NCBI GenBank assembly: GCA_947476255.1
Contig: CANJPY010000054.1
Span: 1-33,799, forward strand
Reading direction: 5' to 3'
DNA from: Chthoniobacteraceae bacterium
GTDB lineage: Bacteria; Verrucomicrobiota; Verrucomicrobiia; Chthoniobacterales; Chthoniobacteraceae
Length of the DNA: 33,799 nt
The notes below the pieces were generated by a model. It ran no database searches. It was not told the DNA's origin and saw only the letters and a list, made by a program, of their open reading frames with translations. Position 1 is the first letter of the stretch. Each line of letters starts with the position of its first letter. Both the position numbers and the translations under genes were made by a program. Positions 1 to 33,799 of this stretch are shown piece after piece.

Positions 1-148
1 AGTCTGTTGAGGCACGGAGAGGAGGTTGGCCATCCCCGAAAATGCCCTAACCGAGCATCAATCAGGAAACAGCCGCGCCCTCAAGGTGGTGCACTTTGAA
101 CCTAACCGATTTCGAACATTGGTGGTGCACTTTGAGTGTTCACTGACA
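1..148. mobile_element. Probable IS21-family terminus (partial)
   Basis: Two copies of GGTGGTGCACTTTGA lie 36 bp apart (85-99 and 121-135), and the stretch ends in GTGTTCACTGACA at 148. Multiple internal end repeats and a terminus reading TGTCAGTGAACAC from outside inwards resemble IS21-family ends. The transposase and helper genes (istA/istB) would lie left of the window. No convincing istB tail can be read in the first 100 bases, and the opposite end is not visible, so the family call rests on the terminal repeats only. Confidence 0.45.
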
Positions 149-299
149 CTTAAGCATCTCTCCTAATCGCATCTGATGCCGGTGGTGGCTCGCCAATGAT
201 GGCTCGTATTCGGGCGGGTTGATCTCGCAAAGCCTCGACCAACCCGACCCGAATCCGAGCCATCTGTAGTCCATCTGCCATCCTAAACACCCAAGCACG

Positions 300-400
300 C
301 GAGCTTCGGCCCCCGGGAAGCTCGCCGCCACGCTTCCCGGGAGCCTCAGTGCACGACAAGCTCGCCCCCCACAGGGGGGATTAATGGTGGCTATGCCACC
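300..400. repeat. Cluster of palindromes (REP-like)
   Basis: Three hairpins follow one another. CCCGGGAAGC at 312-321 pairs with GCTTCCCGGG at 332-341 around a 10-nt loop. Six C at 365-370 pair with six G at 374-379 around ACA. GGTGGC at 386-391 pairs with GCCACC at 395-400 around TAT. The last two form a double-hairpin module that recurs inside the helicase gene near 7168-7199. No gene in 149-383 is convincing. The function is unknown; it could be a mobile palindromic repeat or a structured site of the element. Confidence 0.6.
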
Positions 401-726
401 CTCGCAACCAAGCACATCACCCGCAAGCGGCCCCTGGACGCTCGCAAGCTCGCAACCAAGCACAACACCCGCAAGCGGCAGCACGAGGCGGCTCCGTTCC
501 GTGCTCTTGCCCCCACGCGTGCAGCACGCCAGTTGTGGGTGCGTGCCCCTCACTCCGCCGCCACCCAAGCACGCCAGCCGCAAGCGGTACCACGATGCGG
601 CTCCACTCCGCTCACTAGCCCCGAGCCAGACAAGCCGGCATCGGCGCGTTCCCCTCGTTCCGCCGCAAGACCAAGCACGCAAGCCGCAAGCGGATCTCAC
701 AACGCTCGCAAGCTCGCAGCCAAGCA
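401..726. repeat. Degenerate direct-repeat array
   Basis: A 30-bp unit at 401-430 recurs at 449-478 with one difference. A 23-bp core (CCAAGCAC..CCGCAAGCGG) recurs at 565-587 and 671-693. ACGCTCGCAAGCTCGCA occurs at 438-454 and 702-718. Spacing between copies is irregular (48, about 116 and about 106 bp), unlike CRISPR. An open frame across 384-797 on the plus strand is proline/serine-rich and merely reflects the repeats, so it is not called a gene. The array could be a recombination-prone or replication-associated region. Confidence 0.6.
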
Positions 727-853
727 TGCCACCCTCTGACGGATTCAAAAACACTGAAGACAGCTCACAAGTGCCCCTGTCTGTAGTGTACTCGTGAGCG
801 CTGAGGACTTTGGTTTGATAGGCACGGTTCGGGGGGAAGCCAAGAACACATAT

Positions 854-936
854 TGGCTTCGCCATGGCTTTGGATCCGGCTCCGCCGGTAGAGATGGAGG
901 GCAAGCCCTTGGGAAGCTTTGGGCTCCGCCCAAAGC
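854..936. repeat. Three GGC-NNN-GCC hairpins
   Basis: TGGC-TTC-GCCA (854-864), CCGGC-TCC-GCCGG (876-888) and GCTTTGGGC-TCC-GCCCAAAGC (916-936) are consecutive perfect hairpins with three-base loops. They share the GGC-loop-GCC core with the hairpins at 386-400 and 7187-7199. The stretch 798-1201 has no other recognisable content apart from a small hairpin (GGGAGA 1142-1147 with TCTCCC 1152-1157) in the leader of the next gene. Confidence 0.6.
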
Positions 937-1201
937 GTACGCACTCTAAGGGTAAACCCGTATTAGCACCTGCGAAAATCCACTAGAAGGGAAGGTCCGC
1001 CGCTGCTTGTCCTGGCTTGTTTGCGCCGCGTCATGCATCAGCGCCCACGCTTTCACCGGACGTGTAAAGCCATCTCCATGAGTGTTTTATATGCCAAAAC
1101 ACTTCAAACCTTCCCCACTCGAAATCCGTAGCAATAGTGAAGGGAGATGTTTCTCCCCGAGTCGGTTACAACATAAAAAGCCCATTAAAGGAACCCGAGG
1201 T

Positions 1202-2317
1202 ATGAACACGCAGGACATCATCAGCAACGAACAAGTCAGCAGTCTCGAACGCATCGCCGCCATCGTCGCCAAATCCGGCATGGGCGGTTTCAAAACTCCA
1301 GAGCAGGCCACCGTCGCCATGCTTCTCGCCCTCGCCGAGGGCATCCCCCTGGGCCGCATCATCCACGAATACCACGTCATCAACGGCCGTTTGTCACTCC
1401 GCAGCGAGTGTATGCTCGCCCGTTTCCAGAGGGCGGGGGGGATCATCAAATACATCGAGCACAGTGACGTCTGTGTCAGCGTCACCGCTTCCCATCCCAA
1501 GGGCGGCGCCCTCACCGTCACCTGGACCCTTGAGCGGGCACGCAAAGCCGGCCTCACCAGCAATCCCACCTGGCAGAAACACCCCGCCGCCATGCTCACC
1601 GCGCGCGCCATCGCCGAAGCCGTCCGCGCAGTCTACCCAGCCTGCCTCTCAGGCATCATCACCGAGGACGAGGCCGTTGAGATCACCCCTTCATTCACAC
1701 CCGCGCCCACGCGCGAGCCAATCGCCGATGTTGTCGCTCGCCACGGTAACGGGGCTCACCAGCTCCCAAACGAACTGGAACCCGTCACAGATGAACCCGC
1801 GACCGTACCAGAACCGCACGAATACAACATCGACCGCATCAACGACACAGCCACCACAGGTGGATTATCCACACGCCGCACCCGTAAATCCAAACCCTCA
1901 CCCACTCTCGATTCCAGCGAGGCACTCGCCTCTGAAATCACAAAGCGCATGGCAGAACTCAACGTCCCCGAACCAGTCATCCCTGCCCACGTTGCCAAAC
2001 AACCCCAACACAAAGACGACGACACCAACGACTACGCCGAAGCACCAGAGGCCCCGGAACCCAAACCGCCAGTCCCATACACACCGCGTTACGCGAACTC
2101 TAAATCCCCCATCGCCGACGGTCCGCTCTCCGAAATCCTCGCCCCATTCAACGAGCAGGACGTCAACGCCTTCATGATCTCCCGCGGCCTGCTCCACAAG
2201 GGCCAAACGCACCGGGACGCTCAACCCTACGTCGTCGACCGCATCCGCAATCAATGGGAATCGTTTGTGACCAAAGGCAACTTCCGTCCCGCAACCCCCT
2301 CCTCAGCAATGGCCTAG
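1202..2317 (+). CDS. RecT-like single-strand annealing protein, copy 1
   Basis: A protein of 371 residues. Residues 1-160 look like the phage RecT-type recombinase family: a helical start, then GGFKTPEQA, a conserved HVING segment, a cysteine- and arginine-containing SECMLARFQRAGG stretch, a VTWTLERARKAGL strand-helix and the RAIAEAVRAVYPACLSG helix near 145-160. Proteins of this family anneal single-stranded DNA during phage or plasmid recombination. A proline-rich linker (about 165-300) leads to a short C-terminal helical domain (about 305-350) that recurs in the second copy at 3890. The frame is open from 1082, but ATG at 1202 is preferred because its start lines up with that paralogue. 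The gene is first in a plus-strand run and ends 36 bp before the zinc-ribbon gene. The RecT call is a family resemblance by eye. Confidence 0.65.
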   Translation: MNTQDIISNEQVSSLERIAAIVAKSGMGGFKTPEQATVAMLLALAEGIPLGRIIHEYHVINGRLSLRSECMLARFQRAGGIIKYIEHSDVCVSVTASHPKGGALTVTWTLERARKAGLTSNPTWQKHPAAMLTARAIAEAVRAVYPACLSGIITEDEAVEITPSFTPAPTREPIADVVARHGNGAHQLPNELEPVTDEPATVPEPHEYNIDRINDTATTGGLSTRRTRKSKPSPTLDSSEALASEITKRMAELNVPEPVIPAHVAKQPQHKDDDTNDYAEAPEAPEPKPPVPYTPRYANSKSPIADGPLSEILAPFNEQDVNAFMISRGLLHKGQTHRDAQPYVVDRIRNQWESFVTKGNFRPATPSSAMA

Positions 2318-2353
2318 CACTAAACCAGCGCACCACCCCGCGCTTCCTTTTTT

Positions 2354-2584
2354 ATGCGCGACTACATGCTCGAAGACCCCGCGGCCGATATGGACGAACC
2401 GCCAATCTGCCCCGAGTGCGGCGAATTCATGGAAACCCAAACCGACGCCTCCTGGGACGAAGATTCAAGCCGCCTCGTTTTCGACGGCTCCTCCTCCTCC
2501 TGCCCAAACGCAGACTGCCCCTCACACTCCATCCCCCCAACCACTCCCCACACAGACCCGCACACAGGCCCCGCGCCCTTCTAA
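2354..2584 (+). CDS. Small zinc-ribbon-like protein
   Basis: A protein of 76 residues containing CPECGEFMET and, about 30 residues on, SCPNADCPSH. These two CxxC-like or CxxxxC knuckles suggest one structural zinc site. The N-terminus is acidic and the tail is proline/threonine-rich. The gene fits tightly between RecT copy 1 (36 bp) and the next gene (4 bp), which supports it being real. Small zinc-ribbon proteins are common in phage early regions, where many bind nucleic acid or host proteins. No specific function can be assigned. Confidence 0.55.
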   Translation: MRDYMLEDPAADMDEPPICPECGEFMETQTDASWDEDSSRLVFDGSSSSCPNADCPSHSIPPTTPHTDPHTGPAPF

Positions 2585-2588
2585 CCCT

Positions 2589-3074
2589 ATGATCATGCAC
2601 CAAATCACGCTCTCGCCCGACGCCCCCGCCGCTACCATCCCCTACGGCCAAGGCCTCATCCGAATCGTCGCCGAGCCCCCCGACACCCTGGCGCTCAATC
2701 ACGCCGCCATCAACGTCCACAAACTCAACCCCGAAATGCGCGTCCGAAAATACATCCTCACCGAGGAACTTTCGGTGACCATGTACGACGGCTCCCTGTA
2801 TTTCACCATCGAAGACGCTCTCGCCCAGAACGCTACCGTGTCCTGGACTACCACCTACGGCTATCACAACATCAAATCCGCTCTCGCCAACGCTGAAGCC
2901 GTCGCCTCCATGACCGACCCCGACGGCGCCCGCAAAATCATATGCCGCATCAAAATCAACCGCGACATCCAACTCCGCGAATGCTCCCTCGCCGACGCAC
3001 ACGACACCATCCGAGAAACCATCGACCGCCTCAATGACGAGGCCGCCGAAAAAGCCAAACTCGCCAAACGCTGA
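2589..3074 (+). CDS. Hypothetical protein of the RecT region
   Basis: A protein of 161 residues that I do not recognise. It has no signal peptide or membrane segment. The first half alternates short hydrophobic strands (ITLSPDAP, GLIRIVAEPP, LYFTIEDAL) and the last 45 residues are predicted helical and charged, ending EKAKLAKR. ATG at 2589 lies 4 bp after the zinc-ribbon stop, and a second ATG two codons later is an alternative start. A strong terminator follows 22 bp after the stop, so this is the last gene of the first transcription unit. C-rich codon use matches its neighbours. Confidence 0.6.
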   Translation: MIMHQITLSPDAPAATIPYGQGLIRIVAEPPDTLALNHAAINVHKLNPEMRVRKYILTEELSVTMYDGSLYFTIEDALAQNATVSWTTTYGYHNIKSALANAEAVASMTDPDGARKIICRIKINRDIQLRECSLADAHDTIRETIDRLNDEAAEKAKLAKR

Positions 3075-3096
3075 CCCTGCCCCCCTTCTCTCCCCG

Positions 3097-3132
3097 CCCT
3101 CCCTAGCCTCCGGCTAGGGAGGGTTTCTTTTT
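3097..3132 (+). terminator. Rho-independent terminator
   Basis: A perfect 12-bp stem (3097-3108 with 3112-3123) with a three-base loop is followed by TTTCTTTTT. It closes the unit 1202-3074 and separates it from the repeat-rich region that follows. Confidence 0.9.
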
Positions 3133-3159
3133 GCCCCTACAGCACAACCCATAGCCGGT

Positions 3160-3345
3160 ATGTCCAAAACAATTTCTTTTCAACACATGGACAACGGCGA
3201 ACAAATCCAAGCGCACCTCACCGAGCCTCGAACCAAGGATCAGGCGCCCCTCGCGCGCGATACTGCGCGAAATCGCCGTGAGCCTCAGACTTTTTTTGCA
3301 CTTTTTCCGGCCCCCCTCAGCCACACCAACGGTGATGAACCCTGA
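3160..3345 (+). CDS. Doubtful small ORF
   Basis: An open frame of 61 residues with no recognisable domain; it is hydrophilic and has no cysteines. It lies just after the terminator and runs into the first GATGGAACC-type boxes. There is no recognisable ribosome-binding site and no paralogue in the window. It may be a chance frame in a control region. Confidence 0.2.
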   Translation: MSKTISFQHMDNGEQIQAHLTEPRTKDQAPLARDTARNRREPQTFFALFPAPLSHTNGDEP

Positions 3346-3637
3346 GGTAAACCTGATGGAACCCTGATGGAACCGATGGAACCCGTGGAACCTCACTTTT
3401 GCAAAGTCCCATCACTTAACTCGTTCAAGATCAGTACATATTTTAAGAAGATGGAACCATGGAGAAGATATACCCATTTGTATTGGCAGAACTATACGCC
3501 TCCAAGTCCGCCCCCCAGACTAATGTTCGAGTTCTACTCCATGGTTCCATCTTTTCCCCAAACTGAACCCAGCCTGCACTTTAAGTGATAGAACCCCTCC
3601 GCAAAACAGGTCCCATCGAGGTTTTTAAGGTACCATC
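3333..3637. repeat. Iteron-like GATGGAACC boxes, candidate origin or control region
   Basis: GATGGAACC occurs at 3355-3363, 3366-3374, 3375-3383 and 3450-3458, with a variant CGTGGAACC at 3384-3392 and GATAGAACC at 3587-3595. The inverse, GGTTCCATC, occurs at 3543-3551, with single-mismatch forms at 3609-3617 (GGTCCCATC) and 3629-3637 (GGTACCATC). Local sequence is more AT-rich than the flanking genes, for example 3430-3480. The gap from 3075 to 3889 otherwise contains no supported gene. The position between the two RecT-like genes and upstream of SSB, primase and helicase fits a replication origin bound by an initiator, or an operator for an element regulator. Which of these it is cannot be decided from sequence alone. 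Confidence 0.55.
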
Positions 3638-3889
3638 ATCCCCTTTTCCGGGTGGGCCACACTCCATCCACAAACCGCCGCTCGATTAAGAAATGCGCCT
3701 AGCCGATCCCATCCAATATGAACCCGAACCCTCACATCCGTCCCCAATTCAAACCCGATTCATACCCCGACAGCGGTGTTATCAGAAATCCTCCAAACCA
3801 CAGAGAACCTCACCGCTGGATCGCAGTGTCAAAACGCCTTCACCTTCCCCGTAATTCCTCAAATCCAAAAACACGACTTCAGACAATTT

Positions 3890-4657
3890 ATGCAACTTAC
3901 TTTAACCAACAACGAGTGTGAGGGTATTGACCGAGCCGCCTCTTGGACCGTTGCTGCCGGCTTCGGCGGCTTCAAAAACCCCGAGCAAGCCAAACTCGTC
4001 ATGCTCCTTGCGCTCAGCCAGGGCGAACACATCGGCCGAGCCGTCCACGACTACCACGTCATCAACGGCAAACTCGTCCTCAAGTCCGAGTCCATGCTCT
4101 CCCGCTTCCAGCACTCCGGAGGCACGATCCGTTACACGCAGTACACGGACGAAGCGGTGACCGTTGAAGCGACGCACCCCGCCGGGGGCACCCTCGCAGT
4201 CACCTGGGACATCGCCCAAGCCAAACGCGCAGGGCTTCTTGGCAACCAAGTCTGGGCCAAACACCCGCGCGCCATGCTTAAAGCACGCGCCGTCACGGAA
4301 GCAGTGCGCGCTCTCTACCCAGCCTGCCTCACCGGAGTCATGACCGCTGAGGAAGCCATCGAGATTCAGGCTGTGCCTGTTCAGGCTGTGTCCGCGCCGG
4401 AGGCAGAAACACACGAAGTGTGCGAAGCGTCTGTTTTCGATCAACTTGACCAGCTTTTCTTCGAATCCGACCATCTGGAAATCAACGACTTCCTCATGCG
4501 CCGCGGCAAAATCTCACAGCCCCAAACCTACCGGGACCTCGACCCCGCCTACGCCAAACTCATCCTCAAAAATCCCGAACGCTTCTTCGACGCCATCGAA
4601 AAACACGTCACGGAAAACGCCTCCGCACGCCCCGCACTTGCAGCCCCTAACAACTAA
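3890..4657 (+). CDS. RecT-like single-strand annealing protein, copy 2
   Basis: A protein of 255 residues and a clear paralogue of the gene at 1202. GGFKNPEQAKLVMLLAL, YHVINGKL, ESMLSRFQHSGG, VTWDIAQAKRAGL and RAVTEAVRALYPACLTG align with copy 1 without gaps; about half of the positions look identical. The proline-rich linker of copy 1 is nearly absent, but the C-terminal helical module (INDFLMRRGKI..TYRDLDP) is kept. ATG at 3890 is preferred because it aligns with the start of copy 1; the frame is open from a GTG at 3776. The SSB-like gene follows after 20 bp, a pairing expected for annealing recombinases. This copy sits downstream of the iteron-like boxes, so it may be controlled by them. 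Confidence 0.68.
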   Translation: MQLTLTNNECEGIDRAASWTVAAGFGGFKNPEQAKLVMLLALSQGEHIGRAVHDYHVINGKLVLKSESMLSRFQHSGGTIRYTQYTDEAVTVEATHPAGGTLAVTWDIAQAKRAGLLGNQVWAKHPRAMLKARAVTEAVRALYPACLTGVMTAEEAIEIQAVPVQAVSAPEAETHEVCEASVFDQLDQLFFESDHLEINDFLMRRGKISQPQTYRDLDPAYAKLILKNPERFFDAIEKHVTENASARPALAAPNN

Positions 4658-4677
4658 CCCCACGGGGCGCACCTCAT

Positions 4678-5256
4678 ATGATCACTCGTTCTAAACCCAT
4701 CGCCGACAACATCGGAGAAGCCTCATTTTCCACGCGTGCCGAAATCCCGGACGGCGTCCACATCGCCAAAATCCTCACCGCCGATGAAACCCAAACCCTC
4801 ACAGGCATCCCCTACCTCGACCTGAAACTGGAAATCGCCGGGCACGAAAACGACAAACGCATCTACACCAAAATCTGGCTCTCCAACGGCAAGGGCAACG
4901 ACGACCGCAACTATGATGCGCTGCTCTCCTGCGGCCACATTCCAGACCACGCCGGCGCCCTCCCTGACCCCGCCGCTGAATTGTTCGTACACCGCGCCTG
5001 CAGGGTTCGCATCGGCACCAACAAACGCGGGTACAAAGACGTGATGTTTTGGATCGCACCCAAGGTGGAAAAAACCACCCCCACCCAGGCGCCTACGCCA
5101 CTGGTGGCCACGCCTCAAGCCATCACGCACGACGTTCTCGCAAAACACACCTCTGCTTCCAACGGCTCCAGGCCCCCATTCAAACGCAACGCCACTGGTG
5201 GCCCCACACGTTCCGCGCCCCCGCAAACTGTCGACGACGACGACATCCCATTCTAG
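4678..5256 (+). CDS. SSB-like single-stranded DNA-binding protein
   Basis: A protein of 192 residues. Residues 20-125 form a strand-rich segment (GVHIAKILTADE, YLDLKLEIAG, RIYTKIWLS, RACRVRIGTNKRGYKDVMFWI) resembling the OB-fold-like DUF669 proteins of phages. A disordered proline/threonine-rich linker leads to the C-terminal tip DDDDIPF. That tip is the signature by which bacterial SSBs recruit partner proteins, and it strongly supports the call even though the OB fold itself is divergent. It lies 20 bp after RecT copy 2 and upstream of the primase and helicase, so it probably coats single strands during element replication and annealing. Confidence 0.75.
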   Translation: MITRSKPIADNIGEASFSTRAEIPDGVHIAKILTADETQTLTGIPYLDLKLEIAGHENDKRIYTKIWLSNGKGNDDRNYDALLSCGHIPDHAGALPDPAAELFVHRACRVRIGTNKRGYKDVMFWIAPKVEKTTPTQAPTPLVATPQAITHDVLAKHTSASNGSRPPFKRNATGGPTRSAPPQTVDDDDIPF

Positions 5257-5346
5257 CCCACTAGTGGGTTTCTGCTTCCAGGCCACCCGGCGGCAGAAAA
5301 CACCCGAAGGGTATGCCGCTACGTGACTGTGCCGCTACGTGTCTGT
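5257..5346. repeat. Palindrome and 16-bp direct repeat between SSB and primase units
   Basis: CCCACTAGTGGG (5257-5268) is a perfect palindrome right after the SSB stop and is followed by a short T-rich stretch. GTTTCTGC and GCAGAAAAC form a further near-perfect stem around 5268-5302. Two copies of a 16-bp unit beginning GCCGCTACGTG lie head to tail at 5315-5330 and 5331-5346 with one difference. This could be a terminator-attenuator plus an operator for the downstream replication genes. Confidence 0.5.
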
Positions 5347-5391
5347 GACACCTCCGACCACCCCCGGAGTCGTTTTCACTCAACTTTCCTT

Positions 5392-5706
5392 ATGAACGAC
5401 TTCCACAACGACATTCTCCCGCTCTGGGAGCTCAGCCTGCAACTTGGGGTCAAACACCGTGGCGCTGCCACGCCCCGCGCGAAATGGCTGGAGCGCGCAC
5501 GCTCCCTGGCCCGCCAGATCGCCGCAGCCCAGGGCTGGGTCACTGTAGACTGCATCCGATCCCACTTGGCCCCACCCCAAGACGGCGACCCCCGCATCAT
5601 GGGCGCCATTCTGCACCGCTCCGAATTCGAGTGCGTGCGCTACATCCAATCCACCCGGTCCGAAAGCCACAAACGCCCCATCGGCGTCTTCGTCCTCAAA
5701 AAATGA
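5392..5706 (+). CDS. Small winged-helix-like protein of the replication module
   Basis: A protein of 104 residues. The segment LARQIAAAQGWVTVDCIRSH followed by an IMGAILHRSEFECVRYIQSTRSESHKRPIGVF stretch has the layout of the small phage proteins that sit before replication genes: a helix, a turn, then a beta wing with a new-versus-old strand pair. ATG at 5392 is chosen because it follows a pyrimidine-rich leader (TTTCCTT) like several starts here. The stop overlaps the primase start in ATGA, implying translational coupling. It may be a DNA-binding accessory; the fold is inferred only from this pattern. Confidence 0.55.
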   Translation: MNDFHNDILPLWELSLQLGVKHRGAATPRAKWLERARSLARQIAAAQGWVTVDCIRSHLAPPQDGDPRIMGAILHRSEFECVRYIQSTRSESHKRPIGVFVLKK

Positions 5707-6770
5707 ACTCCATCGCAACCTGCAAGCAACGTCTCCCACTCCCCGAACTCCTCGTCCGCCTCGGCCTCTTTGACCAGGCCCCCAAAGCCGGCAACCACAA
5801 ATGCCCCCTGCATCACGAGCGCAACGGTGCCTCCTTCGGCATGGACCCAAAAAATGAAGGCTGGGTCTGGATTTGCCGCGGCAAATGCGCCACCGGCGGC
5901 GACGAACTCTCGCTCCTCGAAACATTCCTCGGCCTCGACACCAAAGCCGCCATCCGCGCCTACGAACACCTCGCTGGAATCGGTGGCCTAGCCAGCTTTA
6001 GCCCCCCTTGTGGGGGCGCCAACGCTTTCAGTCCCGCTTACCACAGGCCTCTCATTCCCAATCCGGCCCCAGTGATCCTCAAACCCATGCCGATCGAACT
6101 ACCCCACGACCTCCACAAGGGCTCCTTCGAAGAATGCGCCACCGTCTCACAACTCCGTGCTGTCCCGGTTGAAACCACATTGCTCATGAGCAAAGCCGGA
6201 CTGCTCGCGTTCGCCAAAGTCGCAGGCTTCCACTCATGGATCGTGCTGGATGACACCCGGCTTATTGCAGAAGCCCGCCGCATGGACGGCGCGCTCTACC
6301 CGCAATGGGGCAGCCTTGCAGAACGCAAGACACACACCCTCAAAGGCTCCCACAAAAGTTGGCCCTTGGGACTCACCCAAGGCACCGGTCCCATCCTGCT
6401 CGTTGAAGGCTCGGGCGATTTCGTCGCCGCAAATTACTTCTGTGCTTTCACCCACCGCACGCCTTCCCCATGGACTCCGGTGGCCATGCTGGGCGCGAGC
6501 ATCAAGCAACTCGACCCCGAAGCGGCAGAACTGTTTGCCGGACGCCATGTTCGTATTGTTCCGCATGTCGATGCGGCGGGAAAAAAAGCTGCGACGCAAT
6601 GGGCCAATCTCCTCACAAAACAAAACTGCGATGTCGACGGCTTCGATCTGTCTGGTCTCACCAAAACCGACGGCAACCCAGTCAAAGACCTGAACGATGC
6701 CACCTCGTTCACTGCCACCCATGGCGACGCACTCAGGCAACTCTTCTCCCCTACAGGGGGTATACTATGA
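5703..6770 (+). CDS. DNA primase with CHC2 zinc finger and TOPRIM domain
   Basis: A protein of 355 residues. The N-terminus carries the primase zinc ribbon: C34-P-L-H37 and C58-RGK-C62 followed by GGD. The TOPRIM domain is visible as ILLVEGSGDFVAA, with the catalytic Glu near 235, and VRIVPHVDAAG, with Asp near 290. Such proteins make RNA primers for replication and are typical of phages, satellites and integrated plasmids. ATG at 5703 overlaps the previous stop; the same frame is open further upstream, but only as a shadow of that gene. The stop overlaps the helicase start (ATGA). A palindrome GCCCCCC-TTGT-GGGGGC at 6001-6017 lies in-frame in a proline/glycine linker between zinc and TOPRIM parts, and another (CCCC-TACA-GGGG, 6748-6759) lies in the last codons. 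Confidence 0.85.
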   Translation: MNSIATCKQRLPLPELLVRLGLFDQAPKAGNHKCPLHHERNGASFGMDPKNEGWVWICRGKCATGGDELSLLETFLGLDTKAAIRAYEHLAGIGGLASFSPPCGGANAFSPAYHRPLIPNPAPVILKPMPIELPHDLHKGSFEECATVSQLRAVPVETTLLMSKAGLLAFAKVAGFHSWIVLDDTRLIAEARRMDGALYPQWGSLAERKTHTLKGSHKSWPLGLTQGTGPILLVEGSGDFVAANYFCAFTHRTPSPWTPVAMLGASIKQLDPEAAELFAGRHVRIVPHVDAAGKKAATQWANLLTKQNCDVDGFDLSGLTKTDGNPVKDLNDATSFTATHGDALRQLFSPTGGIL

Positions 6771-8323
6771 GCGAGCGCATTTTCCGCTTCGACAACACAC
6801 CACCCACTCCACCTCCCGATCCAGCCTCGGACCAAACCCAATACACACTCAATTCCCGCGACAGCCCTCAAACGTTATCGTCGTTTTACTTCCGAAAAAA
6901 ACACCTCAACTTTCTCCAACAATATCCTGACGGCACCATCGTGCGCTTGAGCCGCGAAGACGTTGTCTCCGTGCTCAAGGCGGAATGCGCCTTCGACGCC
7001 CAACGCAACCTCGACCAGTTTTTCTACAACCTGCGACACTCCAATGCCGTCGATTACGACGGACCACTGCCAGGCTACCGGCTCGGCCTCCATCACAGCA
7101 ATGGCCAAGCCCTGTTTTGTTCCTCCGCTGCACAACCCGTCAAAGCGCACTCTTCGCAGCCTCCGCCCCCCGGAGGGGAATTGAATCCGGCTGTGCCGGC
7201 TTCACCCGCGCCCTCCGAAACAGGATGGCCAATCATCGCCGAACTCCTCAAACGCCTCCTTGTCACCCCCGAGTCCGGCGACCTCCAGCGGCTCACGCTT
7301 CTCGCCCATCTGAAGGTTGCGCACGCCACACTCTTGCGGTGCCTCGCCGAACCCAACGCCACCGAAACACCCACCAATGTGTCACCCACAAAACGAAACG
7401 TACGCCCCCAACAAGCAATGGCCCTCTGCGGACCCGTCGCCAGTGGCAAAACATTTCTGTTCGAACAAATCATCGCCCCCATTCTAGGCAACCGCATCGT
7501 CGATGTTTACAAAGCCTTCTGTGCGTCCTCCGAAGGTTTCACAGGCGAGCTCCTCAACGGAGAGGTCTGGAAAATCGACGACCACGCCGGCTCCACGCGC
7601 CCCGAGACCCGCCGCACATTCAGTGCAAACATCAAATCCTATCTGTTCTCGGGCAACGTGAGCATTCATCCCAAAAAACTCACCCCCATGACCTTAACTC
7701 CGTACGGCCGCCTCTTTATCATCTGCAACGATGAGGACAAGGACATGCTCATCCTTCCGGACATTACAAACGACCTGCTCGATAAAATGATCGTCCTGCG
7801 AACCCTCTCCGCCCAGTCCCCCATGCCCAGTGACACAGACGAAGAACGCGAAGCCTACCAGACCACGGTCCAGGCCGAGCTCCCCCACCTCATCGCCGCC
7901 CTCGAAGCCTGGGAAATCCCAGAATTCATGCGCGCCGCCCGCACAGGTGTCGCCAGTTACCACAACCCCGTAATTGTTCGAAAACTCGAAACCCTCCATC
8001 CCGAGGTCCTTCTCATTGAGATGATTCACCAAGCCATCGACGACGAGACTCTCATCCAGCCCCCGGAAACACTATGGCAGGGAACTGCTACCGACCTCCA
8101 CCGAACACTCACCAATTCCGCCAGCCTGTCCTTCGCCCGGTCCGCGTCCGAACTGCTATCGAGCCCCAAAGCCACAGGTATGTACCTGGGCAAAATCACG
8201 GAGGCCTCCGAACATTTCGAGCACCGCTACCAGCTCTGTGTCCGCCACGGCCCGCATCGCCGCGGCATCCGCACCTACCTCATCCACGCTACAAGCGCCC
8301 CAGCCGAGACTCCGCTGCTATGA
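6767..8323 (+). CDS. SF3/DUF5906-like replicative helicase
   Basis: A protein of 518 residues. The ATPase part shows Walker A GPVASGKTF with Lys 228, an acidic WKIDDHA strand end (Asp 271-272) as Walker B, and a Walker C/sensor-like GRLFIICNDED with Asn 321. This is the arrangement of superfamily 3 viral and plasmid helicases. The N-terminal 110 residues contain a conserved helical segment (about 35-100), followed by a linker near 131-150 that is encoded by a double-hairpin repeat (7160-7199). The start ATGA overlaps the primase stop, so primase and helicase are probably made in fixed ratio and act together. No polymerase is encoded nearby, so the element would use the host replicase. Confidence 0.8.
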   Translation: MSERIFRFDNTPPTPPPDPASDQTQYTLNSRDSPQTLSSFYFRKKHLNFLQQYPDGTIVRLSREDVVSVLKAECAFDAQRNLDQFFYNLRHSNAVDYDGPLPGYRLGLHHSNGQALFCSSAAQPVKAHSSQPPPPGGELNPAVPASPAPSETGWPIIAELLKRLLVTPESGDLQRLTLLAHLKVAHATLLRCLAEPNATETPTNVSPTKRNVRPQQAMALCGPVASGKTFLFEQIIAPILGNRIVDVYKAFCASSEGFTGELLNGEVWKIDDHAGSTRPETRRTFSANIKSYLFSGNVSIHPKKLTPMTLTPYGRLFIICNDEDKDMLILPDITNDLLDKMIVLRTLSAQSPMPSDTDEEREAYQTTVQAELPHLIAALEAWEIPEFMRAARTGVASYHNPVIVRKLETLHPEVLLIEMIHQAIDDETLIQPPETLWQGTATDLHRTLTNSASLSFARSASELLSSPKATGMYLGKITEASEHFEHRYQLCVRHGPHRRGIRTYLIHATSAPAETPLL

Positions 8324-8772
8324 CCCAGAAACTCTACACACCCGAGCAGGTGGCAGAATACCTCGGCATCTCTGTCTACACAGTATCCGGACTGATCCGC
8401 AGCAAACAACTCGGCTGCTGCCGGGTTGCCGGCGTCAAACGCATCACTGAAGGACAACTCGAACAGTACCTCAAGCTCGCAGCATCCCGTCCGCCCCGCA
8501 AACATCGTCGCCTCCCTCCGATCCCCGACGATCTCGGTCCTGTATGGCAGCAACTCTCAGACATGGCGCTTAAGCACCAACCGCTCCTCGCCCCATTCAT
8601 GGCAGAGGCCACGCTGTTAGGCATCAACAAGCAGGCGCTGACCGCCACGGTAAACGCGCACACGACAGGCGCGGCTGAAGCGCTCAACGTCAAGCCGAAC
8701 AGGCTCGCTCTGCAGAGGCACCTCCGCAACCTGTTTTGTTACAAACTCCAGCTTTGCGTAACCCGCTTATAA
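8320..8772 (+). CDS. Helix-turn-helix protein with DnaX-tail-like C-terminus
   Basis: A protein of 150 residues. Residues 1-50 are a MerR/excisionase-type HTH_17 domain: LYTPEQVAEYLGIS, TVSGLIRSKQLG and a wing KRITEGQLEQYL. After a basic linker, residues 72-150 (VWQQLSDMALKHQPLLAPF...HLRNLF) look in pattern like the C-terminal domain of the clamp-loader subunit DnaX. That resemblance is an inference and could be superficial. The start overlaps the helicase stop (ATGA). HTH_17 proteins in such elements act as excisionases, origin-binding proteins or repressors; its place at the end of the replication operon favours an origin or loader role. It is the last gene before the tRNA. Confidence 0.6.
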   Translation: MTQKLYTPEQVAEYLGISVYTVSGLIRSKQLGCCRVAGVKRITEGQLEQYLKLAASRPPRKHRRLPPIPDDLGPVWQQLSDMALKHQPLLAPFMAEATLLGINKQALTATVNAHTTGAAEALNVKPNRLALQRHLRNLFCYKLQLCVTRL

Positions 8773-8914
8773 TCAGAACGCGTCTTTTGCAAACTGCTGC
8801 GCAAGTGCGACTAGACAAGAGTCGACAAAAACACCCCGAAAAACACCCTAAAACCCACGTTTTTGACTCAAATTCGCCTAAATTCCAGAAAATAGGCGAT
8901 CCCCTTATTTCCAG

Positions 8915-8946
8915 TAAAAACATCCCTTAATCGTTGATTATAAGGG
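8915..8946 (-). terminator. Terminator of the tRNA-Ser gene
   Basis: Reading on the minus strand, 9 nt after the tRNA 3' end a hairpin forms between 8946-8936 and 8932-8924 (GATTAAGGG arm, two-base bulge, AAC loop). A run of five T follows (8920-8916). The stretch 8773-8914 contains only short A-rich repeats (AAAACACCC units around 8826-8856) and no gene. Confidence 0.6.
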
Positions 8947-8954
8947 CTAAAGAG

Positions 8955-9042
8955 CGGTGAGGGAGGGATTCGAACCCTCGGTACCTTTAAAGGGTACGGC
9001 GCTTTAGCAAAGCGCTGCTTTCGACCACTCAGCCACCTCACC
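8955..9042 (-). tRNA. tRNA-Ser(GCU)
   Basis: The minus strand folds as a class II tRNA. The acceptor arms GGTGAGG (9042-9036) and CCTCACC (8962-8956) pair, and the discriminator is G (8955), as required for serine. The anticodon stem GCGCT/AGCGC encloses TTGCTAA, giving anticodon GCT. A long variable arm (GTACCCTTTAAAGGTAC) and the TTCGAAT T-loop are present. CCA is not encoded. Its 3' end faces the accessory region, the usual side for tRNA-targeted integration, but no second copy of the 3' end is present in the window. Confidence 0.95.
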
Positions 9043-9051
9043 TCTGTGGTC

Positions 9052-9082
9052 CTATTACGAATCAACTTCGACGGCGGGTCAA
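9052..9082 (-). promoter_or_regulatory. Possible tRNA-Ser promoter
   Basis: On the minus strand, TTGACC (9082-9077) and TAATAG (9057-9052) are separated by 19 bp. The -10-like box ends 9 bp before the mature tRNA start. The match to sigma-70 boxes is good, but the spacing is slightly long. Confidence 0.45.
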
Positions 9083-9227
9083 CCGAGAAAACCGAGAAAA
9101 TAAGCGGCCTGCCAAAAGGCTTGCAACCTTACTTTCTGCGCCTCTGGTTTACACTAGATACCCCCCACCCTTGAGCAGCTTTTACGCTCATTGTAACATC
9201 AGCGCCCTCATAAGTTTCTACCGATCC

Positions 9228-10085
9228 CTAAGGTTTTTCTCCCTGCGTGAAAGCCCCCATCGCGATATCGCCGCGCGGATTCACTCTGACGGCTGAGGCG
9301 CCAGCAGGACCTTGCCTTCCCTCGCCCCCCTGCGGTCCGATTTCACCCGCAGGGCCCTGTGGTCCCTGCAAACCTGCGGGACCCGGAAGGCCTTCACGGC
9401 CAGTCTGTCCAGTCTGTCCAGTCTTGCCAAGAGGTCCCTGTGGTCCCTGTGGTCCCTGTGGTCCCGGAGGCCCAGTCAGCCCAGGACTCCCCTCAACGCT
9501 GCTCAAAATCTCCAATACCGCGTGAGAACCCTCCAGCATTTCCTTGGCCTGGAGGATAACCGCCAGCGAATTATCCGCCGCGATGAGGGCTATCCCGTTA
9601 TTGGAAACGCTTCCATCAACCCAGTCGCGGACGAGTTCAGTAACATCGAAATTCACCCACTTCAGAGAATCAGTGACTTTGGCACTGGCATAAGCCGCAC
9701 CAGTTTCCGGATTCTGGAGCAGTGCGGGCGCGATCGAATCACTCAGGAGCGACTCTTTCCAAGGTTGTTTAACCGCAAAAACCTGCATTGTACCGGGCGT
9801 CAAAACGCGATTGACGAAAACCGAGAGCGTTGCTTTTGCGACGCCTGACCACATGACTTTTGGAGGGAGAGCCGGCCCAAGTTCAAACTGCAGCCACGTT
9901 CGTTTGCGCGCATTGATCCGTCCTTCGACATAAAGGCCCCCCAAGGGGCTCATTACTGACCTGGAAAGAGCCGGAGCAGCACAAGTGCACGTATCTTGGG
10001 AAAGGACGGCCCGTGCGCCGTGCATATCGGGAGCTAAAAGTCCTGTCCCGAGAATGTAATACAATGCTTTGTCGTATAGTTTCAT
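9228..10085 (-). CDS. DNRLRE-type protein with collagen-like tail
   Basis: A protein of 285 residues. Residues 45-185 resemble the DNRLRE domain of surface proteins: an [11 protein letters not shown] opening strand, [26 protein letters not shown] and [12 protein letters not shown] in the usual order. Then follow about 22 uninterrupted Gly-X-Y triplets (about 197-262), many of them GPQ or GPA, ending in a short non-collagen tail. Such proteins often sit on cell surfaces or in appendage fibres. There is no clear signal peptide, so the export route is uncertain; the first 25 residues are only weakly hydrophobic. GAGGGGAA lies a few bases before the ATG at 10085. The triplets rest on 9-bp tandem DNA repeats (for example 9433-9465), so copy number may vary between strains. 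Confidence 0.75.
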
Positions 10086-10571
10086 AAGTATATTCCCCTC
10101 AACTTAGTCCTTCCTGTAATGACCACCATTCACCCTGGGAGAAAGTGGTCCGAAAAAAGCTGCACAGCCATACATGCAGGTGAATTTTTTCTGCTGCAGC
10201 ACTTTGCATCGCAGAATTCCCTGGCACGTCTCTGCATCCACAATGCTTCCACTCCTGAGGCAATCCGTCACGATGCGCTACGATGCGCTACGATGCGCTA
10301 CGAACAGCGACATGTGCCGGCCACAATGTCTCCCTCCTGACTACGCAATTCGAGCCACAATGGATTTCTAGAAGTCGGCGAGAAACCACTCCGACGATGT
10401 CAATCAGGGTTTACTCCGCCCGTTTTAAAAAACAAAAGCCCTGCCCTGGCTCGCTTTCCGGAGATTTATGATATATCAACAATCGCCCAAGCGTTACGCT
10501 CCGCTCTTCAACCCAAGAGCTCGACGGATCTCGCCGTAAAATGCGAACCTCAATAAATCGGTTTCCAAAGT
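10086..10571. other. 486-bp divergent intergenic region
   Basis: No gene is supported here. It contains three exact tandem copies of the 10-mer CGATGCGCTA (10271-10300) and a short inverted pair GCTCTT...AAGAGC near 10502-10520. Both flanking genes point outwards, so two promoters should lie here, but no box pair stands out. Confidence 0.5.
10271..10303. repeat. 10-bp tandem repeat, three copies
   Basis: CGATGCGCTA is repeated three times without a change and followed by a partial copy. A 10-bp period places successive units on the same helix face, which would suit a binding site, but a slippage product is equally possible. Confidence 0.7.
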
Positions 10572-13427
10572 ATGAGTGACGTTCCATTTTTTTTGGCCTG
10601 TAAGCGATTTCGGCAAACCTCACCTGCGCTTAAGGTTTGCTCGAGGATAAAAACCGCCATCGTCTTTTTCGGAAGGCTGATTCTCGTGCTTGGAATTTGT
10701 TCCCCTGCCGCGGCTGAGTCCGGCTCCAGCCACGATTACATCCCTGATCCTTTGAGCGTACAGAGGTTTGGGAACGGATACCGTTACACGCAGAAGGGCT
10801 GGACAGTCGTGCACATTGAAGGTTCACCGTATGAGAGAGGCGTTCAGCACGGCCGTTTGCTCGCGCCGGAAATCGCAGGATATGTGCGATGCCTCTCTAG
10901 CTTTAATGGATTTAAGTCGCCGACGGATTCGTGGAATTACACACGTCAACTCACGGGCGTTCTTATGTTGAGAGGCTACCCTGAAGAACTCCTTGCAGAA
11001 ATGCAGGGCATTGCCGACGGAGCCTCTGAGGCTGGCGCGCGGGTGGATGGGCGTCGGCTGGATGTTACAGATATTGCGGCGATAAATGCGGCAAACGAGC
11101 TTGATCTCCTCAGGGATGGAATGAAAGCAACCCCCACAGGGACAGAGGGCATTCGCGCTCCGGAAGGCAGCCTTTTACGGAACGCCGCCAAACCACCAAA
11201 GCGCGCACATCCCACCCGTTGCAGCGCGTTTGCGGCAACCGGTGCTGCGACTGCAGACGGAAAGATCGTCGTGGGCCACATCACCATGTACGACCTCTAT
11301 CCTGCGGGTTTTTATAATGTCTGGCTGGAGGTAAAACCAGAGAACGGATACCGCTTCGTGATGCAGACCACTCCCGGAGGCATACACAGCGGGATGGATT
11401 TTGTGGTGAATGAAGCCGGGATTGTCTTGAGTGAAACGACCATTCAACAAACCTCTGTCACCGCTTCTGGCTACCCTCTCGCCGCGCGAATCCGCAGAGC
11501 ATCTCAGTATGGAGACAGCATAGAAAAAGCCTCGGAAATTTTATCGGAAAACGGGAACGGGCTTTGTAGCACTGAGTGGATTCTTGCGGACATCAACCGC
11601 AATGAAATCGCCCTGCTGACCCTGGGCACGAAGGAACACATTCTCCACCGCAGTAGTCGCAATGAATGGATTGGGGGCACGGAAGGATTTTATTGGAGCT
11701 GTAACAACGCAAAAGACATGGCTGTGCGGCTCGAAACCATTCCTGGAATCAAGGGAAGGCCCTCGCCCGTGGCGGTTTTTGAACCCAGCAAACGAGACGC
11801 TCTCTGGGTCCAGATGTACCACCGGCACAAAGGCCGCATTAACGAATCCTTTGCACAGGAAGTGCTAACCACCCCCGCCCTAGTATCTGCATTCAGTGTG
11901 GATGCGGTTTATACAACAACGGACCTTGCACGCAGATTTGATATTATCGCGTCCTTCGGGCCGCCAGTAGGAGGCGTGCGAAACCCATCGCTCGCGGAGA
12001 GGATGCGTTTTCCTGAAATCCGCCCCCTTGTGAGCCATCCTTGGACGAAGATTAGAGCTGATTGGCGCCCCGATTCTGGGGGCAAAAATCCAGTGCAGGC
12101 TGTGGATTTGGAGGATCCCAGAAACCCATCCCATAAAGAGCTTCCAGCGAGTCAGCCTAAAGAACCAGACCTTGAGACACAGGCGGCCTGGCACGGCACC
12201 CTTCTGCCCGCAGCGGAATCCGACATGTGGCTGCCCATAGCCTTCGCTCATTTTGAAAAAATTGTCGCCCTCGAAAATGCACTCAAAAAAAAGGCGGGGT
12301 CTAAGACGTTTGATCCAGAACACGAGGAAGAAATTGGTTTGGAACTCAATTATTACCGCTCTTTATACACACTCGGCTCCCTAGCGGGAACGGACAAGGC
12401 GCTAGACAACTTCCAAGAAAGCGTAGCGGACGAAAACTGGTACAAGATCATCCAAGGAAAGGGTGTCTTATTGCTCCACAGCCTGCGGGGTTTGCTGGGC
12501 AAGGAAGTTTTCGACCACCTGATGGATCAATTCGGAACTCGGTATGCAGGCCAACGTGTGAGTACCGAAGAATTCATGACATTTATCGAAAAAGAAACAG
12601 GGCGTCATGTTCGGAATTTTTGCAAGGGCTGGCTGAAGGAAACGGGATTAACTCAAGTGCGCCTGCTTGGCGCAACCCTGCGCAGGAGCACGCAGGGGTG
12701 GACCACGGCAGTGAAGCTGGAGAGGGATAAGGCAGGAGGCGCCCCCCTCCTACCCGTGACTCTGGAAACCGAAGACGGCGAAGAAGCGACGCGCTTGCTT
12801 GTCCTCGAGAAAAACTACGAAACACTCGAAATACAGACTCAGGGACGTCCAATACGGGTCGTTTTGGACAAATACGGAACCGCCTCATGTGCTGCCACAC
12901 ACAATCCGTTTACCATTCTGACATTTGACACTGAACTCGAGCGCACCCTGATCGTCTACGGAACAGCCGACGAGAAAACCGCGAATCAGGAAGCGGCGCG
13001 CCTCCTACAACAGTCGCTCCGGCGCCGTGAGCACAACATAAGCGTTCCGATTTTTTCCGACGCCGATATCACCGAAGAGAACTTGCGCACTCATCACATT
13101 GTCCTCATCGGTAGACCCGGATGCAATGCAGTGACGGATCGTTGGAGCAAATCCTTTCCTGTTAGATTTGGCACGGCATCGTTCGAAATCAGGAACGAAC
13201 ATTTTGCGCATCCCGATAGCGCTGTTGTCTGCGCGGCAACCAACCCCTTGAACCGTCGGTTTTCGACCGTTTGTCTAGCCGGCTTAAGCTGCGAAGGGAC
13301 AATGCGCGTGGTTCCCTCTTTTGAAGAGGAAAACTTCATCTACGCACAGGTTGTGGTATTTCCACATGGCCGCGAGGCCCAAGGGTTCACCCTGCCAGCG
13401 CCAGAGGGAATCAGAGAGCTCCGGTAA
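10572..13427 (+). CDS. Exported C45 (acyltransferase-like) hydrolase fused to M1-peptidase-like C-terminal part
   Basis: A protein of 951 residues. A hydrophobic stretch (AIVFFGRLILVLGICSPAAA, about 33-52) with an Ala-rich cleavage region suggests export. Residues 70-480 look like peptidase family C45, N-terminal nucleophile amidases related to isopenicillin acyltransferase: GSPYERGVQHGRLLAPEI near 85, the nucleophile in RCSAFAATG (Cys 217), GKIVVGHITMYD and VVNEAGIVLSETTI. In this family autoproteolysis frees the Cys. Residues 540-710 resemble the helical end of M1 metallopeptidases (KGVLLLHSLRGLLG, STEEFMTFIEKETGR, FCKGWLKETGL), but no HExxH zinc motif occurs, so that part is probably structural. 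The last 240 residues are strand-rich and of unknown function. It is transcribed alone. The start carries an unusually long N-region and could be further downstream. Confidence 0.75.
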   Translation: MSDVPFFLACKRFRQTSPALKVCSRIKTAIVFFGRLILVLGICSPAAAESGSSHDYIPDPLSVQRFGNGYRYTQKGWTVVHIEGSPYERGVQHGRLLAPEIAGYVRCLSSFNGFKSPTDSWNYTRQLTGVLMLRGYPEELLAEMQGIADGASEAGARVDGRRLDVTDIAAINAANELDLLRDGMKATPTGTEGIRAPEGSLLRNAAKPPKRAHPTRCSAFAATGAATADGKIVVGHITMYDLYPAGFYNVWLEVKPENGYRFVMQTTPGGIHSGMDFVVNEAGIVLSETTIQQTSVTASGYPLAARIRRASQYGDSIEKASEILSENGNGLCSTEWILADINRNEIALLTLGTKEHILHRSSRNEWIGGTEGFYWSCNNAKDMAVRLETIPGIKGRPSPVAVFEPSKRDALWVQMYHRHKGRINESFAQEVLTTPALVSAFSVDAVYTTTDLARRFDIIASFGPPVGGVRNPSLAERMRFPEIRPLVSHPWTKIRADWRPDSGGKNPVQAVDLEDPRNPSHKELPASQPKEPDLETQAAWHGTLLPAAESDMWLPIAFAHFEKIVALENALKKKAGSKTFDPEHEEEIGLELNYYRSLYTLGSLAGTDKALDNFQESVADENWYKIIQGKGVLLLHSLRGLLGKEVFDHLMDQFGTRYAGQRVSTEEFMTFIEKETGRHVRNFCKGWLKETGLTQVRLLGATLRRSTQGWTTAVKLERDKAGGAPLLPVTLETEDGEEATRLLVLEKNYETLEIQTQGRPIRVVLDKYGTASCAATHNPFTILTFDTELERTLIVYGTADEKTANQEAARLLQQSLRRREHNISVPIFSDADITEENLRTHHIVLIGRPGCNAVTDRWSKSFPVRFGTASFEIRNEHFAHPDSAVVCAATNPLNRRFSTVCLAGLSCEGTMRVVPSFEEENFIYAQVVVFPHGREAQGFTLPAPEGIRELR

Positions 13428-13505
13428 GTTTCTGGCGGCGGCGGAGAAGCCTCTTTTGAAGAAGACGTTTACGCGTGCACTGTGGGCCCGGCAACGAGCC
13501 CGGCA

Positions 13506-13952
13506 TCAGGCGGTCCGACAGCCTATCACTAGAATGATGTTCGCCCACAAAGATTGGTCCGCCGTTTGGATCGTGAGCACATGGTCCGGGGAGTTCACAG
13601 CATCATAAAACTCCCACTTCTGAATGGGCTCCAATGAGAGAGAGAGCTGCGCTTCCGCAAGTTCTGCACGGTACTGAGCCCACACAGGCGGTTCGCCACT
13701 CTGCGCGTAAGAGTCATCGGCTGGGATCCCCATGGTGTGCACCGCGTCCACGACAACAGCGCTCAGAATAGCCCGCAGGACTTGGGTGCAGTTCACCACC
13801 CCTGGTGAAAGCGCGAGACTGACCACCTCAGCATTCGGCCCTTTTTTGCTGGAAGCCGGATAATTACCATCGGCGATGAGTATCTTCGCATGGTGGCCGG
13901 CCCGGGCTAACACCTCAGTGATTTTGGGATGAAGCAGTTGGTGTTTTAGCAT
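13506..13952 (-). CDS. RbsD/FucU-family sugar mutarotase
   Basis: A protein of 148 residues, the family's usual length. HPKITEVLARAGHHAKILIADGNYPA carries the conserved His and the ADGN/ADAN motif, and the end shows the expected TADQSLWANIILVIG segment. These enzymes interconvert anomers of ribose or fucose (pyranase/mutarotase). It lies 23 bp after the TIM-barrel isomerase gene and probably shares its mRNA, suggesting a catabolic step on an unidentified sugar. Which sugar (RbsD versus FucU) cannot be decided. Confidence 0.8.
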   Translation of the reverse strand: MLKHQLLHPKITEVLARAGHHAKILIADGNYPASSKKGPNAEVVSLALSPGVVNCTQVLRAILSAVVVDAVHTMGIPADDSYAQSGEPPVWAQYRAELAEAQLSLSLEPIQKWEFYDAVNSPDHVLTIQTADQSLWANIILVIGCRTA

Positions 13953-13975
13953 AATAAAGAAGGAGATGGGTGCCC

Positions 13976-14791
13976 TCAGGCGGTCAGTGCTCTGAAACTC
14001 TCGATGGTACGCTGGGCCGCCGACTTGGAGTCAGGAAAGGGAAATACCTCTGCGGAGAGGTATCCGGAGTAATTGATTTTCTTTAAGGACTCGACAATTG
14101 GCAGCGCCGAAGTGTGGCCATAGCCAAGCGCGCGCCGGTTGGAATCCGCAAAGTGCAAATGCCCGAGGGAAGCCCCCAAGCCCACGAGTGTCGCGGACAG
14201 ATCTTCCTCTTCAATGTTCATGTGGAAAAGATCGGCCAGAATTCTCACCTCGCCGGCCAGGCTGCGCTCCGCCAAAAACTGGGCGGCGTCTAGTTGTCTG
14301 TTGAAAAGATTGGTTTCGTACCGATTTAACGGCTCATAAAGAAATACAACGCCAGCGGCAACGGCCGCGTTTGCGGCGTCTGAAAGGCCCTCCGTGAGCC
14401 ATTCTAGAGCTTGCTCCCTCTCGACCCCGGGCTCGACCCGCCCCTGCATGGAGCCCAAAATGGCTGGTGCACCAAGCGCACCAGCCTGCCGCACCACCGC
14501 TACGATAAATTCGCGTGCCATCCGGCGAATCTCCACCTCGGGATGGCATAAATGGAGACGGTGTTTGACCCATCCAGCACCAGTGCCAACGGCCGCCACC
14601 GGGAGATCATGGCGCTGAACAAGAGCGCCCACCGCCTTGACGTCCAGGGCACTGGGTTCGGGAGGGAAAATTTCGATACCATCGAATCCGAACGACGAGG
14701 CCTGGGCAAAAGCGTCCTCCAACCCGTCCCAAAACACAAACGGACCGCCGACTGCTTCTGGCACCAAGGATACTGTGACTGCTGATTTCAT
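13976..14791 (-). CDS. Sugar phosphate isomerase/epimerase (xylose isomerase-like TIM barrel)
   Basis: A protein of 271 residues. The barrel elements run FGFDGIEIFPP (strand 2), LPVAAVGTGAGW, ALGAPAILGSMQGR, VVFLYEPLNRYE (metal-binding Glu), VRILADLFHMNIEE (metal Asp and His), LGHLHFADSNR (His and Asp) and GYLSAEVFPFPDS (final Glu). These match the AP_endonuc_2/hydroxypyruvate-isomerase-like family, which uses a divalent metal to isomerise or epimerise sugars. It is the first gene of a two-gene minus-strand unit with the mutarotase. The substrate is unknown. Confidence 0.85.
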   Translation of the reverse strand: MKSAVTVSLVPEAVGGPFVFWDGLEDAFAQASSFGFDGIEIFPPEPSALDVKAVGALVQRHDLPVAAVGTGAGWVKHRLHLCHPEVEIRRMAREFIVAVVRQAGALGAPAILGSMQGRVEPGVEREQALEWLTEGLSDAANAAVAAGVVFLYEPLNRYETNLFNRQLDAAQFLAERSLAGEVRILADLFHMNIEEEDLSATLVGLGASLGHLHFADSNRRALGYGHTSALPIVESLKKINYSGYLSAEVFPFPDSKSAAQRTIESFRALTA

Positions 14792-15063
14792 AAAGGACTG
14801 CTAAGTTTCGCGTAAAAGGAGCGCTCCAAGCCAAGATCACATGGTTTTAAGAAATCTCGATATTGGAGTATCAGAGGGACAGGTGAAAGCATGCTCGGGG
14901 TTTCGCAAATAATGCAAGCCATCGGCAAACCCCATCGCACGGCCGAAGCTCGCGAAGGTTTACATGGAGCTGTTCCGTCTATTCCGCGCGCACGGATTCG
15001 AAGTTCGCCGCTTGGAAAGAAGAACGTTCTGTGGCAGACTCTGGCTGCTTCTGAGTATACGCC

Positions 15064-16407
15064 ATGAAATCAACGCAATTTCCCACACCTTGGCAGCGCA
15101 AGACAATCTGGAGCGCCTTGACGGCTCTTGCGGTTGTTGGCATCGGCTCAATCAGCGTTGGTCTCATCTGGCTCGCCATGCTGGTGCTTGGATTTCTGCA
15201 GCCCATTTTGATTCCATTCGCGGTAGCCGGAGTGCTTGCCTACCTGATGGAACCGGTAGTTTCAAAACTGGCGGAGTGGCGCATTCCAAGGAAGGCATCC
15301 GTTCTGAGCGTTTTCGCCGTTGTCTTTGCCCTTCTCCTATGGGGGTCTTTCTGGCTGATTCCCGTCATTTCCCGCCAGACAGTCAATCTCTACAACAAGG
15401 CGGATCAATACACCCAGACAACGCGCAATTACATAAAGACTTTCGCGCTGTCAGTACGCCAGCGCTACGGAGTGGATGTGCTGCCCGCTCTCACGGACCC
15501 TGCAGAAGAGGAGGCCGCAGCATCTCCAAACAAGGAGTCGCCCCCCCCCTCTCCTAAGCCTGCGACCACGGGAGACTTCGCTGCCAAGCCAATTCCCAAG
15601 ACCATCAGCTCCCTGGAGGAACTCCTCGATGTCAACCAGATCCTGCGGGGGGACTGGCTCAAAACAGCGCTTGTCACCCTCGCGAACAACTCTTTGCACA
15701 TGGTGCGATCCAGTGTGGGCGGAGTCGTCAGCGTTGTAGGTTTCCTCATCTCGCTGATCATCATCCCCGTCTACCTCTTTTATTTCTTGATCGACGCACG
15801 GCACATCGCCGAATCCTGGCAGGACTACTTGCCGCTCAAAAACTCTGAATTTAAAACGGAACTTGTTTCGACTCTCACAGAGATCAACGGCTACGTGATC
15901 GCATTTTTCCGAGGTCAACTTCTTGTCAGCGTGATCAATGGCGTCTCCACTGCCATTGGGCTCATGATTGTGGGCCTGGACTTCGGTCTTCTGATCGGAC
16001 TGGTTTTGTGCGTCCTTGGACTGATTCCTTACCTCGGTATTCTCATCTGTTGGATCCCCGCGGTCATTATTGCATCCGTCCAAGGCGGAGTCGGTTCATT
16101 CGTCCCGCACGAACCCGCGTGGTTGTTTCCGGTCGTTGTAACCGGCATTTTTATACTGGTGCAAAAAATCGACAGTTTTTACATCACGCCCATGGTCGTG
16201 GAGAAACGCGTGGGACTGCATCCGATGACGGTCATCGCGTCACTGTTCATGTGGAGCCTTTTACTTGGGGGCATTCTAGGAACCATTCTCGCGGTGCCTC
16301 TGACGGCTACCCTCAAGGTGCTTTTGCGCCGCTACGCATGGGAACGCAGTCTTTTACGGATTACAAATCAGCCACCAGCGGCAGAACCCGAGCCGTCTCA
16401 ATCCTGA
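15064..16407 (+). CDS. AI-2E family transporter
   Basis: A protein of 447 residues and a multi-pass inner-membrane protein of the PF01594 family (TqsA/PerM type). Two N-terminal membrane segments (TALAVVGIGSISVGLIWLAM and ILIPFAVAGVLAYLMEPVV) lead to a soluble, proline-rich insert (about 140-180). Five or six further segments follow, from SVVGFLISLIIIPVYLFYFLI through ILGTILAVPLTATLKVLL, with the family's PYLG and KIDSFYITPMVVEKRVGLHP motifs. Members have been described as exporters of autoinducer-2 or as cation-coupled antiporters, so the substrate here is not known. The 272 bp between this gene and the divergent isomerase hold no gene. Confidence 0.9.
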   Translation: MKSTQFPTPWQRKTIWSALTALAVVGIGSISVGLIWLAMLVLGFLQPILIPFAVAGVLAYLMEPVVSKLAEWRIPRKASVLSVFAVVFALLLWGSFWLIPVISRQTVNLYNKADQYTQTTRNYIKTFALSVRQRYGVDVLPALTDPAEEEAAASPNKESPPPSPKPATTGDFAAKPIPKTISSLEELLDVNQILRGDWLKTALVTLANNSLHMVRSSVGGVVSVVGFLISLIIIPVYLFYFLIDARHIAESWQDYLPLKNSEFKTELVSTLTEINGYVIAFFRGQLLVSVINGVSTAIGLMIVGLDFGLLIGLVLCVLGLIPYLGILICWIPAVIIASVQGGVGSFVPHEPAWLFPVVVTGIFILVQKIDSFYITPMVVEKRVGLHPMTVIASLFMWSLLLGGILGTILAVPLTATLKVLLRRYAWERSLLRITNQPPAAEPEPSQS

Positions 16408-16447
16408 CGAATCCCCTTCCCCCGCCCCGGGAAAGTTCTGCGAAATC

Positions 16448-17158
16448 TCAGGCACTGCAGGCAAGATTGCCTGTCTCTCCGTGATAGCCACCCTCCTGCG
16501 CCCAACAGATGGCGTAGCGCACCAATTCCTGAGAAGAAGCGATGCCGAGTTTCTGTTTGATATTGGAGCGGTGTGCCTCGACGGTTTTCATGCTAATGCT
16601 CAACCGCTCGCCGATACTTCTGGTGCTCTGGGCACTGCCCACGAGGGCTAGGATTTCAAGTTCGCGGTCTGAGAGGCGCGCTTCGGGAAGGGAATTATCT
16701 GCGCCGTTTTTTCCGGCGAAAATCTCGAGAATCAAGGAGCTCATACGTTCACTGACCACAACCCTGCCCTTGAATACATCTCGAATCCCATTCGCCAATC
16801 GCGCCACCGGCTCGCTTTTCATAAGGTACCCCCGGGCCCCAGCGCGAAGCACGCGAGGCGCGTAGTGCGGTTCGTCATGCATGGAGAGCACCAGAATCGG
16901 CAGTTTTGCGTACATGGCTCGGATGTCTTTAATGAGCTCAAGCCCCCCTTTCCCAGGAAGATTTAGATCGGAAAGAACCAGATCAGGCTTATTGTGTTCA
17001 ACCATGTGCATGGCTTCCCTGGGGTCAGCAGCCTCGGCGCACACCATCATATCGGGCTGGGCATTGATGTACTGCGCCAACCCCATCCGCATAAAAGGGT
17101 GATCATCAACAAGCAAAATACGCCGACGCTCGGTTTCGAAATTGGAAAAAGTCTGCAT
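16448..17158 (-). CDS. NarL/FixJ-type response regulator
   Basis: A protein of 236 residues. The receiver domain (12-130) has D18-D19, phosphoacceptor D64 in LVLSDLNLPG, Ser 92 and K114 in GYLMKSE, all key residues being present. The LuxR-type HTH (about 165-225) has LSDRELEILALVGSAQSTRSI, then ISMKTVEAHRSNIKQKLG. It should bind DNA as a phosphorylated dimer. No sensor kinase is encoded nearby, so it is an orphan here. It converges on the AI-2E gene across a 40-bp gap with a small GC hairpin (16416-16435). Confidence 0.92.
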   Translation of the reverse strand: MQTFSNFETERRRILLVDDHPFMRMGLAQYINAQPDMMVCAEAADPREAMHMVEHNKPDLVLSDLNLPGKGGLELIKDIRAMYAKLPILVLSMHDEPHYAPRVLRAGARGYLMKSEPVARLANGIRDVFKGRVVVSERMSSLILEIFAGKNGADNSLPEARLSDRELEILALVGSAQSTRSIGERLSISMKTVEAHRSNIKQKLGIASSQELVRYAICWAQEGGYHGETGNLACSA

Positions 17159-17234
17159 ATAAATTTATTTTCTAAGGAGATCACTCAGAACATCGTAGTT
17201 CCCTGCCGTAACAGCCTTGTTTTCCCCTGCGTTC

Positions 17235-18083
17235 ATGCACAAATCTTATCGCGGACGATTGGCTCCATCGCCCACTGGTCTTCTCCACGCCGGCCATGCG
17301 GCCACATTTTTGAGGGCCGCTGAAATTGCAAAAAGGCATTCAGGCACACTAATTTACAGAAACGACGACCTGGACTTCACCCGGTGCAAACCTCATTTTC
17401 ACGAGGCCGCAATCCAGGATCTACGCTGGCTTGGATTGTCTTGGCAGGAAGGCCCCGACGTGGGCGGAGCCTTTTCTCCCTACTCACAAAGTGAACGCCG
17501 CTTTCTATACCTCACCGCCCTCGACGTCCTGCGGAAGGCGGCCCTCATCTACCCTTGCATGTGTTCACGGCGTGATGTCGCGTCCGCTTTAAGCGCCCCC
17601 CATGCCATTGATGATGAACCTTTTTATTCCGGCAGTTGCAGACCCGTCGCAGCGGTCGTCTTTGAGCACAATCCTCTTTTGAACTGGCGCTTCCGCATCA
17701 GTCCCCCAGAACACATTGAGTTTAAGGATGGCCGCCTGGGCAAGCAATGCGCCGTTGCCGGAAAGGACTTCGGAGACTTTCTTGTCTGGCGCAAGGACGG
17801 AGTTCCATCCTACCAACTAGCTTGCGCCGTTGATGATGCATTAATGGAAATCACGGAGGTCGTCAGAGGGGAGGATTTGGTAGCGAGCACCTTCAGGCAG
17901 ATCCTTCTTTTTCGCGCCCTGGGCTACGATGTACCCGCGTTCTACCACACGCCGCTCCTCACGGACTCCACAGGAAAACGCTTGGCAAAAAGAAACGACG
18001 CCATTTCGCTTCAGACACTCCGCGAACAAGGCTACTCCCCAGACGCAATCCGAGTCTTGATTAACGAAAGGTTACAAACCTGA
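17235..18083 (+). CDS. gluQ: Glutamyl-Q tRNA(Asp) synthetase
   Basis: A protein of 282 residues, the length of GluQ-RS and much shorter than GltX. It shows the class I HIGH-type motif (APSPTGLLHAGHAATF), a zinc site CMCSRRD...YSGSC as in GluQ-RS, the GEDL segment before the catalytic core's end, and a KMSKS counterpart GKRLAKRND. The enzyme charges the queuosine at position 34 of tRNA-Asp with glutamate. There is no anticodon-binding domain, as expected. ATG at 17235 is preferred over an upstream TTG at 17217. The gene starts 76 bp from the divergent regulator gene. Confidence 0.9.
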   Translation: MHKSYRGRLAPSPTGLLHAGHAATFLRAAEIAKRHSGTLIYRNDDLDFTRCKPHFHEAAIQDLRWLGLSWQEGPDVGGAFSPYSQSERRFLYLTALDVLRKAALIYPCMCSRRDVASALSAPHAIDDEPFYSGSCRPVAAVVFEHNPLLNWRFRISPPEHIEFKDGRLGKQCAVAGKDFGDFLVWRKDGVPSYQLACAVDDALMEITEVVRGEDLVASTFRQILLFRALGYDVPAFYHTPLLTDSTGKRLAKRNDAISLQTLREQGYSPDAIRVLINERLQT

Positions 18084-18085
18084 GC

Positions 18086-18158
18086 GAGCGGAATACAACC
18101 CGAAGCCCAAAATGCGCCACGGCAAGCCGTTCTGAAGCGGCTTATGCGGGCTCCGCTC
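18086..18158. repeat. Nested palindrome between convergent genes
   Basis: GAGCGG (18086-18091) pairs with CCGCTC (18153-18158), AGCCC (18104-18108) with GGGCT (18148-18152), and AAGCCG (18125-18130) with CGGCTT (18138-18143). The whole gap between gluQ and larC2 therefore folds into one branched structure. It may act as a bidirectional terminator or be a mobile palindromic repeat. No T-run follows on either strand. Confidence 0.55.
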
Positions 18159-18638
18159 CTAAAGGGACTCCAATTCCAGCGCCGCTTTTCGGGCGGCATC
18201 ATAAACCAACTGCAAAGGGCAGCCATGCTCCAAAGCTAATGCCTTGCAGGACTCAAACTCAGGAGCAATCTGCAAAAGAGCGTCTCCCCGATATCCGCGT
18301 TTGACGGAAACCACTCCAAAGCGGGTCTGAACCTCTACGAAATCACGCCTCAACTTCCAGCGCGTCAGCTCGCTCATCCGCAACCCGAAGGCACTTGTAT
18401 GCGTGAAGACGAGGTCCGCGAGTCTTTTTACAGAGGACTCCTCCGCTAGGACGGCCAGAAGCATGCCAGGGCGCTGCTTTTTCATCTGCACGGGCGTCAC
18501 CCACACATCCAGAGCGCCTGCTTCCAAAAGAAGCCCCGTCACATGCCCGACCAACTCTGGACTCAGGTCGTCCAAATTCGTCTCAATCTGCACCACCTTG
18601 TCGTGCTCGTACCCGTCGCCGGTGTCTGCGGGAGACAT
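18159..18638 (-). CDS. larC2: LarC C-terminal part (LarC2)
   Basis: A protein of 159 residues. VVQIETNLDDLSPELVGHVTG, ALDVWVTPVQMKKQRPG, KRLADLVFTHTSAFGLRM and RRDFVEVQTRFGVVSVKRG are the landmarks of the C-terminal domain of LarC. LarC is the CTP-dependent cyclometallase that inserts nickel into the pincer cofactor of lactate racemase and related enzymes. It lies in the same reading frame as larC1, separated by one TAA (18660-18662) and seven sense codons. Restart at ATG 18638 is the simplest way to make it. In Lactobacillus plantarum LarC is likewise encoded in two pieces joined by frameshifting, but here no frame change is needed. Confidence 0.8.
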   Translation of the reverse strand: MSPADTGDGYEHDKVVQIETNLDDLSPELVGHVTGLLLEAGALDVWVTPVQMKKQRPGMLLAVLAEESSVKRLADLVFTHTSAFGLRMSELTRWKLRRDFVEVQTRFGVVSVKRGYRGDALLQIAPEFESCKALALEHGCPLQLVYDAARKAALELESL

Positions 18639-18659
18639 ACCTCTTAAAACACGGCCTTT

Positions 18660-19616
18660 TTAGATTTCGCCAAGCACCGCACGGAGAACATTGGGGCGTG
18701 AGGCCAGATGCCTCGAGCCAACCCCATAACCAATCTTCTGCGCGCGCAGAGTCGGCATTGCACCAAAATGCTTGGAAAACTCCGCAAGAATCGCGGCACC
18801 TGTCGGAGTGATGAGTTCGTGAGTTTCATCCGCCTGACGGAGAGGAATCCCCCCCAGAATCTCCAAGGTGGCTGGAGCTGGAATGGGAAACCGTCCATGC
18901 TGGCACTGAATCCAGCCCCTGCCTTCTTCCAACTCTGAGGCATAGACTGCTTCGACGCCAAGAGCCTCGATGCCCACGCAGGCGCATACGATATCCGCTA
19001 TGGAATCCAAGGCGCCTACTTCATGAAAATGCACTTCCTCAGGAGTGGTCCCATGGATTTTTGCTTCCGCAACTGCTATCCGCTGGAAAATTGCTAGTGC
19101 GCGCTCCTTGACGAAGGCGGACAGTTCACTTTTCTGGATAAGCTCACGGATTTGCGCATGACTTCGCCCGTGCTCTCGACCATGCCCGTGTCCATGGTCG
19201 TGTCCATGGTCGTGTCCATGGTCGTGTCCATGGTCGTGTCCATGGTCGTGTCCATGGTCGTGTCCGTGGTCGTGTCCGTGGTCGTGTCCGTGGTCGTGTC
19301 CGTGGTCGTGTCCATGGTCGTGTCCGTGGTCGTGTCCGTGGTCGTGTCCGTGGTCGTGTCCGTGGTCGTGTCCGTGGTCGTGGTCGTCATGGTCATGAGC
19401 GCATGTTTCGGAATGCGTCGCGCCCTCATGGATTCCAAACTTTACGCCCTCAATTTCGGCACGCTTCTCCCGTTCAAAATGCATGTGGAAATCACCCAGA
19501 TTCAACTTGGAAAGTTCCCACTCAAGAGTGGACGGTTTCACGCCAAGATCACAAAGAGCGCCCACGGTCATGTCACCGCTGATGCCTGAAAAACAGTCGA
19601 AGTATAGGACTTTCAT
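18660..19616 (-). CDS. larC1: LarC N-terminal part (LarC1) with His-rich tract
   Basis: A protein of 318 residues. The family start is clear (KVLYFDCFSGISGDMTVGAL), as are EVHFHEVGALDSIADIVCA, the GRGWIQCQHGRFPIPAPATLEIL segment and ETHELITPTGAAIL near the end. Residues about 72-150 are a tract of repeated His-Asp-His-Gly, far longer than the short His stretch common in LarC, and likely to store or deliver nickel. The gene follows hisA by 23 bp on the same strand, so it is probably co-transcribed with the his genes. It ends at a TAA just where the linker to the C-terminal domain should continue. No larA, larB or larE is in the window. Confidence 0.88.
   Translation of the reverse strand: MKVLYFDCFSGISGDMTVGALCDLGVKPSTLEWELSKLNLGDFHMHFEREKRAEIEGVKFGIHEGATHSETCAHDHDDHDHGHDHGHDHGHDHGHDHGHDHGHDHGHDHGHDHGHDHGHDHGHDHGHDHGHDHGHDHGHDHGHGHGREHGRSHAQIRELIQKSELSAFVKERALAIFQRIAVAEAKIHGTTPEEVHFHEVGALDSIADIVCACVGIEALGVEAVYASELEEGRGWIQCQHGRFPIPAPATLEILGGIPLRQADETHELITPTGAAILAEFSKHFGAMPTLRAQKIGYGVGSRHLASRPNVLRAVLGEI
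19189..19380. repeat. 12-bp tandem repeat, 16 copies, in larC1
   Basis: Sixteen uninterrupted 12-mers of the form TGTCC(A/G)TGGTCG encode the His-Asp-His-Gly tract on the minus strand. The variable base runs A six times, G four times, A once, G five times. Such blocks of identical copies indicate recent slippage or unequal exchange. Units are multiples of three, so changes in copy number keep the frame. Confidence 0.95.
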
Positions 19617-19639
19617 AAGTTAAGAACCTTCCGTCTGGA

Positions 19640-20368
19640 CTAAAACTGACGATCACGGTTTGAAACGGCATCGTGCAAACGAATCGCATTGTCATAAAGC
19701 GCCTTTCCAACAATAGCGCCATGGATGCGAGAGTTTTGTGCCAACCGCTGCAAATCCGCCAAACTAGAAACGCCGCCACTCGCAATCAATTGGCAGTGGA
19801 TGACGCCCAGCATACGCTCCAATCCCCGGAAATTTGGGCCGGCCATCATTCCGTCCGTGGCAATATCCGTATAAATGATGGTCTTTACTCCGCAATCTTC
19901 AACCTTGCGGGCCAGATCCAAGGCATCGACCTCGGACACCTCCGTCCAGCCTTTGGTCGAAACACGGCCATCCTTGGCATCGATCCCCACCGCGATTTTG
20001 TCGCCACCGAACTCTTCGACCATATCGCTTACAAACGAAAGCGACTCCGCCGCACGCGTGCCAATGACCACCCGCGAAACTCCCGATTCAATGGCCGCTT
20101 TCACTGCTTCCGCGGAACGCATCCCGCCGCCCAATTGGACCGGCACAAGCAATGCTTTCGCAATGTCCCGCACAATTTCCAAGTTCGTGTGTACACCCGA
20201 AAAAGCGGCGTCCAAATCGACAATGTGCAGCCAGTCTCCGCCTTCCTGACTCCAGCGTTTGGCATAAGCCATAGGAGAGGCGGGGTACACAGTTTTGTCC
20301 TCAGCCTTGCCTTGGCGCAATCGCACCACCTGTCCGCCCATCAGATCAATTGCTGGAAAAAGAAGCAT
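19640..20368 (-). CDS. hisA: ProFAR isomerase HisA
   Basis: A protein of 242 residues of the HisA/HisF half-barrel-duplication family. PAIDLMGGQVVRLRQG holds catalytic Asp 8 and AVGIDAKDG holds Asp 130, the two residues of the Amadori rearrangement in HisA. The paired phosphate-binding loops LGGGMRS and SGGVSS are intact, and YTDIATDGM is typical of HisA rather than HisF. It is the third gene of the his run, 36 bp after hisH. The partner cyclase gene hisF is not in the window. Confidence 0.95.
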   Translation of the reverse strand: MLLFPAIDLMGGQVVRLRQGKAEDKTVYPASPMAYAKRWSQEGGDWLHIVDLDAAFSGVHTNLEIVRDIAKALLVPVQLGGGMRSAEAVKAAIESGVSRVVIGTRAAESLSFVSDMVEEFGGDKIAVGIDAKDGRVSTKGWTEVSEVDALDLARKVEDCGVKTIIYTDIATDGMMAGPNFRGLERMLGVIHCQLIASGGVSSLADLQRLAQNSRIHGAIVGKALYDNAIRLHDAVSNRDRQF

Positions 20369-20404
20369 AAATTCACTCGTTAAAAGATAAAAGACAGGGG
20401 CAAT

Positions 20405-21040
20405 CTACCCGGCCGCCAGAGTAGACATACTGGACGGCGTTTGCCGCATGAAATTGCGGAGGATTCCCAGTCCGACGGATTGGCTTTTTTCAGGATGAAA
20501 CTGGACGCCACTCACCCTCCCCCTCGCCGCAGCGGCTGCAAAGATCTCCCCATAATGGCAGCGTGCTGTCACCTCCTTGGGCTCGAGCGCCTCGGGGTAA
20601 AAGGAATGCACGAAATACACATAAGGATCGGCGGGCAATCCCTCCCAAAGAGCATGGGCTTGCGAAAGGTCCAAGCGGTTCCACCCGATTTGCGGCACCT
20701 TCAAGCCAGGGGTCTTGAACTTTCGAACCTGACCTTTGAAAAAACCCATCCCAGCAATCCCTGGCGCCTCTTCACTTCCCTCAAAGAGCACTTGATACCC
20801 GACACAAATCCCCAAGAACGGTCGGTCATTGGCAATCCAGTCCATAAGGGGATCCCAAAAACCACGCTCGCGAATCTGGCTCACACAATCTCCAAAAGCA
20901 CCAACGCCCGGCAGAACCACTGCGTCTGCGCGCTCCAAATGAGCGGGCGAAGAAAGAATTTCCACCTCTCCTCCTTGCACGCAGAGCGCATTGTAAACGC
21001 TCCGCAAATTCCCGGATCCATAGTCAATCAGCGCGATCAT
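20405..21040 (-). CDS. hisH: Imidazole glycerol phosphate synthase glutaminase subunit HisH
   Basis: A protein of 211 residues and a class I glutamine amidotransferase. The triad is complete: Cys 79 in FLGICVGYQ, and His 182 and Glu 184 in VQFHPEKSQ. The oxyanion strand PGVGAFGD is present. It supplies ammonia to HisF, which must be encoded elsewhere. It is 6 bp downstream of hisB, so translation is probably coupled. Confidence 0.95.
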   Translation of the reverse strand: MIALIDYGSGNLRSVYNALCVQGGEVEILSSPAHLERADAVVLPGVGAFGDCVSQIRERGFWDPLMDWIANDRPFLGICVGYQVLFEGSEEAPGIAGMGFFKGQVRKFKTPGLKVPQIGWNRLDLSQAHALWEGLPADPYVYFVHSFYPEALEPKEVTARCHYGEIFAAAAARGRVSGVQFHPEKSQSVGLGILRNFMRQTPSSMSTLAAG

Positions 21041-21046
21041 GGGAGG

Positions 21047-21637
21047 CTAGAGTAGTCCTTTTGTACTGGGAATGCCCTGCACTCGGGGATCCACCCGGCA
21101 TGCCGAATCCACCGCTCTGGCAAGACTCTTGAAGGCCGCCTCTGCCATGTGGTGTCCGTCACGTCCATACAAAATGTTCAGATGCAGATTGCACGCCGCG
21201 TTGTTTGCGAATGCGCGCATAAACTCTTCCACGAGGGTAAAAGAAAACGCTCCCATCGAGGCAATTCCCTCGGGTGCTGCAAATTCTAAAAACGGCCGCC
21301 CGCTAAAGTCGACCACCGCACGGGCGAGCGTCTCATCCATCGGCACGTATGCACAGCCATAACGCACGATTCCCCGCTTGTCCCCCAAAGCCCTGGCGAA
21401 CGCCTGACCGAGCGCAATCCCTGTATCTTCAACAGTGTGGTGGAAATCAACTTCGATGTCGCCATCAGCGTCTACCTCCAGATCCACAAGGCTGTGTTTG
21501 GCAAACAGCGTCAGCATGTGGTCGAAAAAAGGAATCTTCGTACGGATCGCCCCCTGCCCTTGACCGTCGATATTCAGTTTCAAGCGGATCTTTGTCTCGG
21601 CGGTCGCGCGATCTATACTGGCGGTGCGTGTACTCAT
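21047..21637 (-). CDS. hisB: Imidazoleglycerol-phosphate dehydratase HisB
   Basis: A protein of 196 residues, monofunctional. The metal-binding duplicates are visible as FFDHML, DFHHTVEDTGIALGQA, FMRAFANNA and GRDGHHMAEAAFKSLARA. ATG at 21637 gives the standard length and begins with STRTASIDRAT, the usual start of the family. The frame is open 21 codons further to 21700 but that part matches nothing. It is the first gene of hisB-hisH-hisA-larC1-larC2. Confidence 0.95.
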   Translation of the reverse strand: MSTRTASIDRATAETKIRLKLNIDGQGQGAIRTKIPFFDHMLTLFAKHSLVDLEVDADGDIEVDFHHTVEDTGIALGQAFARALGDKRGIVRYGCAYVPMDETLARAVVDFSGRPFLEFAAPEGIASMGAFSFTLVEEFMRAFANNAACNLHLNILYGRDGHHMAEAAFKSLARAVDSACRVDPRVQGIPSTKGLL

Positions 21638-21944
21638 GTGCGAATGAAGACCTCCATTGAAACAGAGCGGACGCCCGCTGAGAAGCGGAGACTCATTCAT
21701 GAAAGATTCCTAAGAGAAAAACTCCCAAAAATCGGTGTTTAACGAAAATCCTTCCCAGATTGGGAAGCCTCAAATCACGCATCGAGACCCTGAAATCCGT
21801 GCATTCATGCCTGCCTCTAAATCTCAACCGATTTGCAGCAAGCAAAGTGCGAATCCTGCAGACCCGATCCGCCCACTGACTTTTTCCTCACCTCTTTTCC
21901 AAATGATCGCAATCGCCTCCGTCTTGGGTAAAGTTTCCCCAGCC
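21638..21944. other. Divergent intergenic region hisB / oligopeptidase
   Basis: The region holds a perfect 7-bp hairpin CTTCCCA-GAT-TGGGAAG (21751-21767). No histidine-rich leader peptide with an attenuator was found. Both neighbouring frames stay open upstream of the chosen starts, so part of the region could be coding if starts are longer than proposed. Confidence 0.4.
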
Positions 21945-24080
21945 ATGAAAGTTCGGATTGCCCCTGCCCTCGCCATTCTGGCTTTCCCTGCCCTTTTTCT
22001 CGGCTGCCGAATGACAGACCAAAGCCCCCCCATTGCAAAAAAAATCCCAGCCAAGGCGCCCACTGGGCCCCATTCGCTTCCGGATGAATACGCCTGGTTT
22101 CGAGATGACCAGCGGTCCGACCCTGGAGTGCTTTCCCATCTTAAAGCGGAGAACGCTTACGCGGATGCCGTGACAAAACCGCTAACGGAACTGCGCGAAA
22201 CTCTGTACAAGGAAATGCTCGGCCGCATCAAAGAGGACGAGACCCAAGTTCCCTACAAATTCGGCGCTGCGTTCTATTATTCGCGTACAGAGAAAGACAA
22301 GCAGTACCCCATACACTGCCGGAAGCAAGGCACGCTGGACGCACCGGAGGAAGTTTTTCTGGACGAAAACAAGCTGTCTGAGGGCAAGGATTTCTTTGAG
22401 CTCGGAGACTTGGCGACCAGCCTGGATGGACTATGGCTCGCGTACACCTCGGACACTCTGGGCTACCGCCAATACACGCTCCACGCCAAGGATCTTAAAA
22501 CCGGAAAAACCCTCGAAAACATCGCGGAACGTGTCACGTCCGTGGTCTGGGCTGCAGACCACCAAACGCTCTTTTACGTCACCGAAGATCCGGTCACCAA
22601 ACGCGCCTCGCAACTTTTCAGACATCAACTAGGGAGCGGCACCCACACCTTGCTCTTCACCGAGAGCGACGAACTTTACAGCCTAGGGGTCACACGCACG
22701 CGCAGCAACGCGTTCGTATGTTTGGAATCGCAGAGCAAAACCACCTCTGAAGTGCGATACATCGCGGCGGACAAACCGCTGGAAGACTTTAAATTGATGG
22801 TCCCCCGAAAAGAGGGCCACGAGTATTATCTCGACCATCGTGGCGATGCCTTCCTGATTCGCACCAACGATCAGGGCAAAAGTTTCCGCCTCGTGCAGGC
22901 TCCCATTCAGGACCCCTCTTCTCAAAACTGGCGGGAAATCATCCCGTGCCGGCCTACGGTCATGCTTGAGGACGTAGACTGCTTTGCCTCTTATTTTGTC
23001 TGCCTCGAGCGCGAAAACGGACTCCTTCAAATCACCATTCACCACCCGGAAGAAAACACGGCCGACAAAATCACCTTCCCCGAGCCCGTCTACTCCGTCA
23101 GGCAGGGTCAAAACCACGACTTTGAGACCACCACCTTCCGGTTTTTCTACCAATCCTTCATCACGCCCGATTCGGTTTATGATTACGATGTCGGCACAGG
23201 CAAACGGGAACTCAAGAAACAACAGGCTGTTTTAGGCGGTTATTCCCCCGATGCCTACCAGTCGGAGCGCCTCTACGCGACGGCCTCTGACGGAACACGC
23301 ATTCCAATCTCACTTCTCTCCAAAGGAAAATTAGAACCCGGCCATAAGCACCCCTTGCTTCTGGAAGCGTACGGAGCTTATGGGATCCCAAGTGATGTGG
23401 AGTTTTCCTCGGACCGCCTCAGCCTCCTTGATCGTGGAGTCGTATACGCGCTGGCCCACGTCCGTGGTGGAGGCGATTTGGGCAAGGAGTGGCATGATCA
23501 AGGGAAGCTGTTTAGAAAGAAAACCACCTTTTCCGACTTCATTACCTGCGCCGAACACCTTGTGGAGCAGGGATTCACCACCAGCGACAAACTTGCCATC
23601 ACAGGCGGAAGTGCGGGAGGCCTTTTGATGGGCGCTGTCGCAAATATGCGTCCGGATCTGTTCAAACTCATTGTTTCCTACGTTCCTTTTGTAGATGTGA
23701 TCAACACCATGATGGACGAAACGCTGCCGCTGACGGTGGGAGAGTATCTGGAATGGGGCAACCCCCACGAACCTGAAGCATATGCCTACATGAGGAGCTA
23801 TTCGCCCTACGACAACATCGGAAGGAACGCCTACCCCTCGATGTTGGTACGGAGCGCTCTCTATGACAGTCAAGTTGGTTACTGGGAACCGGCAAAATAC
23901 GTGGCGCGTTTACGGGAGCTCAAAACCGACAAAAATCCCCTTTTGTTCAAAATCAGCCTCGAACCCAGCGGGCATGGTGGAGCGTCCGGAAGGTATGACC
24001 GCCTGCGGGACACCGCTTTTGACTATGCTTTTATGTTAAAAGAGTTGGGGTTGCTCAAACACGATAAGCCGAGGGGGTAG
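21945..24080 (+). CDS. ptrB: Oligopeptidase B-like serine peptidase, predicted lipoprotein
   Basis: A protein of 711 residues, family S9A. The N-terminal propeller part has YAWFRDDQRSDPGVL, the usual PtrB start. The catalytic domain has TGGSAGGLLMG (Ser 556), SALYDSQVGYWEP (Asp 641) and EPSGHGGASGRYD (His 677), with VRGGGDLGKEWH and NTMMDETLPLTVGEYLEWGNP as in E. coli PtrB. It would cut short peptides after Arg or Lys. ATG at 21945 gives a lipoprotein signal: MKVRIAPA, a hydrophobic core, then LFLG before Cys 21. Anchoring outside the cytoplasm is unusual, since E. coli PtrB is cytoplasmic. Longer starts (21904, 21735) are open but would bury this signal. Confidence 0.9.
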   Translation: MKVRIAPALAILAFPALFLGCRMTDQSPPIAKKIPAKAPTGPHSLPDEYAWFRDDQRSDPGVLSHLKAENAYADAVTKPLTELRETLYKEMLGRIKEDETQVPYKFGAAFYYSRTEKDKQYPIHCRKQGTLDAPEEVFLDENKLSEGKDFFELGDLATSLDGLWLAYTSDTLGYRQYTLHAKDLKTGKTLENIAERVTSVVWAADHQTLFYVTEDPVTKRASQLFRHQLGSGTHTLLFTESDELYSLGVTRTRSNAFVCLESQSKTTSEVRYIAADKPLEDFKLMVPRKEGHEYYLDHRGDAFLIRTNDQGKSFRLVQAPIQDPSSQNWREIIPCRPTVMLEDVDCFASYFVCLERENGLLQITIHHPEENTADKITFPEPVYSVRQGQNHDFETTTFRFFYQSFITPDSVYDYDVGTGKRELKKQQAVLGGYSPDAYQSERLYATASDGTRIPISLLSKGKLEPGHKHPLLLEAYGAYGIPSDVEFSSDRLSLLDRGVVYALAHVRGGGDLGKEWHDQGKLFRKKTTFSDFITCAEHLVEQGFTTSDKLAITGGSAGGLLMGAVANMRPDLFKLIVSYVPFVDVINTMMDETLPLTVGEYLEWGNPHEPEAYAYMRSYSPYDNIGRNAYPSMLVRSALYDSQVGYWEPAKYVARLRELKTDKNPLLFKISLEPSGHGGASGRYDRLRDTAFDYAFMLKELGLLKHDKPRG

Positions 24081-24395
24081 CGGCAGATCCGGCCCCGGAG
24101 CACAAGCGCACCCGCTGCGAACGCCCCCCGACACGGGCATTCGGTGTCGCAAGCAAGCGAGTTTCCGAAGAGGCCGTAGGCGGGTTTGAGCTGAGTGAGC
24201 GGGCCCGCGAATGTTTTCAAAAAACAATGGGGCCAGCTCCTCCTCCAGTTACGAGATTATGGGTGGGGGACCGCTATTAAGAAGTCCGCGTCCCGGACTG
24301 GGAGAAGGTTCAAAAAAGGATTGGGCGCCATCGGCCCACGGCGTCCAAGAAAGAGTTTAGAGCAATGTGTCTTGCTATCGATTCAGAAGATCATA
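24081..24395. repeat. Intergenic region with GC-rich palindromes
   Basis: GAACGCCC (24119-24126) pairs with GGGCATTC (24135-24142) with one mismatch. GCACCCGCT (24108-24116) plus GACACGGGC(A/G)TTC recurs at 26512-26536. GAGCGGGCCCGC at about 24196-24207 is also self-complementary. The frame of the next gene stays open back to a GTG at 24195, so a 67-residue basic N-terminal extension of that gene cannot be excluded. Confidence 0.45.
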
Positions 24396-25262
24396 ATGAC
24401 CAAAACAGTCGTACTCGCATCCAACCGAACCGGGGTCTTTGACGCCATCAAGAAGATCCCTTTCTTAAACCTGACACACGTCTTCGTTGTGGAAGGCAGC
24501 CGTCTGCATCAAGAAATCAAGGACACCGAGTTTTCCCTGATTAAAACGCAATCACACGCCCAGTTTTTGGATGCCTTGGATTTAATGAAATTCGACCTCC
24601 TTATTTCCAATGGCTGCCCCGTGATTGTTCCGGTCTCAAAACTCAAGAAAACGCACCAAATGTTCCTCAACGTGCACCCCTCCCTCTTACCGGAATTTCG
24701 CGGTTATCATCCAGCCAATGGGGTACTTTTAAACAACGCCAAGGAAGCTGGCGCCACACTGCACGAAATGGTCGATCGGGTGGACCGGGGCAAGATTCTG
24801 GCGCAGGAACGTTTTCCAGTCACACCCGACCTTGATTTGGGGCTTCTGTACCATCTGCTTTTTAGCGCAGAAGCGCGCGTTTTTACACACGGCATTCACA
24901 AACTACACGCACAAGAATTCCGTGATGAAGGAGAGCCACAAAGCGCAATTGGAAGCCACTACAAACGTTCGCAAGCCGACATGACTGTCGCCTTTGAAAC
25001 CATGAAGGATGAGGAAATCTTGCGCCGGATCCGTGCCTTTGGAACGCTTTCCCAAGGAGTCCGCTGCACCCTTGAGGGCTGCGAGTATACCTTGTACGAA
25101 GCCCAGCCCCTGCACCACCCGCTGTTGTTTGAGCTTCATGGGGCTCAACCCGCGGGAAAAATTGTTCTGACTTATGATGGAGGCATGGTGGTGCGTTCCC
25201 GCGAATCGCTGCTCCGCATCTCGAGATATGAACCCGCGCCCCCCTTTAATCACAAGGGTTAG
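24396..25262 (+). CDS. Formyltransferase-family protein (sugar N-formyltransferase-like)
   Basis: A protein of 288 residues. The formyl-transferase core shows LDLMKFDLLISNGCPVIVP, then FLNVHPSLLPEFRGYHP with catalytic Asn 92 and His 94, and MVDRVDRGKILAQERFPV with Asp 130. This is the N-H-D set that moves a formyl group from 10-formyltetrahydrofolate to an amine. The C-terminal 100 residues differ from methionyl-tRNA formyltransferase. The gene for a DegT-type aminotransferase follows after 25 bp, which suggests the acceptor is an amino sugar on a nucleotide carrier, as in VioA/VioF or PerA/WbkC pairs. That pathway role is an inference. ATG 24396 was chosen as it begins the fold (MTKTVVLASNRTG). 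Confidence 0.75.
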   Translation: MTKTVVLASNRTGVFDAIKKIPFLNLTHVFVVEGSRLHQEIKDTEFSLIKTQSHAQFLDALDLMKFDLLISNGCPVIVPVSKLKKTHQMFLNVHPSLLPEFRGYHPANGVLLNNAKEAGATLHEMVDRVDRGKILAQERFPVTPDLDLGLLYHLLFSAEARVFTHGIHKLHAQEFRDEGEPQSAIGSHYKRSQADMTVAFETMKDEEILRRIRAFGTLSQGVRCTLEGCEYTLYEAQPLHHPLLFELHGAQPAGKIVLTYDGGMVVRSRESLLRISRYEPAPPFNHKG

Positions 25263-25287
25263 TGAAAAATCAAACGCTAACAAACTT

Positions 25288-26361
25288 ATGTCACTCGATC
25301 CCCTCTGGGAATACGGCGGCGACTTTCCCTGGCCCGACTCGTCCCAAATCATGCCTCTGCCAGCGAGCGCAGACACGACGTCTTTTTTCTCCGAGGGTGT
25401 CTTTTTCGGAACAGGCCGCGCAGCCCTCGTGGCGCTGCTCGAGCACGGCAAAACCACCCGTAAATGGCGGCGCTTATGCGTCCCAAGCTATTTCTGTCCG
25501 CGCGTGATACAGACCATTGAGGAAGCGGGATGGGACTGTCCCCGGTACGCGGACACCCCTGTTTCGCTCCCGTACGGCCGTCCCCCCTGCATTCTTCCAG
25601 GGGATGTCGTTCTGAGGATGAATTTTTTTGGCTGGCGCGGAGCAGAGGCCATTGCAGGAAGCCCCGAACTCGAGTGCGACGTGATTGAGGACCATAGCCA
25701 TGATCCCTACGGGGCATGGGCGCGTGGAAGCCGGGCCGCGTACTGCGTCGTATCGTTACGCAAGACAATCCCGATTCCGGACGGGGGGTGGCTTTGGTCT
25801 CCAACACGACAGGAGCTTCCATCCCCCGGAGGACCGAGCGACGTACACATGCTCGCGGCCGGCCTTAAGATGAGTGGAATGGTCCTAAAGCAGCACTACA
25901 GGGAGGGTGTTCCGATCCTGAAGAGCAGCTTTCGAAAATGTCTTCTGGACGGAGAAGCGCTTCTCGGGACAGGCCGCCCCGGAGGAATGCACCCCGTCTC
26001 AAGGAGCATTCTTCATCCCTCGTTTCTTTTGAATCTGGCGGAACAGAGGCGCAAAAACCTTCGTACACTCCGGAAACAGCTGCCGCATTTAAGCGCATTT
26101 GCGCCGGTGTGGGAGCTACCCGCGGATTGCAGTCCTTTTGCACTCGTCCTGCAGTTCGATTCCTTGGAACAGCGCGAGCGCGTGAAAAACCATCTCATTG
26201 AGAGCCGCATTTACCCGTCGGTTCTTTGGTCCCTGCCCCATGCAAAGGATCCGAGGACGGTGGATTTTGGAAATCGATCCCTCACAATACCTTGCCATTA
26301 TCAATACTCGGAGCGCGATCTTGCGAGAACCGCTGAAACGCTTGAGTCGCTATTTTCGTAA
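25288..26361 (+). CDS. DegT/DnrJ/EryC1/StrS-like aminotransferase, divergent
   Basis: A protein of 357 residues. FFGTGRAALVALLEH near 40 is the usual cofactor phosphate region, VIEDHSHDPYG holds the PLP-pairing Asp 135, and CVVSLRKTIPIPDGG holds the Schiff-base Lys 159. The SLRK..PDGG form is seen in a divergent branch of sugar aminotransferases. It probably places an amino group on a keto-sugar nucleotide, with the preceding formyltransferase capping that amine. The two genes are 25 bp apart on one strand. The substrate cannot be read from sequence. Confidence 0.75.
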   Translation: MSLDPLWEYGGDFPWPDSSQIMPLPASADTTSFFSEGVFFGTGRAALVALLEHGKTTRKWRRLCVPSYFCPRVIQTIEEAGWDCPRYADTPVSLPYGRPPCILPGDVVLRMNFFGWRGAEAIAGSPELECDVIEDHSHDPYGAWARGSRAAYCVVSLRKTIPIPDGGWLWSPTRQELPSPGGPSDVHMLAAGLKMSGMVLKQHYREGVPILKSSFRKCLLDGEALLGTGRPGGMHPVSRSILHPSFLLNLAEQRRKNLRTLRKQLPHLSAFAPVWELPADCSPFALVLQFDSLEQRERVKNHLIESRIYPSVLWSLPHAKDPRTVDFGNRSLTIPCHYQYSERDLARTAETLESLFS

Positions 26362-26490
26362 ATCTACCACAGAGACAGAGGGCTCAGAGAACCCTGCAGA
26401 CCTGTACTCGCGCAAAATAAACGGCATAAATGGGTTTCACGGAGGAGTGTTGAGTGAAAGCCCCATCGGTTGCACGAACTGAGCTCTAGA

Positions 26491-26536
26491 CGCCCAGTGC
26501 AAACGCCCAGTGCACCCGCTCAAGACACGGGCGTTC
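26491..26536. repeat. Direct repeat and palindrome between convergent genes
   Basis: CGCCCAGTGCA occurs twice (26491-26501 and 26504-26514). AACGCCC (26502-26508) pairs with GGGCGTT (26529-26535). The right part matches the element at 24108-24142, suggesting a small repeat family that flanks the formyltransferase/aminotransferase pair. The rest of the gap 26362-26563 holds nothing recognisable. Confidence 0.5.
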
Positions 26537-26563
26537 CTCTGGCAAAAACGGTGCAGCCCTGCG

Positions 26564-27796
26564 CTAGAACTTCGCCAACCGTGCGGCCACCTCTTCCACG
26601 GCGGCTCTGGAATTGAAGGCACTGATTCGAAAATACCCCTCGCCTGCAGACCCAAACCCGCTTCCCGGCGTAATCACCACATTCGCCTCAGACAGCATCC
26701 GGTCAAACATTTGCCAGGAAGAGATGCCCTTGGGAGTGCGCACCCAGAGATAGGGGGCATTCACACCACCCCATACGGCCAAGCCAGCGTCTATGGCCGC
26801 CTTCCTCAAGACGGCTGCATTTCCCATATAATGACTGATGAGAGCCTGCACCTGCACTTTGCCCTCGGAGGAATACAGAGATTCAGCGCCACGCTGGACG
26901 ACATACGAGACTCCATTGAACTTGGTGCTCATGCGCCGATTCCAAAGCGGATGAAGCGCGTGGGATTCGCCACTCTTGGTGCGGGCCATGAGCGTCTTTG
27001 GCACCACCGTGAAGGCGCAACGCGTTCCCGTGAACCCCCCGTTCTTGGAGAACGAACGGAACTCGATCGCGCACTCGCGCGCGCCCGGGATCTCGTAGAT
27101 GGAGTGAGGGATTCCGGGTTCACTAATGTACGCTTCGTACGCGGCGTCATACAGCAAGAGAGACTGATGCTTGAGCGCATAGGCAACCCACGCTTCAAGC
27201 TGAGCCCTCGTGGCCACAGATCCGGTGGGATTGTTAGGAAAACACAGGTACACCACGTCCGCCCGCTCGGAGGGAACATCCGCGACAAAACCATTGGCTT
27301 CGGTACAGGGTAGATACAACAGTCCACCGTAGGCACCGGAAGCGTCAGCCTCACCCGTGTGACCAGCCATCACATTGGTATCCACATAAACCGGGTAGAC
27401 GGGGTCCATCACGGCGATTCGATTTTCGCCTCCTAAAATGTCCAGGATATTACCACAGTCACATTTTGAGCCATCAGACACAAAGATTTCATCATCCGCC
27501 ACCTCCAAGCCGTGGGCGCGATAATCATTCTCAGCAATGGCATGCCGCAGAAACTCATAGCCCTGCTCTGGTCCGTAGCCCCGGAACGTGTCGCGCGATC
27601 CGAGTTCATCGACCGCTTTATGCATGGCGTTACGAACGGCCTCCGGGAGAGGTTCAGTGACATCCCCGATGCCGCAGCGGATGAGGCGCTTGGCCGCGTC
27701 TGGATTGGCATCGCAGAACGCCTTCACACGGCGTGCAATTTCAGGAAACAAGTAGCCCGCACGGAGCTTGAGGTAATTGTCGTTTAGGTAGGCCAT
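26564..27796 (-). CDS. dapL: LL-diaminopimelate aminotransferase
   Basis: A protein of 410 residues, full length for DapL. It shows [17 protein letters not shown] at the start, [45 protein letters not shown] and the PLP lysine in [14 protein letters not shown] (Lys 251). The enzyme makes LL-diaminopimelate directly from tetrahydrodipicolinate for lysine and peptidoglycan. This route is used by Verrucomicrobia, Chlamydiae and plants, and supports the lineage proposed here. It is the last gene of a minus-strand run. Confidence 0.96.
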
Positions 27797-27868
27797 AAGG
27801 GTGGAAAATTTTACTGCCAGCGATGCACGCCGGATTCAAGAAACAAGAAGAAACCGATTCCCAAAGTG

Positions 27869-28762
27869 CTACTGGGATTTCCAAACGCCAGCGGCAATCC
27901 GGTTGTGGATATGAGCCTCCACGGCCTCTTGCCAGGGCCGAGGCTGCAGGCGTCCAAGGGCCACAAGCTTTGTGGTGTCCAAAACGGTATGCACAGGGCG
28001 TTTTGCGACAAATGCTTTGATGGAACTCATGGGCACACCACCGACTTTCACGGTCTTAAGGGGTAAACCCGCGGCTGCAGCGCAGTCTAAAGCGTGCTGA
28101 CCATACTCCTGCCAGTTACAGGCCCCTGTGTTGGTGAGGTGGAGGAGACCACCGCCTTGCACCCGCCGCAAAAAGGGACGCAGAAGCGTGGCTACGTCCA
28201 AAGTGTACGTTGGCGTGGCCCACTTGTCACTCACGGCATCCACGCTCGACTCACTCAAGGCACGGGACACGACTTGATCCAGAAAACTCGGACGGTCCGG
28301 CCCAAACACCCACGAGACACGCACCGCCCAATGTCTTGGACCAGCGGCCAAAACGGCCTCTTCGCCGAGTTTCTTGGATTCTCCATAAACGCTAACCGGC
28401 TTGGCCGAGTCGGTTTCCACGTACGGCTTTTGAGACTGACCGTCAAAAACATAGTCGGTGCTGATATGCACGCAGCGCGCCCCCTTCTGTTCACATAACA
28501 AGGCCACTTCATTGGCGGCTTCCCCATTGGTTTTAAAGGCCTCTTCGGGATGGGATTCACAATAATCCACGTTGGTAAGCGCCGCACAATTGACCAAACT
28601 ATCAAATTCAATCCCTCCTAGGACCTGCTCGAGACGCTCCGCGTTTCCCAAAGGTAATTCCTTCCGATCGAAGCTAATAACATTTTCTCCCGCATTGCTC
28701 CATTCCCGGGCCAACGCAGCTCCCAAGCGACCTCCCGCTCCTAAAATAACAGTTGTTGCCAT
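27869..28762 (-). CDS. rfbD: dTDP-4-dehydrorhamnose reductase-like (RfbD/RmlD)
   Basis: A protein of 297 residues. It has the Rossmann motif TTVILGAGGRLGAALA, DSLVNCAALTNVDYCESHPEEAFKTNGEA, HISTDYVFDG and the catalytic pair in VYGESKKLGEEAVL (Tyr and Lys). It has the form of RmlD, the last enzyme of dTDP-L-rhamnose synthesis; no rfbA, rfbB or rfbC is in the window. ATG 28762 is preferred; six extra codons back to 28780 are possible. It lies 72 bp before dapL. Confidence 0.85.
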   Translation of the reverse strand: MATTVILGAGGRLGAALAREWSNAGENVISFDRKELPLGNAERLEQVLGGIEFDSLVNCAALTNVDYCESHPEEAFKTNGEAANEVALLCEQKGARCVHISTDYVFDGQSQKPYVETDSAKPVSVYGESKKLGEEAVLAAGPRHWAVRVSWVFGPDRPSFLDQVVSRALSESSVDAVSDKWATPTYTLDVATLLRPFLRRVQGGGLLHLTNTGACNWQEYGQHALDCAAAAGLPLKTVKVGGVPMSSIKAFVAKRPVHTVLDTTKLVALGRLQPRPWQEAVEAHIHNRIAAGVWKSQ

Positions 28763-28836
28763 TTGATAAGTGCCAATCATTAGCAGCTTTCAAGAAATCC
28801 CAAAAGCAAGAATCCAGTAGTGCTCAAAAAACGAAT

Positions 28837-29844
28837 TTATGGCGAACCTCCAGACGGCGATCCGTCCGTCAATTTACGAAGGGGATAAAGTAGCTTTTTA
28901 CAAATCTCCCTCCAAACCACGTCCTCTTCCAACCGCCCCCAATTGCCCCCGGGAGCACGAAGAACCCTTACCCCTTCGTTTAGGGGCGCCCAAATACTGG
29001 GATCCGTCGGTCCAAAAAGAAGGAGACATTGCGCACCTGCTGCAGCGGCAAGATGAGATATCCCACTGTCATGCCCGGCAAAACGCCCGCACTCCGCCAA
29101 AACCGCGGCCAAGGCAGGTAGCGCCAATCCCACCGCCCACCGCACGCGGCGACCTTCCCACGCGCGCTCCAGAGCGCGAAGCGCCTCCTCGTCAGCCTCC
29201 CCCGCCACAAGCACCACTTCCCCCTCTGGAAAATCCCGCCAAAAGCATTCGCCCATTTTCACCCAGTGTTCCACCCCCCAATTCTTCGTGGGGCTCCCGC
29301 TCCCCGGATGCATGGCCAGGCGCATTCGCCCTCCCTCCCCAAGCCACACACGCGCGCCCAGGAGATCCGCATCCCTCAAAAACAACCGAGCTGCCGGTTC
29401 CTCCAGAAACATCGCCAGCGTCTCCAACGGCGTGGCCCATTCTCGAGCGGCGTGTCTGGCTTCGGGACGACGGTAGGCGCTCAAATAATGGCGCACCCCC
29501 GCACGGCGCACATTTGCTTCAAAAATCCCATCCGGATCAAACAGGTAACTGATGACCTGTTGGAACCCGGCGAAATACTCGACCAAGGTCCCATCGAGCG
29601 TGCCGTTTTTTGCAAAAAAACCTGCCATCGGCCCATAATCAATCGAACGGACCCTCCGGGCGTAAAAACGTTCGTTGGCGAGCTCGGCGATCCGCGGGTA
29701 CCCCAGAACCTCGAGCTCGGCTTCGGGAAGGGTATCGCGGATCAATTTCAGCGCTGGAAGCGTCAGAATAAAATCTCCGAGTGCACCTCCCCGGATGACC
29801 AAAATTCGCGGCGCGGAGGAAGACTCAACCATCTGCAAGGTCAA
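28837..29844 (-). CDS. Glycosyltransferase family 9 protein (heptosyltransferase-like)
   Basis: A protein of 335 residues. ILVIRGGALGDFILTLPALKLIR is the N-terminal GT9 motif. LAMHPGSGSPTKNW, FAGHDSGISHLAAAAG and LLLFGPTDPSIW form the sugar-nucleotide-binding half. Such enzymes add heptose or related sugars to the lipopolysaccharide core at the inner membrane. The start follows the upstream stop without a gap; Met 5 (29832) is an alternative start. The C-terminus ends in a Ser/Gly/Pro tail. Donor and acceptor are unknown. Confidence 0.88.
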   Translation of the reverse strand: MTLQMVESSSAPRILVIRGGALGDFILTLPALKLIRDTLPEAELEVLGYPRIAELANERFYARRVRSIDYGPMAGFFAKNGTLDGTLVEYFAGFQQVISYLFDPDGIFEANVRRAGVRHYLSAYRRPEARHAAREWATPLETLAMFLEEPAARLFLRDADLLGARVWLGEGGRMRLAMHPGSGSPTKNWGVEHWVKMGECFWRDFPEGEVVLVAGEADEEALRALERAWEGRRVRWAVGLALPALAAVLAECGRFAGHDSGISHLAAAAGAQCLLLFGPTDPSIWAPLNEGVRVLRAPGGNWGRLEEDVVWREICKKLLYPLRKLTDGSPSGGSP

Positions 29845-31611
29845 CTATTTGGTTTTGGGAGTCTCGATCTGCAGTTTCCGGCTGAAGATCTTATCTCCGT
29901 TTCCCACAAAAAGAGTATCTCCTTTTGAACCCGCAAGCGTGCAACAGTTGAGAGGTTTGGAGGACTGTGGTTTATCGAGAACCCCGCACAAACGCCCCGT
30001 GGGATCAAAAATCTGCACCCCCAACGCGGAAGTGACATAGTACCGCCCCCTCCAATCCGTCGCCATGCCGTCGCCCTTGGAGGCGGCTTGATACGGCGGC
30101 GGCGCGTTGAGCTTAAATTCACCCTTTGGATCAATGGGCAGGCGCAGGTTCATGTACGGTGATTTTGCCGTGAGTGTTCCGTTCCCCTCGATCCGAAACG
30201 TCCACACATACTCGCCCTTGTACTCCGAAACAGCCAGCGTCCCGCCATCTGGAGAAAGCGCGATCCCATTCGGGCCCGCAATACCGTGGTCGGCGATCCA
30301 AACCGCACCCGTTTTCGGGTCGATAAAGGTCACCTGCTGCGAACCGGTTTCTGTGATGTAAATGTGGCCCTCCAGGGTCACGACAAGGTCGTTGGGTTGT
30401 ACACCCGTTGCAATCTCGCGCACCTCCCCATTGCGTATATCGATGGAAATCACCCGTTTTTTTTGCCCCTGACAGCCGTAAAGGAGACCATCCGGCCCGA
30501 ATTTGAGGCCACCCACCCCCTCGTCCGCCAACTTGGTCTTTTTCCCATCCAAGGCGATTCTGTAAACCGCCGGCTCCTTGACGTCGGAGAAATAAAAATT
30601 CCCCTCCTGGTCCGAACACGGCCCGTCGACGGCGCCCAACCCCTCGGCGACTGTCTTCCAGCCTTCCCCGGGAAGGAGCAGGTTCAGAAGCGTGAGGTCC
30701 CCGCGCAGGTCCCCGGATGTATCCGGCGTGGAAGCAGTCTTTTCGTGACGCCAAAGCCATTTCAGGGCATCCGGAAAAATGGCACCTCCCCGCTCGCTGT
30801 TATGCCCGTATCCTTCCGAATAATCAAAGCTGACGTCATACCCCATGTACTTCAGAGCGGCAGCCATCTGCCGGTTTCCAAGCGGCCAGTTGCCAAACGG
30901 ATTATCGATGTCCCCCGAAGAATCCTGCAGAAAAACCCTCAGCGGCAGGGGTTCTGTTTTCCTGATCAAGGAGGGATAGGCATTGCCGCCCCTGATGTTC
31001 ACAAAGCTCCCGATGGTTGAGAGCACCTTGCGGAAACTTTCCGGCTTTTCCCAAGCGACCGTGAAGGCACAAATGCCCCCGGAACTCGCCCCGCCAATTG
31101 CACGTTTGTCGGGATCGTCGGAGATTTTCCAGCGTTTCTCCAACTCCGGAATGATTTCCTCCGTCAGGAAACGTGCATACCTTTCCCCCAGACTATCGTA
31201 TTCCAAGCTGCGGTTGGAGTTTTTCCACGGATTTTGCGGCACCGGCTTGGAGGGGTCGTGCCCTGGGTTGATGAAAACTGCAATCGTGGGCGGCATCTCC
31301 CCTTTTGCAATGAGGTTATCAAACACCACCGGCGCTCGCCAATGCCCCTTTGGGTTCACATAATCGTGCCCGTCTTGAAACACCATCAACGCTGCGGTCT
31401 CGCCCGGTTTGAGCTGGGCGGGAATATAAACGCTCCAGTCGCGGACCGTGCCGGGAAAAAGCTTGGACAGAAAGGGCTCCATTTTCTGCACCTTGCCATG
31501 GGGAACACTCGCCTGTTCCGTTGCATCGGGGTGAAGTTGCCAACCGTCCGCGCGCAGTGCGGGGACGCTTGCGAGGGCTAGAGAAAGAGAGAGCAGCAGA
31601 GAGCGTTTCAT
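29845..31611 (-). CDS. Exported esterase (Fes-like) fused to SMP-30/gluconolactonase-like propeller
   Basis: A protein of 588 residues. A signal peptide (MKRSLLLSLSLALASVPALRA) is followed by an alpha/beta-hydrolase of the enterochelin-esterase/esterase D type (about 35-290): RDWSVYIPAQ, IGGASSGGICAF (nucleophile Ser 176), an acidic site in FLQDSSGDIDN (230-236) and His 270 in GYGHNSERGG. Residues 315-585 form a six-bladed propeller of the SMP-30/gluconolactonase type (VDGPCSDQEGNFYFSD, GPNGIALSPDGGTLAVSE, KGDGMATDWRGRYYVTS). A fusion of an ester hydrolase and a lactonase-like domain fits breakdown of acylated sugars or lactones outside the cytoplasm. It precedes GT9 without a gap. A stand-alone paralogue of the first domain lies just upstream. 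Confidence 0.82.
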   Translation of the reverse strand: MKRSLLLSLSLALASVPALRADGWQLHPDATEQASVPHGKVQKMEPFLSKLFPGTVRDWSVYIPAQLKPGETAALMVFQDGHDYVNPKGHWRAPVVFDNLIAKGEMPPTIAVFINPGHDPSKPVPQNPWKNSNRSLEYDSLGERYARFLTEEIIPELEKRWKISDDPDKRAIGGASSGGICAFTVAWEKPESFRKVLSTIGSFVNIRGGNAYPSLIRKTEPLPLRVFLQDSSGDIDNPFGNWPLGNRQMAAALKYMGYDVSFDYSEGYGHNSERGGAIFPDALKWLWRHEKTASTPDTSGDLRGDLTLLNLLLPGEGWKTVAEGLGAVDGPCSDQEGNFYFSDVKEPAVYRIALDGKKTKLADEGVGGLKFGPDGLLYGCQGQKKRVISIDIRNGEVREIATGVQPNDLVVTLEGHIYITETGSQQVTFIDPKTGAVWIADHGIAGPNGIALSPDGGTLAVSEYKGEYVWTFRIEGNGTLTAKSPYMNLRLPIDPKGEFKLNAPPPYQAASKGDGMATDWRGRYYVTSALGVQIFDPTGRLCGVLDKPQSSKPLNCCTLAGSKGDTLFVGNGDKIFSRKLQIETPKTK

Positions 31612-31656
31612 GAGGAGAAAAAAGGGGGGGCTGGGCGTCGTTTTTCGCTGGCGTGA

Positions 31657-32520
31657 TCAGTTCTTCGCTGGCGCAAAAAGCCAACGGAGGGCATCGGGTA
31701 GAAGGGCGCCTGCAGCCTGCCCGCTGTGGCCGCCTCCGGTCATTTCAAGATGGTGCTCATACCCCGCAAACTTCAAAGCGCTTGCCATGTCCTGATTGGA
31801 AAGCGGCCAGTGGCCAAACAAATTATCCACGTCGGACTCTCCTTCCTGCATCCAAACACGCAGTCCTTTGGGCGCGTTTTTGGTAGCACGCACCATCGCC
31901 GGATAGGCGAATCCGCCGCGAATATTGGTGAAACTCCCGATACTGCTCAAAACGCGACCGAAAAGCTCGGGTTTTTCCCACGCCACGGTGAACGCACAAA
32001 TCCCACCGGAAGAACTCCCCACCACGGCACGGCCTGCAGGATTGTTGGTTACATTCAAGCCGTTCAAAGCCGCAGGCAAGAGTTCTTCGATAAGAAACTT
32101 GGCATACCGGTCCCCCAGCGAATCATATTCAAAAGACCGGTTGCTGCGACCGGCGGCTCCGGGCTTTCCCCCCGGAATGGTGCCTGGGCTCACAAAAACT
32201 GCGACCGTCGGAGGCAGCTCCTTTTTGGCAATCAAATTGTCCAGCACGACCGGCGCACGCGATGCCCCGTCAGGCTTCACGTACCCTCCACCGTCCTGAA
32301 AGACAATCAAGTTGGCGGGTTCCTCAGCCTTGTACTGCTTGGGAACGTACACCCAATAATCACGTACGGTGCCCTCAAAAATACGACTTTCGGTGAAAAC
32401 ACTCTTCTTCACTTCCCCCTGCGGTACATTCGGCTGCGGCCGACTGTCAGGCCCGGGTTGAGGAATATCAAGGGCACTCGCAAGGAAGGGCGCGCAAATA
32501 AGGAGGGTGAGGCAACGCAT
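31657..32520 (-). CDS. Exported Fes-like esterase
   Basis: A protein of 287 residues. A signal peptide (MRCLTLLICAPFLASA) precedes an alpha/beta-hydrolase that matches residues 35-290 of the next gene almost segment by segment: RDYWVYVPKQYK, NRSFEYDSLGDRYAKFL, VGSSSGGICAFTVAWEKP with Ser 170, and GGGHSGQAAG with His 265. It is probably a tandem duplication, with the propeller either gained by the neighbour or lost here. The two genes are 45 bp apart and likely co-transcribed. Substrates may be acyl or feruloyl esters of polysaccharides, but the sequence does not say which. Confidence 0.82.
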   Translation of the reverse strand: MRCLTLLICAPFLASALDIPQPGPDSRPQPNVPQGEVKKSVFTESRIFEGTVRDYWVYVPKQYKAEEPANLIVFQDGGGYVKPDGASRAPVVLDNLIAKKELPPTVAVFVSPGTIPGGKPGAAGRSNRSFEYDSLGDRYAKFLIEELLPAALNGLNVTNNPAGRAVVGSSSGGICAFTVAWEKPELFGRVLSSIGSFTNIRGGFAYPAMVRATKNAPKGLRVWMQEGESDVDNLFGHWPLSNQDMASALKFAGYEHHLEMTGGGHSGQAAGALLPDALRWLFAPAKN

Positions 32521-32659
32521 AGGGGTCCCATAGAAAACCCCGCTCTTTGCCCAGCGTCAACGCGGGAAAAGGCCCCTTTCATTGGCGTTGGCAAAGCCTG
32601 TTCAAAAAGAGAGCCCTAAGAACCCATACCCGCTCATCTGCCCTCGCCTTAAAAAAGCA

Positions 32660-33799
32660 TCATTTTACATCTCCCTGACAAGACTTTGGCGAGACAAAGC
32701 ACCGCAATCCATACATCGAAAGGGCCAACGTCCGTCCATCCCTGCTCCAATGTAGCTGCGAAAGCGGTTTATCCAGCAACGCCAACGACTCCTCCAAAAG
32801 CTCCGTTTGAACGTTCCAAATCTTGACACTGAGATCAGCTGAACTCGTGGCCAAACGGGGAAGCGTCGGGTGCCATGCCAGCACGGACACCGGCGAATCA
32901 TGAACGCGCAGGATCTGTTGAACCTCCAGCGTTTTCGCATCGCGAATGCGCACCCGCCCATCATCGCCGCCCTCCGCCAAGAGCAACCCATCGGGGCTGG
33001 CTGCCACGGCGACTGCCCTAGGGGCGGGCACCGAAACCACAGAAGCCGCTTGTCCAGTACTCCAAAGCACGAGACTCCGCTGTGCCCCATAGGCCGCGTT
33101 CCCGTTTTTTACGAGCGCCACTTCCACAACATGTTCATTATCCGTCCAACACGTGACCGCACCAAAAGTATTAAACACGCTGGGCGGCGCATCCTGCCTG
33201 TCCGTTGTTTGGATCCGGTTCCCAGAGGAAACAGCATAAAATCCGTTGCCTCCCCACACTTTGTCCCCCTCCGGGCTCACATAGTTAAATCCGCCCAGAG
33301 TCACAGGCATTGGATTCGTTGACACATTGCATTCACCCTCTGCATTCATTTGATAGGTGTGAATCGACTGCGTCCTGCCCTGTGCCAGCAGAAAAACACT
33401 GACTCGACCATTGAGACTTGAAGTAAACTTCGGAGCGGCGCCCAACATCCAACTCAGCGGAGACAATGTCCGCTTCTTTTCAAGAGTGTCACCTTGAATT
33501 TGAAACAGGTCAAAATTGAAACCTCTAACATTCCCCTCCTGAGGATCCACTGCAGAAACCTGCAGAATTCGCTGAGGGGAGTCTAAAAACGCGAGGCCCG
33601 ATGATGCAGGGTCATTCCTGATAGAAACCGGCATCCGTTTTTGATCCAGACGGCCGGTGTAAAGTTTGTTCTGTAATTGGGTTCTTTGCGAACTGGCTGC
33701 CCCTTCCGGGGGCGGCGGAGCGATAGCGAGCACAGCGAGCTGAGCGCAGCCGGCCCCGGAAGGGGCTTGCGCGAAGTTCGTCGGGGGCTGGTCAGTGTG
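32660..33799 (-). CDS. WD40-repeat protein, 5' end outside the window
   Basis: At least 379 codons are open from the right window edge to the stop at 32660. The last 180 residues contain WD40-type blades: VAVAASPDGLLLAEGGDDGRVRIRDA, then VSVLAWHPTLPRLATSSADLSVKIWNV and LSQLHWSRDGRTLALSM. Earlier parts are strand-rich and probably also propeller. The frame runs through a 68-bp palindromic repeat (33699-33766), which adds an Ala/Pro/Gly stretch. A GTG at 33733 lies inside that repeat, so it is unlikely to be the true start. The N-terminal part, which would tell the function, is not visible. Confidence 0.7.
   Translation of the reverse strand, partial: HTDQPPTNFAQAPSGAGCAQLAVLAIAPPPPEGAASSQRTQLQNKLYTGRLDQKRMPVSIRNDPASSGLAFLDSPQRILQVSAVDPQEGNVRGFNFDLFQIQGDTLEKKRTLSPLSWMLGAAPKFTSSLNGRVSVFLLAQGRTQSIHTYQMNAEGECNVSTNPMPVTLGGFNYVSPEGDKVWGGNGFYAVSSGNRIQTTDRQDAPPSVFNTFGAVTCWTDNEHVVEVALVKNGNAAYGAQRSLVLWSTGQAASVVSVPAPRAVAVAASPDGLLLAEGGDDGRVRIRDAKTLEVQQILRVHDSPVSVLAWHPTLPRLATSSADLSVKIWNVQTELLEESLALLDKPLSQLHWSRDGRTLALSMYGLRCFVSPKSCQGDVK
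33699..33766. repeat. Large nested palindromic repeat inside a reading frame
   Basis: GCCCCTTCCGGGG (33699-33711) and its perfect inverse CCCCGGAAGGGGC (33754-33766) flank 42 bases that themselves contain GAGC/GCTC-type pairs, giving a branched structure. The WD40 frame passes through without a stop. This resembles REP or BIME-like mobile palindromes and the CCCC-loop-GGGG modules of the mobile element at the left. Confidence 0.7.

Follow-up and report, generated by a model that had tools for sequence, protein, structure and literature searches.

Two related RecT-like annealing proteins in a replication module beside a tRNA-Ser(GCT) gene of a Chthoniobacteraceae bacterium

Introduction

In staphylococcal phages, a recombinase and an SSB work together as a unit when the phage replicates and forms concatemers, and Sak4 supplied with its own SSB replaces Sak, according to the available part of the report on these phages (PMC5499656). 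In that part, 80alpha carries Sak and phi11 carries Sak4, each phage having a single pair. The locus described here also pairs an annealing protein with an SSB, for which we infer a similar role, but the annealing protein is a RecT. For the Sak4 of phage HK620, the accessible text (PMC5928155) reports binding to SSB-covered DNA only when SSB retains its last six residues. This Sak4 has a mass of 25.6 kDa, roughly that of an ATPase core by itself, and is therefore probably tail-less. Lambda Red beta, in the portion of PMC9512822 at hand, is composed of an annealing core that a flexible link joins to a small, helical domain at the C-terminus, which binds lambda exonuclease and perhaps SSB. Sak4, RecT, and Erf-type proteins have already been reported to have a C-terminal domain in common, which was explained by domain shuffling (PMC8093625, section 10).

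Here, we analyzed a window of 33,799 nt, which is the entire contig C54 (CANJPY010000054.1) and whose first base lies inside a multi-copy repeat. A module at 1202-8772 encodes, all on the plus strand, RecT1, two small proteins, RecT2, SSB, a 127-aa protein, a primase, a DUF5906 helicase, and an HTH protein (Table 1). None of the nine reading frames contains an internal stop.

Table 1. Features at the left end of the window, through the tRNA gene.
Feature	Position	Strand	Basis
Insertion-sequence-like repeat end, multi-copy	1..148	.	99% identical stretches on other contigs
Stretch without convincing gene, 31-nt repeats at 401-743	149..1081	.	
RecT1, 371 aa: annealing core, disordered linker, C-terminal tail domain	1202..2317	+	
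RecT1 C-terminal tail domain (predicted)	2117..2284	+	profile models, predicted structure
Small protein, 76 aa	2354..2584	+	counterpart after RecT1 in L017 (36% over 55 aa)
161-aa protein, function unassigned	2589..3074	+	no Pfam or NCBIfam match; PHROG match at chance level
Terminator-like hairpin, strong, then T run	3096..3124	+	13-pair stem, 9 G-C pairs
GATGGAACC-like repeat cluster, candidate origin or operator	3355..3637	.	motif count
RecT2, 255 aa	3890..4657	+	
RecT2 C-terminal tail domain (predicted)	4430..4603	+	profile models, predicted structure
SSB, 192 aa, DDDDIPF tip	4678..5256	+	phrog_378 4.7e-6
127-aa protein, function unassigned, GTG start	5323..5706	+	no family match (Pfam, PHROG, NCBIfam)
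CHC2/TOPRIM-type primase, 355 aa, ATGA-overlap start	5703..6770	+	phrog_47, L017, G002
SF3-like helicase (DUF5906), 518 aa, ATGA-overlap start	6767..8323	+	PF19263
Excisionase-family HTH protein, 150 aa, ATGA-overlap start	8320..8772	+	TIGR01764, phrog_66, PF12728
Element-end DNA, HTH gene to tRNA, 181 nt, partly conserved in related elements	8773..8953	.	
tRNA-Ser(GCT), 3' end toward element, likely attachment-site gene	8954..9042	-	

Results and Discussion

Two RecT-like proteins in one module

A sequence-only reading of this stretch had proposed two diverged RecT-like annealing proteins, and the profile searches bear it out. Both proteins match phrog_4171, a RecT-like annealing protein family (2.6e-20 for RecT1 and 1.6e-17 for RecT2), as well as phrog_561 and other RecT-like PHROGs. 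For Pfam RecT (PF03837, cut-off 24), RecT1 scores 25.0 bits, above the cut-off, and RecT2 22.6 bits, just below it; these Pfam and PHROG scores were obtained from frames slightly longer than the final gene starts. Scores for the NCBIfam lambda Bet equivalog TIGR01913 (22.7 and 19.5, respectively) are both far under its cut-off of 76.95. The two proteins are identical at 83 of 155 aligned core residues, and a comparison with 64 relatives gave 30 columns conserved in 95% or more of them, of which RecT1 retains 29 and RecT2 retains 25. RecT2 was also considered as a broken copy, which was rejected given its intact frame and the conserved columns kept; the dN of 0.44 and dS of 0.98 between the two RecTs add only a hint, as dS is close to saturation. 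In a structural search, the solved RecT 7ub2 was the top match of RecT1 (E 0.24) and number six for RecT2 (E 0.34); both fall short of significance.

Both RecTs fall into one clade of the tree. RecT2 may derive from a duplication inside this clade, or it may have been acquired in an exchange between sister phages. Matches to RecT1 were found in 159 phage records, all at less than 60% identity and none covering more than 80% of RecT1; RecT2 alone found no relative among the viral contigs. The two related RecTs are the main oddity of the module, and the pair was met nowhere else in our survey. No second RecT was present in 80 viral loci within the stretch covered for each, no other surveyed genome has both RecTs, and the literature search, as far as its sources were accessible, gave no phage with two RecTs. 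The earlier remark that two such proteins in one module are unusual thus holds within the loci covered.

The tRNA edge and the left flank

By its layout, the right edge of the module is the apparent end of an element at the 3' end of tRNA-Ser(GCT). In six elements, the distance from the HTH stop to the tRNA 3' end is 149-202 nt, the shortest being that of L184 (149 nt). The element-end DNA shows 72% identity over 98 nt to another contig of the same genome (C58) and could be aligned in four elements. Among 10 tRNA-Ser loci of the same genus, seven have no related HTH, helicase, or integrase match. A search for the far att copy with a 15-base pattern led to the tRNA genes Ser(GGA) and Met and nowhere else. 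The tRNA-Ser(GCT) gene marking the right boundary was absent from the sequence-only reading.

At the left, the repeat at the contig start has 99% identical copies, 148, 129, and 128 nt long, that lie close to or directly at the ends of C43, C14, and C123, the DNA after the repeat being different on each, and a weaker copy is found on C152. We take it as a probable insertion sequence. In the stretch that follows, 486-562 matches 2431-2506 of viral contig L017 and 8231-8306 of L022 at 74-75% identity, and 577-666 shares 74% identity with contig C86 of the same genome, which has a TerL remnant. Part of this stretch has its homologue in the interval that separates TerS from RecT1 in the phages. 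The alternative that it is purely host DNA was rejected because phage intervals match part of it.

Among the six viral contigs with RecT1 that are nearest to the present module, five (L017-L020 and L022) have terminase genes beside it, in divergent orientation; TerL of L022 and TerS of L017 were called by profile, and the others were recognized as the same proteins in the frame lists. This linkage indicates a tailed-phage prophage, or perhaps its remnant, of which the module would probably be the replication end. Integrase and structural genes had been reported as absent, and we likewise saw none in the window (frame list by eye, profiles on the module proteins and one neighbor); this absence proves nothing because the contig starts inside a repeat. 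No complete prophage containing the module was found in the collections searched.

The region 149-8953 could thus be where a temperate tailed-phage prophage, whether whole or truncated, has its replication/recombination end; it would sit at the 3' end of tRNA-Ser(GCT), with the rest lying beyond the repeat. We give this reading about an even chance. Weighing against it are the failure to find a far att copy or another genome with both RecTs, the seven tRNA-Ser loci free of related matches, the empty portal and exonuclease queries, the distant SSB, and the non-significant structural matches to RecT. A phage satellite, i.e. a small element that replicates with genes of its own and uses the capsid of a helper, would agree with the tRNA site and with an 8-kb part seen without structural genes, but we consider it improbable in view of the terminase linkage of RecT1, the partial match of the left flank to the phage terminase-RecT1 interval, and the cutting of the element by the contig end. 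Of the three options offered earlier (satellite, integrative plasmid, decayed prophage), the last fares best by its terminase linkage and tRNA end, with the qualification that either decay or an assembly cut may have produced what is seen.

The replication operon and its relatives

The remaining assignments of the sequence-only reading, namely an SSB with a DDDDIPF tip, a CHC2/TOPRIM primase, an SF3-like helicase, and an HTH protein, are upheld by margins that differ. Pfam support for the primase is weak, with CHC2 at 13.9 and Toprim at 13.7 bits, both below cut-off, but it matches the DNA primase family phrog_47 (1.3e-5) and the L017 protein, and aligns with nine further loci at 27-38% identity. 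The helicase barely exceeds the DUF5906 (PF19263) cut-off (28.0 against 27.6); its only match among viral contigs is L017, with one more among genome contigs. The HTH protein scores 32.6 against a cut-off of 28.8 for TIGR01764, the excisionase-family DNA-binding model, and is 74% identical to the C58 copy. The SSB bears only a distant resemblance to the SSBs of four relatives, with alignment scores of 28-49 compared with 49-273 among those four, although it shares phrog_378 with two of them. Searches with the SSB alone against viral contigs, and with the helicase and SSB against phage records, gave no relative.

Among the closest comparisons is L017 (IMGVR_UViG_3300034020_001765, 11 kb), which likewise has a tailed RecT1 beside terminase and the SSB, primase (48% identity), and helicase (47%) in the same order. 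It differs in that its operon, with Sak4, exonuclease, SSB, primase, and helicase in this order on one strand, has Sak4 and exonuclease instead of RecT2 and runs opposite to RecT1, and that no tRNA was found in the contig. In the present module, the order is RecT2, SSB, 127-aa protein, primase, helicase, and HTH, and the Sak4 ATPase core model (AAA_24) has no match in the window. Judged by gene order, RecT2 occupies the apparent seat of Sak4 and exonuclease before SSB, primase, and helicase. In L176, an element at tRNA-Asp in G002, a genome of the same genus, the primase (57%), helicase (52%), HTH protein (45%), and tRNA 3' end are likewise present, but the Sak4-exonuclease-SSB set lies on the opposite strand, and neither RecT query had a match within the stretch covered.

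Upstream of RecT2, 8 of the 21 window matches to GATGGAACC at no more than one mismatch lie in the repeat cluster, with at most two per 300-nt stretch elsewhere. This cluster, together with the replicon-like primase and helicase, could suit an integrative plasmid or conjugative element, a very improbable origin given that the Pfam matches of the module proteins include no relaxase and that RecT2 matched only two plasmid records, at 27.5% and 31.7% identity.

A gap of 815 nt containing the terminator-like hairpin separates the RecT1 part from the RecT2 operon. The hairpin has the longest stem among 16 terminator-like sites, a count not above chance (mean 11.7, sd 3.9), and would terminate the RecT1 unit. 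The gap and hairpin speak for the chief rival, in which RecT1 (1-3124) and RecT2 to HTH (3333-8953) are remnants of two related prophages that shared a tRNA hotspot, were brought together by deletion or by the activity of an insertion sequence, and never formed one working unit. Also in its favor, RecT1 and the operon are oriented to each other unlike in L017, no further such pair was seen in the 80 viral loci within the stretch covered, and the genome has more pieces: C86 and C188 carry TerL remnants, and C58 has a helicase-HTH end in which the first third of the helicase is missing. Tandem elements may also occur, as L179 has an integrase after its HTH gene. However, none of the nine frames is disrupted, no gene of integrase size is listed between the two parts, and the RecTs belong to one clade, although two related phages would fit the latter as well. 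On balance, we regard such a fusion as possible but on the unlikely side.

The C-terminal tail domain

In the predicted structures of RecT1 and RecT2, a disordered linker connects a core and a helical tail, both of them predicted with confidence. In searches of 5554 frames, a tail model built from Sak4 proteins only reached RecT2 at 8e-10 and RecT1 at 1.6e-7, and a model of four RecT tails reached two Sak4 tails at 2e-12 and 2.1e-9, compared with a best E of 0.74 on shuffled sequence. A model from RecT1 tails only reached the RecT2 tail at just 0.0016. By these profiles and predicted structures, RecT1, RecT2, and Sak4 proteins have a helical C-terminal domain in common. The published domain (PMC8093625) is similar in being one C-terminal domain on unrelated annealing families; it was derived from large-scale clustering and is described as a DNA-binding HTH, and may possibly be the same as the present tail. 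The architecture also resembles that of lambda Red beta, but no exonuclease was seen in the present module, unlike in the lambda setting, and a search of the PDB with the tail returned no Red beta chain, only two other matches at E 1.2 and 1.5. Since HK620 Sak4 works with SSB, as far as its report is accessible, and probably has no tail, the tail may have a different partner. Should the module act as a unit, one seat in a phage replication operon would be taken by two unrelated annealing proteins with the same tail, Sak4 in a relative and RecT2 in the present module, which makes it testable whether the tail, rather than the annealing engine, chooses the replisome of a recombinase.

A proposed division of labor

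For the prophage, the best reading is that RecT2-SSB replaced Sak4-exonuclease-SSB in its seat and RecT1 remained by the packaging genes. The HTH protein would assist excision, after which primase and helicase would initiate replication, perhaps at the repeat cluster. RecT2 would partner SSB, with the acidic SSB tip and possibly the RecT2 tail recruiting RecT2 to SSB-covered single strands. The annealing of strands by RecT2 could then lead to replication restart and to long concatemers for terminase packaging, which would be the job of the Sak4-SSB pair in the relatives. RecT1, in a separate unit where the relatives have terminase nearby, may act as a second annealing protein, perhaps in end repair or the coupling to packaging.

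It had been suggested that the two RecTs act at different stages or that one regulates the other. The former is plausible, as RecT1 and RecT2 seem to belong to different transcription units; for the latter, nothing supporting was found. A stricter version, in which a single phage lineage maintains two paralogues that divide the work, RecT2, with SSB and expressed from the replication operon, serving restart and concatemers and RecT1, near the packaging genes, the joining or repair of packaging ends, and in which the tail shared with Sak4 ATPases is a portable adaptor through which unrelated annealing engines reach one partner in one replisome, appears doubtful to us.

Related elements in the host genus

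The same edge layout occurs in the host genus at Ser, Val, Asp, and Arg tRNA genes, and helicase relatives are present there as well, documenting a family of tRNA-seated elements in a little-studied bacterial genus. In the genome of the module itself, portal and exonuclease queries, which had no positive control, gave no match, and integrase matches numbered 11.

Gene content of the module

The assembly comprises 5.15 Mb in 189 contigs, and the window is one entire contig. The two-RecT replication module proposed in the sequence-only reading was borne out: the gene set is present, none of the nine frames contains an internal stop, and 4-nt overlaps join the last four genes (127-aa protein, primase, helicase, and HTH protein). 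PHROGs profiles gave good family support for both RecT1 and RecT2; the Pfam RecT profile was marginal, with RecT1 slightly above and RecT2 slightly below the cut-off, and both fell far short of the lambda Bet cut-off. The HTH protein exceeded the cut-off of an excisionase-family profile. In the TOPRIM part of the primase (5703-6770), and likewise in its relatives on an 11-kb viral contig (L017) and in an element at tRNA-Asp (L176), His replaces the first Asp that is usual in the family's DxD motif.

Features of the window and HTH-to-tRNA distances (HTH stop to tRNA 3' end) in six loci
Feature	Position	Strand	Detail
Insertion-sequence-like repeat end	1-148		left window edge
RecT1, 76-aa protein, 161-aa protein, RecT2, SSB, 127-aa protein, primase, helicase, HTH protein	1202-8772	+	one strand, this order
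Strong terminator-like hairpin	3096-3124		separates RecT1 unit from RecT2
Cluster of GATGGAACC-like repeats	3355-3637		8 of the window's 21 copies; separates RecT1 unit from RecT2
tRNA-Ser(GCT)	8954-9042	-	3' end starts 181 nt past HTH stop
Element in window			tRNA-Ser, 181 nt
Element on own contig C58			tRNA-Val, 202 nt
Element on G002:C40			tRNA-Asp, 166 nt
Element on G002:C103			tRNA-Ser, 200 nt
Element on G003:C265			tRNA-Ser, 188 nt
Element on G010:C101			tRNA-Arg, 149 nt; HTH just 34% identical

The two RecT proteins

Of the 155 residues aligned between the RecT1 and RecT2 cores, 83 are identical. A tree built from 72 cores places RecT2 in the clade of RecT1 (support 100/99 for seven rows) but not among the six RecT1-like rows (97/93), and its branch, at 0.91, is so long that the tree program itself warned of an unsure placement. 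With the RecT model, one RecT frame was found in each of 80 viral loci (the best 80 of 578, from at least 600 stretches, covering up to about 8 kb on each side, with one contig counted twice, as L022 and L056) and two in the window only. The pair, correctly singled out earlier as unusual, is a genuine peculiarity, seen in a single case. Because the hairpin and the repeat cluster stand between the RecT1 unit and RecT2, the two genes appear to belong to separate transcription units. The number of promoter-like sites was no higher than chance (2 found versus 2.2 expected). The chief doubt about the module is whether both halves come from one phage, and a fusion of remnants, in which the two RecT halves derive from two different prophages, is a doubtful but serious alternative.

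About 55 C-terminal residues are common to RecT1, RecT2, and Sak4 proteins. Tail models built from a single family recovered the other (RecT versus Sak4), a RecT1-only model matched RecT2 weakly (0.0016), and the best E in the shuffled-sequence control was 0.74. AlphaFold predicts the core and the helical tail each with confidence, although the models as a whole score low (pTM 0.37 and 0.43). The tail occurs in 6 of 387 genomes of the phylum, with two copies in the window and one in each of the five others, there always on a Sak4 protein, and on 9 of 80 viral RecTs (best 80 of 578 loci), two of which end at contig ends. Such sharing has a published precedent: PMC8093625 describes a C-terminal domain common to Sak4, RecT, and Erf-type proteins and proposes domain shuffling as the cause; the present tail may be that domain.

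A tRNA-seated element family in the host genus

Six loci share an HTH gene that stops 149-202 nt from a tRNA 3' end. The element-end DNA is alignable in four elements, with 72% identity across 98 nt between the window and C58. A related HTH gene adjoins tRNA-Ser(GCT) in three of ten same-genus loci (own, G002, and G003), and in the other seven the queries for HTH, helicase, and two integrases all came up empty within 941-1500 nt per locus. The identical loci L046 and L178 are an exception to this layout, with the helicase ending 521 nt from tRNA-Val and the HTH query finding no match there. The sequence of L046, a contig attributed to Akkermansia muciniphila, is the same as that of G003:C228 from the host genus; either this attribution is mistaken or the genus lies close to that species. 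At L179, where there is no tRNA, the stretch 4573-6267 has the HTH gene followed by a tyrosine integrase, which suggests either elements arranged in tandem or a gene order that is circular, and at L181 an integrase adjoins tRNA-Thr. Loci L177, L180, and L181 extend past contig ends, and L183 contains a fragment. The helicase query matched in 15 of 97 related genomes, own counted, many of the matches being merely distant relatives. In L181, a 317-aa protein (8080-9033) with no PHROG matches occupies the primase's place between integrase and helicase.

Link to tailed phages

The RecT1 search first gave six viral contigs. Terminase genes lie divergent to RecT1 in five (L017, L018, L019, L020, and L022), TerL of L022 and TerS of L017 being identified by profile searches and the others recognised from frame lists; in the sixth, L021, exonuclease, RecT, and SSB are consecutive. 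L022 also carries a head-tail connector (PF12236). A 77-nt stretch in the window's left flank matches the TerS-RecT1 interval of L017 and L022, and incomplete TerL pieces (90-95% identity) lie on own-genome contigs C86 and C188. We take the element to be, most probably, one end of a prophage, or of its remnant, seated at a tRNA. Of the earlier suggestions (phage satellite, integrative plasmid, or decayed prophage), the last fits best, given the tRNA edge and the terminase linkage in relatives, with intact and remnant states both allowed.

The TerL remnant of C86 (L032 5127-5855) adjoins tRNA-Phe and contains a small in-frame expansion of GDPA units, which the TerL frames of L017-L019 and L022 do not show. 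In G006 (L180), a tRNA-Phe that adjoins a similar S1-like gene has a helicase piece after it. The 3.1-kb contig C188 (L033) combines a C-terminal piece of TerL with a transposase-like frame and a fragment of an integrase (phrog_1, 2.6e-4).

RecT2 and the SSB

In L017, the single collinear relative on which the comparison of seats draws, Sak4, exonuclease, SSB, primase, and helicase follow in order, whereas in the window RecT2 and SSB precede primase-helicase and an exonuclease was not seen. In G002:C40, Sak4-exonuclease-SSB is divergent to primase-helicase-HTH. Since the window SSB bears merely a remote likeness to its relatives' SSBs, recombinase and SSB may have been swapped together as a set.

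For staphylococcal phages, PMC5499656 presents an annealing protein and its SSB as one unit required for replication and concatemers, and Sak as replaceable by Sak4 with its SSB; according to PMC5928155, binding of HK620 Sak4 to SSB-covered strands requires the last six residues of the SSB. By analogy with these systems, RecT2 and the DDDDIPF-tipped SSB would form a replication-restart unit. PMC5928155 also gives HK620 Sak4 as 25.6 kDa, about the size of the core, so it probably lacks such a tail, which counts against the tail being needed for SSB cooperation. This size and the weak RecT1-to-RecT2 tail match count somewhat against the readings that follow. We hold with moderate confidence that the module is the replication/recombination end of a tRNA-seated tailed-phage prophage, with RecT2-SSB as putative restart unit and RecT1 as a putative second annealing protein, and consider it improbable that two RecT paralogues divide the work within one phage lineage, docking on one partner via the tail.

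Edges and flanking DNA

The contig starts within a multi-copy insertion-sequence-like stretch, and for this reason the lack of an integrase and of structural genes, noted in the sequence-only reading, is uninformative. Copies of 1-148 with 99% identity lie at or near the ends of own-genome contigs C43, C14, and C123, with different DNA after each. Ordinary-looking host genes, their frames judged by eye, extend from ~9228 rightward. The first (9228-10085, minus strand) adjoins the tRNA and encodes a protein of collagen-like repeats that matches CBM96; a similar-looking gene adjoins the same tRNA in G002 (L182 6577-7443). Further right, two neighbouring frames (18159-19616, minus strand) resemble the two halves of LarC, and within them 16 tandem copies of a 12-bp unit (19187-19382) code for a His-rich stretch.
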